Source: Georgenia sp. TF02-10
Lineage (GTDB): Bacteria; Actinomycetota; Actinomycetes; Actinomycetales; Actinomycetaceae
NCBI RefSeq assembly: GCF_022759505.1
Contig: NZ_CP094289.1
Span: forward strand, 1,364,001 to 1,428,000
Direction of reading: 5' to 3'
Length of the DNA: 64,000 nt
The notes under the pieces are model-generated. The model saw only the letters and a program-made list of their open reading frames with translations, did no database searches and was not told the DNA's origin. Made by a program: the position numbers and the translations under genes. Position 1 is the stretch's first letter. Each line of letters starts with the position of its first letter. Of the stretch, positions 1 to 64,000 are shown one piece after another.

Positions 1-122
1 ACCAGGCTCGGCTCGTCGTCGTAGGCGGCGTTGGCCAGCTCCTCCGTCGCCCACTCCCGCGCCTCGGCCGCGTCCGGGTCCACCGGCACGGACAGCCCGG
101 CCCAGCCGGCGAGGTCAGGCAC
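1..122 (-). CDS. DUF4129-type protein, N-terminal fragment
   Basis: Only the first 40 codons are inside the window and the gene runs off the left edge. It reads from a GTG at 122 that overlaps the stop of the upstream membrane-protein gene by 8 bases, so the two are probably translationally coupled. The visible peptide has a Pro/Asp-rich start and then AREWATEELANAAYDDEPSL. That pattern resembles the beginning of actinobacterial DUF4129 proteins, where a conserved Ala-rich 'EEL..Y' segment precedes the membrane part. DUF4129 proteins often lie next to membrane-domain proteins of the type encoded upstream. Family assignment rests on a short peptide and on context. Confidence 0.55.
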   Translation of the reverse strand, partial: MPDLAGWAGLSVPVDPDAAEAREWATEELANAAYDDEPSL

Positions 123-1548
123 CGCGGCCCGCTCCGGCGGCCCGCGCGAGCTCGACGTCCAGGCCCTCCTTGCGCATGCGGACATCGATGTAGACCAGCG
201 CCAGGACCGCCGCCAGGAACGGCGTGGTCAGCGCCGAGACCAGGGTCGAGATGACCGTGGAGAGGATGACCGTGCCGACGACGGCGGACTCGGAGTACGC
301 GCCGAACGCGGTCAGGATGCTCACCGGGACCATCACGGCCGCCGAGATCACCCAGACGATGAGGGCCGCGAGGACCAGCGCGCCGAAGATCCGCCAGAAC
401 TGCCCGCCGGTCAGGGACCAGGACCGGCGCAGCGCGGTGCCCACCCCGCTGCGCTCGAGCATGAGCGCCGGCGCGGCGAGCCCGAGCCGGACCGCGAAGA
501 AGGCCACCACGACCACGGCCGCCAGGAAGAGGAGGACCGCCAGGAGCACCGCGACGCCGAGGGCGTCCTGGCCCAGGCCGGCGAACGCGACGCCGATCAG
601 CGCGGCGAAGGCGAAGACGACGACGAAGAAGAGGACCGCGCCGCCGACGCCGAGCAGCAGGGTCAGCCCGACCAGCCGCCAGATCTGCCCCTTGGCCCGG
701 GTCCAGACCTCGCCGACGCTGACCCGGTGCCCGAGCACGGACTGGCTGACGGACAGGATGAGCAGCCCGGTGAGGATGATCGAGGCGACCCAGACCGCCA
801 CGCCGGCCGCCAGCGAGGAGACCAGGGCGCCGGCGCTCAGCCCGAGGACCTCGGAGGGGTCGGCGCCGGGGGCGAACGGGTCGGTCGCGGGGTCGTAGGC
901 GAACGGGTCGGTCAGGAACGGGCTGGCCTCGTCGAGGAGGAAGTAGAGGATGATCGTCTCGATCACCGAGGCGACGGCGAGGACGAGCAGGGACAGCCCG
1001 AACATCACCTTGGGGTTGGCCCGGATGGCCCGGAAGCCGCCGTCGAGGATCTCCCCGATGGTCAGCGGCCGGAGCGGGACGATCCCGGGCTGGACCGCGC
1101 CGGCGAAGCCCGCCGGTGCCGGGCCGCCGCCGTACTGCCCGTACTGCCCGTACTGCCCGCCGGCCGGCGGCTGCCCCCAGCCGCCGGCCGACGGCGGCAC
1201 CGGCTGACCGGGCTGCTGCGGCTGCCCGTACTGGCCGTACTGCCCGTACTGGGGCTGCGGCTGGGGGCCGTGCGGCGCGTACTGCCCGTACTGCGGCGGT
1301 TGCTGCTGGCCCTGCTGCGGCCGCTGGCCGTGCTGCCCGGTCTGCTGCGGCTGTCCGTACTGGCCGTACTGCGGTTGCTGCTGGCGCTGCGGCTGCTGGC
1401 CGTACTGCCCGTACTGCGGCTCGCCGGGCTGCGGCTCGGCCGCCTGCCGGGCGTACGGGCCGTAGCGCCCGCCGTCGTCCGCCGACGGGCGCTGCTGCTC
1501 ACCGCCGTCGTGCTCTGGGCGCTGGTCCCCCGGCTCGGTGCCGGACAT
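115..1548 (-). CDS. Membrane protein with glycerophosphodiesterase-like membrane domain and QYGQ-rich N terminus
   Basis: This is a 477-residue integral membrane protein. Residues about 1-155 are low complexity, dominated by Gln, Pro, Tyr and Gly in repeats such as QPQYGQYGQ. The rest contains about six hydrophobic segments after a conserved-looking IVPLRPLTIGEILDGGFRAI start, typical of the 'glycerophosphoryl diester phosphodiesterase membrane domain' family. No catalytic GDPD domain is present, so enzymatic activity is not supported. The ATG at 1548 has a GGGGAG ribosome site just upstream. The gene is divergent from mtrA, sharing a 106-bp promoter gap, and overlaps the next gene by 8 bases. 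Function unknown; membrane location is secure. Confidence 0.8.
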   Translation of the reverse strand: MSGTEPGDQRPEHDGGEQQRPSADDGGRYGPYARQAAEPQPGEPQYGQYGQQPQRQQQPQYGQYGQPQQTGQHGQRPQQGQQQPPQYGQYAPHGPQPQPQYGQYGQYGQPQQPGQPVPPSAGGWGQPPAGGQYGQYGQYGGGPAPAGFAGAVQPGIVPLRPLTIGEILDGGFRAIRANPKVMFGLSLLVLAVASVIETIILYFLLDEASPFLTDPFAYDPATDPFAPGADPSEVLGLSAGALVSSLAAGVAVWVASIILTGLLILSVSQSVLGHRVSVGEVWTRAKGQIWRLVGLTLLLGVGGAVLFFVVVFAFAALIGVAFAGLGQDALGVAVLLAVLLFLAAVVVVAFFAVRLGLAAPALMLERSGVGTALRRSWSLTGGQFWRIFGALVLAALIVWVISAAVMVPVSILTAFGAYSESAVVGTVILSTVISTLVSALTTPFLAAVLALVYIDVRMRKEGLDVELARAAGAGRGA

Positions 1549-1654
1549 CTGGTCTCCCCGGGTCTGGCTGTGCTCCTGCCGCGGTCATCGTCCCACGCGC
1601 GCCGCGGCGGGCGCGGCTGCCGCACCTGGGCGGCCGAAATGGGACGATGGGGCC

Positions 1655-2344
1655 ATGAGCGGACGTCTTCTCGTGGTCGACGACGACACGGCGCTGGCCG
1701 AGATGATCGGGATCGTCCTCGAGGCCGAGGGCTTCGAGGCCACCTTCTGCGCGGATGGCTCGGACGCGCCCGAGCTCTTCCGGCGGGTCCAGCCCGACCT
1801 CGTCCTGCTCGACCTCATGCTGCCCGGCCTGGACGGCATCCAGGTCTGCCGGATCATCCGGGCCGAGTCCGACGTGCCCATCGTCATGCTCACCGCCAAG
1901 TCCGACACGATGGACGTCGTCGCCGGCCTGGAGGCGGGCGCCGACGACTACATCGCCAAGCCGTTCAAGCCCAAGGAGCTGGTGGCCCGGGTCCGGGCCC
2001 GGCTGCGCCGGCTGGAGGAGCCCGACCCCGAGCCCGAGCGGCTGCGCATCGGGGACCTGGAGATCGACGTCGCCGGCCACCAGGTCACCCGCGACGGCAC
2101 CGCCATCGGGCTGACCCCGCTGGAGTTCGACCTGCTCGTCGCGCTCGCCCGCAAGCCCTGGCAGGTCTTCAGCCGCGAGGTCCTGCTCGAGCAGGTCTGG
2201 GGCTACCGGCACGCCGCCGACACCCGGCTGGTCAACGTGCACGTCCAGCGCCTGCGCGCCAAGGTCGAGAAGGACCCCGAGCACCCCGAGGTCGTCGTCA
2301 CCGTCCGCGGCGTCGGCTACCGCGCAGGTACCCTGCAGGAGTGA
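1655..2344 (+). CDS. mtrA: Response regulator MtrA
   Basis: A 229-residue OmpR/PhoB-type response regulator. The receiver domain (1-115) has acidic-pocket residues D9-D11, the phospho-acceptor D53 in LVLLDLMLPGLDG, the TAKSD switch region and K102 in the KPF motif. The winged-helix DNA-binding domain (about 130-229) ends with the usual GVGYR motif. MtrA is the essential actinobacterial regulator of cell-wall and division genes, phosphorylated by MtrB. ATG 1655 is chosen because the protein then begins MSGRLLVVDDD at normal family length; the longer upstream reading would add an unrelated N terminus. The stop overlaps the mtrB start. Confidence 0.95.
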   Translation: MSGRLLVVDDDTALAEMIGIVLEAEGFEATFCADGSDAPELFRRVQPDLVLLDLMLPGLDGIQVCRIIRAESDVPIVMLTAKSDTMDVVAGLEAGADDYIAKPFKPKELVARVRARLRRLEEPDPEPERLRIGDLEIDVAGHQVTRDGTAIGLTPLEFDLLVALARKPWQVFSREVLLEQVWGYRHAADTRLVNVHVQRLRAKVEKDPEHPEVVVTVRGVGYRAGTLQE

Positions 2345-4356
2345 GGCCCCCGGCCGTGGCCGTGCCCGACGGCGCCGCCGACCCGCCGCAGGTCGGCCCC
2401 CCGCCCCCCGGGATCGGGTCCGTCCCGCACCCGGCCGGCCCGGCCACGACCTACCGCCCGCCCGCCCGGACCCCGCTACGGGTGCGGCTGCGGCGCAAGG
2501 TCGCCGACCTGGCGGGCCGCTGGCGCTCCTCGCTCATCGTCCGGGTGGTGTCCACCACCATCGTCGGCGGCGCGCTCGCGCTCGCCGTGCTCGGCGGGGT
2601 CATCGCCAACCAGATCCGGGACAGCCTCTACGACGAGCGCGTCACGCAGATGCTCGAGGACGCCGCCGTGCGCACCCGCGACGCCCAGCAGACCTTCGAC
2701 TCCGCGACCGCCACCACCACCCAGCAGGTCCAGCTCGTCGTCGTGGACTGGGTCGACGCCCTGGAGACCGCCTCCTCCGGCGCGGTCGGCACCTTCCTCA
2801 TGCGCTCCCCGGAGAACACCGCCGCGGTGACCATCGCCGAGCCGAGCACCAACGCCGCCCCGCGGGAGGTGCTCTCGGCCGAGCTGCGCGACGCCGTCGT
2901 GGACGAGGGCGGCCTGCACTGGCAGCCGGTCCGCCTGCCCGGGGACGAGCCGGGCATCATCGTCGGGTCCCTCGTCACCCTGCCCGCGGCGGGGGAGTAC
3001 GAGCTGTACACCGTCTACACCCTCGCCCCGGAGGAGGAGACGGTCTACCTCGTCCTGCGGGTGCTGGCGGTGGGAGCCTCCTCCCTCGTCCTCGTCCTCG
3101 GCGCGATGGTCTGGGCCATCGCCCGGTGGGTGCTGCGCCCGGTGCAGCAGGCCGCCTTCGCCGCCGAGCGCCTGGCCGACGGCCGGCTTGACGAGCGGAT
3201 GGAGGTCCGCGGCGGGGACGAGCTGGCGGTGCTCGGGGAGTCCTTCAACGAGATGGCCGCCTCGCTGCAGCGGCAGATCGAGCGGATGGAGGAGCTCTCC
3301 CGGCTCCAGCAGCGGTTCGTCTCCGACGTCTCCCACGAGCTGCGCACCCCGCTGACCACCATCCGGATGGCCGGGGAGCTCATCCACGACGCCCGGGGCT
3401 CCTTCGACCCGGCCGTGCGCCGCTCCGCCGAGCTGCTGCACGCCCAGCTCGACCGGTTCGAGACCATGCTCGCGGACCTGCTGGAGATCTCCCGGTTCGA
3501 CGCCGGCGCCGCCGTCCTGGACGTGGAGGAGCGGGACGTCCGCGACCTGGTCGCCCGGGTGGTCGACCTGGACGCGCTGCTGGCCGAGCGGAAGGGCTCG
3601 GAGGTCCGGGTGCACGCGCCGGCGGAGCCGTGCACGGCCGACGTCGACCCGCGCCGGGTCGAGCGCATCCTGCGCAACCTGCTCGGCAACGCCATCGAGC
3701 ACGGGGAGGGCCGGCCGATCGACATCACCGTGGGCTGCTCGGACGGCGCCGTCGCCGTGGTCGTCCGGGACCACGGGGTGGGCCTCGGCCCGGAGGACGC
3801 CGAGCACGTCTTCGACCGGTTCTGGCGGGCCGACCCGGCGCGGGCCCGCACCAGCGGCGGCACCGGCCTGGGCCTGTCGATCTCCGCCGAGGACGCCCGG
3901 CTGCACGGCGGCCGGCTGGAGGCGTGGGGCGAGCCCGGCCTGGGCGCCGCCTTCCGGCTCACCCTGCCCCGCCGGGCCGGGGCGGAGGTGGGCCGCTCGC
4001 CGGTCCCGCTGCGGCCGGGCGAGCTCGTGCCGACGGCGGGCGCCACCTCCCTGGTCACGCTCCCGCCGGCGGGGCTCACCGTGCCGCCGGGGCTGCCCGC
4101 TCCCGGCGGCGGCACCGGGCCGAACGCCGGCACCGGGCCGGGCGCCGTCGGCGGGCCCGGCGCGAACGGCGCCGGCGAGGCCGGCCCGAGCGGCCCGAAC
4201 GGCAGCCGTGCCGCCGAAACCGCTCGCCCGAACGCCGCCGGAGGCCCGGACGCCGCCGCCCGCCCGGACGCGAGCCGTGCCGCCGACGCTGCCCCACGAG
4301 GTGCGGGTGCCAGCTCCCCGGCCGGTGCCGACGAACCCGCGGGGGAGGGGCCGTGA
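2341..4356 (+). CDS. mtrB: Sensor histidine kinase MtrB
   Basis: A 671-residue membrane histidine kinase, partner of MtrA. Two membrane segments at about 65-87 and 238-265 flank an extracytoplasmic sensor. A HAMP linker follows, then the dimerisation helix with phospho-acceptor His332 (SHELRTPL). The ATPase domain shows an N-box (LRNLLGNAIEHGE), a G1 motif (DHGVGLG), an F-box (FDRFWRAD) and a G2 motif (GGTGLGLSIS). Start GTG 2341 overlaps the mtrA stop by 4 bases; GTG 2356 is an alternative. The last ~110 residues are a Gly/Pro/Ala/Asn-rich tail with PNA/PDA repeats, longer than is usual for the family and probably disordered. The stop overlaps lpqB. Confidence 0.95.
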   Translation: MRPPAVAVPDGAADPPQVGPPPPGIGSVPHPAGPATTYRPPARTPLRVRLRRKVADLAGRWRSSLIVRVVSTTIVGGALALAVLGGVIANQIRDSLYDERVTQMLEDAAVRTRDAQQTFDSATATTTQQVQLVVVDWVDALETASSGAVGTFLMRSPENTAAVTIAEPSTNAAPREVLSAELRDAVVDEGGLHWQPVRLPGDEPGIIVGSLVTLPAAGEYELYTVYTLAPEEETVYLVLRVLAVGASSLVLVLGAMVWAIARWVLRPVQQAAFAAERLADGRLDERMEVRGGDELAVLGESFNEMAASLQRQIERMEELSRLQQRFVSDVSHELRTPLTTIRMAGELIHDARGSFDPAVRRSAELLHAQLDRFETMLADLLEISRFDAGAAVLDVEERDVRDLVARVVDLDALLAERKGSEVRVHAPAEPCTADVDPRRVERILRNLLGNAIEHGEGRPIDITVGCSDGAVAVVVRDHGVGLGPEDAEHVFDRFWRADPARARTSGGTGLGLSISAEDARLHGGRLEAWGEPGLGAAFRLTLPRRAGAEVGRSPVPLRPGELVPTAGATSLVTLPPAGLTVPPGLPAPGGGTGPNAGTGPGAVGGPGANGAGEAGPSGPNGSRAAETARPNAAGGPDAAARPDASRAADAAPRGAGASSPAGADEPAGEGP

Positions 4357-6062
4357 GCCGCCGGGGGAGCGCCGTGCGCCGCCGGGGCCGCGCGCTGGCG
4401 GTGCTGGCCCTCGCCTGCGCGCTGCTCGCCGGGTGCGTGTCCCTGCCGCGGTCGGGCCCGGTGACCGCCTCCGAGCCGGACCTGCCCGCCCAGCAGGGCA
4501 TCGGCCTGTACGCCCAGGGCCCGCAGGAGGGCGCGAACCCGCGGGAGATCGTCGAGGGGTTCCTGACCGCCTCCGCCGCCGGCTACTCCGACGAGTTCCT
4601 GGTGGCCCGCGAGTTCATGGCCGGGCCGGCGGTGGAGACGTGGCAGCCCCTGGAGCAGGTGCGGATCTACTCCGACACCGACACCCCCGAGTTCACCCGG
4701 ACCGCCGACGGCGCCGTGCGGCTGACCGTGGCCGGGCAGGCGTCGATCGACTCCGCCGGGCACTACACCGAGTCCGTCCCGGAGACCACCGTCGAGGCCG
4801 ACTTCACCCTGGCCCGCAACCCCGAGGGCGAGTGGCGCATCATCGAGCTCGACGACGGCGTGCTGCTCTCCGCCGCGTTCTTCGACTCCCTCTACGCCCC
4901 GTCCCCGCTGTACTTCCTCACCCCCGACCTGACCGCCGTCGTGCCCGACCTGCGCTGGTTCCCCCGGCAGAACCAGGCCACCGCGCTGGTGCGCAGCCTG
5001 CTCGAGGGCCCCTCCGCCTGGCTCGCGCCCGGGGTGGTGACCCTCGTCCCGGCCGGCACCCGGATGGTGGTGGAGTCCGTCCTGGTCCAGGACGGGGTGG
5101 CCCGGGTGGACCTGTCCGCCGACGCCCTCGCCGCCGACCCCTCCCAGCGGGCGCTGCTGCTCGCCCAGGTCGAGCTCACCCTGCGCGGCGTCCCGGGCGT
5201 GCAGGAGGTGGAGCTCACCGCTGCCGGCGCCCCCTACGAGGTGCCGGAGTCCGAGCCCGAGCTGCCCGCCTACCCCTACACCGCAGCCCCGCTGGTCGGC
5301 GTCGCCGACGGCGTGCTGGTCGACGTCGTCGGCGGCGAGGCGGTCCCCCGGCCCGGCAGCGACCGGATGGCCGGCGCCGACCCCCGCCACCCGGCGGTGG
5401 GCTACGCCACCGCGGCCCCGCCCACCGTCTACCTCGACGGGCCGGACCGGCTGACGACCGCCCCGACCGCCGAGGAGCCCGGCGTCGTCCTGGCCCAGGG
5501 CCAGGCGCTCGTGCCCCCCTCGGTCGACCGCCGGGACTGGGTCTGGACCGGCCCCACGCGCGCCACCGGCACCCTCCTCGCCGTGCACGTGGGCGGGGAG
5601 GCGGCCGACGTGGACGCCTCCTGGCTCAACGGGGCCACCGTCCGGGCGCTGCGGGTCTCCCGCGAGGGCGCCCGCGCCGTGGTGGTGTGGGAGCAGGCCG
5701 GCGCGGTCCAGGTGGACGTCGCGGTGGTGGTCCGCTCCCGCGACGGCACGCCCACCGCGCTCGTCGAGCCGGTCCGGCTGGGGGAGCGGCTCACCGACGC
5801 CACGGACGTGGCCTGGGTCGACGAGCAGACGGTGGCCGTGCTCGGCACCTCCGGCAACGACACCAGCCCCGCGGTGCACCTGCTGCCGGTGGGCGGGCCG
5901 ACGCGCCGGCTGCCGTCGGTCGACGGCGCCACCTCGCTCACCGCCGGGCGCGGGGACCGGTCGGTGGTGCTCGGCACGGAGTCGGGCCGGCTCTACGAGC
6001 GCAACGGCGCCTCCTGGCGGCCGGTGGAGGCCGGCGTCCGGTACCCGGCGCTGCCCGGCTGA
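4353..6062 (+). CDS. lpqB: Lipoprotein LpqB
   Basis: A 569-residue lipoprotein with an N-terminal signal peptide and lipobox LLAGC, giving a lipid-modified cysteine at about residue 27. A GerMN domain follows (about 200-310, VTLVPAGTRMVVESV...), then a C-terminal LpqB-type beta-propeller. In mycobacteria LpqB interacts with the MtrB sensor domain and modulates MtrAB signalling, which matches its position as third gene of this operon. Start GTG 4353 overlaps the mtrB stop by 4 bases. The end is intact despite the insertion element a few hundred bases downstream. Confidence 0.93.
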   Translation: MSRRGSAVRRRGRALAVLALACALLAGCVSLPRSGPVTASEPDLPAQQGIGLYAQGPQEGANPREIVEGFLTASAAGYSDEFLVAREFMAGPAVETWQPLEQVRIYSDTDTPEFTRTADGAVRLTVAGQASIDSAGHYTESVPETTVEADFTLARNPEGEWRIIELDDGVLLSAAFFDSLYAPSPLYFLTPDLTAVVPDLRWFPRQNQATALVRSLLEGPSAWLAPGVVTLVPAGTRMVVESVLVQDGVARVDLSADALAADPSQRALLLAQVELTLRGVPGVQEVELTAAGAPYEVPESEPELPAYPYTAAPLVGVADGVLVDVVGGEAVPRPGSDRMAGADPRHPAVGYATAAPPTVYLDGPDRLTTAPTAEEPGVVLAQGQALVPPSVDRRDWVWTGPTRATGTLLAVHVGGEAADVDASWLNGATVRALRVSREGARAVVVWEQAGAVQVDVAVVVRSRDGTPTALVEPVRLGERLTDATDVAWVDEQTVAVLGTSGNDTSPAVHLLPVGGPTRRLPSVDGATSLTAGRGDRSVVLGTESGRLYERNGASWRPVEAGVRYPALPG

Positions 6063-6420
6063 GAGTTCGGCTTCCTGGGAGGGGTTAGTAGGAATCCCGA
6101 CAGAGGCGGCCCGAAAGTAACCCCGCGGGCAGAAGCTCTTCCCGATACCAACTTGACCTGCTATCGCGGTTGGAGCGCGAAGATGTGCCCGTAGCCTGCA
6201 GCCCGGAGTAGGAGCGAAAGCCATGCTGTCCACCGTTGCTGGGTTCGCCACCGGCCTGGCCTGTAGCGGCCATAAGACAAGAACTGATTCCTGACCCGCA
6301 CCCGCCGAGACCTGCGAACGACTACGGCACACCGCCCGTGCGCTGACATCTGGGAAATGTTTGCGGGTGTGTCGCGGCGCGCCTCCCCAGGATTGGACGT
6401 CTGATTACTACTATTGGTGC
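6063..6420. other. Non-coding, lower-GC stretch between lpqB and the IS630 transposase
   Basis: About 360 bases with clearly more A/T than the flanking genes and no convincing ORF on either strand. Short reading frames exist but match nothing recognisable. The stretch probably contains the left end of the insertion element and/or debris of an earlier insertion. No promoter or terminator stands out. Confidence 0.5.
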
Positions 6421-7472
6421 ATGACGTTGATCGAGCTGGACGGTACCGAGTGGTCCATCCTGATGAAGTACAAGGAGCAAGCGCCGTACAAGCTGATGCG
6501 GCTCAAGGCAGAAGCGCTGATGCTGCTGCACGAGAACGTCGACATCGGCACGGTCGCCAGGTTTGTCGACCGCAGGCCTTCGACGGTACGGGCCTGGGTG
6601 AGGGACTGGCAGAAGATGCGTCTGGCGTCGGTGCACACCGGTCACGCCGAGAACCTGAACGCCTCCAAGCTCACCGCCGACCAGCGCGCCCAGGTAGCCC
6701 AGATCCTGGCCTCCCCACCCTCGGAGCAGGGACTGCCCGCGCAGTTCTGGGACGTACCGAACCTGGCGTCCTGGCTGCACAACCACTTCGAGGTGGTCTA
6801 CGAGTCCGACAGCTCCTACCACTTCCTCCTGCACATGGCCGGGATGACCTTCCACAAGCCCGAAGCGGTGGACAAGCGACGCGGCGACGAGGCCACCATC
6901 GCCAAGCGGATGGCCGAGATCCACCAGGAGATCGCCCCGCACCTGGCCGACCCGGACACCATCGTGGTGGCCGCGGACGAGGTCCGCATCGAGCACGAGG
7001 CCATCCTGCGCCGGGCCTGGCAGATGGCCGGAACCACCACCCGCATCGAGGTCGACCGCCAGCGCCAGGCCCAGAGCTACATCGGGTTCCTCCACCAGGA
7101 CGACGGGAAGGTGGACCTGCGGCGCCTGGACTGGCAGAACAGCGACACCATCATCGAGGCCCTCACCGCGTTCACGGCCGCCCACCCGAAGAAGAAGATC
7201 GTGATCGTGTGGGACAACGCCGCCTGGCACCGCTCCAAAGCCCTGCGGGCCCACCTCGGACCAGGCAATCTCCTCGAACGCATCCACCTGATCCACATGC
7301 CGCCCTACGCACCCGACCACAACCCGATCGAGCACGTCTGGGGCGAAGCAAAAACCAGCATAAGCAACATCCAGCGCGCCACCTTCGACCAGACCAGGAC
7401 CGCGTTCGAAGGCTTCATCCGCGGCAACAAGTTCCCCTACCGCCTGGAGTGAGCTTTTGATCTATCCGGGCT
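6200..7472 (+). mobile_element. IS630-family insertion sequence (ends tentative)
   Basis: A full-length IS630-type transposase gene (6421-7452) lies here and breaks the usual lpqB-comF order. The ends are uncertain. The best inverted pair seen by eye is AGCCCGGA at 6200-6207 with its complement TCCGGGCT at 7465-7472. Similarity continues imperfectly for about 20 bases, with gaps (AAAGC inside both). That would give an element of about 1.27 kb, slightly long for the family. TA dinucleotides, the usual IS630 target, occur near both ends but no clean duplication was proven. Confidence 0.45.
6421..7452 (+). CDS. IS630-family DDE transposase
   Basis: A 343-residue transposase that appears intact. 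The N-terminal half has a helix-turn-helix (about 35-60, ENVDIGTVARFVDRRPSTVR). The C-terminal half is a DDE domain with candidate catalytic residues in VVAADEVRIEHEA, VIVWDNAAWHRS and YAPDHNPIEHVWGEAK, the last containing the NxxE-type motif of IS630/Tc1 enzymes. Start ATG 6421 gives MTLIELDGTEW; the frame is open 60 bases further upstream, but that extension is not protein-like. Base composition is lower in GC than the neighbours, in line with recent arrival. It should catalyse cut-and-paste movement into TA sites. Confidence 0.9.
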   Translation: MTLIELDGTEWSILMKYKEQAPYKLMRLKAEALMLLHENVDIGTVARFVDRRPSTVRAWVRDWQKMRLASVHTGHAENLNASKLTADQRAQVAQILASPPSEQGLPAQFWDVPNLASWLHNHFEVVYESDSSYHFLLHMAGMTFHKPEAVDKRRGDEATIAKRMAEIHQEIAPHLADPDTIVVAADEVRIEHEAILRRAWQMAGTTTRIEVDRQRQAQSYIGFLHQDDGKVDLRRLDWQNSDTIIEALTAFTAAHPKKKIVIVWDNAAWHRSKALRAHLGPGNLLERIHLIHMPPYAPDHNPIEHVWGEAKTSISNIQRATFDQTRTAFEGFIRGNKFPYRLE

Positions 7473-7518
7473 ATGGTTCCTTTCGCTGTCGGCGTTCGAA
7501 GGCCACCGCACGTTCGTC

Positions 7519-7866
7519 ATGCAGCAACGATTCGCCGGGATTCCCTGGTGGCTGCTCATCGGCACCCTAGTTGTCACAGTTGTCGCTGTGGCGCTGTTGG
7601 TCCGGCTCGACCTGAGGTTCCGGGCCGGTGCCACAGGTGCCCTGCTCCTGTGCCTGCTCGTGGGCGTCCTGGTTGGTGGCGACATGTTGCACGCGTTGGT
7701 GACGGACGCCTGGATCATCCCGTTCACCTTCACCCGCGGCCTCGTCAGCCCGGCGGTGTGGACAGCGCTCGGGGTGGCCGGCACCCTGACCGGAATCGCT
7801 GCGCGCAGGGCGCGGCAGGAGGAGTCCGTCGGGCACCGGGCCCCGAGCCGCAAGTCCGGCATCTGA
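7519..7866 (+). CDS. Small membrane protein, possibly 5'-truncated
   Basis: A 115-residue hydrophobic protein with about three membrane segments (10-29, 37-56, 70-95) and a basic C-terminal tail. I do not recognise a family. No ribosome site precedes ATG 7519. The same frame is open back to the transposase stop, so the real N terminus may have been removed when the insertion landed 47 bases upstream. It sits in a degraded stretch with a regulator remnant, so it may itself be decaying. Expression is uncertain. Confidence 0.45.
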   Translation: MQQRFAGIPWWLLIGTLVVTVVAVALLVRLDLRFRAGATGALLLCLLVGVLVGGDMLHALVTDAWIIPFTFTRGLVSPAVWTALGVAGTLTGIAARRARQEESVGHRAPSRKSGI

Positions 7867-8065
7867 AGCGGCAGGGGCGGCACGTGGGCCTCGCTGGCTG
7901 TCTGTGGCTGTGCCGTCGGTACTGCCCATCAGCGCCCCGATCACGTCGCCGGTGGCGGGTGGACCTGGGGCCGCGTCGCCGGGCCGCCCAGCGACGTCGC
8001 CGACTCTTCCCGCCGGGGTTATCCGTCGCACGTTGCCGTCGAGGACGGCTGCGTCCACGCCGCCC

Positions 8066-8351
8066 CGGCAGCTTGCTGACCGCCGTCGGGCTCGACGCCG
8101 GGCCAGTGCCCGTCCTGGCGGCCCCGGCTGGTGGGTCGGAGCTCCTCCTACGGCGACGACGTGCATGGCGGCGAGCGATCGCGGCGCGCGCCACTGGCCG
8201 CAGTGCGCCCGACGTGGGGACCGCCGCCCAGCTCGACCTCTCCCCGGCGGCCGTCGAGGCGGGCATGTCGCAGATCCTCACCAAGCTCAGGTTCCGGAAC
8301 CGCACCCAGGCCGCTGCGCTGCGTGGCCCCGGCGCCGGCAAGGTCCGCTGA
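8066..8351 (+). pseudogene. Remnant of a NarL/LuxR-type response regulator (C-terminal part)
   Basis: The last ~45 codons, ending at 8351, read TAAQLDLSPAAVEAGMSQI and then LTKLRFRNRTQAAALR. This closely follows the helix-turn-helix of NarL-family regulators (typically ...ELHLSPATVKTHVSRILAKLG.RDRAQA...). Upstream in the same frame, SLLTAV near 8075 and PVLAAPAGGSELLLR resemble the linker after the receiver domain. The conserved LTxRExEVL core between them is missing and no receiver domain can be read in any frame from 7867. The gene is therefore a truncated, mutated relic. Confidence 0.55.
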
Positions 8352-8451
8352 GACCGGCGTGCCCGGAGCCGCTGTCCCAGCTGGACGGCCGGCGCCACGC
8401 CGTCCCCAGCTCCCGCCGGTCGCCGTCGGTGGTGGTCGCGGCCGTGGCACC

Positions 8452-9381
8452 GTGACCGCCGTGCCCGTCCCGACTGCCAGCCACCTACTGGCCGCCCTGG
8501 GCGCCGCCGGCGCGCTCGTCCTGCCCGTCGAGTGCGCCGGCTGCGGGCGGTGGGACGTGGCCCTGTGCCCGGGCTGCGCCGCCCTGCTCGCAGCGGCACC
8601 GGCGCGCTGCGACGCCGACCTGCCCCTGCTCGACGCCGCCGCCGCGTCGATGCCGGTGTGGGCGGTCGGGCCCTACCGGGGCCCGCTCCGGGCGCTGGTG
8701 GTGGCCTGGAAGAATCACCGCCGCCAGGACATCGCCGCCGACCTGCTCGCCGCGGCCCAGGCCACCGCCGCCGGCTGGATCGCCGACCCCGCGGTGCGCG
8801 CCGCCATGGGGCTGTCGGCGGAGTCGCCCCCGCGCCTGGTGCTGGTCGTGCCGGCTCCGTCCGGCTGGCGTCGGCGGTTGGCCCACCGCCTCGTCGTGCT
8901 CGACCTCGCCCAGGCGGTCGCGCGCGGCATCGCGACCGGCCTCCTTGACGCCGCCCCCGCGACCTCACCCGACGCCGCGCCCGTCGCCGCCCCCGGCTCC
9001 GCGCCCGCCGCCACCCCCGATGCCGCAGCCGACGGCCGCACCGAGGTGCTCGTCGTGGACGTGCTGCGCCGGCGCGGGGGCGCCGACCACCAGGCCGGCC
9101 GGGGCGCCCGCGCCCGGGGTGCGAACCGGGCCGGCATGGTGGTGGCGCTGGCCCCGCTGCCTGCCGAGGCCGCCGTCGTCCTGGTGGACGACGTGGTGAC
9201 CACCGGGGCGACGCTGGCCGCCTGCGCGAGCGCCCTGGCCGACGCCGGCAGCCCGCCGCGCGCCGCCTGGGTGCTGGCCGCCGCGCCGCCCCCGCGGCGG
9301 GCCCGCGCAGTTCCGGGCGGTTCCCGTCCTCCCGGCGACCGCCGCCACCCGATGCCGACCACAGTGCCCGCCACGCCCTGA
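8452..9381 (+). CDS. ComF-family phosphoribosyltransferase-like protein
   Basis: A 309-residue ComF/GntX-type protein. It has an N-terminal CxxC...CxxC zinc-finger-like segment (CAGCGRWDVALCPGC) and a C-terminal PRTase fold with the PRPP-binding signature VVLVDDVVTTGATLAAC. An Ala/Pro-rich insertion (about 165-190) interrupts the middle. In competent bacteria ComF helps DNA uptake; in actinobacteria the role is unproven. Start GTG 8452 was chosen because it lies just before the conserved N terminus; GTG 8461 is also possible. It sits before hpf and secA in the usual actinobacterial order (Rv3242c-Rv3241c-secA1). Confidence 0.85.
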   Translation: MTAVPVPTASHLLAALGAAGALVLPVECAGCGRWDVALCPGCAALLAAAPARCDADLPLLDAAAASMPVWAVGPYRGPLRALVVAWKNHRRQDIAADLLAAAQATAAGWIADPAVRAAMGLSAESPPRLVLVVPAPSGWRRRLAHRLVVLDLAQAVARGIATGLLDAAPATSPDAAPVAAPGSAPAATPDAAADGRTEVLVVDVLRRRGGADHQAGRGARARGANRAGMVVALAPLPAEAAVVLVDDVVTTGATLAACASALADAGSPPRAAWVLAAAPPPRRARAVPGGSRPPGDRRHPMPTTVPATP

Positions 9382-9591
9382 GACCTTGGACGTGCCCCGG
9401 CCCGAGACGGACGGCTAACGTTGGTGCATGACGGAGGGGCTCACGATCCGGGGGCCGCGCGAAGGAGCGCGGCGCAGGTCCCGGCGGGCCGCGAAGGAGG
9501 TGGTCGAGACCCCGAGCCGTCGCTGAGAGCGGCGAGCCAGCACACGTCCGGGGCCCTCGTGCCCCTACCAGAACCGATGGAGGTCATCCTC

Positions 9592-10281
9592 ATGGAGATC
9601 GTCGTCAAGGGCCGGAACACCGAGATCGTCGACCGCTTCCGCAGCCACGTGGAGGACAAGCTCGCGAAGATCGAGCAGCTCGCCCCGCGGGCGCAGCGGG
9701 TGGACGTCGAGCTCACCCACGAGCGCAACCCCCGGCTGAGCGACCAGGCGGAGCGGATCGAGATCACCGTCCGGGACAAGGGGCCGGTGATCCGGGCCGA
9801 GGCGTGCGCCTCGAGCGAGTACGGCGCCCTCGACCTCGCCGCCGCGAAGCTCCAGGAGCGGCTGCGCCGGGCCCGTGACCGCCGCAAGGACCACCACCGG
9901 TACGCCACGCCGGCCCCGGTGGACGTCCCGGCGCCGGCCTCCGACGACACCACCGACGACGGCCCCGAGCGGCCCGTCCCGCCCAAGCGCCCCGGGGAGA
10001 GCGTGGAGGCCCAGCTGGGCGACTCCCCGGTCATCGTGCGGCAGAAGCTGCACGAGGCGAGGCCCATGTCGGTGGACCAGGCCCTGTACGAGATGGAGCT
10101 GGTCGGACACCCGTTCTACCTCTTCATCGACGAGGAGACCCGCCAGCCCTGCGCGGTCTACCACCGGCACGGCTGGACCTACGGGGTGATCCGGCTGGAC
10201 ACCGTCGTCGCCACTCCGGCCGCTGCGGCGGGCACGGCCACGGCCGGCCAGGTCAGCGAGGCGGTGCCGACGAGCGCCTGA
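9592..10281 (+). CDS. hpf: Ribosome hibernation-promoting factor, long form
   Basis: A 229-residue long-form HPF/RaiA. The N-terminal domain (1-~105) has the S30AE fold pattern starting MEIVVKGRNTEIVDRFRSHV. A charged linker follows, then the C-terminal dimerisation domain (about 160-215, MSVDQALYEMELVGHPFYLF). Long HPF dimerises 70S ribosomes into inactive 100S particles in stationary phase. Start ATG 9592 is preferred over ATG 9577, because the bases GGAGG at 9579-9583 form an ideal ribosome site for 9592. A ~45-bp repeat tract lies just downstream. Confidence 0.93.
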   Translation: MEIVVKGRNTEIVDRFRSHVEDKLAKIEQLAPRAQRVDVELTHERNPRLSDQAERIEITVRDKGPVIRAEACASSEYGALDLAAAKLQERLRRARDRRKDHHRYATPAPVDVPAPASDDTTDDGPERPVPPKRPGESVEAQLGDSPVIVRQKLHEARPMSVDQALYEMELVGHPFYLFIDEETRQPCAVYHRHGWTYGVIRLDTVVATPAAAAGTATAGQVSEAVPTSA

Positions 10282-10305
10282 GCCTGGTCGATCCCGGTCC
10301 AGGAT

Positions 10306-10428
10306 GAGCACGACGGCGGCCGGGCCGGCCGGACGAGCGACCGGGCCGGCCGGTGAGAACGACGGCGACCGGCCGGCCGGACGAGCGACCGGGCCGGCCG
10401 CTGAGCACGACGGCGACCGGGCCGGCCG
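10306..10428. repeat. Tandem ~48-bp GC-rich repeat, two and a half copies
   Basis: Copies start at 10306, 10355 and 10403 (the last partial). Each begins GAGCACGACGGCGRCCGG and contains two palindromic GGCCGGCC cores plus GACGAGCGACC. The tract follows hpf and ends about 110 bases before the DUF72 gene. The palindromes could fold on either strand and may act as a terminator, but no T-run follows. Confidence 0.7.
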
Positions 10429-10535
10429 TGCGGTCCGCCGATGGGCGGTCGCACGGCCGGCCCCGGCACGTCCCGGGCGGCCCAGCCCCGTCCCGGCGCG
10501 CCGCCGGCACGGCGCCGGACCTAGAGTGCGGGACC

Positions 10536-11492
10536 ATGGCGGGCGTCCACATCGGCATCTCCGGGTGGCGCTACCCGCCCTGGCGCGGGGTGTTCTACCC
10601 GCGCGGACTGCCGCAGCGGCGCGAGCTCGAGTACGTGGCCGGGCGCCTGTCGACGGTGGAGATCAACGGCTCCTTCTACTCCCTGCAGCGGCCGGAGAGC
10701 TACCGGGCCTGGTACGCGCAGACGCCGCCGGGGTTCGTCTTCGCGGTCAAGGGTGGCCGGTTCATCACCCACATGAAGAAGCTGCGCGACATCGAGACCG
10801 CCCTGGCCAACTTCTTCGCCTCCGGCGTGCTCGCCCTCGCCGACAAGCTCGGCCCGGTGCTCTGGCAGCTCCCGCCCGTGCTGGCCTTCGACCACGACCG
10901 CCTCGCCGCGTTCCTGGCCCAGCTGCCCCGCACCACCCTCGCCGCGGCGGACGTCGCCGCCGGGCACGACCAGCGGGTGAAGGAACCGGCCTGGACGAGC
11001 ACCGACGCGGACCGGCCGGTGCGCCACGCGGTGGAGGTGCGGCACGAGAGCTACCGGGATCCGGCGTTCGCCGAGCTGCTCCGCGCGCACGACGTCGCCG
11101 TCGTCGTTGCGGACACGGCGGGCCGGTGGCCGGTGCTGGAGGAGCCGACGACGGACCTGGTGTACGTGCGCCTGCACGGGGACGAGGAGCTTTACACCAG
11201 CGGCTACACCGACGCCGCCCTGGACCGGTGGGCGCAGAAGATCCGTGCGTGGCACGCCGAGGACCGGGAGGTCTACGTGTACTTCGACAACGACGTCAAG
11301 GTCCGGGCACCGTTCGACGCCCTCGCCCTCGCCGGGCGGCTGGCCGATATCGCCGCCGTCCCGGGGTCCGCCACGGCCGGCGGCCCCGAGGCTGAAGCGG
11401 GCTTCGTGGCGGGAGCCGCGTCGGCCGCCGCCCCGGGGACTGCGGCGACCGCCGGCCCGGAGGCACCGGCCGCCGGGACGGAGGTCCGATGA
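10536..11492 (+). CDS. DUF72 family protein
   Basis: A 318-residue DUF72 (YecE-like) protein with a TIM-barrel fold expected from the family. Typical motifs are visible: HIGISGWRYPPWRGVFYP at the start, EINGSFYSLQ, FVFAVKGGRFITH, GPVLWQLPP and YVRLHGDEELY. Biochemical function is not established. It overlaps the udgX gene by 4 bases (ATGA), a sign of coupled translation. Its last ~40 residues are an Ala/Gly/Pro-rich tail. The operon partner hints at DNA metabolism, but that is only context. Confidence 0.9.
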   Translation: MAGVHIGISGWRYPPWRGVFYPRGLPQRRELEYVAGRLSTVEINGSFYSLQRPESYRAWYAQTPPGFVFAVKGGRFITHMKKLRDIETALANFFASGVLALADKLGPVLWQLPPVLAFDHDRLAAFLAQLPRTTLAAADVAAGHDQRVKEPAWTSTDADRPVRHAVEVRHESYRDPAFAELLRAHDVAVVVADTAGRWPVLEEPTTDLVYVRLHGDEELYTSGYTDAALDRWAQKIRAWHAEDREVYVYFDNDVKVRAPFDALALAGRLADIAAVPGSATAGGPEAEAGFVAGAASAAAPGTAATAGPEAPAAGTEVR

Positions 11493-12193
11493 CCAGGGCC
11501 GCGCGCCCGGAGCGGCCGGGCGCCCAGGAGTGGGTGCCGCCCGACGGCGACCTCGCCGCGCTGCGGGCCGCCGCGCCGGGCTGCCGCGGGTGCGAGCTCT
11601 GGGCGGACGCCACCCAGGTCGTCTTCTCCGCCGGGGACGAGCGGGCCCGGATCGTCCTGGTCGGCGAGCAGCCCGGGGACCAGGAGGACCGCCGGGGCGA
11701 GCCGTTCGTGGGCCCGGCCGGCCGGGTCCTGGACGAGGCGCTGGCAGCCGCGGGCATCGACCCGGCCACCGTCTACTCGACCAACGCCGTCAAGCACTTC
11801 CGGTTCGTCGAGCGGGGCAAGCGGCGGCTGCACAAGACCCCGGGGGTCGCGCACGTCGAGGCCTGCCGGCCCTGGCTCGCGGCCGAGCTCGCCGCGGTGC
11901 GCCCGGACGTCGTCGTCTGCCTGGGCGGCACGGCCGCCCGGGCCGTTCTCGGACGGGACGTGCGGATCACCGCCGAGCGCGGCCGGGTCATGCCCGCCGG
12001 CACCGGCGACGGCGACGGCGGCGACAGCGACACCGGCGGGGACGGCACCGGTGACGGCGTCCCGGTCCTGGTCACTACCCACCCGTCGGCGGTGCTGCGG
12101 CTGCGGGGCAAAGAGGGCTGGCAGGAGGCCTTCGACGAGTTCGTCGCCGATCTGCGCACGGCGGCCGCCGTCATCGGTGGCCAGAAGGGCTGA
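11489..12193 (+). CDS. udgX: Uracil-DNA glycosylase-like protein UdgX
   Basis: A 234-residue family-4-like uracil-DNA glycosylase of the UdgX type. Residues 59-75 carry GEQPGDQEDRRGEPFVG, and residues 111-118 carry KRRLHKTP, the UdgX-specific loop. Its histidine, here His115, is known to bond covalently to the abasic sugar after uracil excision. Cysteines at 32, 35 and 126, with another later, fit an iron-sulfur cluster. The C-terminal THPSAVLR motif is present. A Gly/Asp-rich insertion (about residues 170-190) precedes that motif and is unusual. UdgX tightly marks uracil-DNA instead of turning over normally. Confidence 0.92.
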   Translation: MTRAARPERPGAQEWVPPDGDLAALRAAAPGCRGCELWADATQVVFSAGDERARIVLVGEQPGDQEDRRGEPFVGPAGRVLDEALAAAGIDPATVYSTNAVKHFRFVERGKRRLHKTPGVAHVEACRPWLAAELAAVRPDVVVCLGGTAARAVLGRDVRITAERGRVMPAGTGDGDGGDSDTGGDGTGDGVPVLVTTHPSAVLRLRGKEGWQEAFDEFVADLRTAAAVIGGQKG

Positions 12194-12267
12194 GCTCAGT
12201 GTCGCCTAGGCTGACTGATTATGGACGGCGGCAGCGGTGACGACGGAAACGGCAGGCCAGCGCGGCT

Positions 12268-12498
12268 GTGACCAGCCGCGAGCAGGATGCGGTGCGGGTC
12301 TTGTTGTTGGTCGACGGCGCTGCCGAACCCCTGACCGCGTCGATCCGGGACGACGTCGCCCTGGCCGACGCTGTCGGAGTAGTGGAGGGGCAGCTTCGGC
12401 TGCAGAAGCTGGACTTCTGGCTACGGAGTCCCGACTTCCTCGCCGACGAGTTGCTCAACGTCGCCGCCGACGCGCTCGGGGTCGTCCGGATCGCGTGA
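12268..12498 (+). CDS. Small conserved hypothetical protein
   Basis: A 76-residue soluble protein from GTG 12268. The C-terminal half (LRLQKLDFWLRSPDFLADEL) looks like a conserved actinobacterial family of unknown function; the N-terminal half has the form 'AVRVLLLVDGAAEPLT'. It has no signal peptide, membrane segment or known catalytic motif. No strong ribosome site precedes the GTG. It stands alone between udgX and the vapBC module. Confidence 0.6.
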   Translation: MTSREQDAVRVLLLVDGAAEPLTASIRDDVALADAVGVVEGQLRLQKLDFWLRSPDFLADELLNVAADALGVVRIA

Positions 12499-12522
12499 CC
12501 CTCGGCGCCGGACCGGCGACCG

Positions 12523-12978
12523 TTAGTCGGCTGACGCATCGATCTTCCCACCCGGTACGACGACCGAGAATCCTGCCGCCCGCGCGGCATCCGCCTGCCG
12601 CTTGTCATACGTCACGAACTCGGTCGCATTCACACGCTGGGCTGAAGCTACGTGAAGAGCATCGAAAGAGCGAAGGTACTGATCTGGGATGCTCATCGCG
12701 GCTCGTTCGATCCTCCGGTCGATAGGGATCAGGCTGACGCCCGCAAGCGTGTTCGCGACGGCACCCGGCACGTCATCGGCCGTGCCTTCGCGATGGAACC
12801 GCCGCGCGACCTCGACCTCTGTCACCGTCGCGGACACGAGCGCGGCGCCATGGTCGGCGACCGCCGCGTCCAGGTAGTCGACGAGGGCACTGCTCTCATT
12901 CTCGATGAGGACGCGCTTGACGACTGCCGACGTATCGACGTAGACGATCAGATCCTGTCCTCGCGCTCGGTCTCCCAT
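12523..12978 (-). CDS. vapC: VapC-type PIN-domain toxin
   Basis: A PIN-domain ribonuclease of about 151 residues. Catalytic acidic positions are visible: Asp in VYVDTSAVVKR, Glu in VTEVEVARR, Asp in SFDALHVASA and Asp in TYDKRQADA. VapC toxins cut specific RNAs and are held inactive by the cognate antitoxin. The start is unclear. ATG 12978 and GTG 12984 both overlap the antitoxin gene by about 31-37 bases, while the conserved domain begins only about ten residues later. Base composition is less GC-biased than the neighbours, as is common for mobile TA modules. Confidence 0.85.
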   Translation of the reverse strand: MGDRARGQDLIVYVDTSAVVKRVLIENESSALVDYLDAAVADHGAALVSATVTEVEVARRFHREGTADDVPGAVANTLAGVSLIPIDRRIERAAMSIPDQYLRSFDALHVASAQRVNATEFVTYDKRQADAARAAGFSVVVPGGKIDASAD

Positions 12979-13214
12979 TCCCACTCGCTCGTGGGGACCA
13001 GGGACGGTGTCACCCGACGGTACGGCTGTTCCGCCGGCATGAGTTCGCCGTTGTCGATGAGTGCTTGGACGTGGCGCCTCGTGCGGGCTTGCGCATCAGC
13101 AAAGTAAGCGTCCAGCGCGTCTCTGATCACGTCGGCCTGGGACCGGCGGGTACGACGTGCCTCGTCGGCAAGTGCCTTCTCACGTTCCGGGTCGAGGCGG
13201 AGATTCATGGCCAT
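12948..13214 (-). CDS. vapB: VapB-type antitoxin (ribbon-helix-helix)
   Basis: An 88-residue antitoxin encoded just upstream of and overlapping the toxin. The N terminus MNLRLDPEREKALADEA followed by RRSQADVIRDAL has the ribbon-helix-helix pattern used to bind the module's own operator; the C terminus is acidic and should embrace the toxin. ATG 13214 and 13208 are both possible. There is no ribosome site. A TACCGT hexamer ends 5 bases before the ATG, so the mRNA could be leaderless, with a start at or near the A of the ATG. Confidence 0.85.
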   Translation of the reverse strand: MAMNLRLDPEREKALADEARRTRRSQADVIRDALDAYFADAQARTRRHVQALIDNGELMPAEQPYRRVTPSLVPTSEWEWETEREDRI

Positions 13215-13333
13215 GACCGACGGTACCGCTGTGGTCGACGTGGTACTGACTCCCCGCGAGGCGTGGGGGCGCTGGTGCGGAGCGAACTTTGTGGTCGTTC
13301 ACCGCCGTCAGTCCGGCAGTGCAGGATGGCGCC

Positions 13334-14608
13334 ATGACCGACGCGCCCGCCCTCACCCCCGGACAGGCGCGCCGCATCGCCGTCGCCGCCCAGGGCCTGG
13401 ACCGGCCCCGCCCAGCGCCCGGCACCGTCACCATGGCGCACCTGCAGCGGGTGATCGACCGCATCGCGCTGCTCCAGATCGACTCGGTCAACGTGCTCGC
13501 CCGGGCCCACCTGCTCCCGCTGTTCGCCCGGCTCGGCGGCTACGACGTCGCGCTGCTGGACCGGGCCACGGGCCGGGCGCCGCGGCGGCTGGTGGAGTTC
13601 TGGGCGCACGAGGCCTCCTACGTCCCGCCGCGGACCTACCAGCTCCTCCGCTGGCGGATGGATCGCTACCGCCGCCGCAATCACTGGGGCCGCGAGCTCG
13701 CCCACCACTCCGGCCTGGTCGAGGCGGTGCGCGACGTCGTCGCCGAGGCCGGCCCGGTCACCGCCCGGGAGGTGCACGCCGCCCTGGGCCACGCCCGCGG
13801 GGCCAAGGAGCACTGGGGGTGGAACTGGACGCCGGCCAAGCACGCCCTGGAGCACCTGTTCGAGGTGGGCGAGATCGCCGCGGCGTACCGCACCAGCCAG
13901 TTCGAGCGCGCCTACGACCTGACCGACCGCGTGCTGCCCGCCGCGGTCCTGGCCGAGCCGGTGCTGCCCGAGGAGGACGCCGTGCGCGCGCTCGTCGCCC
14001 TCAGCGCGCGCGCGCACGGCGTGGCCAGCGTCCGCTCGCTCGCCGACTACTTCCGGCTGCCGGCGGCGGCGACCGCCCGGGCGGTCGCCGAGCTGGTCGA
14101 CGCCGGCACGCTCGAGCCGGTCACGGTCCGCGGGCTCGGCCGGCCCGCCTACCTGCACGCCGATGCGCGCCGGCCCCGCCGCACCGCCGCCCGCGCCCTG
14201 CTCGCCCCGTTCGACCCGCTCGTCTTCGAGCGCCGCCGCCTGGTGGCCGGCTGGGGCATGCACTACCGGATCGGCATCTACACCCCCGCCGGGCAGCGCA
14301 CCCACGGCTACTACGTGCTGCCGTTCCTGCTCGGGGAGCACCTGGTCGGCCGGGTCGACCTCAAGGCCGACCGGGCCGCCGGGGTGCTGCGGGTGCGGGC
14401 CGCGCACGCCGAGGCACCGGCCGCCGTCCCCGGGCTGCCCGCCACCGGCGGCGGGGCGTGGCCCACGCCGGGGACGGTCGTGACGGAGCTGGCGGCCGAG
14501 CTCGCCGCGCTCGCCCGGTGGCTGGGGCTGGGGGAGGTCGTCGTGGACGCCGACGCCGGCGGTGACCTGGCCGCCCCGCTCGCCGTCCAGCGGGGGCTGC
14601 TCGGCTGA
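13334..14608 (+). CDS. Winged-helix DNA glycosylase of the AlkX/YcaQ (HTH_42) family
   Basis: A 424-residue HTH_42-family protein. The N-terminal part contains [15 protein letters not shown], where Q-I-D fits the QxD catalytic motif of AlkX/YcaQ enzymes that unhook interstrand crosslinks (AlkZ enzymes have QxQ). Further family features are [42 protein letters not shown] and [18 protein letters not shown]. The start ATG 13334 gives [16 protein letters not shown]; an in-frame upstream ATG would add an unrelated peptide. The gene is transcribed toward secA with a gap of about 210 bases. Assignment to AlkX rather than another subtype is by motif only. Confidence 0.85.
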
Positions 14609-14820
14609 GGTGAGCCGGGGCACCGCCGGGCCGGCCGTGGCGCCGGTGAACCGGCGCCGCAGCCGGGCGGGGCCGCCGTCGGCGCAGGACCGGGCGCCGT
14701 CGTCCACACCCGCACCCGCCGACGACGACCACCGCCTACCATGGGACCGGGTGCGCCCGGCCGGGGTCACCTGCACCGGGGCGGTCCCCGGTGCCAGGAA
14801 GAGAAGCAGGAGCTCCACGC

Positions 14821-17775
<2,955 letters not shown>

Positions 17776-18045
17776 CCGGATATTCGGCCTTTCACCTGGA
17801 CCATCCCGGTCGGGGCGGAGCCGCGTATCGTGCGGTAATTCACCGATGCACGGCTTCCGGTCGGGAGGCATGCTGAAGGTCACTGCGACAAGATCCGGGG
17901 CGAGATGGTCCGAAGCGCTGCCGGACCAGGTGGGAGGAGCAACCCGTAAGATCGAGGGCACACACATTCATGCATGCAGCTTCAAGGGTCTGCGTAGGTC
18001 CAAATAGGCCAACCACCCCGAGTTTCGTCGTGACCGACGCGCAGG
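17776..18045. other. Lower-GC intergenic stretch after secA
   Basis: About 270 bases with mixed base composition and no ORF that looks like protein. No strong terminator hairpin for secA is visible. It marks the beginning of a lower-GC patch that continues to about 19.3 kb. Confidence 0.4.
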
Positions 18046-18573
18046 TTACGGAATCTGGAACGAGACGTCGTTGACGAGGATCTCGGCTAGCCAAGTATTT
18101 CCTGCGTCAGCCACAGCAACGTAGTCCTCCGCCACGGCCTCCGGCTCAGCCGTGACTGCAGCCTGAAGTAGCGATGCCGAGAACGCGAGCTCAGCGAGCT
18201 CCACCGCACCGTGGCAGCCAGCTTGGTCATTATCGCCGGCACCCTCGACCGTGTCGTAGAAGGCCTCAACCATCTCCTGGTGGTCGGCGGCCCCGCGCGA
18301 GGCAATCACCCGTTCCCAACTGCGTGTTACGAGCGGGGCTACACGCGCGGACGAAGCGCAAATCTGTGCGCCTGCAGCGGCTTCCAGTTGTTCCTGCGTC
18401 AACGTTTGTACGGCAGTGGGATCAGGAGAAGGAGTTGGAGTAGGCGCCGAGGAGGTGGCCTCAGCCGATTGTCCAGTTCCGGCAGGCTCCTCCACCTTTC
18501 GCTCTCCAGCGCAACCACCTACGACCAGTGTTGCTGCTACCAAAAACGAAAGTCCTACTTTTCGAATGTTCAT
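18046..18573 (-). CDS. Small lipoprotein of unknown function
   Basis: A 175-residue predicted lipoprotein. ATG 18573 gives MNIRKVGLSFLVAATLVVGG followed by the lipid-anchored Cys (lipobox VVGGC). A Thr/Pro/Ser-rich linker and a mostly helical, acidic domain follow, with two later cysteines (ICASSAR and AGCHGAV) that could pair. No family is recognised. A GGGGA ribosome site precedes this ATG. The frame is also open to ATG 18678, which would place a second hydrophobic stretch ahead of the lipobox; that reading is less likely. Base composition is clearly lower in GC than secA, suggesting acquired DNA. Confidence 0.7.
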   Translation of the reverse strand: MNIRKVGLSFLVAATLVVGGCAGERKVEEPAGTGQSAEATSSAPTPTPSPDPTAVQTLTQEQLEAAAGAQICASSARVAPLVTRSWERVIASRGAADHQEMVEAFYDTVEGAGDNDQAGCHGAVELAELAFSASLLQAAVTAEPEAVAEDYVAVADAGNTWLAEILVNDVSFQIP

Positions 18574-18789
18574 GGTCCCCATCAACTGTAGTAGAAACGC
18601 GGAAAGCACCGCCAGAACGACGTGCATGCCCCGCCGACTCGATAGCGACGCGGATGTCGGAGTGTCCTCCTCACTCATCCGAGCAGCGTATGCCCGCCAA
18701 GGACTTCTGTCGAGGCTTTGCGCGGCTAACCTAAGTGTGGTTCGCGAAGCAGGTCTCGTGTGCCTCGGGCGAGTGCTGCTCGCGACTGG

Positions 18790-19000
18790 GCCGGGAGGGT
18801 GGGCTGGCCGGATGGGTCGGTTGTCGATCGGTGCCAAACGTGAGATCACCAAGCAGTACGCTGGCGAGGTACGCCGCGGCGGACAAGGGCAGGATTCTTG
18901 ATGAACTGCGGTGCGGGGCCGGGTTGGCGCGGCCAACGCGCGCCGCACCCTGACGGTGCCATGGGGCCGGGGGGCCGAAACGGTTGCGCCGGCCATCTGC
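18790..19000 (+). pseudogene. Frameshifted transposase/integrase relic
   Basis: Three adjacent frames carry consecutive pieces of one protein pattern: REITKQYA, then RYAAADKGRILDEL, then ANARRTLTV. Together they resemble the N terminus of actinobacterial 'integrase catalytic region' transposases (EITR.YA..YA.A.K..KGRILDEL....GW.R.NARR.L). At least two frameshifts separate the pieces and the catalytic domain is absent. The relic lies in the lower-GC patch upstream of the lipoprotein gene. Nothing else recognisable is found between 18,680 and 19,290. Confidence 0.45.
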
Positions 19001-19294
19001 AAAGGGCACCCCTGCCGTCTACGCCATCGGGGCCGAACGACGACTGAACCGCCGCCGCCCGCTGCGCACTCTCGGGGGCAACTAGCGAGGCTCTGCTTAA
19101 CGGGCACATCCTTTGGTAGGTGTTGGCCGACGTGACCCTTCCCCACCGGTGCCGCGCCTCTCCGGAGAGCGGGGCCTCCTCGAACTGATGGGCGTTTGTC
19201 CCGGTCGGAGCCGCCTTCTGCGTTGCTTCCCGACACCCTCGCCACCGGCCAGCCTGCTCAGGCGGCCGCGACCGACGCACCTCACCGACGGCCG

Positions 19295-19876
19295 TCAGCC
19301 GATCTCCAGCGCCGTCGCGCGCCACCGGCCACGGTGCACCTCCAGCCGCACCGCCGCCCCGCGCACCCGCTCGCCGTCGTGCAGGACGACGGCGGCCTCC
19401 ACCGCACCCGGCGCGACCTCGCACACCCGGACCCGGCGCACGATGGCCGGCCGGGTGCGCACGGGCCGGCCCAGGACCCGAACAGCCAGGCCGGCGCGGC
19501 GCGCGAGCGCCTCGTAGAGGTCGGCGGTGAGCCAGCGGCCGAGCTGGGCCGCCGGCCGGACGCCGAGCAGCACCTCCACGCACGAGCGGGCGAGCGCGCC
19601 CGCCCACCGGCCCGGGTCCGGGAGCGGCTCCTCGGCCGTGACCGTGGACGGGGCGCCGGCCGCGCCGGCCGCACCCGCCGGGGCGGCGTCCGCGTCCGGC
19701 GCGGCGGGCTCCGGGGCCGGCCCGGCGAACCGCAGCCGGTCCCAGGGCCGGGCGGTGGATGTGCGGGGCACCTCTGCGGTGCCGACCCCGTGCTCGGGCG
19801 GGCGCACACCGGGCAGGGCACGGCCGGCGACGGTGGGGCGGGTGACGGTGGGGCGGGTGACGGTGGCGGTGCTCAT
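19295..19876 (-). CDS. Rv3235-family protein
   Basis: A 193-residue protein with a low-complexity N terminus containing a TVTRPTVTRPTV repeat and an Ala-rich linker. The C-terminal domain (about 110-193) shows WAGALARSCVEVLLGVRPAA, a basic RRVRVCEV strand and AVRLEVHRGRWRATALEIG. This matches the Rv3235/DUF6459 type found near secA in actinobacteria. The biochemical role is unknown. It overlaps the upstream LysM gene by 4 bases, so the two form one operon. Start ATG 19876. Confidence 0.8.
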   Translation of the reverse strand: MSTATVTRPTVTRPTVAGRALPGVRPPEHGVGTAEVPRTSTARPWDRLRFAGPAPEPAAPDADAAPAGAAGAAGAPSTVTAEEPLPDPGRWAGALARSCVEVLLGVRPAAQLGRWLTADLYEALARRAGLAVRVLGRPVRTRPAIVRRVRVCEVAPGAVEAAVVLHDGERVRGAAVRLEVHRGRWRATALEIG

Positions 19877-20670
19877 GGCGACTCCTGGGCTGGCGGGGCC
19901 TGCAGCTGCTGGCCGGGATGGATGAGGTCGGGATCCGGGCCGATCACCGCCCGGTTCGCCGCGTACCAGCGCGGCCACTCCGCGGCGATGGCCGCGTCGT
20001 CGGCGCCGGGCGGCAGGTGCGCGGCCGCGATGCGCCACAGCGAGTCCCCTGGGACCACGGTGTGGACCGCCTCGGTGTGGTGGGGCACGACGTCCGGTGC
20101 GGGCACGGCGCCTGGCGCTGGCTCGGCTCCCGTAATCGGGGCCGGCGCCGCACCCGGTGCCGTGGCGGGGGCCTGGGTCGGCCGGGTTGGTGCCGGCGGG
20201 TCGGGCGCCGGCTCGGGCGACGGCGTGGGTGTCGGCGTGGTCTGCACCGTGGCGCCCCAGCCGAGGTCCTCCGGCGGTGGCTCCTGGTCAGCCGCCGCGC
20301 CAGCGCCGAGGGAGGACAGCCCGAGCCCGGTGGCCGCCGTCGTGACCAGGGCGTGGCGCAGCACCGGGGCTCCCCACCGCCGCACCAGCGTCTCGGCCGC
20401 GCCGATGGAGCTGCCCGCTGCCCGGGCGAGGTGGAGCGCCACGCCGGCTGCGCACGTGAGCACGTACCAGCCGGCGACCACGGCCCCGACGGTGAGCGCG
20501 CCGGCGGCGACGACGTCGGGCAGCACCGCGCCGGTGGCGTCCGGCCAGGCGCCCACCACCGCCCGCACCGCGGCCACCGTCCGCCCCGCCAGCACGACGC
20601 ACAGCACCGCGCTGAGCACGAGGAGCGCGAGCAGCCCACCCAGGCCCGGTCTTGGAGCACCACGGGTCAT
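19873..20670 (-). CDS. Membrane protein with C-terminal LysM domain
   Basis: A 265-residue protein with two or three membrane segments in residues 10-110, a long Pro/Thr/Ala-rich linker (about 125-200) and a LysM domain at the C terminus. The LysM part reads HTVVPGDSLWRIAAAHLPPG, with a long insertion before IHPGQQLQ. LysM binds peptidoglycan GlcNAc, so the domain should face the cell wall. No catalytic domain is fused. Start ATG 20670. Together with the Rv3235-like gene it forms a two-gene operon divergent from the gene at 21,040. Confidence 0.85.
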   Translation of the reverse strand: MTRGAPRPGLGGLLALLVLSAVLCVVLAGRTVAAVRAVVGAWPDATGAVLPDVVAAGALTVGAVVAGWYVLTCAAGVALHLARAAGSSIGAAETLVRRWGAPVLRHALVTTAATGLGLSSLGAGAAADQEPPPEDLGWGATVQTTPTPTPSPEPAPDPPAPTRPTQAPATAPGAAPAPITGAEPAPGAVPAPDVVPHHTEAVHTVVPGDSLWRIAAAHLPPGADDAAIAAEWPRWYAANRAVIGPDPDLIHPGQQLQAPPAQESP

Positions 20671-21039
20671 CCCTGGCCCCTCTCAACGCGCCGATCGTGG
20701 CTGATGATGCAGTTTGGTGCTGTTCGGTGGCCATAGGTGTACGCCGACCCGGTCGCCGTGTAAACCCCTCCGGGCAGGGTCGGTGGAAAACCGCCAGGGC
20801 CAGGCCGGTGGTGGACGGGCGCAGCACGGTGGATGGTGCGGCACGGGGACAGGGGTCGGTGCGCCCTGCTGCTGGGGCCGACCTCCCTGCGCCCGGCTCC
20901 CGGGCGCCCGGGCGGCCACCGATCTCGGTCGCCCGGTCGCCGTCGGGAGCGCCCGTCGCTTCCTCGGCCGTCCCGGTCGGCGACACTCGTCGCCGTTGCC
21001 CCTACCGTGGCCGCGCCCCGTGCCTTACGGTTCCTGTCC
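20671..21039. other. Divergent intergenic region with a possible promoter
   Basis: About 370 bases without a supported gene between the LysM operon and the conserved gene at 21,040. On the minus strand a TTTACA hexamer (near 20,760) followed 17 bases later by TACACCTAT could be a promoter for the LysM operon. The right half is GC-rich and featureless. Confidence 0.35.
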
Positions 21040-21552
21040 ATGAGCTGGGAAGCCCTGCTCGAGGACCTGCAAAGCCAGTTCGACGCAGCGCTGCGTACGG
21101 AGGACGACGAGCTCGTCGTCGAGCTCACCGAGGCCGAGGTGGGAGCCGTCCACCTCGCCGACCGGGTGCGGGCCCGGCTGGGCGAGGAGCTGGTGGTGCG
21201 GCTGCGCACCGGCACCCATGTCCGCGGCCGGCTGCTCGACGCCGCCCCCCAGTGGCTCCTGCTGGACGACGACGGGCGGCGGGTCCTCGTCCCGCTCGAC
21301 GCCGTCGCGACGGTTTCACCGTTGGGCGCCGCCGCTCCCGACCCGGGCGACGCCGAGCGGCGCCTGCGGGTGACGCACGTGCTGCGGATGCTGGCCCGTC
21401 AGGGCACCCGGCTGCGGGTGACCAGCGAGGCCGGGGACTACGTGGGATGGGTGGTCCGGGTGGGGGCCGACCACCTGGACCTGCGCACCGACCGTGACGG
21501 GGAGGTGCTGAGCCTGGCGCTCAGCGCCGTGCTGATGGTGAGCCACCCGTGA
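21040..21552 (+). CDS. Conserved actinobacterial protein of unknown function
   Basis: A 170-residue soluble protein beginning MSWEALLEDLQSQFDA. It has an acidic N-terminal helix, then beta-rich stretches such as LVVRLRTGTHVRGRLLDAAP and LLLDDDGRRVLVPLDAV, and a repeated pattern later (GTRLRVTSEAGDYVGWVVRV), suggesting two similar small barrels. No catalytic residues or membrane segments are seen. The 3' end overlaps the convergent BldC-like gene by 32 bases. Similar proteins accompany the CpaE-like and BldC-like genes in related actinobacteria, but no function is known. Confidence 0.7.
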   Translation: MSWEALLEDLQSQFDAALRTEDDELVVELTEAEVGAVHLADRVRARLGEELVVRLRTGTHVRGRLLDAAPQWLLLDDDGRRVLVPLDAVATVSPLGAAAPDPGDAERRLRVTHVLRMLARQGTRLRVTSEAGDYVGWVVRVGADHLDLRTDRDGEVLSLALSAVLMVSHP

Positions 21553-21856
21553 GGGCGTCGCCGTCGGGACCGCCGCCGCGCGGCAGCGGACCGTGCGGCA
21601 CCGCACCGTCGTGCACCCCGCCGTCGTGCTCCGCGCCGTGGACCCCGCCGTCCGGCTCCGCGCCGATCCGCTCCCGGGTCCGGGCGTACTGCTGCTGGAT
21701 GTACTCCTCCAGCGCGGAGATCTCCACCCGCCACTGGTTCCGGCCCCCCACCTGGATGGCCGGGAGCTCGCCCGAGCGCACCAGGACGCGCACCTGCGCC
21801 ACGGAGACCGCCAGGGACTCCGCGACGTCGGCGAGCGTAAGGAACCGTTGCGCCAT
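21521..21856 (-). CDS. BldC/MerR-like helix-turn-helix DNA-binding protein
   Basis: A 111-residue protein whose first 60 residues form an excisionase/BldC-type winged helix: FLTLADVAESLAVSVAQVRV followed by RSGELPAIQVGGRNQWRVE. BldC-like proteins bind direct repeats cooperatively and regulate development genes. The C-terminal 45 residues are His/Gly/Asp-rich (DGGVHGAEHDGGVHDGAV) and may bind metal or be disordered. ATG 21856 follows a GGGAAG site. The gene is divergent from the CpaB-like gene by about 140 bases and may control it; that is inference. Confidence 0.82.
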   Translation of the reverse strand: MAQRFLTLADVAESLAVSVAQVRVLVRSGELPAIQVGGRNQWRVEISALEEYIQQQYARTRERIGAEPDGGVHGAEHDGGVHDGAVPHGPLPRGGGPDGDALTGGSPSARR

Positions 21857-21999
21857 GGCGGCATCTTCCCACTCCCGCCGGGTATCGACGGGCATCCACG
21901 CCGTCCTGTGGACAACGCCGGGCACCCTCCGGCACCCAGGACGCACCATGGAGCCTCGCGTCCACCGAGGGACCGCGAGCCCACGGAGGGAGCAGGACC

Positions 22000-22689
22000 G
22001 TGACGGCTGAGGACCGGGCGCAGCTGCGCCGGCTGCGCCGACCCACCTGGCGCGACCCCCGGCTCGGGATCGGCGTGCTGCTCGTCGCCGGCTCGGTCGC
22101 GCTGGGCACCTGGGCGGTGCGCGACGCCGCCGGCACGGTGCAGGTCTACGCCACCCGGGACGCCGTCACCCCCGGGGACGCCATCGACGGCGAGGACCTG
22201 ACGGTCCAGGACGTCCGGCTCGGCGGCCCGCAGGACCGCTACCTACGGGTGGCGGACGGGCTGCCCGACGCCGCGGTGGCGCTGCGGGCGCTGGGCCCCG
22301 GGGAGCTGCTGCCGCGCAGCGCCCTCGGCGAGGCCACCGCCGTGGACCTGCGCCCGGTGGTCGTCCCCCTGGGGGCCGCCGTGCCCGCCGACGTCGGCCC
22401 GGGCACCACCGTGGACCTCTGGCTGACCCCACCGCCGCCCACCGGCGGCCCGCAGGACCCGCAGGCCCCCGAGCCCGTCCCCGAGATGCTCGCCGCCGAC
22501 CTCCTCGTCGCCGACATCGTCCGCGAGGAGTCGATGCTCGCCGGCGGGACCGGGGTGTCCGCCGAGCTCCTCGTGCCCGCGGAGGACCTGCCCGGGGTGC
22601 TCGCCGCCCTGCCGGCCGAGGGCCAGCTCGTCATCGTCCCCACCTTCGGTGCCGGCGTCCCGGCCGCCGCGACCGGGGCCGGCTCGTGA
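22000..22689 (+). CDS. SAF-domain (CpaB/RcpC-like) protein
   Basis: A 229-residue protein with one N-terminal membrane segment (about 25-42, GIGVLLVAGSVALGTWAV) followed by a SAF domain (VYATRDAVTPGDAIDGEDL) and a second domain with RPVVVPLGAAVPADVGPGTTVDLW. The pattern matches Flp-pilus CpaB/RcpC proteins. Start GTG 22000. The stop overlaps the next start (GTGA). Other Tad/Flp genes (secretin, TadA, TadB/C, pilin) are absent nearby, so the pair may serve something other than a pilus. Confidence 0.8.
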   Translation: MTAEDRAQLRRLRRPTWRDPRLGIGVLLVAGSVALGTWAVRDAAGTVQVYATRDAVTPGDAIDGEDLTVQDVRLGGPQDRYLRVADGLPDAAVALRALGPGELLPRSALGEATAVDLRPVVVPLGAAVPADVGPGTTVDLWLTPPPPTGGPQDPQAPEPVPEMLAADLLVADIVREESMLAGGTGVSAELLVPAEDLPGVLAALPAEGQLVIVPTFGAGVPAAATGAGS

Positions 22690-24683
22690 CCGTCGGCGTC
22701 CTGCTCGCCCTCACCGACGCCCGCGAGGGCGAGCTCGTCCGCGCCCTCGACGCCCCGGGGTCGGGCGTGCGGGTGGTCCGCCGCTGCGCCGACGTCCCGG
22801 AGGTGCTCGCCGCCGCGGGGGCCGGGCTCGGTGCCGTCGCCGTCGTCTCCGCGGACCTGCCCGGCGTGGACCGCACGGTGGTGGCCCGGCTCGACGACGC
22901 CGGCGTGCGCTGCGTGCTGGTCGCCGCGCCCGAGGACCTGGACCGGTGCCGGGCGCTGGGTGCCACCGCCGTCGCCGCGAGCACCGAGGACATCGCGGCG
23001 CTCGCCGACCTGGTCGCCTGGCTCGCGCACGAGGCTCCGCCGCCGGCCGGGCAGACGGCGGCCGGGCCGTCGTCGGCCGGGCCGACGGCGGCCGGGGCGG
23101 CCGGCGGGGGGCCGGCTGGGGCGGGGACGACGGGGGCTGGGGCGGCCGGGGCGGAGCCGACGGCGGCCGGAAGGGGCTGGGCGGATCGGGCCGCGGCGAA
23201 CGGCATCACCGGTCGGAGCGGCCACGACCCGGCCGGCCCGGAAGTCTGGCCGGGCAACGGCGAACGGCACCCCGCCGCGCGGGGTGGCACCGGGGCCAGC
23301 GCCACGACGCCGGCGGGCGGGACGACGGTGGACGGTGGGACGGCACGGCCGGATGACGCGGGCCGCAGCGCCGCGCGGCCGGATGAGGCGGTGCGGCCGG
23401 GTGAGACGGCGCGGCCGGGTGAGGCGGCACCGACCGGTGGCTGGGCACCCGCCGGTGGGACGCCGTCGGCCGAGAGCGGTCAGCCGGCGGGCGGCGGGCC
23501 CGCGCCGCCGCCCCACGCAGGCCACAGATCCACCACCCCGGGCACCGCGGTCGTCCCGACGGGCCGCACCGCCGGGCGACCCGGCACCCGCCTGCCGGCG
23601 CCGACCGGCCGGGGCTCCGCGGCCCGTCGGCGGGAGCGGCTCGGCCGGAGCGGTGCCGCTGGCCGGAGCCGTGCCGCGGTCGCCGACCCGCCGGCTGCCC
23701 CAGCCCCGCCCCGACCTGGCCGGCTTGTGGTGGTGTGGGGGCCGGTCGGCGCCCCCGGGCGCAGCACGGTGGCCGTGACCCTCGCCGCGGAGCTCGCCGC
23801 CCTGACCGGCGGCGCGCTGCTCGTCGACGCGGACACCGAGGCCCCGTCGCTCACCCAGCTGCTTGGCCTGCTCGAGGACACCTCGGCGATCGCCGCGGTG
23901 TGCCGGCAGGCCGCCCACGGCCGGCTCGACGTCGCCACCCTGGAGCGGCTGTGCCCGGTCCTCGACGGCGGCCTGCGGGTGATGACCGGGCTGACCCGGC
24001 CGGACCGCTGGCGCGAGCTGCCGGCGGCCGCGCTCGACGTGGTGTGGGAGGTGGCCCGCGCCGCCACCGGGTGGACGGTCGTGGACGTGGGCGCCGCCGT
24101 CGACGACGACGGCCCGGACGCCACGCTGGGCCCGCGGCGGCACCAGGCCACCACGGCCGCCCTCCGCGCGGCCGACGTGGTCGTCGTCGTGGGGGCCGGC
24201 GAGCCGGTGGGGATGCGCCGCCTCGTCCTGGCCCTCGGCGAGCTCACCGACCGCGCGCTGCTCAGCCCCGGCGCCCGGCGGGTCGTCGTGGCCAACCGCG
24301 TGCGGGCGGCCACTGCCGGCCCGCGGCCGGAGCAGGCCGTCCACGAGGCCCTCGTCCGGTTCGCCGGCGTGCCCGATGCGGTCATCGTCCCCGACGACCG
24401 CGCGGCGCTGGACCGGGCCGTCCTGCAGGGCCGGACGCTGGCCGACGTCGACCCGACCTCACCGGCCTACCTCGCCCTCGCCGGCCTCGCCGCCGACCTG
24501 GCCGGCACCGGCCCCGTCCGCCGCCGCGGCCGGGCGTCCTGGCTCCGGCGGCTCAGCGCCGCACCGCGGGGCGCTGCCGCCACGCCGGCCCCGCCCGGAC
24601 CGCCGCCTGCGCCGCCCCCGCCCCCGCCGGCGCCGGTCCCCTCCGCGGCAGCCCAGGACCGGTCGGACCGGCCGGCCTCCTGA
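22686..24683 (+). CDS. CpaE/TadZ-like MinD-family ATPase-like protein
   Basis: A 665-residue protein in three parts. Residues 1-115 have an atypical receiver-like fold. Residues 116-340 are a Gly/Ala/Thr/Pro-rich low-complexity linker. Residues about 345-610 are a MinD/ParA-like domain. The P-loop reads WGPVGAPGRST and lacks both lysines of the usual KGGxGKT/S motif; the switch region reads LLVDADTEAPSLTQ. This degenerate P-loop resembles TadZ/Ssd-like relatives and raises doubt about ATP hydrolysis. It is translationally coupled to the SAF-domain gene. A Pro-rich tail ends the protein. Confidence 0.8.
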   Translation: MTVGVLLALTDAREGELVRALDAPGSGVRVVRRCADVPEVLAAAGAGLGAVAVVSADLPGVDRTVVARLDDAGVRCVLVAAPEDLDRCRALGATAVAASTEDIAALADLVAWLAHEAPPPAGQTAAGPSSAGPTAAGAAGGGPAGAGTTGAGAAGAEPTAAGRGWADRAAANGITGRSGHDPAGPEVWPGNGERHPAARGGTGASATTPAGGTTVDGGTARPDDAGRSAARPDEAVRPGETARPGEAAPTGGWAPAGGTPSAESGQPAGGGPAPPPHAGHRSTTPGTAVVPTGRTAGRPGTRLPAPTGRGSAARRRERLGRSGAAGRSRAAVADPPAAPAPPRPGRLVVVWGPVGAPGRSTVAVTLAAELAALTGGALLVDADTEAPSLTQLLGLLEDTSAIAAVCRQAAHGRLDVATLERLCPVLDGGLRVMTGLTRPDRWRELPAAALDVVWEVARAATGWTVVDVGAAVDDDGPDATLGPRRHQATTAALRAADVVVVVGAGEPVGMRRLVLALGELTDRALLSPGARRVVVANRVRAATAGPRPEQAVHEALVRFAGVPDAVIVPDDRAALDRAVLQGRTLADVDPTSPAYLALAGLAADLAGTGPVRRRGRASWLRRLSAAPRGAAATPAPPGPPPAPPPPPPAPVPSAAAQDRSDRPAS

Positions 24684-24738
24684 TACCTGGGCCGGACCGG
24701 TCCCGCCCGCCGGCGCCGAGGCAGGGGAGACTGCCCCC

Positions 24739-25203
24739 ATGCGCCTGTACCTGCCCGCCACGACAGCCGACCTCCGCGCCGAGACGCTCGCGCCCCCCTG
24801 GGCGCACGCCGTCACGGCCGCACTGCGGGCCGCGCTGCCGGAGGAGGACGAGGAGGCTCTCGAGATGGTCGCCACCCTCGCCGCCGCCGACGACTCCGTG
24901 CGCCTGATCGCCGCGCGCGGGGCGGCGCCGCGCCGCCTCGTCGCCGCCGCGGAGGTGCCCGCCTCCGCCGTGCGGGCCGACGTGGCCCGCGGCCCGGACC
25001 AGCTGCCGAGCGTCGTCGAGCTCCGCGCGCCGGTGCCGTGGGGGTGGGTGGTGTCCCTGCACCTCGACGAGGCGGCCGCCGCCGAGGACGTCGCGGCCGC
25101 GGCCGCCGGGGACGACGACGCGTTCGAGCGGGCCGCCGAGCGGGACCTGCTGTGGTACGACGTCACCGAACTGGCCGAGCTGCGGCGCGAGGTCGCCGGC
25201 TAG
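24739..25203 (+). CDS. DUF6912-like conserved protein
   Basis: A 154-residue soluble acidic protein starting MRLYLPATTADL. It contains LPEEDEEALEMVATLAAADD, a VAAAEVPASAV strand and, near the end, ERDLLWYDVTELAELRREV. The overall pattern fits a small actinobacterial family (DUF6912) of unknown role. It follows the CpaE-like gene after 55 bases and may be cotranscribed. The convergent sbcC gene ends 11 bases after its stop. Confidence 0.7.
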   Translation: MRLYLPATTADLRAETLAPPWAHAVTAALRAALPEEDEEALEMVATLAAADDSVRLIAARGAAPRRLVAAAEVPASAVRADVARGPDQLPSVVELRAPVPWGWVVSLHLDEAAAAEDVAAAAAGDDDAFERAAERDLLWYDVTELAELRREVAG

Positions 25204-25214
25204 CGATCCCGCCG

Positions 25215-28200
25215 TCAGCAGTGCACGGTCAGCGACGACCCCCCGCCGGGCAGCCGGCGCACGGCGACGCGCTCGGCGATGCGGTCCTTCAGGTCGGCGA
25301 CGTGCGAGACGATGCCCACCGCCCGGCCGCCGTCGCGCAGCCGGCCGAGCTCGGCCATGACCGCGTCGAGGGTCACCGGGTCGAGCGAGCCGAACCCCTC
25401 GTCGATGAACAGGGTGCCGAGCTCGACCCCGCCCGCCTCGGCGCGGACCACGTCGGCCAGGCCCAGCGCCAGGCACAACGAGACGTAGAACGTCTCCCCG
25501 CCGGAGAGGGTGCGGGGGTCGCGCGCGGTCTCGGTCTGGTGGTCGCGCACCTGCAGGCCCAGGCCGGCCCGGGGCGAGCGCTGGCCGCCCTCGCGCTCGT
25601 CGATCCGCTCCAGCGCGTACCGCCCGTCGGAGACCACCGTCAGCCGGTCGTTGGCGGCGGCGACGACGTCCTCGAAGCGGCGCAGCAGCACGTAGGTGGC
25701 CAGCGTGGTGCTGATGGTATTGCCGTCCCCGGCGGTGGCCAGCGCGGCGGCGCGCAGCACGGGTGCGGCGCGGCTGGTCAGCTCGGCGCTCTCGGCGAGG
25801 GCGGTCCGGAGCCGGTCGGCGGCGGCGGCGCACTGCTCCGCCCGGACCCGGGCCTCCCGGGCCGCCGCGCTGGCGGCGGTGAGCGCCTGCAGGGCGGTGG
25901 CGTGTGCGGCGTCCGCGGCCGGTACATCGGCCGTCTCGGCGCCCGTCAGGCCGGCGACGGCGGGCTCGGCCAGGCCGTCGGCCACCCGGGCGAGCGCCGA
26001 GCGGTGCTGCTGGACGCGCCGCTCCAGCGCCGCCTGGTCCGCGGCGGGCAGGGTCCCGGCCCGGACGGCGGCGGCGTCGGGCAGCCCGGCGGCGGCGAGC
26101 GCGGCGGTGAGCCGTTCCTCGGCGTCGGCGAGGGCGGCGTCGGCGGCCCGGCGCTCCCGGGCCGCGTCCTGCAGCCGCCGGGCCGTCTCGGCCCGGGCGG
26201 TGAGCCGCCGGGCCCACTCGGCCACGGAGGGGGCGCCGGCGCGGCCGGCCGCGCACCGCTCGGTGTCGGCCGCCAGCTGGGCCGCCTGGCCCGCGACCCG
26301 CTCGGTCCCGGCGGCGTGGGCCGCGGCGGCGGTGGCGTGGGCGTCGGTCAGCCGCGCGGTCTCGGCGTCGAACTCGGCGAGCTCGGCGGTGAGCTCGGCG
26401 CTGCGGACGATGGCGTCGGTGGCCGCGCGCACCGCCTCCTCGGCCGCGGCCAGCTCGGCCTGGGCGGCGGGGACGTCCCGACCGCCGGCCCCGTCGTCGG
26501 CGGCGGCGAGCCGTTCCCGCAGGGCGGCCACCCGGGCGCCGAGCTCGGTGAGGGTCCGTTCGGCCGTCTCCCGGGCGGCGGCAGCTGCCTCCACGTCTGC
26601 GGTGCTGGTGCCCGGGCTGGCCGGGGCGGGCACCGGGTGCTCCGCCGCCCCGCACACCGGGCACGGGTCGCCGTCGGCCAGCCCGGCGGCCAGCGCGCCC
26701 GCCATGCCGGCCACCCAGGCCCGGCGGGCGGCCCGCTCGACGTCGGCGCGCTGTTCCGCCGTCCGGGCGGCCGTGGCGAGCTCGGTCTGGGCGGCGGTGA
26801 GCTCGCGGGTACGGTCCTCGACGGCGCGTGCGGCGGTCAGCACCCGGCCGGCCGCGGCGACCGCTGCCTCGGCACGGGCCCGCTCGGCGCCGGCGCCGCG
26901 CAGCTCCCCGAGCGCGTCCTCCCGGGCCGCGCGGCCGGCCGGCCGCACGGCCAGCGCGACCGCCAGCGCCTCCAGGTGCTCGGCGTCGCGGCCCAGGGCG
27001 GCCCGGGCCCGGGCGAGGGCGTCCGCCCGGGCCGGCAGGCCCTCCTCGAGCGTGACGAGCTCGGCCAGCGCGCCGGCGGCGGCGGTGGCGGCCTCGTGCG
27101 CGGCCGTCAGGTCGACCGACTCGTCGGCCAGGTCCGCGTCCGGACCGGCGGCCGTGGCGCCGAGCAGGTCCCGGTGGCTCGCGGCGGCCGCCGCGGCACG
27201 CTCGCCCGCCTGCTCCCGGGCCGCGACGGCGGAGACGGCCGTGGCCGCCCGGCGCGCGCGATCCAGCCGCTCGGCCGCCGTCGTCACCGCCGGCTCCGCC
27301 GCGGCCAGGGCAGCCTGCTCGGCGAGCAGCGCGCCGCGCCGGGCGAGCGCCGCGGCGAGCTCGCGCTGGTCGCGCAGGTGCTCCCGGGCCACCCGCTCGG
27401 TGTCCGCGGCCGCGTCCCGGTCGGCCTCGGCCGCGCTCGCCCGGCACTCGTGCGCCCCGACCGCCTCGTCCGCCGCGCGGGTCAGCGTGGCCGCGTCACC
27501 GTCCTCGGCGGCGCCCACCACGGCCGCCGCGTCGGTCTCCACGAGCCCGGCGGCCGAGGCAAAGGCGCGGGCGGCGGTCACCGTGCCGGCGCGGGCGGCG
27601 TCCAGCCGGCCGCGTTCCCGCCGGGCGTCCTCGGCGAGCTGGCGCTGCAGCCGCTCGTACACCGCCGTCCCGAACACCTCCTGCAGCACGGTGCGCCGGT
27701 CCTCCGGCCGGGCCCGCAGGAATGACGCGAACTGGCCCTGGGGCAGGACCACCGTCTGGGTGAACTGCGCACGGTCAAGGACCACGATGCGCCGCAGCTC
27801 GCTGCCCACCTCCTGCACGTGGGCGGAGACCGGGTCCCCGCCGTCCTGGTCCGGCCGGGCGAGTCGCCAGAGCTTCGCGCGGGCCCTCTGCGGGGTGAAC
27901 CCCCCGCCCCGCTTGGGGCGCTGGTGGGCGGGGGAGCGCCACACCCGGAAGACCCCGGCCCCGGTGGACATGACGAGCTCGACGAAGGGCTCGACGCCGG
28001 GGGCGGCGTGGTGGGAGGGCAGCCGGTCCGACGAGGAGTCCGCGTCGGCGACGACGCCGTACAGGGCGAAGACGATGGCGTCGATGAGGGTGGACTTCCC
28101 GGCGCCGGTGGGTCCTTCGAGGAGGAAGAGCCCGGACGCGGACAGGGCGTCGAGGTCCACGGTGTGCCGGCCCGGGAAGGGGCCGATTGCCTGCAGGGTG

Positions 28201-28217
28201 AGCCGGTGGATCCGCAT
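25215..28217 (-). CDS. sbcC: Nuclease SbcCD subunit C
   Basis: A 1000-residue SMC-like ATPase. The N terminus has MRIHRLTLQAIGPFPG and Walker A GPTGAGKST. Long Ala/Glu/Arg coiled coils follow, interrupted at the middle by a zinc hook CPVCGAAEHP. The C-terminal lobe has the ABC signature LSGGETFYVSLCLALGLADV and Walker B TLFIDEGFGSLD. With SbcD it trims hairpins and blocked double-strand ends. ATG 28217 overlaps the sbcD stop by one base (TGATG). Coiled-coil composition is extremely Ala-rich, as expected at this GC level. Confidence 0.95.
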   Translation of the reverse strand: MRIHRLTLQAIGPFPGRHTVDLDALSASGLFLLEGPTGAGKSTLIDAIVFALYGVVADADSSSDRLPSHHAAPGVEPFVELVMSTGAGVFRVWRSPAHQRPKRGGGFTPQRARAKLWRLARPDQDGGDPVSAHVQEVGSELRRIVVLDRAQFTQTVVLPQGQFASFLRARPEDRRTVLQEVFGTAVYERLQRQLAEDARRERGRLDAARAGTVTAARAFASAAGLVETDAAAVVGAAEDGDAATLTRAADEAVGAHECRASAAEADRDAAADTERVAREHLRDQRELAAALARRGALLAEQAALAAAEPAVTTAAERLDRARRAATAVSAVAAREQAGERAAAAAASHRDLLGATAAGPDADLADESVDLTAAHEAATAAAGALAELVTLEEGLPARADALARARAALGRDAEHLEALAVALAVRPAGRAAREDALGELRGAGAERARAEAAVAAAGRVLTAARAVEDRTRELTAAQTELATAARTAEQRADVERAARRAWVAGMAGALAAGLADGDPCPVCGAAEHPVPAPASPGTSTADVEAAAAARETAERTLTELGARVAALRERLAAADDGAGGRDVPAAQAELAAAEEAVRAATDAIVRSAELTAELAEFDAETARLTDAHATAAAAHAAGTERVAGQAAQLAADTERCAAGRAGAPSVAEWARRLTARAETARRLQDAARERRAADAALADAEERLTAALAAAGLPDAAAVRAGTLPAADQAALERRVQQHRSALARVADGLAEPAVAGLTGAETADVPAADAAHATALQALTAASAAAREARVRAEQCAAAADRLRTALAESAELTSRAAPVLRAAALATAGDGNTISTTLATYVLLRRFEDVVAAANDRLTVVSDGRYALERIDEREGGQRSPRAGLGLQVRDHQTETARDPRTLSGGETFYVSLCLALGLADVVRAEAGGVELGTLFIDEGFGSLDPVTLDAVMAELGRLRDGGRAVGIVSHVADLKDRIAERVAVRRLPGGGSSLTVHC

Positions 28218-29419
28218 CAGGCGCTCCGTTCCGTCGCGAGGACCGTCTCGTAGGCCGCGGCCACCGCGGCGAGCTCGGCCGCCGTCGCCGGGCGCCCGCC
28301 GGCGGCGGCGAGGAAGTCGGCCGCCACGGCCAGCGGGTCCTGCCCGGCCGTGACGGTCCGGGCGCCCGCCCGGGCCGGTGCGTTCGCCGGCCGGTGCTGC
28401 ACGACCAGGGCGTGCGGGAAGCGGCGGGTCACCTGCGCCCACAGGTCCAGCGGGCGGACGTCGTCGGTGACCGTTACCCGCAGCCAGTCCTGCGCGACGG
28501 CGTCGAGCGCCGGGCCGAGGAGCTCGGCCAGCGGGCCGGTGACGTCCCCGAGCCGGCGCGGCACCGGGGCCGGGACCAGCTCCACCGAGGTCACCCCGGC
28601 CGGGCCGAGCTCGACCAGGGCGGTGGACTTGCGGTGCCGGGCCTCGGAGAAGGAGAACGCCAGCGGGGAGCCGGCGTAGCGCATCACCGGGTCGGTGCCC
28701 TCCCGGCCGACCCGCTGCGGGCCGTGCAGGTGCCCGAGCGCGACGTAGTCCAACGCGTCAGCGGGCCCGAAGACGCCCGAGGGCACCGAGTCCACGCCGC
28801 CGACCCGGATGTCCCGCTCGGACTCGCTCGCGGCGCCGCCGGTGACGAAGGTGTGCGCGAGGAGCACGGCGGGGACCCGGGCGCCGTCGTCCCGGCGCCG
28901 GCCAGCCAGGTCCGCGTGCACCCGGCGCAGCGCGGCGGCGGTGACGGCCTGGTGGGACCGGACGGGGCGGCGGGGCCCGTCCTCGCTGGGCTCGGCCAGC
29001 GCGTCCCGGGTCAGGTCCGGGTCGAGGTAGGGCAGGGCGTAGACGTAGGCGCCGGTCCCGCCGTCGGCGTCGGGCAGGTTGACCGGGGTGGCGGCCCCGG
29101 CGACGGCGGCCCGCACGGCCAGCCGGTCCCGGAACAGGCCGGCGCCGAAGCCCAGCCGGGTGGCCGAGTCGTGGTTGCCCGGGGTGAGCACCACCCGGGT
29201 GCGGGCGGTCAGCCGGGCGAGCGCGTCGGAGAGGAGCTCGACGGACGCCACCGGCGGGACGGCACGGTCGTAGACGTCCCCGGCGACCACGACGGCGTCC
29301 ACCGCCGCGGCGTCGACCAGGTCCACCAGGTGGTCGAGGAAGGCTGCGTGGTGGTCGTGCAGGTCCACCCCGTGCAGCGTGCGCCCCAGGTGCCAGTCCG
29401 AGGTGTGCAGGATCCTCAT
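28217..29419 (-). CDS. sbcD: Nuclease SbcCD subunit D
   Basis: A 400-residue Mre11-type metallophosphoesterase. Metal-binding motifs are present in order: HTSDWHLGR, VAGDVYDRA, TPGNHDSA, LLAHTFV and ALGHLHGPQ. A C-terminal cap domain follows, with SPLAFSFSEARHRKSTALVE. It supplies the endo/exonuclease activity of SbcCD. Start ATG 29419; the gene is first in a two-gene operon with sbcC, with one-base overlap. Confidence 0.95.
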   Translation of the reverse strand: MRILHTSDWHLGRTLHGVDLHDHHAAFLDHLVDLVDAAAVDAVVVAGDVYDRAVPPVASVELLSDALARLTARTRVVLTPGNHDSATRLGFGAGLFRDRLAVRAAVAGAATPVNLPDADGGTGAYVYALPYLDPDLTRDALAEPSEDGPRRPVRSHQAVTAAALRRVHADLAGRRRDDGARVPAVLLAHTFVTGGAASESERDIRVGGVDSVPSGVFGPADALDYVALGHLHGPQRVGREGTDPVMRYAGSPLAFSFSEARHRKSTALVELGPAGVTSVELVPAPVPRRLGDVTGPLAELLGPALDAVAQDWLRVTVTDDVRPLDLWAQVTRRFPHALVVQHRPANAPARAGARTVTAGQDPLAVAADFLAAAGGRPATAAELAAVAAAYETVLATERSA

Positions 29420-29799
29420 GCCGCCGACGCTAACCGCGGCCACCGACATCGCCCGGGCACGGCGCGCCGTCGGTGCTGACCGGACGGCCGAGGTCGGCGA
29501 CGGCGCCGCCACCAGACCGGCCGGGGCGGTGGTGGCGCGACCCACTCGGTCTGGTCGAGACGGGCGACGGCGCCGCTCACCCGACCAGTCGGGGTGGTGG
29601 CGGCGCGACCACTCGGCCTGGTCGAGACGGGTGACGACGCCCACCCGGCCCGCCGCACCGCCCGCCTTGACAGCGCTGCCCGGCCGGGGTCTGATCAGAA
29701 CCGACTGGGTCAGCAGGGCCCGGGGCGGGCGCCCGAGGGCGCACGGCGGGACCGCCCGCCGTCGGCACACGACCGGTGGTCGTGACGGAGGAGCACAAC
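29420..29799. other. Intergenic region containing a 66-bp direct repeat
   Basis: About 380 bases upstream of the EIIB gene and divergent from sbcD. It holds no supported ORF. A two-copy direct repeat with internal hairpins occupies 29,511-29,641 (separate entry). Confidence 0.5.
29511..29641. repeat. Two-copy ~66-bp direct repeat with internal hairpins
   Basis: Copy 1 (about 29,511-29,576) and copy 2 (about 29,578-29,641) share GGTGGYGGCGCGACC, ACTCGGYCTGGTCGAGACGG and GACGGCGCC-like ends. Within copy 1, ACCAGACCG pairs with CGGTCTGGT across about 27 bases. In copy 2 the corresponding arms are CGACCAG and CTGGTCG, so pairing is retained although the sequence differs. Confidence 0.6.
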
Positions 29800-30030
29800 A
29801 TGAGCCAGGCCGAGCAGATCCTCGCCGCCCTCGGCGGGGACGCGAACGTCCTCGACCTCGAGGCCTGCATCACCCGCCTGCGGGTGGAGGTGGAGGACCC
29901 GGCGCGGGTGGACGAGGACGCGCTGCGTGCGGCCGGCGCGTTCGGCGTCGTGCAGCAGGGCAGCGCGGTGCAGGTGGTGGTCGGCCCGCAGGCGGACACC
30001 ATCGCGGAGGACATCGAGGACCTGCGGTGA
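29800..30030 (+). CDS. Stand-alone PTS EIIB (glucose-family)
   Basis: A 76-residue single-domain EIIB of the glucose/glucosamine superfamily. The phosphorylated cysteine is Cys23 in LEACITRLRVEV. The remaining hallmarks are DEDALRAAGAFGVV and VQVVVGPQADTIAEDI. EIIB passes phosphate from EIIA to the sugar at EIIC. No EIIC or EIIA gene is in this window, so its partner must be elsewhere. GGAGGA precedes ATG 29800, which is preferred over the upstream in-frame GTG. A HAD phosphatase gene follows 25 bases later, probably in the same operon. Confidence 0.9.
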   Translation: MSQAEQILAALGGDANVLDLEACITRLRVEVEDPARVDEDALRAAGAFGVVQQGSAVQVVVGPQADTIAEDIEDLR

Positions 30031-30055
30031 CCGCCCGCCGCCCCGCCGCTGCCAC

Positions 30056-30790
30056 GTGAGCGACGCCGTCGCCCGGCTCGCCGCCACCCTCATCGAACCC
30101 GGCGCGGCCCTGCTGCTGGACATGGACGGCACGCTCGTGAACTCAGAGCCCGCCCACCGCGCCGCCTTCCGGCGGTACTTCGCCGAGCGCGGCTGGCCCC
30201 TGCCCGCGGAGGTGCTCGCCGCCTTCGGGGGGCGCCGTGCCGCGGACGTCTTCGCCGCCCTGGACGGTCCCTGGGCGGGGGAGGACGGCGTTGCGCTGGC
30301 GGCTGCGGTGACCGCCCGCCTCGACCTGGTCGCCGACCCACCGGTGCCGGTGCCGGGCGCGGCCGACGCCATTCGTGGCTGGCACGCCGCCGGTATGCCC
30401 ATCGCCGTCGTCACCTCCGCCGGTCGGGCGTGGACGCAGCACGTGCTGGACCTCCTCGAGGTCGGTGACCTCGGCCTGACCCTGGTGACCGCCGAGGACA
30501 CCCCCACCGGGAAGCCGGACCCGGCGCCCTACGCTCTCGCGGTGCGGCGCCTCGGCGCCGACGCCGCCGCCTGCCTCGCCGCCGAGGACACCCCCGCCGG
30601 GCTCACCGCCGCCCGCGGCGCCGGAGTTGGACACCTGCTCGGGATGACGACCTCGGCGCCGCCGGAGGCGCTCCTCGACGCCGGCGCGCACGCCACCGCG
30701 CCCGACCTCACCGCGCTCGCGGCCGCTGCGCGCGGGGTGGGCACGGACGGGTGGCTGCTGCCGGAGCCGGACGACGTCGTCCGGCCCTGA
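30056..30790 (+). CDS. HAD-superfamily phosphatase (beta-phosphoglucomutase/PGP-like)
   Basis: A 244-residue HAD hydrolase. Motif I is LLLDMDGTLVNSEP (nucleophile and acid/base Asp), motif II is VVTSAGR, motif III Lys is in GKPDPAPYALAVRRLG, and motif IV is AAEDTPAGLTAARGAG. The helical cap between motifs I and II makes it a subclass-I phosphatase or sugar-phosphate mutase. The neighbouring EIIB suggests a sugar-phosphate substrate, but the sequence does not fix it. Start GTG 30056; the ribosome site is weak. Confidence 0.85.
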   Translation: MSDAVARLAATLIEPGAALLLDMDGTLVNSEPAHRAAFRRYFAERGWPLPAEVLAAFGGRRAADVFAALDGPWAGEDGVALAAAVTARLDLVADPPVPVPGAADAIRGWHAAGMPIAVVTSAGRAWTQHVLDLLEVGDLGLTLVTAEDTPTGKPDPAPYALAVRRLGADAAACLAAEDTPAGLTAARGAGVGHLLGMTTSAPPEALLDAGAHATAPDLTALAAAARGVGTDGWLLPEPDDVVRP

Positions 30791-30891
30791 TCGGGGCGCC
30801 CGGCAAGTGGGCCCGGGATCACGGGACCCCGGTGGTGGTGTCGGTGGCGCGAGTTGAGAGCCCGCCGCGATGGACACCTCTTGCTCAGGAT

Positions 30892-30936
30892 GTGCACGGA
30901 CTGTACAAGCGGCATGACTGTCGTACTATCTGTACA
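30892..30936 (+). promoter_or_regulatory. relBE promoter and operator candidate, leaderless
   Basis: TACTAT at 30,924-30,929 would place transcription start at about 30,936, the A of the antitoxin ATG, so the mRNA would have no leader. Palindromes GTGCAC (30,892-30,897), TGTACA (30,902-30,907) and TGTACA (30,931-30,936) flank it and could bind the antitoxin for autorepression. No ribosome site precedes the ATG, which fits a leaderless start. Confidence 0.5.
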
Positions 30937-31211
30937 TGAGCGCAGTGGAAGAGATCAGCGTGTCGAGTGCCCGGGAGAATCTGGCGGGCATCATCGATGC
31001 GGTGGGTGCCGAGCATCGGCCGGTCTTTCTCACACGTCGAGGACGGCGGGTCGCGGCACTTGTCGACGCCGACGACCTCGACAACCTTCTCGACCTTGCC
31101 GAGGACATGGCGGACATCCGTGCCGCCGCTGCCGCTCGGGAGGAGATGCGAAGCACTGGTCAGGAGCCGATCCCGTGGGAGAGCGTCAAGGTTGATCTCG
31201 GGCTGGCATGA
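30936..31211 (+). CDS. relB: Phd/YefM-type antitoxin
   Basis: A 91-residue antitoxin. The N-terminal region ISVSSARENLAGIIDAV followed by RPVFLTRRGRRVAALVD has the Phd/YefM DNA-binding fold; the acidic and helical C-terminal half should neutralise the toxin. The stop overlaps the toxin start by 4 bases. Base composition is less GC-rich than in neighbours. The symbol is generic; Phd-type is the fold seen and the RelE-type toxin is next. Confidence 0.88.
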   Translation: MSAVEEISVSSARENLAGIIDAVGAEHRPVFLTRRGRRVAALVDADDLDNLLDLAEDMADIRAAAAAREEMRSTGQEPIPWESVKVDLGLA

Positions 31212-31468
31212 CTTACCGGATCTCCCTCGCACCCTCGGCGGCACGAGAACTGCGGAAGCTCGAACCGCAGGCGCGTCGCCGGATACAGGCGGCGCTCGAG
31301 CTCCTGAGCGAGAACCCCCGGCCGCCGGCGGCTACTCAACTGGTCGGGGGTGCCGGCGAGTGGCGTGTCCGGACAGGTGCGTACCGGATCGTGTATGAGA
31401 TCCACGACGCGGACCTTCTCGTGCTCGTCCTCCGCGCCGCTCATCGGCGCGAGGTCTACCGTCGCTGA
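31208..31468 (+). CDS. relE: RelE/ParE-type toxin
   Basis: An 86-residue RelE-superfamily toxin: YRISLAPSAARELRKL, QARRRIQAALELLSENPRPP, then GEWRVRTGAYRIVYEI and LVLRAAHRREVYRR at the end. Conserved basic residues and the C-terminal His-Arg-Arg-(E)-VY pattern match RelE mRNA interferases, which cut mRNA at the ribosome A site. ATG 31208 overlaps the antitoxin stop, giving coupled translation. The convergent HNH gene ends 33 bases away. Confidence 0.9.
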   Translation: MTYRISLAPSAARELRKLEPQARRRIQAALELLSENPRPPAATQLVGGAGEWRVRTGAYRIVYEIHDADLLVLVLRAAHRREVYRR

Positions 31469-31500
31469 GGTCCGCGCCGGCGTCCTGAGGCAGGCGTGGC

Positions 31501-33579
31501 TCAGAAGGGGATGGGTTGGTCGGGGGCGTAGGGGTCGGGCCCGTCCCGGCCGCCCTGGTCGGGCTGGTGGGGCTGGTTGCGCCAGGGGCCGGGGGGCCGG
31601 ATGGGCTGGCGGGGGTAGCGGTGGCCGGTGGGGGCGGTCCAGGTGATGACGCCGGTGGTGGGGTCGCGGGAGACGGACCACCCCCCGGAGGTCTTGGCCT
31701 CGTGGTGGCCGGTGCAGCCGGCGTGGAGGTTCTCCCTCGTGGTCTGCTCGAGCAGGCCGGCCAGGGCGTGGTCGAAAGCGGCGATGTGGTCGATCTGGCA
31801 GCGCCCGGCGGGGATCCGGCAGCCGGTGAACGTACACGTCACGTCCCGGGCGATGATGGTGCGGGTCAGGTCCGCCCCGGGGCGGTAGGTCTTGGTGCCC
31901 AGGGCGAGGAACTCTCCGGTGGCGGCGTCGGTGAACATTGCCCGCCAGGTGGCGTCCTGGGCGATCTGCCGGGCCAGGTCGGCCGGGATGGGCCCGTACC
32001 CGGCGAGCTCGGCGACCTGGTCGTCCAGGCCGAGGAGGGTGCCGGCGGCGACGGTGACCTGCAGGTGCGGGCGGCGGCCGTGCTGGGTGGGCAGGGGCGT
32101 GCCGGCGGGGCTGGTGCCGGTGTTGAGGATGCCGGTGAAGACGTCGGTGAGGGCGTCGGCGCGGCGCTGGTCCAGGGTGCGGGTCTCCCCGGGGGCCTTG
32201 GCGGCCGCGGCGAGGGCGTCCAGGGCGACCCGGACCACCTCGGCGTTGTCCGCGCGGAGGTAGGCGCTGACCCAGGCCATGGTGTCATCGGCCGGCTCGA
32301 CCATCACCCGGCGCTTGGCGTAGGCGGCCTGGTGGCGGCGTTCGGCGGCGGCGACGTCGGCCTCCAGGGCGGCCCGGCGGATCTCCTCACGGAGCTGGGG
32401 GGCGGTGAGGTCCCCGGCGCCGGGCAGCACCCGGCGGTGCACGCGGCGGCGGTCGGCGTCGGGCAGGGCGGGCTCGGCGGTGCAGAGCACCTCGGCCTTG
32501 CGCGCGTCGATCTCACCGCGGGTGAGGGCGTCGGCCACGGCCGGGAAGCTCTCCAGGGTCAGGGCCAGGCCGACCTTGGCCTCGGCGGCGTACTGGGTGG
32601 TGTGCAGGCGGGCCTCGACCTCGAAGATCGCGCCCCGGTGCCTGATGCTGCTGCCCGGCCGGCCCCGGGTGCGGCGGGCGTGCAGCTCGGCCAGCGCCCT
32701 TGCCTGCTGGGAGGTCACCCAGGCGGACAGGCGTTCCCACCCGGCGATCATCTCCACCACCGTGGCGTCATCGGCATCGGCCAGGCTCGCCCCGGCCAGC
32801 CTCTGGGCCAGCCCCGGACCGGGCACGGTCCGCTCCAACGCCGCCGCCGCCGCCGAGAACACCCCCCGCACCGACGATGACGACCGAGCACCACCGGCAC
32901 CAGCACCACCGCCGTCGTCAGCGCCGTCTGCGTCTGCGTCTGCGTCGTCCTGCCCGGCGGCCGGCGCGGCCTGCCCGGCGGCCGGCGCGGCCTGCTCAGC
33001 GGCGGCCTGGGCGTCCTGCCGTGCAGGTTCCCGGCCACCGGCCTCATGGTCGGCGGGAGTCAGGGTGGGGACCTCACCGTCGGGGGCGGTGGGCTGCGGC
33101 CCAGCGGGGTCGGCCACGCCGGCAGCGGCGAGCGCGGCGCCGACCTCCTCGGCCATCTCCATCGCCAGCCGTGCCTCGGCGGTGGCGACCGCGGACCACA
33201 GCACCGTCACCGCCACGAACATGCCCAGGGCGGCGTCGTTGACCACCCGGACCGAGACCGGCGAACCCTCCCCGGTCCCGCGCCCGCCCTCACCGTCCAT
33301 ACCCGCGACGGTAGGACCGACCACCGACATCGCCGCCCGGCCGCCGTCGGCGGCGTCGTGCTGGTCCTGCCCGTCCATGCCCTCGACGGTAGGACCGGCC
33401 ACCGACATCGCCGCCCGACCGCCGTCAGTGGCGGCGCTGGCGCTGCGCTGGGGCTGTCCGTCCATACCCTCGACGGTAGGACCGGCCACCGACATCGCCG
33501 CGCAGCCGCCGTCGGCGGCACTGGCGTCGTGCTGGGCCTGCCCGTCCATACCCTCGACGGTAGGACCGGCCACCGACAT
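31501..33579 (-). CDS. DUF222/HNH endonuclease with repeated N terminus
   Basis: A 692-residue protein of the actinobacterial DUF222-HNH family (13E12-repeat type). DUF222 spans roughly residues 225-520 (LAGASLADADDATVVEMIAG, ARALAELHARR and more). The HNH domain near the C terminus has CTFTGCRIPAGRCQIDHI and ENLHAGCTGHHEAKT. The first ~105 residues are four tandem copies of a 26-29-residue unit starting MSVAGPTVEGMDGQ. Every copy carries two Met codons, so several starts are possible; ATG 33579 gives the longest product, and conserved sequence begins only after the last repeat. The biological role of this expanded family is not settled. Confidence 0.85.
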   Translation of the reverse strand: MSVAGPTVEGMDGQAQHDASAADGGCAAMSVAGPTVEGMDGQPQRSASAATDGGRAAMSVAGPTVEGMDGQDQHDAADGGRAAMSVVGPTVAGMDGEGGRGTGEGSPVSVRVVNDAALGMFVAVTVLWSAVATAEARLAMEMAEEVGAALAAAGVADPAGPQPTAPDGEVPTLTPADHEAGGREPARQDAQAAAEQAAPAAGQAAPAAGQDDADADADGADDGGGAGAGGARSSSSVRGVFSAAAAALERTVPGPGLAQRLAGASLADADDATVVEMIAGWERLSAWVTSQQARALAELHARRTRGRPGSSIRHRGAIFEVEARLHTTQYAAEAKVGLALTLESFPAVADALTRGEIDARKAEVLCTAEPALPDADRRRVHRRVLPGAGDLTAPQLREEIRRAALEADVAAAERRHQAAYAKRRVMVEPADDTMAWVSAYLRADNAEVVRVALDALAAAAKAPGETRTLDQRRADALTDVFTGILNTGTSPAGTPLPTQHGRRPHLQVTVAAGTLLGLDDQVAELAGYGPIPADLARQIAQDATWRAMFTDAATGEFLALGTKTYRPGADLTRTIIARDVTCTFTGCRIPAGRCQIDHIAAFDHALAGLLEQTTRENLHAGCTGHHEAKTSGGWSVSRDPTTGVITWTAPTGHRYPRQPIRPPGPWRNQPHQPDQGGRDGPDPYAPDQPIPF
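33290..33579 (-). repeat. Four in-frame coding repeats of 78-87 bp
   Basis: Repeat cores (GTAGGACCG on the + strand) start at 33,311, 33,389, 33,476 and 33,560. Spacings of 78, 87 and 84 are all multiples of three. The units encode MSVAGPTVEGMDGQ followed by a variable Ala/Asp/Gly stretch, and each unit contains potential start codons. Confidence 0.85.
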
Positions 33580-33614
33580 CGCAGATGGCGCCTCGAGCCA
33601 GCCGGACGGGGCAG

Positions 33615-33653
33615 CGTCGTGGCCGCGACACCGGTGGTGTCGCGGCCACGACG
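33615..33653 (-). terminator. Perfect 18-bp hairpin downstream of aztD
   Basis: Arms 33,615-33,632 and 33,636-33,653 are exact complements with a GGT loop. It lies 56 bases after the aztD stop and ahead of the HNH gene. There is no T-run, as is common for actinobacterial terminators. Confidence 0.75.
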
Positions 33654-33708
33654 TGTCGTGCGCGGGCGTCCAGGTCAGCCCTGGTCGTTCGGGCCCCGAA
33701 TGGCCGCC

Positions 33709-35058
33709 CTATTCGGCGGAGTGCTCGTCCTCGGCGTGCTCGTTGTGGTCGTGGGCGTCGCTCTCGCCGTACTTGGTCGACCCCTCCTCGACGTTCCCGG
33801 AGATGCCGTTGATCTCGATGGGCTCGACGTCTAGCTCAGTGCTCAGCCACGTCTCGCCGGTCTCGATGTCCACGGCATGGATGGCTCGCTCGGCGGGGTC
33901 GGTGACGTAGGCCGAGCCGTCGAGCATGAAGATCGCCGGGCGCGGGGACTGCCACTCGTCGGGCTCTTCCCACTCGTCGATGACGGGGATGGACCTGACC
34001 AGCGTCTTGCTCGCCGGGTCGATGACGTGGATCTGGCCGTCGGTGCCCAGGACGAGCGCCTCGCCGTCCTCGCCGCGGGCCAGCGACCGGAAGGTGTAGC
34101 TCGCGGGCAGGTCCACGAGCGTCATCTCGCCGGTCTCGGTGTCCGTGAGCGAGACTCGCGTGGGCCGCTCCAGCTCGGCGTCCGGGTCCGACTTGTAGTC
34201 GCCGAGCACGACGCTGGACTCCTCGCTGCCGGCCTGGTTGCCGACGCGTCCGTAGGCGTCGGGGCTGTCGACCTTGGTGATGGCGCCGTCCTTGTAGATC
34301 AGCCCCCCGTCCTCGCAGCCGATCAGCACGGCCTCGTCAGCGGCGACGGCCTCGCCGTGCACCCCGGGGCACTCGTCGGACGACGCGATCTCCTCGTCGT
34401 TCTCGTCCAGCACGCGGATGCCCGTGCGTGCCTCCTCGGTGCCCTCCGAGACGACGAGGGTGCCGTCGGCCAGCTCGACCGCCACCCCGTGGTGGGCCTC
34501 GGGGGTGCTGTACCGCCGAGCCTCGCGCCCTGGGTCGGCGACGCTGCTGGCGTCAACGACCGTCACCTCCCCGGTGCCGTCGTCGAAGAGCGCGACGCGC
34601 CCCCCGTGGGCCACGACGTGGCCGGGCTTGTCCGCCTCGAGCACGACGTCGGTCAGCTCGGGGTCGGCCGAGTAGTAGTGCGAGTGGTCACCGTGCGGCT
34701 CGGCCCACGCACCGGCGTCCAGGACCCGGAACCCACCCGCGGTGGAGACCAGGAGGTGCCGGCCGTCACCGGCGCCGTTGAGTCGGTTGAAGCCGTCGAG
34801 CTCGAGCTGGCCGACGGTCTCCAGGGTTCCGGCGTCGAGCACCTGGATCCCGCCGTCATAGGTGATGGTGAGGCGGGGGGTGTACGTGGACTCCTCCGTC
34901 GCCTGGTTCTCCGCCGCCTCCGTCGTCTGTGAAGCCGCGCCATCGGCGCTAGGTGCGGCCTCGCCCGAGGAGCAGGCGGTCAGAGCTAGGAGGGGCAGGA
35001 CGAGGCCGAGGGCGACCACGCCCCTCGATCGTGAGTGGGTTCGCGCGGTGGGTGTCAT
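33709..35058 (-). CDS. aztD: Zinc metallochaperone AztD-like lipoprotein
   Basis: A 449-residue secreted lipoprotein: signal peptide, lipobox LTACS, an acidic Thr/Glu-rich linker, then a beta-propeller with repeats such as GIQVLDAGTLETVGQLELDG and FRVLDAGAWAEPHGDHSHYY. His-rich sites GDHSHYY, APEAHHGVAVEL-type and the C-terminal DAHDHNEHAEDEHSAE can bind zinc. In the known Azt system AztD hands zinc to AztC, the solute-binding protein of ABC transporter AztABC. Those transporter genes are not in this window. A Zur-box-like palindrome lies 100 bases upstream. A perfect hairpin follows the stop. Confidence 0.85.
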   Translation of the reverse strand: MTPTARTHSRSRGVVALGLVLPLLALTACSSGEAAPSADGAASQTTEAAENQATEESTYTPRLTITYDGGIQVLDAGTLETVGQLELDGFNRLNGAGDGRHLLVSTAGGFRVLDAGAWAEPHGDHSHYYSADPELTDVVLEADKPGHVVAHGGRVALFDDGTGEVTVVDASSVADPGREARRYSTPEAHHGVAVELADGTLVVSEGTEEARTGIRVLDENDEEIASSDECPGVHGEAVAADEAVLIGCEDGGLIYKDGAITKVDSPDAYGRVGNQAGSEESSVVLGDYKSDPDAELERPTRVSLTDTETGEMTLVDLPASYTFRSLARGEDGEALVLGTDGQIHVIDPASKTLVRSIPVIDEWEEPDEWQSPRPAIFMLDGSAYVTDPAERAIHAVDIETGETWLSTELDVEPIEINGISGNVEEGSTKYGESDAHDHNEHAEDEHSAE

Positions 35059-35144
35059 TCGGTTCTTCGCTCCGCCGGCGCTGGCGAGGACGGAGCTTGC
35101 TCCTTTCCTGAACGGTGCATGGAGCGGCTGGGGCCGCGGCGCAG

Positions 35145-35172
35145 ACGCTACCAGAAATGAGAATCCTTCTCA
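35145..35172 (-). promoter_or_regulatory. Zur-box-like palindrome overlapping the aztD promoter
   Basis: TGAGAATCCTTCTCA (35,158-35,172) is a 15-bp palindrome close to the actinobacterial Zur box pattern TGAxAATxxTTxTCA. Reading toward aztD, TGAGAA (35,172-35,167) is 16 bases from TAGCGT (35,150-35,145), a plausible -35/-10 pair. The box therefore covers the -35 and spacer, suited to zinc-dependent repression. Confidence 0.65.
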
Positions 35173-35782
35173 GTTGGCCGCCAATGCCCCGGCCCGCGAG
35201 CACGGCCCCGCGATCGCGTGCAGATCCCGCCGCCAGAGCGCGATGCGGGTGCCGAATCAGTTGCCGGAGCGGGTTCCGCTGTACCGGCAGCTCGACCGAC
35301 GAGATGCGGTCCAGCCACCTCCACCGGCCGCAAGCGACAGCGCTCTCGGCCGGGAGGACCGACCCGGAGGGTAAGGCTGCCGCTGCTGGTGCAGGTCGAC
35401 GGCGGCCCGCCCGGCTCCGGCCACGGCCGCGGTGAGCACCGGCATGCACTGCCGGGCGAGCGGTGGCTTCGTCGGCGTCGACCTCGGCGGCTCCACCGGC
35501 TACCGGGCGCGCCTGGTGGCCCGCCTCCCGCTCGACGGCGAGCGGCACGGATCCCGGCGGGCGGAGATCGTCCGCCGGGCCTGGACGCGGAGCTGAACTC
35601 CGGCCCAGGTCCTCGGCTTCAGCCTGCCGGCGGCGGATGACATCGAGCCGGTGGCGGTCGAGAACCTCTATCCCCGGCAGGCTTGAGCGCGGGCGACCGC
35701 CGCGCCTGCCCGGCTCACGCCCGGGCCCGGATCACGTCACCCGCGTCCCCGCGGGCTCGCAGCCGTGCCCGCACCCGCGGAC
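35173..35782. other. Region without a supported gene upstream of aztD
   Basis: About 600 bases between the Zur-box region and the pepN 3' end. Short frames give fragments such as GGFVGVDLGGSTGYRARLVA and VLGFSLPAADDIEPVAVENL, which have protein-like composition. They are separated by stops and show no start, so they may be decayed coding sequence. I could not place the family. Confidence 0.4.
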
Positions 35783-35852
35783 GCCTACGCGGGCTCCCGC
35801 CTGACGCTCCGTGCCGCGCCTACGCGGGCTCCCGCCTCACGCCCCGTGCCGC
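35783..35852. repeat. 35-bp tandem duplication after pepN
   Basis: Two adjacent 35-base copies (35,783-35,817 and 35,818-35,852) beginning GCCTACGCGGGCTCCCGCCT differ at only two positions. They lie immediately beyond the pepN stop codon. Confidence 0.75.
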
Positions 35853-35859
35853 GCCCGTC

Positions 35860-38445
35860 TCACGCCTGCGCCCGTGCCCGGGCGTCCACCTCCTGCGCCC
35901 GGACCGCCCGCCGGACGGCGTCGAGGTTCTCCGTCACGAGGCGGCGCAGCGCGGGCGCGGCGCTGGCGTGCTCGGCCAGCCACGCCTCGGTCAGCGCCAC
36001 GACGTCGACACCGTGCTCCTCGGCCAGCCCGGCCAGCCCGGACGGGTACAGCCCGATGACGATGTTCTGCGCCATCTCGTTGGTCTTCTCCGCCCACACC
36101 CGCTCCAGCGCCGCGAAGTAGGCCTCCGCCGCCGGGACGAGCAGGCCCCGGTCGTGGACGTGGGCGTAGCCGGCGATGACGTTGCTCTGCAGGGCGTTGG
36201 GCAGGGCGTCGGAGTCCACCACGTCGGCCCAGGCCCGCGCCTTGCTCTCGGCGGTGGGCACGGCGGCCCGGGCCCGCGCCGCCTGCTGCTGCCCGGCGGC
36301 CGTGGCGTCCCGCGCGAGCTCGGCGTCGATCTCCGCCTCGCCGGTCCGGCCGGCGGCGGCGAGGCCCTGCAGCAGGGCCCAGCGCAGGTCGGTGTCCACC
36401 GCCAGGCCGGGCAGCTCCTCGGTGCCGTCCAGGAGCCCGCCGAGCACGTCCGCCCGCTCGGCGGTGGCGTGCTGGGCGACCGCCCGGACGAGCTGGAGCT
36501 GGGTGTCGGAGCCGGGGTCCGCCTGGCGGGCGAGGTCGAGGAGCCGGCCGGTGACCGCGGGCACCACCGCGGCCCGGGCGGCCGGCGCCGTGTAGGACTG
36601 CAGCGCCGTGCCCAGCTGGCGCAGCAGGACCTGCACGACCGTGGAGTCGGTCTCGACGGGCAGCGCGGCCAGCACCAGGTCGAGGAAGTCCCGGGCCGGC
36701 CACTCCCCGTCCCGGGTCATGTCCCACGCCGCGCCGAGCACGAGCGCCCGGGGCAGGGACTCGGTGAACCCGCCCAGGTGCTCCGTCGCTGTGCGCAGCG
36801 ACACCTCGTCCAGCCGCACCTTGGCGTAGGCGAGGTCCTCGTCGTTGACCAGCAGCAGGTCCGGCCGGGCCCGGCCGACCAGGTCGGGCACCTCGGTCCG
36901 GGCGCCGTCGACGTCGAGCTCGACCCGGGCCGTGCGCTCCAGGCGGGCGGCGGAGCCGGTCCCGACGACGTCGTAGCCGCCCAGGACGAGGCGGTGCGGG
37001 CGCAGCGTGGCGTGCTCGGCCGGGGCCTCCTGGACGATGGCCAGCGCGGTGACCGTGCCGTCGTCGTCGGTCTGCATCTCCGGGCGCAGCAGGGTGACGC
37101 CGGCCTGCTCCAGCCAGACCCGGGACCAGGAGGCCAGGTCCCGGCCGGAGGTGGCCTCGAGCTCGGCGAGCAGGTCGGCCAGCTCGGTGTTGCCGTGGGC
37201 GTGCTTGGCGAAGTACTGCCGAACGCCGGCGAGGAAGGCGTCCCGCCCGACCCAGGCCACGAGCTGCTTGAGCACCGAGGCGCCCTTGGCGTAGGTGATG
37301 CCGTCGAAGTTGACCTCCACGTCCTCCAGGTCCCGGATCGGGGCGACGATGGGGTGGGTGGACGGCAGCTGGTCCTGGTTGTACGCCCAGGACTTCTCCA
37401 GCGCGGAGAAGGTGGTCCACGCCGTCGTGAACCGGGTGGCCTCGGCGGCGGCCAGGTGGGAGACGTACTCGGCGAAGGACTCGTTCAGCCACAGGTCGTT
37501 CCACCAGCGCATGGTCACCAGGTCCCCGAACCACATGTGGGCCAGCTCGTGCAGGACGGTCACGGCGCGGCGCTCGACGGTCGCGGCGGGGACCTTGGAG
37601 CGGAAGACGTAGCTCTCCACGATGGTCACCGCGCCGGCGTTCTCCATGGCGCCGGCGTTGAACTCCGGCACGAAGAGCTGGTCGTACTTGGCGAACGGGT
37701 AGGGCCGGTCGAAGGCGGCCTCGTAGAACGCGAACCCGGCCCGGGTCAGGTCCATGATCTCCTCGGCGTCGAGGTGCTGGGCCAGCGAGGCCCGGCAGTA
37801 CACGCCCAGCGGGATGGTGCGCCCGTCGGCGGAGGTCAGCTCGCCGTGCACGCCGTGGTAGGGGCCGGCCACGATCGCGGTGAGGTAGGAGGAGATGCGG
37901 TCGGTGGGCGGGAAGGTCCAGGTGGCGACGCCGTCGCCGGCCGGGGTCGGCTCGGGGGTGGGGGCGCCGGAGACGACGGTCCAGTGGTCCGGGGCGGTGA
38001 CGGTGAAGGCGAAGGTGGCCTTGAGGTCGGGCTGCTCGAAGACGGCGAACATGCGCCGGGAGTCGGCGACCTCGAACTGGGTGTATAGGTACGTCTCGCC
38101 GTCGACCGGGTCGACGAAGCGGTGCAGGCCCTCCCCGGTGTGCATGTACCGGCAGGTGGCCGCCACGACGAGCTCGTTGCGGGCGGCCAGGCCGGTGAGC
38201 TGGATGCGGGAGTCGGCGAAGGCGGCCGTGTCCACCGGCTCGCCGTTGAGCGTGATGGACTCCACCGACTCGGCGATCAGGTCGACGAAGGTGGCGGCGC
38301 CGGGGGTGGCGGTGAAGGTGATCGTGGTGGTGGACCCGAAGACCCGGTCCCCGCGGGTGAGGTCCAGGACGACGGCGTAGCTCTCGGTCGCCACCGTGGC
38401 GGCTCGCTCCTGGGCCTCGGTGCGGGTGAGGTTCTGGCCGGGCAT
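35860..38445 (-). CDS. pepN: Aminopeptidase N
   Basis: An 861-residue M1-family zinc aminopeptidase that releases N-terminal amino acids in the cytosol. The substrate exopeptidase motif GAMENAGAVTIVE is followed by the zinc site HELAHMWFGD, with the second Glu in NESFAEYVSHLA. The C-terminal ERAP1-like helical domain starts after about residue 450. Start ATG 38445 (MPGQNLTRTEAQERA) has AAGGAGA upstream. Length fits the actinobacterial enzyme. Genes to its right follow the conserved pepN-dsbA-rpiB order, with an M13 peptidase inserted. Confidence 0.96.
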   Translation of the reverse strand: MPGQNLTRTEAQERAATVATESYAVVLDLTRGDRVFGSTTTITFTATPGAATFVDLIAESVESITLNGEPVDTAAFADSRIQLTGLAARNELVVAATCRYMHTGEGLHRFVDPVDGETYLYTQFEVADSRRMFAVFEQPDLKATFAFTVTAPDHWTVVSGAPTPEPTPAGDGVATWTFPPTDRISSYLTAIVAGPYHGVHGELTSADGRTIPLGVYCRASLAQHLDAEEIMDLTRAGFAFYEAAFDRPYPFAKYDQLFVPEFNAGAMENAGAVTIVESYVFRSKVPAATVERRAVTVLHELAHMWFGDLVTMRWWNDLWLNESFAEYVSHLAAAEATRFTTAWTTFSALEKSWAYNQDQLPSTHPIVAPIRDLEDVEVNFDGITYAKGASVLKQLVAWVGRDAFLAGVRQYFAKHAHGNTELADLLAELEATSGRDLASWSRVWLEQAGVTLLRPEMQTDDDGTVTALAIVQEAPAEHATLRPHRLVLGGYDVVGTGSAARLERTARVELDVDGARTEVPDLVGRARPDLLLVNDEDLAYAKVRLDEVSLRTATEHLGGFTESLPRALVLGAAWDMTRDGEWPARDFLDLVLAALPVETDSTVVQVLLRQLGTALQSYTAPAARAAVVPAVTGRLLDLARQADPGSDTQLQLVRAVAQHATAERADVLGGLLDGTEELPGLAVDTDLRWALLQGLAAAGRTGEAEIDAELARDATAAGQQQAARARAAVPTAESKARAWADVVDSDALPNALQSNVIAGYAHVHDRGLLVPAAEAYFAALERVWAEKTNEMAQNIVIGLYPSGLAGLAEEHGVDVVALTEAWLAEHASAAPALRRLVTENLDAVRRAVRAQEVDARARAQA

Positions 38446-38538
38446 GGGTCTCCTTCGGTGGTCCGGGACGCGGGACGGGGCGCCGGCGGCGCTCCGTCGA
38501 TCCTGCCACCACGGGCCGGCCCGCTCACCCCTGCCCGG

Positions 38539-38710
38539 CCCGACGGCGCCCGCTCGGCCCGCGGCGGACGTGCGGTCCGGGGGAGGTGGCCGACGCCGCC
38601 GCTCGCCCGGCCGCGGACGTGCGGGGGAGGATCCGTCGTCGTGCGGCGCCGGGAGTCGGTGCCCGACGGCGCCCGCCCGCCCGGCTGCCGACCTGCGGTC
38701 CGGGGGGAGA
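38539..38710. repeat. Three degenerate ~45-50-bp repeats before the DsbA-like gene
   Basis: Units near 38,539, 38,589 and 38,658 share a GACGGCGCCCGCTCG-like start, GCGGACGTGCGG and a GGTCCGGGGG end. The third runs into the ribosome site of the DsbA-like gene. The middle copy is shortened. Confidence 0.5.
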
Positions 38711-38718
38711 ATGGGGCC

Positions 38719-39375
38719 ATGAGCGAATCCACCAGCACGACCGAGCGCACCGACAGCACCGAGCAGGCACCCACGCAGCACGCCGACTTCTGGTTCGACC
38801 CGATGTGCCCCTGGGCGTGGATGACGTCCCGGTGGATGGGGGAGGTCCAGCGCGTCCGGAACGTCACCGTGAGCTGGCACGTGATGAGCCTCGCGGTGCT
38901 CAACGAGGGCCGGGACCTGCCCGCCGACTACGCCGAGCTGATGGACCGCGCCTGGGGCCCGGTGCGGGTGGTCAACGCCGCCCGCGAGCGGTACGGGGAC
39001 GCCGTCGTCAAGCCCCTGTACGACGCCCTGGGCACCCGGATCCATCTCCAGGACCGCGGGACGGACCTCCCCGCCGTCATCGCCGAGTCGCTCGCCGAGG
39101 TGGGGCTGCCGGCGGAGCTGGCCGACATCGCGGGCTCCGACGAGCTCGACGAGTCCCTGCGCGCCTCGCACCAGGAGGCGATCGACCGGGTCGGCGACGA
39201 CGTGGGCACCCCCGTCGTCGCCGTCGAGGGCGTCGCCTTCTTCGGGCCGGTGGTCACGCCGGCGCCGAAGGGCGAGGCCGCCGGGCGGCTGTGGGACGGG
39301 GCGGTGCTGGTGGCGGGCACGCCCGGGTTCTACGAGCTCAAGCGCAGCCGGACGTCCGGGCCCATCTTCGACTGA
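38719..39375 (+). CDS. DsbA-family oxidoreductase (Rv2466c-like)
   Basis: A 218-residue thioredoxin-fold protein of the DsbA/2-hydroxychromene isomerase group, similar to the mycothiol-dependent nitroreductase Rv2466c. The active-site region reads FWFDPMCPWAWMTSRWM. Only the first cysteine of a CxxC pair is present; the second position is Ala. This suggests a monothiol mechanism, probably with mycothiol. Other features are TPVVAVEGVAFFGPVVTPAP and a C-terminal FYELKRSR. ATG 38719 is preceded by GGGGGGAGA. Synteny (pepN, this gene, rpiB) matches the mycobacterial Rv2467-Rv2465c order. Confidence 0.88.
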   Translation: MSESTSTTERTDSTEQAPTQHADFWFDPMCPWAWMTSRWMGEVQRVRNVTVSWHVMSLAVLNEGRDLPADYAELMDRAWGPVRVVNAARERYGDAVVKPLYDALGTRIHLQDRGTDLPAVIAESLAEVGLPAELADIAGSDELDESLRASHQEAIDRVGDDVGTPVVAVEGVAFFGPVVTPAPKGEAAGRLWDGAVLVAGTPGFYELKRSRTSGPIFD

Positions 39376-39602
39376 GGCCTCTCGACCGGTGCCTGCCCGC
39401 GCCCGTCTGTCCCCACCCCGTCGCCCATGCCCCCGGTGCAGGACCGTCGACCTCCGCCCGGGGACCCCGCCGGCCGGCGGACGTCCTCGCGCGGCGCCCC
39501 GGGTAGCAGCCGACGATGCCCAGGGCGGGTCGGCGGACCCGTGCCCGGGCCCGACCCGTCCTTGGCGTACCGTGTCCTGGCCCCGGCGAGAGGAGAACGG
39601 TG

Positions 39603-40160
39603 ATGGCGGGTCGGCAGCGGCTGAGCGCGGCCGAGCGCACCCTGGTCGTGCTTGCGGTGCTGGCGATCCTGGGCTTCGCCGTCGTGCTCGGCCTGCGGCT
39701 GGCGACGGCGCCCGAGACGCGCCCGCCGGCCGACGCGGCCACCGCGCCGACGACGATCGCCGGCACCGCCGACCCGAGCGAGCCCGCCGGGGAGGACCTG
39801 TCCGGCGTCGCCTTCGACTTCGTCACGCCGAGCGGGAACATCGCCTGCACGATCGAGGCCGAGCGGGCCCTGTGCGGGATCGCCGACTTCGACTACGACG
39901 TCCCGCCGGCGGAGGCCGAGGCGTGCCCGGGCACGCTCGGGCACTTCCTCCAGGTGGACGCCGACGGCGCCGCCCTGGTCTGCGACACCTCCGGCCAGGA
40001 GCTGGGCATCGACGCCGACGGCGTCCCGGTGCTCGACTACGGCCAGGAACGCACCACCGGCGCCTACACGTGCACCTCCTCGGAGGAAGGCGTCACCTGC
40101 GCGCACGACCCGTCCGGCCACTCCTTCACCGTGCGGCGGGCCGCTTACGGCCTGTCCTGA
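39603..40160 (+). CDS. Secreted/membrane-anchored DUF6636-like protein
   Basis: A 185-residue protein with one N-terminal membrane anchor (about 12-33, TLVVLAVLAILGFAVVLGLR), a Thr/Pro/Ala linker, then a compact extracytoplasmic domain starting FVTPSGNIACTIE. Six cysteines (NIAC, ALCG, EACP, LVCD, YTCT, VTCA) suggest three disulfides. The 'TPSGNIAC' start fits DUF6636, a small actinobacterial family of unknown role. A GAGGAGA ribosome site precedes ATG 39603. It is convergent with the M13 peptidase gene. Confidence 0.75.
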   Translation: MAGRQRLSAAERTLVVLAVLAILGFAVVLGLRLATAPETRPPADAATAPTTIAGTADPSEPAGEDLSGVAFDFVTPSGNIACTIEAERALCGIADFDYDVPPAEAEACPGTLGHFLQVDADGAALVCDTSGQELGIDADGVPVLDYGQERTTGAYTCTSSEEGVTCAHDPSGHSFTVRRAAYGLS

Positions 40161-40283
40161 CGACCAGGCGGGGGAAGGCCCGGCGGGAATGCCCGGGGGG
40201 AAGGACCAGGGGGCGCGGAAGGACCAGGGGCGCAGCAGGACCGGGGGGCGGAGGCAGGACCGACGCCGGCCCGGCCCTGCCGG

Positions 40284-40325
40284 CGATCACCAGATCCGCA
40301 CGCGCGATCACCAGATCCGCACGCG
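40284..40325. repeat. Exact 21-bp tandem duplication at the end of the M13 peptidase gene
   Basis: Copies at 40,284-40,304 and 40,305-40,325 are identical. The right copy carries the last codons and stop of the peptidase gene (…RVRIW-stop on the minus strand); the left copy repeats them after the stop. Confidence 0.85.
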
Positions 40326-42317
40326 CTCCTGCGGGGCGAGGTAGAGGGCGTCCCCGGGGGTGACGTCGAACGCCTCGTGGAAGGTGTCCATGTTGCGCAG
40401 CACCCCGTTGCAGCGGAACTCGGCCGGGGAGTGCGGGTCGATGGTCAGCAGCCGGATGATCTCGGCGTCGCGGCTCTTCTCCCGCCAGACCCGGGCCCAG
40501 GAGTAGAACAGCCGCTGCAGCCCGGTCAGCCCGTCGATCACCGGGGCGGCGGCCAGCCCGTCGACGCCGCGGGCCCGCAGCGCGATGTCGTAGGCCTTCA
40601 CCGCGATCGACAGGCCGCCGAGGTCGCCGATGTTCTCCCCGACGGTCAGCGCGCCGTTGACGTGGTGGGAGCCGTCCAGCTGGGCGGGGGAGTAGGCGTC
40701 GTACTGGGCGATGAGCGCCTTGGTCCGGGCCTCGAACTCGGTGCGGTCGGCCTCCGTCCACCAGTCGGTGAGCCGGCCGGTGCCGTCGTACTTCGACCCC
40801 TGGTCGTCGAACCCGTGGCCGATCTCGTGCCCGATGACCGCCCCGATGCCGCCGTAGTTCCAGGCGTCGTCCGCGGCCGGGTCGAAGAACGGGGGCTGGA
40901 GGATCGCGGCCGGGAAGACGATCTCGTTCATCGTCGGGTTGTAGTAGGCGTTGACCATCTGCGGCGGCATGAACCACTCGTCCCGGTCCATCGGCTTGCC
41001 GAGCTTGGCCAGGTCGCGGCGCTCCTCGAACAGGTTCGCCGCGCGCACGTTGCCGAGCAGATCGGTCTGGTCGACCTCCAGCGTGGAGTAGTCGCGCCAC
41101 TTGTCCGGGTAGCCGATCTTGGGCGTGAAAGCCTCGAGCTTGGCCAGCGCCCGGGACCTGGTCTCCTCGCTCATCCAGTCCAGGGTGCTGATCGACTGCC
41201 GGTAGGCCGCCACCAGGTTGCCCACCAGCTCCTGCATGGCGGCCTTGTGCTCCGGCGGGAAGTGCCGGGCCACGTAGAGCTCGCCCACCGCCTCGCCCAT
41301 GGCGCCCTCGACCAGGGCCACCCCGCGCTTCCACCGGTCGCGGAGCTGCTCGGCGCCGGTGAGGGTGCGGCCGTAGAAGTCGAAGTTCTCGTCCACGAAG
41401 GCCTGCGGCAGGTACGGCGCGCGGGCGTGGACGGCGTGCCAGGCCAGCCACAGGCGCAGGGAGTCCACCTCGGCCTGCGCCCAGGTCCGGGCGAAGTGCG
41501 TGACGTAGGACGGCATGGCGACGATGAGCTGGTCGAAGGCGCCCGCCGGCACCCCGAGGGTGGCGCGCCACAGGTCCCAGTCGAAGCCGGGCGCGGCGGC
41601 GGTCACCTCCGCCCAGGTCATGGGGTTGTTGATGAGGTCGGCCTCGCGGGACTTCACCCGGTCCCAGTGCCCGGCGGCGAGGGTGGTCTCCACCTGCATG
41701 ACGCGCTCGGCGGCGCCCATCGCCTCGTCCGCGGTGACCAGGCCGGTCAGCGCCAGCATGGCGGCGACGTGCGCGACGTAGGCGGTGCGGGTGCCGGCGT
41801 GGGCGTCCTCGCGGTAGTAGGACTCGTCCGGCAGGCCCAGCCCGGACTGCCAGAAGAAGACGGTGTAGCGCTCGGGGTCGTTGAGGTCCGTGTCGACGTC
41901 GTAGCCCACCCCGCCGGTCACGCCCGTCGGCTGGAGCGCGCCGAGGGCGCGGGTGAGGGCGTCGGTGTCCCGGGCGGCGGTGAGGAGCTCCAGGTCCGCC
42001 CGCAGCGGGCTCGTGCCGAGGGTCTCGATGCGCTCGGTGGCCATGAAGGAGGCGTAGAGGTCGCCGATCTTGCGGGCGTTCTCCGGGTCGCCCGCGCCCA
42101 CCTCGCCGGCGGCCGCGGCGCCGATAATGTCCCGGACCCGCTCCTCGGACAGGTCCCGCAGCTTCAGGAACGACCCGTCCCGGGCCCGGTCGGCGGGGAT
42201 GACGTGCTCCCGCAGCCAGGTGCCGTTGACGTGCCGGAACAGGTCGTCCTGGGGGCGGACGCCGAGGTCCATGGCCTCGGCGTCGGTCATCGTGGGGCCG
42301 GTGTTCGTCGTCGTCAT
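40308..42317 (-). CDS. M13-family metallopeptidase (PepO/neprilysin-like)
   Basis: A 669-residue zinc endopeptidase. The N-terminal M13_N domain begins DDLFRHVNGTWLREHVIPAD. The catalytic domain has NAYYNPTMNEIVFPAAI, zinc site VIGHEIGHGFDDQGSKYD and third ligand region ENIGDLGGLSIAV, and ends with the usual C-terminal Trp (VRIW). No signal peptide or membrane segment precedes the domain, so the enzyme is probably cytoplasmic. ATG 42317 is preferred over TTG 42323. A 21-bp tandem duplication spans the stop codon. Confidence 0.93.
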   Translation of the reverse strand: MTTTNTGPTMTDAEAMDLGVRPQDDLFRHVNGTWLREHVIPADRARDGSFLKLRDLSEERVRDIIGAAAAGEVGAGDPENARKIGDLYASFMATERIETLGTSPLRADLELLTAARDTDALTRALGALQPTGVTGGVGYDVDTDLNDPERYTVFFWQSGLGLPDESYYREDAHAGTRTAYVAHVAAMLALTGLVTADEAMGAAERVMQVETTLAAGHWDRVKSREADLINNPMTWAEVTAAAPGFDWDLWRATLGVPAGAFDQLIVAMPSYVTHFARTWAQAEVDSLRLWLAWHAVHARAPYLPQAFVDENFDFYGRTLTGAEQLRDRWKRGVALVEGAMGEAVGELYVARHFPPEHKAAMQELVGNLVAAYRQSISTLDWMSEETRSRALAKLEAFTPKIGYPDKWRDYSTLEVDQTDLLGNVRAANLFEERRDLAKLGKPMDRDEWFMPPQMVNAYYNPTMNEIVFPAAILQPPFFDPAADDAWNYGGIGAVIGHEIGHGFDDQGSKYDGTGRLTDWWTEADRTEFEARTKALIAQYDAYSPAQLDGSHHVNGALTVGENIGDLGGLSIAVKAYDIALRARGVDGLAAAPVIDGLTGLQRLFYSWARVWREKSRDAEIIRLLTIDPHSPAEFRCNGVLRNMDTFHEAFDVTPGDALYLAPQERVRIW

Positions 42318-42542
42318 CCCCAAACCCTACGGTGCCCGGTCCGGCGGTCGGCAACGGGGGGCGACACGGCGGCACCGCGGCCGGGCTGACGGGCGGCAGC
42401 AGGCACCCCGACGGCGGCAGCAGGCGGCCCGACGGCGGCACCACGCCACGGACCGACGGTGGCACTACCCCGCGGTCGACGGCGGCCGAGCCGCCCGGTG
42501 CGCCGGCCGGGGCGCGCGAGCGGTGCCCGGCACAATGAGCTC

Positions 42543-42998
42543 ATGCGCATCCACATCGCCGCCGACCATGCCGGGTTCGAGCTCAAGTCCGTGCTGGTCA
42601 CGCACCTGGCCGCCGCCGGCCACGACGTCGTCGACCACGGGGCCGCCAGCTACGACGCCCTGGACGACTACCCACCGGTGTGCTTCGCCGCCGGCGAGGC
42701 CGTGGTCGGCGACCCGGGGTCCCTGGGCGTGGTCATCGGAGGCTCGGGCAACGGCGAGCAGATCGCCGCCAACAAGGTGCGCGGGGTCCGCGCGGCGCTG
42801 GCCTGGAACCTCGACACCGCCCGCCTCGCCCGCGCGCACAACGACGCCAACGTCGTCGCGATCGGCGCCCGGCAGCACACCACCGACGAGGCGGTGGCGC
42901 TGGTGGAGGCGTTCCTCGCCGAGCCGTTCACCGGCGACCCGCGGCACCGGCGGCGCGTCGACCTGCTCACCGCCTACGAGGCGGGCCGCCGCGGCTGA
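42543..42998 (+). CDS. rpiB: Ribose-5-phosphate isomerase B
   Basis: A 151-residue RpiB/LacAB isomerase interconverting ribose 5-phosphate and ribulose 5-phosphate in the pentose phosphate pathway. It has MRIHIAADHAGFELK at the start, the HGA phosphate site (DHGAASYDALDDYP), GGSGNGEQIAANKVRGVRAA and the HNDANVVAIGARQH segment. Start ATG 42543. It follows the conserved gene order with pepN and the DsbA-like gene. Confidence 0.95.
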   Translation: MRIHIAADHAGFELKSVLVTHLAAAGHDVVDHGAASYDALDDYPPVCFAAGEAVVGDPGSLGVVIGGSGNGEQIAANKVRGVRAALAWNLDTARLARAHNDANVVAIGARQHTTDEAVALVEAFLAEPFTGDPRHRRRVDLLTAYEAGRRG

Positions 42999-43342
42999 GC
43001 CCGGCCCGCCGGCGGCGGTCAGGCTCACGGCCAGCAACCGGGAGCGGAGGGGCCAGCAACGGGGGCGGAGCCCAGGCCGACACCGGGAGCGGAGCCAAGG
43101 CCGGAGCGGCAGCGGAGTCCAGGCCGACACCGGGTCGAGGCACCGGGACCGACGATCGTGGCACGGTCCCCGTGATCCGTCCGGGCTCGTTCGTCGGGGC
43201 GGCGCGGACCGGTCCCCCGGAGGGGGTCACGACGGCGTGGCGCAGCCGGGATGTCAGAGGTCGGTGCGAGGGTGAGAGCAGCACGGGTGAACCGGTCCCC
43301 GCGCCGCCCTCACGGGCCGCGGGCTGAGGAGAGGAGACCGCC
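42999..43342. other. Repeat-rich intergenic region after rpiB
   Basis: About 340 bases without a supported gene. The left half contains short direct repeats: GGAGCCCAGGCCGACACC near 43,068 recurs with one change near 43,107, and CAGCAACGGG-like units occur twice. The right end supplies a strong GAGGAGAGGAGACC ribosome site for the next gene. Confidence 0.55.
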
Positions 43343-43549
43343 ATGGCCGCCATGACGACGATGGACCTGGACCTGGAGCTCGAGCTCGCGCTCGCCCCCG
43401 GGCGCGGTGCCGACAGCGGTCCGGATGTCGACGACATCGACCCCTACGCCGACCCCCTCCGGGCGTGGTGCCCGTCCTCCGACGGCCCGGCCCTGGTGCT
43501 GGACGGCTTCTGCGAGCACTGCGGGGCCTGCGACCACGACCTGTGCTGA
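43343..43549 (+). CDS. Small cysteine-rich acidic protein
   Basis: A 68-residue protein. The first half is acidic and Leu-rich (MDLDLELELALAPG), the second half has WCPSSDGPALVLDGFCEHCG and ACDHDLC. Five cysteines in the last 27 residues, with CEHCGAC, could bind one metal ion. No family is recognised. The ribosome site is excellent and three in-frame ATGs (43,343, 43,352, 43,361) lie close together. Expression seems likely; function unknown. Confidence 0.6.
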   Translation: MAAMTTMDLDLELELALAPGRGADSGPDVDDIDPYADPLRAWCPSSDGPALVLDGFCEHCGACDHDLC

Positions 43550-43680
43550 CCGCCCGCGCGGGCATCGAGCGGAGAGCCTGGCGCCCGGCCACGCCGCCGA
43601 TGTCCCTTGCATGAGCGGGCGGGCGGCGCCGGCTGACCAGGCCGGCTGACCAGGCCGGGTGCCGGCAGCAGGCGTCGGCG

Positions 43681-44391
43681 TCAGCGCCCGTGCGGCCGAG
43701 CCGCCACGCGCTGGCCGCCGCGCATCTGCGCCACCGCCCCGACGACGGCGAGCGGCACGAGGACCAGGACGGCCGCGGGCACCGCACCGAGCAGGGCCGT
43801 CGCCGCCGCCACCGCCACGCCCTGCCCCAACCACCAGCCCGCCTGCCGGCCGGCCGACGAGCCGGCGGCAGCAGCAGCACCCGGCCGGGCGCCGTCGGCA
43901 GCCCCAGCGCTCAGCAGGCGCTGGTAGGCCCGGGCGCGCACGGCCACGGCGACGGCGCCGCAGAGCAGCCAGGCCGCCCCCGCCAGGAGAGCTTCCGGCC
44001 AGGCCGCGCCCAGGAGGGCGAGGGCCAGGCACACCAGGGGGGTGAGGGCGGCCGTGGTGAGCCCGCCCAGCACGGTGGCCCGGGCGAGCGAGCCCCGGCC
44101 GCGCGCCGCGGCGAGGACGAGGAGGCCCGCGGCGGTGACCAGGAGCCAGCCGGCGACGGTGCCGACCGCCGTGAGCAGCGCCGGGCCGGCCCCGGACCGG
44201 GCGACGACCAGGGCACCCGCGGCACCGGCCAGGACCGCGCCGCTCAGCACCAGGACCCGCGCCTGCCGCCGGGCCTTGGGGGTGTCGACGGCCTCCGCCG
44301 TGCTGCCGGACTCGGCGCGGCGGGCGGGGTCGGCGCGGTGGGCGGGGTCGGCGCAGTGCTCGCAGCCGGTCGTGGTGGTGGTGGGCTCCAT
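43681..44391 (-). CDS. Hypothetical membrane protein
   Basis: A 236-residue protein with a soluble N terminus containing a short Cys-His motif (GCEHCADPAHRADPARRAE), then about six hydrophobic segments between residues 47 and 225. Two of these are separated by an Ala-rich basic loop (about 150-190). No transporter or enzyme motif is seen. It is divergent from the alkyltransferase-like gene, with 20 bases between starts, so promoters overlap. Role unknown. Confidence 0.65.
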   Translation of the reverse strand: MEPTTTTTGCEHCADPAHRADPARRAESGSTAEAVDTPKARRQARVLVLSGAVLAGAAGALVVARSGAGPALLTAVGTVAGWLLVTAAGLLVLAAARGRGSLARATVLGGLTTAALTPLVCLALALLGAAWPEALLAGAAWLLCGAVAVAVRARAYQRLLSAGAADGARPGAAAAAGSSAGRQAGWWLGQGVAVAAATALLGAVPAAVLVLVPLAVVGAVAQMRGGQRVAARPHGR

Positions 44392-44411
44392 CTCGCTGCG
44401 ATCATAGGGGG

Positions 44412-44822
44412 GTGCTGCCCGCCCGGACCGAGCTGACCGAGCTCGTGCTCGACGTCGCCGACCAGGTCCCTCCGGGGCGGGCGACGACCTACGGCCTGGT
44501 CGCAGCGGCGGTCCGGGACCTCACCGGCCACGGCCACGCCCGCCACGTCGGGTCGGTGATGGCCGCCTACGGCGCCGAGGTGCCGTGGTGGCGGGTAGTG
44601 CGCGCGGACGGCACGCTGCCCCGGCAGCTGCGGGACCGTGCGCTGCGCCACTACCAGGAGGAGGGCACCGTGCTGAGCCTGCTGAGCCCCGTCCGGGTCG
44701 ACCTGTCCCGCTCCGGGTGGGACGCCCCGCGGCTCTGGCGCGCCCCGGCGCTGGCCGCGCCGGCCGTGGCCGCCGCCCCGGACCTGCCCGGCACCCCCGC
44801 GCTGGACGTCCCGCATGCCTGA
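44412..44822 (+). CDS. Alkyltransferase-like protein (ATL)
   Basis: A 136-residue protein with the DNA-binding domain of O6-alkylguanine-DNA methyltransferase: VPPGRATTYGLVAAAVR and ARHVGSVMAAYGAEVPWWRVV. Where active MGMT has the PCHRV cysteine, this protein has PWWRV, so it cannot take up alkyl groups. That is the hallmark of ATLs, which bind alkylated guanine and direct nucleotide excision repair. Start GTG 44412. The 3' end overlaps the Nei-like gene by 8 bases, so the two repair proteins are coupled. Confidence 0.9.
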   Translation: MLPARTELTELVLDVADQVPPGRATTYGLVAAAVRDLTGHGHARHVGSVMAAYGAEVPWWRVVRADGTLPRQLRDRALRHYQEEGTVLSLLSPVRVDLSRSGWDAPRLWRAPALAAPAVAAAPDLPGTPALDVPHA

Positions 44823-45906
44823 GGGGCACACGGTCCACCGGCTCGCGCACGCCTTCGCCGAGCTCTTCGGCGGCCAGCGGCTCGCCGCCTGCTCTCCGCA
44901 GGGCCGGTTCGCCGCCGGCGCCGACCTCCTGGACGGTCGGGTGCTGGCCGGCACCGAGGCCCACGGCAAGCAGCTCTTCCTGGCGTTCGCGCCGCCGGAC
45001 GGCCACGACGGCCAGGACGGCCAGGACGGGCGGGCCGGCCCGGTCCCCGGCGACGTCGGGGTCGTGCCCGGCCTGGTGCCCGCCGGCGCCGTCGCCGGCC
45101 CGGCGGGCAGCGCCGCCGGCTCCGCCGGCGGCCGCACCGACGACGGCACCCCGGCCGAGAGCGGCAGGCCCGGCGCGGGCGCGCCGACGGCGGACCTGCG
45201 GTGGCTGCGGGTGCACCTGGGCCTGTACGGGTCCTGGACGTTCGACGGCGACGCCGACTTCCGTGCCCCGCACGCCATCGGTGCCCCGCGCCGCCGGGTC
45301 GCCGAGGAGGAGGTGGCCGTCGCCGCCGGCACCGACCAGCGGGACGGCCAGTGGTCGCCACCACCGCCGCGCGGGGCGGTGCGGCTGCGCCTGCTCGGCG
45401 CGCACGGCGTCGCCGACCTCACGGGCCCGACCGCCTGCGAGGTGGTGACCCCGGCGGAGAAGGCCGCCGTGCAGGCCCGCCTCGGGCCGGACCCGCTGCG
45501 CCCGGACGGCGACGCCGCGCGCTTCGTGGCCGCGGTCCGGGCCCGCCGCCGCCCGGTGGGCGAGCTGCTCATGGACCAGGCGGTGATCGCCGGCGTCGGC
45601 AACATCTACCGCGCGGAGTCGCTGTACCGGGCCCGGGTGCACCCGCGCCGGCTCGGCAAGGACGTCCCGGCGGCCCGGCTGCGGCAGGTGTGGGCCGACC
45701 TGGCCGAGCTCATGGCCGACGGCGTGCGGACCGGCGCCATCGTCACCACCCGTCCGGAGGACCGCCGCAGCGACGCCGACCGGTGGTACGTCTACCACCG
45801 CACCGGCGAGCCCTGCCTGGTCTGCGGCACGCGGGTCCAGGAGGCGGAGATGGCGGGCCGGCGCGTGTTCTGGTGCCCCCGCTGCCAGCGCGCCCCGCGC
45901 GGGTAG
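44815..45906 (+). CDS. Fpg/Nei-family DNA glycosylase (Nei2-like)
   Basis: A 363-residue bifunctional glycosylase/AP lyase family member. After Met removal the N terminus is PEGHTVHRLA, with the catalytic Pro-Glu. Further motifs are EAHGKQLFL, the helix-two-turn-helix region AVIAGVGNIYRAESLYRARV, and a C-terminal zinc finger CLVCGTRVQ...CPRCQ. A Gly/Ala-rich insertion at about residues 62-125 enlarges it beyond the usual ~270 residues. It should remove oxidised pyrimidines. It corresponds in position to Rv2464c. ATG 44815 overlaps the ATL stop. Confidence 0.92.
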   Translation: MPEGHTVHRLAHAFAELFGGQRLAACSPQGRFAAGADLLDGRVLAGTEAHGKQLFLAFAPPDGHDGQDGQDGRAGPVPGDVGVVPGLVPAGAVAGPAGSAAGSAGGRTDDGTPAESGRPGAGAPTADLRWLRVHLGLYGSWTFDGDADFRAPHAIGAPRRRVAEEEVAVAAGTDQRDGQWSPPPPRGAVRLRLLGAHGVADLTGPTACEVVTPAEKAAVQARLGPDPLRPDGDAARFVAAVRARRRPVGELLMDQAVIAGVGNIYRAESLYRARVHPRRLGKDVPAARLRQVWADLAELMADGVRTGAIVTTRPEDRRSDADRWYVYHRTGEPCLVCGTRVQEAEMAGRRVFWCPRCQRAPRG

Positions 45907-45923
45907 GCGCGGCCCCGAGGCGG

Positions 45924-45948
45924 GCGCCCGGCCGGGCCGCCCGGCCGG
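45924..45948. terminator. Paired palindromes between nei and cysE
   Basis: Two identical GCCCGGCCGGGC palindromes (45,924-45,935 and 45,937-45,948) lie in the 44-bp gap between convergent genes. Either alone or paired together they could form a bidirectional terminator hairpin. Confidence 0.5.
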
Positions 45949-45950
45949 GC

Positions 45951-46538
45951 TCAGATGTAGATCGCCGGGTCGGCGTAGGGGTCCGGGGCCGGCTGGCGGG
46001 GCGCGGGCCGGGGCCGGGCGGGCACGCCCACGGCGACGGCGCCCGGCGGGATGTCCTTGACCACCACGGCGTTGGCCCCGACCTTCGCGTCGGCGCCGAT
46101 GCTGACCGGGCCGAGGACCTTGGCGCCGGCGCCGATGACGGCGCGGTCGCCGACCGTCGGGTGCCGCTTCCCGCGGCTCATCGACACCCCGCCCAGGGTG
46201 GTGCCGTGGAACAGCACGACGTCCTCGCCCACCTCGGCGGTCTCCCCGATGACCACCCCCATGCCGTGGTCGATGAACAGCCGCCGGCCCAGCACCGCGC
46301 CCGGGTGGATCTCGATCCCGGTCAGCGCCCGGCCCAGCTGGGAGAGCAGCCGGGCGGGCAGCTTCAGCAGCGGGTGGGCGTGCCACATCCGGTGCGCGAG
46401 CCGGTGGATCCACAGGGCGTGCACCCCGGGGTACCCCAGCGCCACCTCCAGCAGGCTGCGCGCCGCCGGGTCGCGGCGGCGCGCAGCGCGCAGGTCCTCC
46501 AGCAGCAGCTGCCGGAAGGGCACCGGGGAGTTGTGCAC
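45951..46538 (-). CDS. cysE: Serine O-acetyltransferase
   Basis: A 195-residue CysE that makes O-acetylserine for cysteine synthesis. An N-terminal helical part precedes the left-handed hexapeptide helix ([40 protein letters not shown]). Catalytic His-Asp residues lie in [14 protein letters not shown] and LFHGTTLGG. The protein ends PYADPAIYI; a C-terminal Ile is what inserts into the CysK active site in cysteine synthase complexes. Start GTG 46538 is one base after the cysK stop, so it is the second gene of the cysK operon. Confidence 0.94.
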
Positions 46539-46539
46539 G

Positions 46540-47475
46540 TCAGTCGACCAGGCCCTCGAACAGCACCGTGGAGAGGTAGCGCTCGCCGAAGTCGGGCAGC
46601 ACGACGACGATCGTCTGGCCCGCGCTCTCGGGCCGGTTGGCCACGTTGACCGCCGCGGCGAGGGCGGTGCCGGACGAGATCCCGACGAGCAGGCCCTCCT
46701 CGGTGGCCGCCCGGCGGGCGAAGCGCACCGAGGTCTCGACGTCGACGTCGAGCACCTCGTCGTAGACGGCGGTGTCCAGCACGTCCGGCACGAAGTTCGC
46801 CCCGAGGCCCTGGATCTTGTGCGGCCCCGGCTGCCCGCCGGTCAGGATCGGGGACTCGGCCGGCTCCACCGCGACCATCCGCACGCCGGGCTTGCGCTCC
46901 TTCAGGACCTGGCCGACGCCGGTGATGGTGCCGCCGGTGCCGATCCCGGAGACGACGGTGTCGACGGTGCCGTCGGTGTCCGCCCAGATCTCCTCGGCGG
47001 TGGTGCGCCGGTGGATCTCCGGGTTGGCCGGGTTGGCGAACTGCCGGGCCAGGACGGCGCCGGGCCGCTCGGCGGCGATCGCCTCGGCCCGGGCGACGGC
47101 GCCCTTCATGCCTTCCGCCGCGGGGGTGAGGACGAGCTCGGCGCCGAACGCCCGGAGCAGGGCGCGGCGCTCCTTGCTCATCGACTCGGGCATGGCCAGC
47201 ACGACCTGGTACCCGCGGGCCGCGCCCACCATGGCCAGCGCGATGCCGGTGTTGCCCGAGGTCGCCTCGACGATGGTGCCGCCGGGCGGAAGCTCGCCCG
47301 AGGCCGCGGCCGCGTCAACGATCGCGACGCCGATGCGGTCCTTGACCGAGTTGGCGGGGTTGTAGAACTCGAGCTTGGCGAGCACGGTCGCGTCCGCACC
47401 GTCGGTGATGCGGTTCAGCCGCACCAGCGGGGTGCGGCCGACGAGCGCGGTGACGTCCTGGTAGATGGTGGCCAT
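46540..47475 (-). CDS. cysK: Cysteine synthase A
   Basis: A 311-residue PLP-dependent O-acetylserine sulfhydrylase. The PLP lysine is in [11 protein letters not shown], the substrate loop is [14 protein letters not shown], and the phosphate-binding loop is [15 protein letters not shown]. It joins sulfide to O-acetylserine made by CysE next door. ATG 47475 ([20 protein letters not shown]) has GGAAGGA upstream; an in-frame extension upstream is not conserved. A cysteine-containing leader ORF and hairpin precede the gene and probably regulate it. Confidence 0.95.
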
Positions 47476-47561
47476 GGTGGTCCTTCCGTTCGGGGGGAGC
47501 GGCACGACGGCGCCGTGCCAGGGCCGGTGGTCGGCCGGGGAGTGGTCGGCGGGCGGGAACC

Positions 47562-47606
47562 AGAGCGCCAGGCGTGCGGCAGGCGCACCCTTGAGCCGGG
47601 CGCTCT
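47562..47606 (-). promoter_or_regulatory. Hairpin at the stop codon of the cysK leader ORF
   Basis: AGAGCGCC (47,606-47,599, minus strand) begins within the UAG stop of the leader ORF and pairs perfectly with GGCGCTCT (47,569-47,562). Inner complementary segments GGTGCG and CGCACGCC extend the fold. A ribosome on the leader ORF would cover its 5' arm, so leader translation can decide whether it forms. Confidence 0.55.
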
Positions 47607-47664
47607 ACCGACAGGAACGGCAAGCGGGCAGCGCACGGGGGCCAGCGGCGAGCGAGCAGCCCAT
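47605..47664 (-). CDS. Putative cysteine-containing leader peptide of the cysK operon
   Basis: A 19-codon ORF, MGCSLAAGPRALPACRSCR, with three Cys codons, two of them near the end (ACRSC). A good ribosome site (GGAAGGA, 7-8 bases before the ATG) is present. It lies 130 bases before cysK. Cys-rich leader ORFs that make downstream sulfur genes respond to cysteine supply are known in mycobacteria. Here the terminal Cys codons lie directly before a hairpin, as expected if ribosome slowing at Cys codons changes folding. Function is inferred and untested; the peptide does not have a run of consecutive Cys codons. Confidence 0.55.
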   Translation of the reverse strand: MGCSLAAGPRALPACRSCR

Positions 47665-47702
47665 GCGGCGTCCTTCCCGGCGTGCGGCTTGAAACCTCAA
47701 CA

Positions 47703-47708
47703 ACCCTA
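47703..47708 (-). promoter_or_regulatory. Possible -10 element of the cysK leader transcript
   Basis: TAGGGT on the minus strand would start transcription near 47,696, about 32 bases before the leader ORF ATG. No convincing -35 hexamer is seen. Weak prediction. Confidence 0.3.
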
Positions 47709-47871
47709 GCCGGTGGGCCCCGGGGCCGCACTCCCGCGCCCGGGCCCCGTCCGCATCCCCGCCCGGGCCCCGGTCCGCGCCCCCGCCCGGGGCCCCGGTC
47801 CGCGTCCCCGCCCGGGCGGCGGCACCGGCGGGCGCCTACGCTCGGAGGACCTGGATCGCGGGAGGTGAGGC

Positions 47872-48225
47872 ATGGGCAAGCTCTCGTTCGTCGTCGGTGC
47901 CGGGCTGGGGTACGTGCTCGGCGCCCGCGCCGGCCGCGGCCGGTACGAGGCGCTCCGGCGGGCCGTCGGCGGCGTCGTGCGGAACCGTCCGGCCGAGCGC
48001 CAGGACCACGAGCGCCAGGACCACGAGCGGCCGGACCAGGAGCGGGCGGGGCGCCCCCGGCACCTGCGCCCGGAGGTCCCCGACGCCACCACCGCCCCGG
48101 GGTCGCGGCCCAGCGCCCACCCGGGCCCGGCCATGGGCAGCGCCACGGGCGCGGCCGGCGGCGACGGCCAGCCCGGCGACCCGGGGCGAACCACGCCGGC
48201 CGAGCCCTTCCCGCCGGTGTCCTGA
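47872..48225 (+). CDS. YtxH-like small membrane protein
   Basis: A 117-residue protein whose N terminus MGKLSFVVGAGLGYVLGARA and the following RGRYEALRRAVGGVV resemble actinobacterial YtxH-domain proteins with a glycine-zipper-like membrane segment. The rest is low complexity, with a repeated RQDHE unit and a Pro/Gly-rich tail. A GGGAGGTGAGG site precedes ATG 47872. Convergent with the YigZ gene. Role unknown. Confidence 0.65.
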   Translation: MGKLSFVVGAGLGYVLGARAGRGRYEALRRAVGGVVRNRPAERQDHERQDHERPDQERAGRPRHLRPEVPDATTAPGSRPSAHPGPAMGSATGAAGGDGQPGDPGRTTPAEPFPPVS

Positions 48226-48253
48226 CCGGCCGGCTCGCCCGCACGCGTCAGCG

Positions 48254-48889
48254 TCACGCCGGACGCTCCACCACCGTCTCCCCGACAAGCCTCGGCACCG
48301 CCGTGCCGGCGGTCATGGCCGCCACCGCGCTGGTGAGCGCGGCGCCGTCGGCGCTGCGGACCACGAGCTCGACGCCGTCGTCGCCGTACCGGGTCTCCAC
48401 CACCGCGAAGCCGTGCCGGCGCAGCTCGGCCTCCACCCGGCCCGCCTCGGCGTGCCCGAGCCGGACGCTCCAGAGCTCGGTGTGCTCCAGCCGGACCAGC
48501 GGGGCGGCGTCCAGCGCGGCCTGGACGGCCCCGGAGTAGGCGCGCACCAGCCCGCCGGCACCGAGCTTGACCCCGCCGAAGTACCTGCTGACGACGGCGA
48601 CCACGTCGGTGACCCCGGCGCCGCGGAGCACCTGGAGCATGGGCATCCCCGCGGTGCCGGCAGGCTCGCCGTCGTCGGAGGAGCGTTCCACCCGCCCGGG
48701 TCCCGGGCCGCCGACGAGGAACGCCGAGCAGTGGTGCCGGGCGTCCGGGTAGGCGCGGCGCGCCTCGGCGACGACGGCCCGCGCGGCCGGCTCGTCCTCG
48801 GCCCGGCGCAGCCAGGCGAGGAACCGGGACCGGCGCTCGACCAGCTCGACGCGGACGTCGGCGCCGTGGGCGAGGCGAAGCTCCGTCAC
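48254..48889 (-). CDS. YigZ/IMPACT family protein
   Basis: A 211-residue YigZ-type protein. The N-terminal UPF0029/IMPACT domain shows [41 protein letters not shown] and [17 protein letters not shown]. The C-terminal DUF1949-like domain follows. Family members are linked to translation control, but the bacterial role is not firm. Start GTG 48889 places the conserved region at the normal position. Confidence 0.92.
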
Positions 48890-49160
48890 CCGGGCAGTAT
48901 CACCGCGATGTCCCACCATGGCTGCCACGTCGCCCCACCGCGCGGCATTAGCGCCACCACCGTCGCGCCACCGGACGGCTGTCGGCCGGACCGATGCCCG
49001 CCGGACCGCCGTCGGCCCGCGCCACCGCCGTAGGAGCAACTGCCGCACCGGGGGCAATCTCACACCTGCGGTAGACTCCTCAGGCTGGCCAGCGGAACCC
49101 GTCCCGTGCGAAGGTTGCCGCTGGCGTATCCCCACCACGTACGAAAGGAGCGGCAAGGGC

Positions 49161-49325
49161 ATGGCAGTTCCCAAGCGCAAGATGTCCCGCAGCAACACCC
49201 GCTCTCGCCGGTCCCAGTGGAAGGCCGAGCTCACCGAGCTCGTCGCCGTCCGCGTCCAGGGCCGCGAGGTCAAGGTGCCGCGGCGGCTCGCCAAGGCTTA
49301 CCAGCGAGGACTCCTGGCCGACTGA
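49161..49325 (+). CDS. rpmF: 50S ribosomal protein L32, cysteine-free form
   Basis: A 54-residue L32. The N terminus [20 protein letters not shown] is typical. The C-terminal part has no CxxC pairs, so it is the zinc-independent form common in actinobacteria. AAAGGAG lies upstream of ATG 49161. A perfect 13-bp hairpin follows the stop. No yceD gene precedes it, unlike the common yceD-rpmF pair. No Zur-like palindrome is visible upstream. Confidence 0.95.
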
Positions 49326-49343
49326 TCCCGGCCGGACCCGCGT

Positions 49344-49373
49344 CGACCCCCGCACCGCTCGGTGCGGGGGTCG
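49344..49373 (+). terminator. rpmF terminator hairpin
   Basis: Arms CGACCCCCGCACC (49,344-49,356) and GGTGCGGGGGTCG (49,361-49,373) are exact complements with a GCTC loop, 19 bases after the rpmF stop. Confidence 0.8.
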
Positions 49374-49515
49374 TGCACGTTCGGGGCACGTGCGGCGGCT
49401 GTCAGACGTCGCGGATGGGGTTACCAGATGGGTGTGTGCGGACACCGTAGGGGCGCCGGCGGCGGCGGTGCAGAAGGGTCGTAAAGCGTTGTCATCATTG
49501 ACTTCTTCGCTGTGG

Positions 49516-49586
49516 AGCGGGTGACCAGAATCGAACTGGCACCATCTGCTTGGAAGGCAGAGGCTCTACCATTGAGCTACACCCGC
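49516..49586 (-). tRNA. tRNA-Gly (UCC)
   Basis: The minus strand folds as a complete cloverleaf: acceptor GCGGGTG/CACCCGC, D-arm GCTC/GAGC, anticodon loop CTTCCAA with anticodon UCC, and T-loop TTCGATT. Discriminator U is followed by an encoded CCA (49,515-49,513). It reads glycine GGA/GGG codons. It is divergent from tRNA-Pro. Confidence 0.95.
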
Positions 49587-49705
49587 GCGGCCGTCCGGCG
49601 CTTCCGACAAGTGTAACCAGGACCGCGGGGGCGCCGTCGCCAGGCCCGTAGACTCCGCACCGGGCGCCGACGGTGCACCGGGAGCAGCCCGGGCGCCGAG
49701 CGCAC

Positions 49706-49779
49706 CGGGATGTAGCGCAGCTTGGTAGCGCGTCCGCTTTGGGAGCGGAAGGTCGCGGGTTCAAGTCCCGCCATCCCGA
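49706..49779 (+). tRNA. tRNA-Pro (UGG)
   Basis: Complete cloverleaf: acceptor CGGGATG/CATCCCG, D-arm GCGC/GCGC, anticodon loop TTTGGGA with anticodon UGG, T-arm GCGGG TTCAAGT CCCGC, discriminator A. CCA is not encoded. The C at position 1 is the usual bacterial tRNA-Pro feature. It lies upstream of tig. Confidence 0.95.
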
Positions 49780-50011
49780 CCGGCGAGGCCGCGCACGGCG
49801 CGGACCCCTCGTCGGCGGCATCGGTCGCGACCGGGACCCCGCGAGCACGGGCCCCGCGGCGGTGGCGTCGATCACGGGCCCGACCCGGCCGCGCCCCGGC
49901 AGCCGCCCGTGCCCTAGCATTGGGCGGTCTGCGTGTGCGGCTCCGGGCGCGCGCGCCCACAGCACCCCGCCCTACGGGACCACCGACCACCCGATGACTG
50001 GAGACCACGCA

Positions 50012-51484
50012 GTGAAGAGCGCCGTCGAGAACCTGGAGCCCACCCGGGTCAAGCTGACCGTGGAGGTGTCGTACGACGAGCTCAAGCCGACCCTCGACCA
50101 CGCCTACGCCCACATCGGGGAGCAGGTGAACGTCCCGGGCTTCCGCAGGGGCAAGGTGCCGCCGCGGGTGCTGGAGCAGCGGGTGGGGCGGGCCGCCGTC
50201 ATCGAGCACGCGGTCAACGACGCCGTGCCGGACTTCTACACCCAGGCCGCCCTCGAGGCGGACGTCCGCCCGATGGGCCAGCCCAGCATCGAGGTGACGG
50301 AGATCCCCGCGGTGAAGGGCGCCCCCGGCGGGCAGCTGGTCTTCACCGCCGAGGTCGACGTCCGTCCCCAGATCGACCTGCCCGAGCTGTCCGACATCAC
50401 GCTCACCGTCGACGACGTCACGGTCACCGACGAGGACGTCGAGGCCGCCCTGGACTCCCTGCGCGAGCGGTTCGGCTCCCTCGTCGGGGTGGACCGCCCG
50501 GTCGCCGACGGCGACTTCGTCGTCCTCGACCTCAACGCCACCGTGGGGGAGGAGGAGGTCGACTCCGTCTCCGGCGTGTCCTACCAGGTCGGTTCGGACA
50601 CCATGCTGGACGGCCTCGACGACGCGCTCATCGGCCGCGAGGCCGGCGAGACGACGACCTTCACCACCCGGCTCGCCGGCGGGGATCGCGCCGGGGAGGA
50701 GGCCCAGGTCACCGTCACCCCCACCGCGGTGAAGGAGCGTGAGCTGCCCGAGCCCGACGACGAGTTCGCCCAGGTCGCCTCCGAGTTCGACACGATGGAG
50801 GAGCTGCGCACGGACCTGCGCACCCAGGCCGCCAAGGCCAAGGTCGCCGAGCAGGCCGAGCAGGCGCGGGACCGGCTCCTGGAGCGGCTGCGCGGGGACA
50901 GCGAGATCCCCGTGCCGGCCGGAGTCGTTGACGCCGAGATCGCCCGGCACCTCCAGGCGGAGGGCAAGGACGCGGACGACCCGCACGCGGAGGAGATCCG
51001 CGAGGAGATCGTCGACCTCCTGCGCGACCAGCTGGTCCTGGACGCGCTCGTGGAGGAGCTCGACGTCACGGTTACCCAGGACGAGGTGCTGCGGTTCCTG
51101 GTCACCCAGGCCCAGCAGTACGGCATCGACCCGAACGAGTTCATCCGGGCCGCGGCCGAGGCCGGCCAGATCCAGGCGTTCACCGGCGAGATTGCCCGCG
51201 ACAAGTCCCTCGCCCTCGCGCTGCGCCAGGTGACCGTCACCGACACGTCGGGCAACGCCGTCGACCTGACCGAGTTCGTCGGCTCCGACAACGAGGAAGG
51301 CACGCCCGAGTCCGCTGACTCCCCGGAGTCCGGTGACTCCCCGGAGTCGGCGGACTCGCCGGAGTCTGCCGACTCGCCGGAGTCCGCCCCGTCGGCCCCC
51401 TCCGCGGAGGAGGCCGGCGACGGCGAGGAGCCCGCGGCGGAGGACGGCGAGGAGCCCGCGGCGGGGGACGCCGAGCGGGCGTAA
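50012..51484 (+). CDS. tig: Trigger factor
   Basis: A 490-residue ribosome-associated chaperone and prolyl isomerase. The N-terminal ribosome-binding domain has VPGFRRGKVPPRVLEQRVG (signature GFRxGKxP). The FKBP-like PPIase domain follows (about 150-245, VADGDFVVLDLNA). The C-terminal helical domain ends near residue 430. An acidic tail with ESADSP/ESGDSP repeats and EEPAAEDGEEPAAGD completes it. Start GTG 50012 (VKSAVENLEPTRV) has TGGAG upstream; ATG 49994 is less likely. TAGCAT near 49,915 may be its -10. A perfect terminator follows. Confidence 0.95.
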   Translation: MKSAVENLEPTRVKLTVEVSYDELKPTLDHAYAHIGEQVNVPGFRRGKVPPRVLEQRVGRAAVIEHAVNDAVPDFYTQAALEADVRPMGQPSIEVTEIPAVKGAPGGQLVFTAEVDVRPQIDLPELSDITLTVDDVTVTDEDVEAALDSLRERFGSLVGVDRPVADGDFVVLDLNATVGEEEVDSVSGVSYQVGSDTMLDGLDDALIGREAGETTTFTTRLAGGDRAGEEAQVTVTPTAVKERELPEPDDEFAQVASEFDTMEELRTDLRTQAAKAKVAEQAEQARDRLLERLRGDSEIPVPAGVVDAEIARHLQAEGKDADDPHAEEIREEIVDLLRDQLVLDALVEELDVTVTQDEVLRFLVTQAQQYGIDPNEFIRAAAEAGQIQAFTGEIARDKSLALALRQVTVTDTSGNAVDLTEFVGSDNEEGTPESADSPESGDSPESADSPESADSPESAPSAPSAEEAGDGEEPAAEDGEEPAAGDAERA

Positions 51485-51499
51485 CCGCGCGAGCAGCGT

Positions 51500-51539
51500 A
51501 TGGCCGGGGCCGGCACCGACGGGTGCCGGCCCCGGCCAT
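51500..51539 (+). terminator. tig terminator hairpin
   Basis: Arms 51,500-51,517 and 51,522-51,539 are exact 18-bp complements (ATGGCCGGGGCCGGCACC and its complement) with a four-base loop, followed by CTCTTCG. It lies 15 bases after the tig stop. Confidence 0.85.
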
Positions 51540-51749
51540 CTCTTCGTGGGCAGTCGGGCGGTGGGGCGCTGGCGTGACGATGGGTGGGTGCCGCACGCGG
51601 AGCAGGTCTGGAGCGCGGAGCAGGTGTGGGCCGCGGATGAGCCCCCGCCCGGTGGTGCGCCCGGCCCGGGCCGCGCGTAGCGTGCCAGTGAACCGGGAGC
51701 CGCGGCTGCCGTCGCCGTTCCCACCTACGCCGCACGGAGAGGACGGACG

Positions 51750-52151
51750 ATGAAGACCGCCGAGATGATGAGGACCTACCCCGCCGAGATCAACCTCGAC
51801 CGGGACCTGCTCGCCCGCACGGTGGAGACCCTGGTCGCCTGCTCCCAGGCGTGTACCGCGTGCGCGGACGCCTGCCTGAGCGAGGACATGGTCGCCGAGC
51901 TGCGCAAGTGCATCCGGTCCAACCTGGACTGCGCGGACATCTGCGACACCACCGCCCGGGTGCTGTCCCGGCACACCGGCTACGACGCCAACATCACCCG
52001 GACCATGCTGCAGGCTTGCGGCCAGGCCTGCCGCTCGTGCGGCGAGCAGTGCGAGGCGCACGCCGAGCACCACGAGCACTGCCGGGTCTGCGCGGAGGCC
52101 TGCCGCGCCTGCGAGCAGGCCTGCAACGACCTGCTGGCAGCCGTCGGCTGA
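51750..52151 (+). CDS. Copper-storage-like four-helix-bundle protein
   Basis: A 133-residue Cys-rich protein (about 15 Cys and several His). Helical repeats CSQACTACADACL, LRKCIRSNLDCADICDTTAR, LQACGQACRSCGEQCEAHAE and HCRVCAEACRACEQACNDLL match the four-helix-bundle copper-binding (DUF326/Csp-like) family. Cysteines line the bundle core and store many Cu(I) ions. No signal peptide, so it should be cytosolic. ATG 51750 follows GAGAGGACGG. It stands alone between tig and clpP1, an unusual guest in this conserved block. Confidence 0.9.
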   Translation: MKTAEMMRTYPAEINLDRDLLARTVETLVACSQACTACADACLSEDMVAELRKCIRSNLDCADICDTTARVLSRHTGYDANITRTMLQACGQACRSCGEQCEAHAEHHEHCRVCAEACRACEQACNDLLAAVG

Positions 52152-52537
52152 CCGGGTGCCGGGGGCGCGTCGGCCGGACCGGCAGCGGCCACGGGCGGCG
52201 GCGTCGTCGGGGTGCCGCCCCGCGCCCTGACACGGCCCCGACGAGGGTCGGCCCGGAACCGTTCCGTACCGACCACCGCTGCCGGGCGCCGCGTCGGTCC
52301 ACCCCCGCCCCCGCCGTCGTCGGGCGCGCCGACGGCCCGTCCCCCCACCGCCGTCGGCGCCGGACCGGTCAGTGCCAGACCGCCGCCCCCGGCCCCGCTC
52401 CCACCCCCGCACCCGGTGCGCCGTCAGCGAAAAGGGCCGTCCTGCGGGCGGTTCGGCGCGGCCTGCGCGTTAGTGTCCCTAGACGATCTTCCGACGGCTA
52501 GGACTGCCGGGCGGGACGCCCGGATGAAGGAGCACAC
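52152..52537. other. GC-rich intergenic region before clpP1
   Basis: About 390 bases with no supported gene. Mostly C-rich low-complexity sequence; short ORFs are not protein-like. Near the right end, CCCTAGACGATC (about 52,476) may contain the clpP1 -10 region. No clear ClgR operator was found. Confidence 0.4.
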
Positions 52538-53158
52538 GTGAGCGAGCAGATGCCGCAGGCGAGGTCCGAGAACCCCGGCATGGGCTTGAACGACACCATC
52601 TACAACCGCCTCCTCCGGGAGCGCATCATCTGGCTGGGCTCGGAGGTGCGGGACGAGAACTCCAACGCCATCTGCGCCCAGATGATGCTGCTGGCGGCCG
52701 AGGACCCCGACAAGGACATCTACCTCTACCTGAACACCCCGGGCGGCTCGATCACCGCCGGGATGGCCATCTACGACACCATGCAGTACGTCAAGCCCGA
52801 CGTCGCCACGGTGGCGATGGGCATGGCGGCCTCGATGGGGCAGTTCCTGCTCTCCTCGGGCGCCAAGGGCAAGCGCTACGCCACCCCGCACGCCCGCGTC
52901 ATGATGCACCAGCCCTCCGGCGGCATCGGCGGCACGGCGACGGACATCCGGATCAACGCCCAGCTCATCCTGCACATGAAGCAGGTGCTGGCCGAGCTGA
53001 CCGCCGAGCAGACGGGCAAGACCGTCGAGCAGATCAACGCCGACGCGGACCGCGACCGGTGGTTCACCGCCACCGAGGCGCTGGAGTACGGCTTCATCGA
53101 CCACGTCGTGGAGCACTCCGCCTCCGTCGCCGGCGGCGGCGGGACCGACAGCAAGTGA
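52538..53158 (+). CDS. clpP1: ATP-dependent Clp protease proteolytic subunit 1
   Basis: A 206-residue ClpP serine protease subunit. The catalytic Ser is in [11 protein letters not shown], the His in HARVMMHQP, and the Asp in the following [19 protein letters not shown] region. The oxyanion-loop motif [11 protein letters not shown] is present. In actinobacteria ClpP1 and ClpP2 form a mixed tetradecamer that works with ClpX and ClpC1. Start GTG 52538 has GAAGGAG upstream. clpP2 starts 32 bases after its stop, so the two are one operon. Confidence 0.96.
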
Positions 53159-53190
53159 CGCCGCCCCCCACCACCCCTCAGGAGCCCGCA

Positions 53191-53871
53191 GTGAACACCC
53201 CCTTCCTCGCCCAGGCCGGCCGGATGCCGGCCCCGACCGCGCCCGCGATGCCGAGCAGCCGGTACGTGCTGCCCCAGTTCGAGGAGCGCACCGCCTACGG
53301 CTACAAGCGCCAGGACCCCTACACCAAGCTCTTCGAGGACCGGATCATCTTCCTCGGGGTGCAGGTCGACGACGCCTCGGCGGACGACATCATGGCCCAG
53401 CTCCTCGTCCTGGAGAGCCAAGACCCGGACGGCCTCATCACCATGTACATCAACTCGCCCGGCGGCTCCTTCACCGCGCTCACGGCGATCTACGACACGA
53501 TGCAGTACATCAAGCCGCAGATCCAGACCGTGTGCCTGGGCCAGGCCGCCTCGGCCGCGGCGGTGCTGCTGGCCGCCGGCACGCCGGGCAAGCGGCTGGG
53601 CCTGCCCAACGCCCGCGTGATGATCCACCAGCCCGCGATGGAGGGCGGCGGCTACGCGCAGGCGTCGGACATCGAGATCCAGGCGAACGAGATCTTCCGG
53701 ATGCGCGAGTGGCTCGAGGAGACCCTCGCCCAGCACACCGGCCGGTCGGTCGAGGAGATCCGCGCCGACATCGAGCGGGACAAGATCTTCACCGCCCCGC
53801 AGGCGAAGGACTACGGGCTGCTGGACCAGGTCCTGCAGTCCCGCAAGACCCCGCAGCTGACCAGGGCCTGA
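53191..53871 (+). CDS. clpP2: ATP-dependent Clp protease proteolytic subunit 2
   Basis: A 226-residue ClpP paralogue. Motifs are [20 protein letters not shown], the Ser in [16 protein letters not shown], the His in [14 protein letters not shown] and a C-terminal [21 protein letters not shown] longer N-terminal extension (about 20 residues) distinguishes it from ClpP1. Start GTG 53191 has CAGGAG upstream. A hairpin 14 bases after the stop probably ends the clpP1-clpP2 transcript before clpX. Confidence 0.95.
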
Positions 53872-53884
53872 CCCGGCCCTGCCT

Positions 53885-53927
53885 CCGGCCCGGCGCCGGC
53901 GGTGCGCAACCGCCAGCGCCGGGCCGG
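53885..53927 (+). terminator. clpP2 terminator hairpin
   Basis: Arms 53,885-53,903 and 53,909-53,927 pair over 19 positions with one mismatch, loop GCGCA. It lies shortly after the clpP2 stop and upstream of clpX. Confidence 0.7.
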
Positions 53928-54086
53928 ACCGGTCTGCCCGACGGCGGCCGGCGGGGCGCCGTCGTCCGGCCCCGTCGGTCCACACTCCCGGCGCGGGAGA
54001 CAGCGCCGGTGGTGGTGGTGTGGAATGGTGGGAGTCGCGGGCAGCGCCCGCTCCGCATGGACGAGACGTGAAGGTGGTGGGACCCG

Positions 54087-55364
54087 GTGGTGCGCACGGG
54101 TGAAGGGGCGGACCTGCTCAAGTGCTCGTTCTGTGGGAAGAGCCAGAAGCAGGTGAAGAAGCTCATCGCGGGGCCGGGGGTGTACATCTGCGACGAGTGC
54201 ATCGACCTGTGCAACGAGATCATCGACGAGGAGCTGGCCGAGGCCAGCGAGCTCGGCCTGGTCGACCTGCCCAAGCCCCGGCAGATCTACGACTTCCTCG
54301 GCGACTACGTCGTCGGGCAGGACGGCGCGAAGCGGTCCCTCGCTGTCGCCGTCTACAACCACTACAAGCGGGTCCAGGCCCGGGAGTCCGGCAGCAGCGA
54401 GGACGACGGCGTGGAGATCGCCAAGTCCAACATCCTGCTCGTCGGCCCCACCGGCACCGGCAAGACCTACCTGGCCCAGACGTTGGCGAAGATGCTCAAC
54501 GTGCCCTTCGCGATCGCCGACGCCACCGCCCTGACCGAGGCGGGGTACGTGGGCGAGGACGTGGAGAACATCCTCCTCAAGCTCATCCAGGCCGCCGAGT
54601 TCGACGTGAAGAAGGCCGAGAAGGGCATCATTTACATCGACGAGATCGACAAGATCGCCCGCAAGAGCGAGAACCCGTCGATCACCCGGGACGTGTCCGG
54701 GGAGGGCGTGCAGCAGGCGCTGCTGAAGATCATCGAGGGCACCCAGGCCTCGGTGCCGCCCCAGGGCGGGCGCAAGCACCCGCACCAGGACTTCCTCCAG
54801 ATCGACACCACCAACGTGCTGTTCATCGTCGCCGGAGCCTTCGCCGGGCTGGAGGAGATCATCTCCTCCCGGGTGGGTCGGCGCGGGATCGGGTTCGGCG
54901 CCCCGCTGCGCTCGGCGGAGGACGCCGCCGACCTGCTGGGCGAGGTCCGCCCCGAGGACCTGCACAAGTTCGGCCTGATCCCCGAGTTCGTCGGCCGGCT
55001 GCCGGTCGTGGCCACCGTGCAGAAGCTCGACCGGGACGCCCTGGTGCGGATCCTGACCGAGCCCCGCAACGCCCTGGTGCGCCAGTACCAGCGCATGTTC
55101 GAGATCGACGGCGTGGAGCTGGAGTTCACCGACGACGCCCTGGGGGCGATCGCCGACCAGGCGCTGCTGCGCGGCACCGGCGCCCGCGGGCTGCGCGCCA
55201 TCATGGAGGAGGTCCTCCGCGAGGTCATGTTCGAGGTGCCCTCCCGCGACGACGTCGCCCGCGTGGTGGTCACCCGCGAGGTGGTCCTGGAGAACGTCAA
55301 CCCCACCCTCGTCCCCCGCGAGGCCGCGCCGAAGCGGCGCACCCCGCGCGAGAAGAGCGCCTGA
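54087..55364 (+). CDS. clpX: ATP-dependent Clp protease ATP-binding subunit ClpX
   Basis: A 425-residue AAA+ unfoldase. The N-terminal zinc domain has CSFCGKSQ and [12 protein letters not shown]. The ATPase has Walker A GPTGTGKT, Walker [11 protein letters not shown], pore loop GYVGED, and sensor/arginine regions. The IGFG loop ([10 protein letters not shown]) is the part that docks to ClpP. It unfolds tagged substrates for ClpP1P2. Start GTG 54087 or GTG 54090 ([16 protein letters not shown]) with AAGGTGG upstream. Confidence 0.97.
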
Positions 55365-55477
55365 GCCCCCGCCGAGGGCCCCTGCGCCGCCCCCACCGGG
55401 CGCCGCCGAGGGTGGCGAGCTCCCCACCGCTGTAGCACAGTGGGAGGGACCTTTCCCCCGACTCAGCGAGGTGCTTC

Positions 55478-56713
55478 ATGCGACTGGACCGGATCACCGC
55501 CGACCTCCCCACCGACGTCCCCCTCGCCACCGTGGTGCTGGACGCCACCCGTGAGAGCGAGACCGGTGAGCAAGCCGTGCTGACCCGCTGGAAGGACCTG
55601 CAGCGGACCCTGGCGGAGAAGGGCGCCGACGACGGCACGCTGGACGCGCTCGGCGAGCGGATCCAGGCGGTGAGCCGGGGCGGCGGGCAGCACGGCCGGG
55701 TCCTGGTCGCCACCCGCGGCGAGGTCCTGCTGGACTGCGCCCTCAGCACCCCGCCGGCCGCCGACGAGGCCATCTGGGCACCCGGTCCCAACGTCTTCGC
55801 GCTGGCCCGCGCGGCCGACGAGCACGTCCGCTACCTCGTCGTCGCCGTCGACCGCTCCGGCGCGGACCTGACCCTGTACGAGTCGGCGAACGTGGCCGGC
55901 GCCGCGGGGGAGGGCACCAGCCTCGAGGGCGGGCACGACGTGGTCACCAAGGTCAACACCGGCGGCCGGTCCCACCGCCGGTTCGAGTCCCGGGCGGAGG
56001 ACTCCTGGGAGCGCAACGCCGAGGCGGTCGCGGCCGAGCTCGACCGGGTCGTCGCCGCCCGCCGGCCCGAGCTCGTCCTGCTCACCGGGGACGTCCGGGC
56101 CCGGGCGCTGGTCGCCGACGAGGTCGGCGCGCAGACCCGGCAGGTCCTCACCCCCGTCGAGGGCGGCTCGCGGGCCGACGGCGTGAACCCGGACGCCTTC
56201 GCCGCCAACGTCTCCGCCGCCCTGCTGCAGTTCCGGCTGCGCCGCCGCGAGGACGTGCTGGACCGGCTCCGGGAGGCCCGCGGCCGGGAGGGCGGGGCGG
56301 TCAGCGGCCGGGACGGGGTGCTCGAGGTGCTGCGCCGCGGCCAGGTCGACGAGCTCGTCATCACCGAGGCCGTGGCCGGCCCGCCGTCGTCGCTGGCCGA
56401 CCGGGAGCTGTGGGTGGGCAACGGGCCGCTGGAGATCGGGCTGACCGAGGCCGACGTGATCGACCTCGGGGCGACGGCGCCGCACCGGGTGCGGGCCGAC
56501 CTCGCCCTGGGCTGGGCCGTCCTGGCGCAGGGCGGCGGCGTGACCGTGGCCGACGAGGCCAGCATCGGGCTTCCCGACGGCGCCGGCGCGGTGCTGCGGT
56601 GGAACGATGCCGCCACCCCCAGCGACCAGGTCTTCACCATGAGCGCCGACCCGCACCGGGAGGGCCGCACCCGGGTGGGCCGCCGGCAAGACCTCGACGA
56701 CCCCGCTGTCTGA
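55478..56713 (+). CDS. baeRF2/Vms1-like protein (Rv2629 type)
   Basis: A 411-residue protein of the bacterial/archaeal release-factor-like group (baeRF2, Vms1/eRF1-like). It has an N-terminal ATVVLDATRESETGEQAVLT, central VRYLVVAVDRSGADLTLYES and FESRAEDSWERNAEAVAAEL, and a C-terminal eRF1-domain-3-like stretch ALGWAVLAQGGGVTVADE. Such proteins are thought to act on peptidyl-tRNA or stalled ribosomes; direct evidence for this family is limited. ATG 55478 begins MRLDRITADLPTDV. It lies 113 bases after clpX. Confidence 0.8.
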   Translation: MRLDRITADLPTDVPLATVVLDATRESETGEQAVLTRWKDLQRTLAEKGADDGTLDALGERIQAVSRGGGQHGRVLVATRGEVLLDCALSTPPAADEAIWAPGPNVFALARAADEHVRYLVVAVDRSGADLTLYESANVAGAAGEGTSLEGGHDVVTKVNTGGRSHRRFESRAEDSWERNAEAVAAELDRVVAARRPELVLLTGDVRARALVADEVGAQTRQVLTPVEGGSRADGVNPDAFAANVSAALLQFRLRRREDVLDRLREARGREGGAVSGRDGVLEVLRRGQVDELVITEAVAGPPSSLADRELWVGNGPLEIGLTEADVIDLGATAPHRVRADLALGWAVLAQGGGVTVADEASIGLPDGAGAVLRWNDAATPSDQVFTMSADPHREGRTRVGRRQDLDDPAV

Positions 56714-56820
56714 GGCTCGCCCCACCGCCGGCCCCAACCCCGGCCCTGGCCGTCGCCACGGCCGCGGCCGGGGAGGGGCGGTGGGCCGGGGCGGCCCGCC
56801 CCGCCCGTAGGATCGCCGCC

Positions 56821-57228
56821 ATGACGACGCTCGGGATCCACGGCAGCCACGAGCCGGCGGAGGTGCCGGAGGGGCTGCGCGCGGCCCGCAAGACCATCGA
56901 CAACATCGACGCCGCCCTGGTCCACCTGCTCGCCGAGCGGTTCCGCTGCACCCAGCAGGTCGGGCTGCTCAAGGCCCGGCTCGGGCTGCCGCCGTCGGAC
57001 CCGGAGCGGGAGGGCCGTCAGGTGGCGCGGCTGCGGGCGCTCGCCGAGGAGGCCGGCCTGGACCCGGTGTTCGCCGAGAAGTTCCTCGGGTTCATCGTCG
57101 AGGAGGTCATCCGGCACCACGAGGACATCGCCGACCGCCACCAGGACGACGGCGGCGGGCCGCCGTCGGCCGCGGGCGGCACCGGGGCCGGACCTGGCCG
57201 GCCCGCCCCGGCGGCCAGCCAGCGGTAG
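56821..57228 (+). CDS. Chorismate mutase (AroQ type)
   Basis: A 135-residue AroQ-fold chorismate mutase converting chorismate to prephenate for Phe/Tyr synthesis. Active-site-type residues appear in LRAARKTIDNIDAALVHLLA, RFRCTQQVGLLKARLGLPPS, DPEREGRQVARLRALAEEAG and FLGFIVEEVIRHHEDI. The first ~15 residues and the last ~25 are low complexity. No signal peptide, so it is cytoplasmic. Actinobacterial AroQ enzymes of this type are often activated by DAHP synthase. Confidence 0.9.
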   Translation: MTTLGIHGSHEPAEVPEGLRAARKTIDNIDAALVHLLAERFRCTQQVGLLKARLGLPPSDPEREGRQVARLRALAEEAGLDPVFAEKFLGFIVEEVIRHHEDIADRHQDDGGGPPSAAGGTGAGPGRPAPAASQR

Positions 57229-57267
57229 AGGTCAGCGGGCCGGCAAGCCGGCCCGGCCCGTCGCCGG

Positions 57268-59088
57268 TCAGCGGTAGATCGCGTCGATCTCGTCGGCGAG
57301 GTCGGTCAGCACCTTGGCCCGCTTGACCTTCATCGACGGCGTCAGGTACCCGTTGGCCTCGGTGAAGTCCTCGGTCAGCACCCGGATCTTGCGGATCGAC
57401 TCGGCCCGGGAGACCGCCGTGTTGGCGCGGGCGACCGCCCGGTCCAGGGCGGCCAGCACCGCCGGGTGCTGCGCCGCCTCGGCCACGCCCATGGCGGGCA
57501 GGCCGTGGTTGGCCAGCCAGGTGGGCAGCATCTCCGCGTCCAGGGTGACCAGGGCGGCGACGAATGGGCGCCGGTCGCCGACGACGACCACCTGGGAGAC
57601 CAGCGGGTGGCCGCGCAGCCGGTCCTCCAGCACCGCCGGCGCGACGTTCTTGCCGCCGGCGGTGACGATGATCTCCTTCGCCCGGCCGGTGATCCGCAGG
57701 TACCCATCGGCGTCCAGGGTGCCGAGGTCGCCGGTGCGCAGCCACCCGTCCTCGAACGCCGCCGCCGTCGCCGCCGGGTCGTTGCGGTAGCCGCGGAACA
57801 CGTTCGGCCCCTTGACGAGGACCTCCCCGCCGTCGCCGATCCGCACCGCGGTCCCCGGGTAGGGCGGGCCCACCGTGCCGATCTTGACCAGGCCGGGCCG
57901 GTTGACGGTGGTCGGCGCGGCGACCTCGGTGAGCCCGTAGCCCTCGAGCACGACCACGCCGATCCCGCGGTAGAAGTGCCCGAGCCGCTCCCCGAGCGGG
58001 GCGCCGCCGGAGACGGCGTAGCGCAGCCGCCCGCCCATCGCGGCGCGGACCTTGCCGTAGACCAGCCGGTCGGCGACGGCGCGCTGGGCCCGCAGCGCGG
58101 CGGACGGGCCGCCCGCGCGGTCCAGGGCGCGGGAGTACTCGATGGCCACCTTCGCGCCCCACCGGAAGACCCGCTGCTTGGCGCCCCGGCCGGCCTTGGC
58201 GTCGGCCGAGTTGTAGACCTTCTCGAAGACCCGGGGCACCCCGAGGAGGAAGGTCGGCTGGAAGGCGCCCAGGTCCGCGACCAGGTTCTTCACGTCCGGC
58301 ACGTGGGCGAGGACGGCGCCGGAGTACACGCACAGCACCTCGACGAACCGGGCGAAGACGTGGGCCAGCGGCAGGAAGAGCAGGGTGCGCTTGTCCGGGC
58401 CGCGGACGACGTCGGCGAAGCTCGGGTCGTCGGTGCCGTTGACCACCAGGGAGAGGAAGCTGCCGTGGGTGAGCTCCACGCCCTTGGGTCGGCCGGTGGT
58501 GCCGGAGGTGTAGATGATGGTGGCGAGGGAGCCCAGGCCGAGGGCGTCGGTGCGGGCCTGGACCTCCGCCGGGGGCACCTCGGTGCCGGCGGCCGCCACC
58601 TGCGCCAGCGCGAACTCCTCGATGACCCGCACCTCGCGCAGCCCGGGCAGCTCGGCGAGCAGCGGCTCCACCAGCGCGGCCTGCGCCCGGGACTCGGTGA
58701 ACACGATCGAGGCGCCGCTGTCGGTGACGATCCACCGCACCTGCTCGGCGGAGGAGGTCTCGTAGATGGGCACCGGCACCGCCCCGGCCGCCCAGGCGGC
58801 GAAGTCCAGCACCGTCCACTCGAAGCTCGTCCGGCTCATGATCGCCACCCGGTCGCCGGGCCCGACGCCCAGGGCCACCAGGCCGGCGGCGACGGCGAGC
58901 ACCTCCTCGGCGAAGACCCGGGTGGTCACCGGCACGAACCCGGTGCCCAGCGCCACCTGCCGCTCGATGATGGTGCCCTCGGGGTCGCGGGCCAGCCGGT
59001 CGCGCAGCACCCCGGGGATGGACATCCCGGGCGTGAGGCGTCCGACGCCGGGGGTGCTGGCCTCGCGCCGGTCGGTCGTGACGGTCAT
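57268..59088 (-). CDS. Long-chain fatty-acid-CoA ligase (FadD15-type)
   Basis: A 606-residue AMP-forming acyl-CoA synthetase. ANL motifs are present: P-loop TIIYTSGTTGRPKGVELTHG, A5 LEGYGLTEVAAPTTVN, A7 LRTGDLGTLDADGYLRITGR, A8 KEIIVTAGGKNVAP, and C-terminal lysine region LTPSMKVKRAKVL. Length and the large central insertion fit long-chain ACSL/FadD15-like enzymes activating fatty acids to CoA thioesters. ATG 59088 has GAGGAGGACC upstream. It is convergent with chorismate mutase and downstream of valS on the same strand (22-bp gap). Confidence 0.93.
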   Translation of the reverse strand: MTVTTDRREASTPGVGRLTPGMSIPGVLRDRLARDPEGTIIERQVALGTGFVPVTTRVFAEEVLAVAAGLVALGVGPGDRVAIMSRTSFEWTVLDFAAWAAGAVPVPIYETSSAEQVRWIVTDSGASIVFTESRAQAALVEPLLAELPGLREVRVIEEFALAQVAAAGTEVPPAEVQARTDALGLGSLATIIYTSGTTGRPKGVELTHGSFLSLVVNGTDDPSFADVVRGPDKRTLLFLPLAHVFARFVEVLCVYSGAVLAHVPDVKNLVADLGAFQPTFLLGVPRVFEKVYNSADAKAGRGAKQRVFRWGAKVAIEYSRALDRAGGPSAALRAQRAVADRLVYGKVRAAMGGRLRYAVSGGAPLGERLGHFYRGIGVVVLEGYGLTEVAAPTTVNRPGLVKIGTVGPPYPGTAVRIGDGGEVLVKGPNVFRGYRNDPAATAAAFEDGWLRTGDLGTLDADGYLRITGRAKEIIVTAGGKNVAPAVLEDRLRGHPLVSQVVVVGDRRPFVAALVTLDAEMLPTWLANHGLPAMGVAEAAQHPAVLAALDRAVARANTAVSRAESIRKIRVLTEDFTEANGYLTPSMKVKRAKVLTDLADEIDAIYR

Positions 59089-59110
59089 CGGTCCTCCTCG
59101 CCTTGCCGGC

Positions 59111-61780
59111 TCAGCGCTTGGCCGGCGGCTCGTCGAGCTCGTGCTCGGTCACCGCGGCGACGCCGTCGGCGGTCGCGAGGATCTCCAGGTCCCCGCGCAC
59201 CCGGCCGGCGGCCCGCAGGTCGCCCAGGGTCACCTGGACGGCCGGCAGGGCCGCGGCGGGCACCTGCAGCCGGGCCCGGGCGAAGGTGGTCCGCTGGGAC
59301 ACCTTCGCCTCGGACTTGACCTTCCGCAGCGCCGCCAGCGCCGTGCCGGTGGCATCGACCAGGGCCGGGTCGGCGCCGTCGGCCGCGGCCCGCAGCGGGG
59401 CCGGGTCGGGCCAGGGGGCCTGGTGCACGGACCCGGGGCGGTACCAGCTCCACACCTCCTCGGTGGCGAAGGGCAGCACCGGGGCCAGCAGCCGGAGGAA
59501 GGTGTCGACGGCGATCGCCAGCGCGGTGCGGGCGGAGGCGGCCTGCGCGGCGGGCAGGGCGCCGTCGCGGTTGTAGGCGCGGTCCTTGACCAGCTCGAGG
59601 TAGTCGTCGCAGAACGTCCAGAAGTAGGTCTCGGTGGTCTCCAGGGCGCGGGTGTGGTCGTAGCCGTCCAGGGCGGCGGTGGCGGTCTCCACCACGTCGG
59701 CGAGCCCGGCGAGCATGGCCCGGTCGATCGGCTCGGTGACCAGGCGCGGGTCCAGGTCGAGCGGGCCGTCCCCGCCCATGGTCAGGGCGAACCGGGAGGC
59801 GTTGAGGACCTTGATGGCCAGGCGCCGGCCGATCTTCATCTGCCCGACCTCGAACGCGGCGTCGGTGCCCAGGCGGCCCGAGGCCGCCCAGTACCGCACC
59901 GCGTCGGAGCCGTGCTCGGCGAGCAGGCCCATCGGGGTGACGACGTTGCCCTTGGACTTGGACATCTTCTTGCGGTCCGGGTCCAGGATCCAGCCGGAGA
60001 TCGCCGCGTGCCGCCAGGGCAGCCCGCCGAACTCCAGGTGGGCGCGGACCACCGTGGAGAACAGCCAGGTGCGGATGATGTCCTGGGCCTGCGGGCGCAG
60101 GTCCATCGGGTAGACGCGGGCGAACAGGTCCGGGTCGCGCAGCCACCCGCCGGCGATCTGCGGGGTGAGGGAGGAGGTGGCCCAGGTGTCCATGACGTCC
60201 ACCTCCCCGGCGAACCCGCCGGGGGCGTCGCGCTGGTCCGCCGTGTACCCCGGCGGGACGTCGATGCTGGGGTCCACCGGGAGCTGGGCCTCGTCGGGGA
60301 CGAGCACGCGCTCGTGGTCCACCGCGCCGTCCTCGCCGACGGCGTACCAGACCGGGATCGGGACGCCGAAGAACCGCTGGCGGGAGATCAGCCAGTCGCT
60401 GTTGAGCCCGTCCACCCAGTTCTCGTAGCGCACCCGCATGAAGTCGGGGTGGAAGTCGAGCTCGCGGCCGCGGGCGAGCAGGTTCGCCCGCAGGTCGGTG
60501 CCGTCCGCCTCCCGGTAGGGGCGGCCGCCGTTGCGCAGGTACCACTGCCGGGAGGTGACGATCTCCAGCGGCTTGTCGCCCCGCTCGTAGAAGTTGGTCA
60601 TGCGGGTGGTGGGCGTGGGCTCCCCGTCCAGGTCCCCGGCGGCGCGCAGGGCCTCGACGACGATGGTGCGGGCGGAGAAGACGGTCTTGCCGGCCATCTC
60701 GGCGTACGCGGCGCGACCGTCCGCGGTGGTGATCCACGGCGGGGTCTCGCGGACCAGGCGGCCGTCGCGGCCGACGACCGGCCGGGTGGGCAGGTCGAGG
60801 TCGCGCCACCACTGCACGTCGGTGAGGTCGCCGAAGGTGCAGCACATGGCGACGCCGGCGCCCTTGTCCATCTCGGCGGCCGGGTGGGGCAGGACCGGCA
60901 GCTCGACGCCGAAGACCGGGGAGGTGACGGTGGTGCCGAACAGCTGCTGGTAGCGGGGGTCGTCGGGGTGGGCGACCAGCGCGACGCAGGCGGGCAGCAG
61001 CTCGGGGCGGGTGGTCTCGACGTGGACCGGGGCACCGTCGGGGCGGTGGAAGGCGATCCGGTGGAAGAAGCCCGGGTAGTCCCGGGCCTCGAGCTCGGCC
61101 TGGGCGACGGCGGTCTGGAAGGTGACGTCCCACAGGCCGGGAGCGGCCGCCTGGTAGGCCTCCCCGCGGGCGAGGTTGCGCAAGAAGGCGGCCTGGGCGA
61201 CCAGCCGAGCCTCCCGGCCGATCGTCTGGTAGTGCTGGCGCCAGTCCACGCTCAGGCCGAGGCGGCGCCAGACCGCCTCGAACTGCTGCTCGTCCTCGGC
61301 GGTGAGCCGCTCGCAGAGCTCGACGAAGTTCTGCCGGCTGACCGGCACCTGGTCCGCGGCCCGCACGGACTTGCCCTCGCCGCCCACCTGCGGCGGGGTG
61401 AAGCCCGCGTCGTAGGGCAGGGACGGGTCGCACCGGACCCCGAAGTAGTTCTGCACCCGCCGCTCGGTGGGCAGGCCGTTGTCGTCCCAGCCCATCGGGT
61501 AGAAGACCGCCTTGCCGCGCATGCGCTGGTAGCGGGCGACGACGTCGGTGTGGGTGTAGCTGAAGACGTGCCCGACGTGCAGGGAGCCGGAGACGGTGGG
61601 CGGCGGGGTGTCGATGGCGTACACCTGCTCGCGGGTGGCGGTGCGGTCGAAGGCGTAGGTGCCGGCCTGCTCCCAGGCGGCGGTCCACCGCTCCTCCAGC
61701 CCGTCCAGCCCGACCTTGTCCGGCACCGCCGGCGCCGGCAGGGTCTGGGCGTCGGCGGTCGGCAGGGGTGCGTCGCTCAT
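59111..61780 (-). CDS. valS: Valyl-tRNA synthetase
   Basis: An 889-residue class-I synthetase. The HIGH-type motif is GSLHVGHVFSYTHTD, and KMSKSKGNV is in RKKMSKSKGNVVTPMGLL. The editing domain lies between (WWRDL, TTRPELLPACVALVAHP). The anticodon-binding domain follows, but the long C-terminal coiled coil of many bacterial ValRS is short or absent. It charges tRNA-Val. ATG 61780 (MSDAPLPTADAQ) is favoured over an upstream in-frame start. The acyl-CoA ligase gene follows directly. Confidence 0.96.
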   Translation of the reverse strand: MSDAPLPTADAQTLPAPAVPDKVGLDGLEERWTAAWEQAGTYAFDRTATREQVYAIDTPPPTVSGSLHVGHVFSYTHTDVVARYQRMRGKAVFYPMGWDDNGLPTERRVQNYFGVRCDPSLPYDAGFTPPQVGGEGKSVRAADQVPVSRQNFVELCERLTAEDEQQFEAVWRRLGLSVDWRQHYQTIGREARLVAQAAFLRNLARGEAYQAAAPGLWDVTFQTAVAQAELEARDYPGFFHRIAFHRPDGAPVHVETTRPELLPACVALVAHPDDPRYQQLFGTTVTSPVFGVELPVLPHPAAEMDKGAGVAMCCTFGDLTDVQWWRDLDLPTRPVVGRDGRLVRETPPWITTADGRAAYAEMAGKTVFSARTIVVEALRAAGDLDGEPTPTTRMTNFYERGDKPLEIVTSRQWYLRNGGRPYREADGTDLRANLLARGRELDFHPDFMRVRYENWVDGLNSDWLISRQRFFGVPIPVWYAVGEDGAVDHERVLVPDEAQLPVDPSIDVPPGYTADQRDAPGGFAGEVDVMDTWATSSLTPQIAGGWLRDPDLFARVYPMDLRPQAQDIIRTWLFSTVVRAHLEFGGLPWRHAAISGWILDPDRKKMSKSKGNVVTPMGLLAEHGSDAVRYWAASGRLGTDAAFEVGQMKIGRRLAIKVLNASRFALTMGGDGPLDLDPRLVTEPIDRAMLAGLADVVETATAALDGYDHTRALETTETYFWTFCDDYLELVKDRAYNRDGALPAAQAASARTALAIAVDTFLRLLAPVLPFATEEVWSWYRPGSVHQAPWPDPAPLRAAADGADPALVDATGTALAALRKVKSEAKVSQRTTFARARLQVPAAALPAVQVTLGDLRAAGRVRGDLEILATADGVAAVTEHELDEPPAKR

Positions 61781-61837
61781 GGTCCTCGATTCTTCCACGA
61801 CGGCGCCCGGGGCCCGGCCGGGCGAGCCCGGCCCCGG

Positions 61838-62959
61838 TCAGCCCTCCCGGAGGGTGGGCACGGCGGCGGCCGGTGCCGGCCCGCCGTCGGCCTCGGCGTC
61901 GGAGAGGCGGGCCAGGGTGGCCTCCGCCCGCCGGACCCGGCCCAGGTCGTGCCCGGCGAGGGCGTCGGTGAGGAAGGCGTAGCGCTCGGCGGTGGCGCGC
62001 GCGGACCGGTCGCCGGCGCGGGCCGCCGCCACGGTCGCCGCCCACCAGTCCGCCACGTCCCCCCAGCCCGGGGCGGCGAGCGACCCGCCGAAGTGCTGGA
62101 CCGCCAGCCCGGAGGTGAGCACGGCGAACCGGAGCCGCTGCTCCAGGTCCCACCCGGCCAGGGTTCCGGTGACCAGGGCGGCGGCGAAGACGTCGCCTGC
62201 CCCGGTCGGGTCCAGCGCCCGGACCTGCAGCGGGCCCACCCGCACCTCCGTCCCGGTCGCGGCGTCCACGGCGAGCGCGCCGTCGCCGCCGAGCGTCACC
62301 ACGGCGAGCGGGACGTGCTCGGCGAGGGCCCGCGCCGCCGCCGCCGGGTCCTCGGTGCGGGTGTAGGCCATCGCCTCCACGGCGTTGGGGGTGAAGGCGT
62401 GGCAGCCGGCGAGCATCCGCAGCCGCGCCGGGTCCCAGGCCCCGGTGGCGTCCCAGCCGGCGTCCGCGAAGACGAGCGCGCCGTCCGCGGCGAGCGGACG
62501 CCACCACTGGGCGTCGGTGCCCGGCTCGCCCAGCTCGGCGACCACGGCCCGGGCCGGCGGCGCGGCCGCGACGAGCTCGGAGACCGGGTCGGGGTCGGGG
62601 TGGCCGTGGGTGACCATCGCCCGGTCGCCCTCGACGCCGAGAGAGACGGTCACCGCGGTGTGCCAGTACCGGTACCGGCGCGCGGCCCGCAGGTCCACCC
62701 CCTCCTGCCCGCCCAGCACTGTCCAGAGCCAGTCGGCGTAGGCGTCGTCGCCGAACGCGGCGGCCATCCCGGTGCCCAGCCCGAGCCGGGCGGCGGCGAC
62801 GGCGAGGTTGGCGCTGCCGCCCGGCGCCGAGCCCATGCCCTGGGCCCACACCTCGGTGCCGGGCCGCGGCGGGTGGGGCAGGCCGGTGAAGACGAGGTCG
62901 ACGAAGACCTGCCCGGTGACGAGCAGGTCCAGGCCGGGGGCGGGGGAGACGGCGCTCAC
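61838..62959 (-). CDS. PfkB-family carbohydrate kinase
   Basis: A 373-residue ribokinase-like sugar kinase. N-terminal PfkB signature: APGGSANLAVAAARLGLGTG. C-terminal signature: ALDPTGAGDVFAAALVTGTL, with the GAGD anion hole and catalytic Asp. The C-terminal ~60 residues are an added helical tail. Substrate cannot be fixed; a divergent GH4 glycosidase suggests beta-glucoside or other sugar use. Start GTG 62959 with AGGA upstream. The shared intergenic region is only about 77 bp and contains an exact duplication. Confidence 0.9.
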   Translation of the reverse strand: MSAVSPAPGLDLLVTGQVFVDLVFTGLPHPPRPGTEVWAQGMGSAPGGSANLAVAAARLGLGTGMAAAFGDDAYADWLWTVLGGQEGVDLRAARRYRYWHTAVTVSLGVEGDRAMVTHGHPDPDPVSELVAAAPPARAVVAELGEPGTDAQWWRPLAADGALVFADAGWDATGAWDPARLRMLAGCHAFTPNAVEAMAYTRTEDPAAAARALAEHVPLAVVTLGGDGALAVDAATGTEVRVGPLQVRALDPTGAGDVFAAALVTGTLAGWDLEQRLRFAVLTSGLAVQHFGGSLAAPGWGDVADWWAATVAAARAGDRSARATAERYAFLTDALAGHDLGRVRRAEATLARLSDAEADGGPAPAAAVPTLREG

Positions 62960-63030
62960 CCGGGCGATCCTGCCATCGCACTACGGTGGACGGCACTCAG
63001 CCGGGCGATCCTGCCATCGCACTACGGTGG
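62960..63030 (+). repeat. Exact 30-bp direct duplication in a divergent promoter region
   Basis: Copies at 62,960-62,989 and 63,001-63,030 are identical, offset 41 bases. Each carries TACGGT (62,982-62,987 and 63,023-63,028), a possible -10 for the GH4 gene. From the second copy transcription would begin near 63,035, at or one base before the GTG/ATG start cluster. Confidence 0.8.
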
Positions 63031-63038
63031 GGCGGGTG

Positions 63039-64000
63039 ATGCTCACGATCCTCGGCGGCGGCGGCTTCCGCGTCCCGCTGGTGTACCAGGCCGTGGCCGC
63101 CGCCCGGGGCCGGGTCGACGTCGCCGAGGTGGTGCTGCTCGACGACGACGCCGACCGGCTGGCCACCATGGGGCACGTGCTGGCCCAGCTCGCCGCCGAG
63201 ACCGGCGGCGGGCCGCGGGTGCGGACCACCACCGACCTGGACGCGGCGCTGGCCGGCGCGGACGTGGTCTTCGCCGCCGTCCGGGTGGGCGGCACCGCCG
63301 GCCGGACCCGGGACGAGCGGGTGGCCCTGGCCGAGGGCCTGCTCGGGCAGGAGACCGTCGGCCCGGGCGGGCTGGCCTACGCGCTGCGCACCGTGCCGGT
63401 CGCCGAGCACCTGGCCCGCCGGATCGCCGCCCGCGCGCCGGGGGCGTGGACGATCAACTTCACCAACCCCGCCTCGGTCGTCACCGAGGCGATGGCGGCG
63501 CACCTGGGCGGGCGCGTGGTGGGGATCTGTGACACGCCCATCGCCCTGGTCCGCCGGGCGCTGCGCGCCGTCGGGCTGGACCCGGCCGCGTTCGACCGGG
63601 GGGAGGCGGAGGTGGACTACGCCGGCCTGAACCACCTCGGCTGGCTGCTCGCCCTGCGCGCCGGCGGCCGGGACGTGCTGCCCGGGCTGCTCGCCGACGA
63701 CGCCGCCCTGGCCACGCTGGAGGAGGCCCGCCTGATGGGCGGGGACTGGGTCCGGGCGCTGGGGGCGCTGCCGAACGAGTACCAGTACTACTACGACTTC
63801 ACCCGCGAGGCGGTGGCCGGGATCAGCGCCCAGCGGTCCACCCGGGGGGAGTTCCTCGCCGACCAGCAGGGCCGGTTCTACGCCGCCGCCCGGGCCGAGC
63901 CAGTCCGGGCGCTGCCGCTGTGGCGGTCCGCGCTGGCGGAGCGGGAGGCGACCTACATGGCCACCGAGCGGGCGACGTCGGGGGCGGGCGAGCGGGCCGC
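63039..64000 (+). CDS. GH4-family glycosidase (6-phospho-beta-glucosidase-like), partial
   Basis: The first 320 residues of an NAD- and metal-dependent GH4 glycosidase; the gene continues beyond the window. The nucleotide-binding start is MLTILGGGGFRVPLVYQAV. Other family features are INFTNPASVVTEA, GICDTPIALVRRAL (metal-binding Cys) and YAGLNHLGWLLALR (NHLGW). GH4 enzymes hydrolyse phosphorylated disaccharides through an oxidation-elimination route. ATG 63039 directly follows GTG 63036; either may start. No ribosome site; leaderless or near-leaderless start is possible. It is divergent from the PfkB kinase. Confidence 0.9.
   Translation, partial: MLTILGGGGFRVPLVYQAVAAARGRVDVAEVVLLDDDADRLATMGHVLAQLAAETGGGPRVRTTTDLDAALAGADVVFAAVRVGGTAGRTRDERVALAEGLLGQETVGPGGLAYALRTVPVAEHLARRIAARAPGAWTINFTNPASVVTEAMAAHLGGRVVGICDTPIALVRRALRAVGLDPAAFDRGEAEVDYAGLNHLGWLLALRAGGRDVLPGLLADDAALATLEEARLMGGDWVRALGALPNEYQYYYDFTREAVAGISAQRSTRGEFLADQQGRFYAAARAEPVRALPLWRSALAEREATYMATERATSGAGERA

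Follow-up and report, generated by a model that had tools for sequence, protein, structure and literature searches.

Organization of the cysK-cysE upstream region

The window, a stretch of 64,000 nt from the 4.09 Mb genome of Georgenia sp. TF02-10 (contig NZ_CP094289.1, positions 1,364,001 to 1,428,000; 75% GC), carries a cysK-cysE operon in which cysE begins 1 nt past the stop codon of cysK (junction TGACGTG). The operon is preceded by a short leader ORF, a hairpin and a C-rich spacer (Table 1). The original prediction had described a 19-codon ORF with a ribosome site, three Cys codons of which two fall within the last five, and a position about 130 bases upstream of the cysteine operon. Each of these points was confirmed, the distance from the leader stop to the cysK ATG being 129 nt. 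The leader begins ATG GGC TGC TCG CTC GCC GCT GGC CCC CGT GCG and continues CTG CCC GCT TGC CGT TCC TGT CGG TAG, with Cys at codons 3 (TGC), 15 (TGC) and 18 (TGT); just two C-terminal Cys codons remain in this copy.

Table 1. Features of the cysK-cysE upstream region of Georgenia sp. TF02-10 (window coordinates)
Feature	Position	Strand	Remarks
Candidate -10, TAGGGT	47708-47703	minus	Part of feature 47688..47708; conserved in Georgenia-type relatives
Conserved TTGAGGTTTCAAG after candidate -10	47700-47688	minus	
Leader Shine-Dalgarno, GGAAGGA	47671..47677	minus	From sequence; relatives also have SD-led starts
Leader ORF, MGCSLAAGPRALPACRSCR	47605..47664	minus	ATG 47664 to TAG 47605; from sequence and comparison
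Control Cys codons 15 and 18 (UGU)	47622-47620; 47613-47611	minus	
UGU-CNN-UAG core	47605..47613	minus	Last Cys codon, one C-initial codon, stop
Hairpin	47563..47605	minus	5' arm GAGCGCC, 3' arm GGCGCUC, inner helix GUGCG/CGCAC
C-rich, G-poor spacer, hairpin to cysK SD	47488..47562	minus	53% C, 27% G; candidate Rho-loading region
cysK Shine-Dalgarno, GGAAGGA	47487-47481	minus	
cysK, O-acetylserine sulfhydrylase	46540..47475	minus	PALP domain, 3.7e-74; proposed first controlled gene
cysE, serine O-acetyltransferase	45951..46538	minus	Hexapep; hexapeptide transferase

Two or more Cys codons among the last five are expected by chance in 0.1% (coding background) or 0.5% (random bases) of cases. 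In the window, 2 of the 68 SD-preceded ORFs of 10–40 amino acids have this property, the leader included, and a second Cys-ended small ORF is present elsewhere. The 5' arm of the hairpin had been predicted to begin inside the stop codon, and the first paired base is indeed the G of UAG, without a gap: GAGCGCC C GGC(UCAAGG)GUGCG...CGCAC GCC U GGCGCUC. Its energy of -25.7 kcal/mol corresponds to z = -1.50 against dinucleotide shuffles, 12/200 (6%) of which were equally stable, and the stability of the hairpin is not significant by itself. Within the window alone the ORF and hairpin are weak and barely above chance; their significance derives from conservation in relatives, as judged by sequence comparison.

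Upstream of the leader, TAGGGT is the probable -10 of a promoter that would start the transcript ahead of the ORF. TAGGGT or TAGTGT together with GATTGAGGYTTCAAG is kept among Georgenia-type relatives. In the Georgenia group the candidate promoter and, after it, TTGAGGYTTCAAG precede the leader, which should therefore be part of the transcript. TTGAGGYTTCAAG forms a TTGA..TCAA palindrome right after TAGGGT, is found also in L002, L066 and L111-L117 (all of the Georgenia group), and could be an operator or the initial transcribed sequence.

Conservation of the leader ORF

A set of 128 cysK loci was fetched by means of the cysK protein only, and the leaders were therefore not selected for. SD-led ORFs of 10–40 codons with at least two Cys among the last eight codons were found upstream of cysK in 49 of these loci, which are mutually related and do not represent independent events. 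The reverse strand gave two, and 20 dinucleotide shuffles of the 128 loci gave 1.45±1.4 leaders (maximum 5). In this set, which was not selected by codon, TGT serves as the last Cys codon of 48/49 leaders, against a background of 11/221 Cys codons in the genes of the window (5%) and 37/142 of the other leader Cys codons (26%). A single codon separates this last Cys codon from the stop in 46/49, and the stop is TAG in 45/49 leaders as compared with 11/56 window genes. TGTC and TAG are invariant in two alignments, A1 and A2, of loci found by cysK.

Ninety-six loci were chosen by the pattern TGTCNNTAG[AG][AG]CG; the codon between UGU and the stop is C-initial in them and encodes R, L, Q or P, though with TGT and C already in the pattern it is A1 and A2 that provide the proper evidence. 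With the pattern codon excluded, the upstream TGY triplets number 253 in the leader frame versus 70 and 19 in the others. The leaders end in SCRCR, PCRCCSCL or CCCLCR in Georgenia, in CCRCL in Cellulomonas, GCCCL in Demequina and CCCCR in Bowdeniella. Identical leader peptides occur in Georgenia subflava (L066) and in L120, a member of one of the sets of closest relatives compared.

Alignment across relatives had been proposed as a check of the prediction. Conservation or covariation was seen for the ORF, for the Cys codons at its C-terminal end, for the stop and for the stem, while the Cys at codon 3 was not conserved; the peptide apart from the C-terminal cysteines, and the hairpin loops, drift. 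The non-consecutive cysteines, which had been pointed out as a difference from the mycobacterial examples, turned out not to be an oddity: the number of Cys per leader ranges from 1 to 9 with variable spacing and runs of up to CCCC, three copies (L003, L032 and L123) have the last UGU as their sole Cys codon, and what is fixed is this UGU together with UAG. The choice of UGU for the last Cys codon is puzzling, as about 95% of the cysteines of these genomes are encoded by UGC.

The stop-codon-anchored hairpin

The relatives share a hairpin of consensus GAGCGYY...RRCGCUC with compensatory changes. The basal helix is 100% paired across a set of 18 Georgenia- and Actinomycetaceae-type sequences, with double changes in 4/9 of its pairs. 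For the structure as a whole, pairing reaches 95.9%, compared with 28–55% in slid controls, and the covariation score lies above those of all 500 shuffles. An independent set of 23 sequences, mostly of Cellulomonas and Demequina type and with loops quite unlike those of the first set, has a basal helix that is 96.1% paired and three double-changed pairs. A 7-bp partner of the 5' arm lies downstream in 87/96 loci, as compared with 7% of shuffles.

In the inner hairpin (47600-47569, minus strand), the conservation of GUGCG...CGCAUGCC extends from Georgenia to the largest genus of the family, which we take to be Actinomyces. This sequence conservation exceeds what pairing alone needs.

Distribution of the element

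A covariance model was built from the set of 18 sequences. It scored the window copy at 64.8 bits, the next match in the genome reaching 20 bits, and no second copy was found. Among 213 genomes of the family 102 were positive, representing 16/36 genera and including most species of the putative Actinomyces; each had one copy, with a weak extra one in a single genome. The element lies shortly before cysK in the correct orientation in 32/32 genomes with known cysK coordinates and in 30/30 fetched loci (61 genomes, one that is shared between the two being counted once). A sequence pattern was present in 62/213 family genomes versus none with the reversed control, and in 44/396 genomes of the order versus four. 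In the rest of the class it was at noise: apart from the window it matched twice, and the reversed controls gave about as many hits.

The element was not matched in roughly half of the family, whole genera among it (e.g. G174-G207), and several of these genomes have cysK. Gordonia zhenghanii (L032) possesses a UGUC..UAG hairpin 130 nt before cysK with a leader of a single Cys codon, which suggests horizontal transfer or an older origin. In eight Freshwater/Nanopelagicales-type loci (L074, L075, L084, L088, L097, L108, L109 and L110) there is a different Cys leader, ending in FTRRRVIDFGRANSCGCC before the stop. It is situated 57–91 nt before cysK without a stop-anchored hairpin and is weakly Ms5788A-like (E 0.009), the only type of leader for which such a resemblance was noted. 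No SD-led Cys leader precedes the PAPS reductase gene of the Georgenia genome.

Searches of Rfam 15 at the gathering score and at E<=10 left the element unmatched, returning only tRNAs and chance matches, and no published report of it was found in the literature searched.

Spacer and alternative structures

The spacer between hairpin and cysK is C-rich and G-poor. The excess of C over G averages +0.227 in 48 high-GC carriers (48/48 positive) and +0.064 upstream of cysK in 46 loci that lack the element (p = 4e-12). This comparison is confounded by phylogeny, in which carriers and non-carriers differ. There is no clear signal in the carriers of lowest GC. The composition of the spacer suggests Rho.

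Over the 96 loci the complementarity of neither arm to upstream or downstream sequence exceeds that of shuffles, giving no indication of an antiterminator or a second exclusive structure. Two specific candidates were discarded on this ground: the Georgenia leader codons ACG CTC as antiterminator for GAGCG, and a downstream partner for the 3' arm. Both the antiterminator and the U-tract of a trp-type terminator/antiterminator pair are wanting in the sequences compared.

Proposed mechanism

A leader ORF rich in codons for the product of the pathway lies directly upstream of the operon, a covarying RNA structure that a stalled ribosome could block adjoins its control codons, and a C-rich, G-poor stretch, apparently unstructured, precedes the first gene as in Rho-dependent attenuators. 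Taken together these features make it very probable that the cysK-cysE operon is controlled by attenuation, mediated by a ribosome at cysteine codons. From them we infer ribosome stalling, the sign of the regulation, the termination step, the role of Rho and the response to cysteine.

Transcription would begin upstream of the leader, and a ribosome would load on the leader SD. With charged tRNA-Cys in short supply, this ribosome would wait at the C-terminal Cys codons, chiefly at the last UGU, six nt before the stop. A ribosome with a codon in its A site reaches about 12–15 nt beyond it. Given this reach and the fixed distance from UGU CNN UAG to the hairpin, the footprint of a starved ribosome would, on geometric grounds, cover the stop and the 5' arm GAGCGCC and keep the hairpin open, and the polymerase would enter cysK. 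The constant spacing between the last Cys and the hairpin fits a switch of the kind originally inferred, in which hairpin formation would depend on where the ribosome stands among the Cys codons. With ample cysteine the ribosome would reach UAG and depart, the hairpin would close and expression of cysK-cysE would drop. Most likely this drop would result from termination assisted by Rho on the naked, C-rich spacer, for which the hairpin would serve as a pause or terminator element. The stalled ribosome would cover the hairpin arm but not the spacer, and the proposed footprint leaves the blocking of Rho unexplained.

Alternative explanations

Alternatively, termination might need no Rho: the hairpin itself would be an intrinsic terminator without a U-tract, whose formation a ribosome at the Cys codons would allow or block. 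A stable GC-rich stem starting from the stop codon in nearly all carriers would suit such a terminator, as would a stalled footprint covering the 5' arm. However, no U-tract follows the hairpin: the first 10 nt after the stem average less than one T and 4.6 C, and even the low-GC carriers (~50% GC) have no consistent U-run there, which makes this reading rather unlikely. Translational attenuation, known from the erm leaders and also proposed for those of mycobacteria, is unlikely; here the hairpin or its freed 3' arm would govern access to the ribosome site of cysK. The spacer, merely 87–331 nt long across the loci, would permit this, and a paper that cites Canestrari 2020 (PMC13236596) presents the mycobacterial system as one of translation attenuation. 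Against it, the stalling of a ribosome is predicted to shift the unpaired probability of the cysK SD and start from 0.51 (hairpin present) to 0.54 (difference 0.03±0.09, 96 loci), and downstream complementarity to the 3' arm does not exceed that of shuffles. As the predicted access to the cysK start hardly changes, SD sequestration was rejected on the basis of these folding predictions.

A Cys-rich nascent peptide could arrest the ribosome at UAG in the manner of TnaC, with a metabolite as the signal and not the charging of tRNA-Cys sensed by codons. The recurrent Cys-[RL]-stop end and its fixed position relative to the stop would be expected of such a peptide, but the rest of the sequence and the number (1 to 9) and spacing of cysteines vary. 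The last residue changes between R, L, Q and P while the first C of its codon is invariant in the alignments, which argues that nucleotides and not residues are constrained and renders peptide arrest very improbable. That a functionless ORF and hairpin arose by chance in GC-rich DNA could be argued from the modest z-score in the window and from the second Cys-ended small ORF, yet is scarcely credible for an element whose conservation spans 16 genera of the family as well as further families of the order, and which stands before cysK wherever checked; at most the window's own copy could have lost its function. Ribosome-mediated attenuation at the Cys codons is the reading we prefer.

Comparison with known systems

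Leaders containing Cys codons have been predicted before cys and cbs genes of Mycobacterium, Propionibacterium acnes and Bifidobacterium longum (Seliverstov et al. 2005, PMC1262725). In that study Rho termination was suspected for the mycobacterial cys leaders, and the Mycobacterium regions were without a conserved hairpin able to act as a terminator. Mycobacterial Cys leaders were later found via ribosome profiling (Shell 2015, PMC4633059), and a response to cysteine is attributed to Canestrari 2020 in two papers citing it (PMC13236596 and PMC9094748), the former referring to attenuation in M. smegmatis. Actinobacterial Cys leaders are accordingly already known, and by its mode of action the Georgenia element would be one of them; it is the stop-anchored hairpin and the invariant UGU-CNN-UAG, as recognized from the alignments, that are new.

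The Georgenia leader resembles the mycobacterial Ms5788A and Ms4527A leaders in being a short ORF of an actinobacterium with Cys codons near its end, before cysteine or sulfur genes, and ribosome stalling under cysteine shortage has been proposed for the mycobacterial polycysteine leaders as well. Those start leaderless, whereas the Georgenia leader has an SD, GGAAGGA, and a probable 5' UTR. It is matched by neither NCBIfam NF042933 nor NF042936 (0 families at E<=10), and it differs further in the hairpin starting in the stop codon, the invariant UGU-CNN-UAG and the target, cysK-cysE. With the leaders of Seliverstov et al. (2005; PMC1262725) it has in common runs of Cys codons near the stop, the absence of a U-tract terminator and a suspected involvement of Rho; unlike their Mycobacterium regions, the Georgenia-type element contains a conserved, covarying hairpin.

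The classical trp, his and leu attenuators likewise combine control codons for the product in a leader ORF with an adjacent RNA hairpin, but here neither an antiterminator partner nor a U-tract was found, and control codon, stop and hairpin fall within 9 nt. The Rho-dependent tna operon of E. coli (TnaC) is similar in its leader ORF, stop-proximal stall (proposed for the present element) and downstream C-rich Rho region; it differs in that no conserved arrest peptide is seen here and that a hairpin stands between the stop and the C-rich region.

Quite possibly, though we advance it with reserve, the element represents a distinct and unnamed class of attenuator found mainly in Actinomycetaceae-, Cellulomonas- and Demequina-type bacteria, an antiterminator-free two-state switch in which a parked ribosome would plug the hairpin. 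Such a switch would consist of a wobble-read UGU fixed six nt before UAG and of just one hairpin, which starts in the stop codon. Further Cys codons would be dispensable, as some copies keep the last UGU only.

Because the 2005 comparison found no conserved hairpin, the switch itself had stayed unexplained. The present element is compact, single-copy and covarying, and in over 100 genomes the distance between codon and hairpin is fixed. It makes the mechanism testable on a single codon, stop and stem, and the covariance model could serve to annotate a new RNA family.
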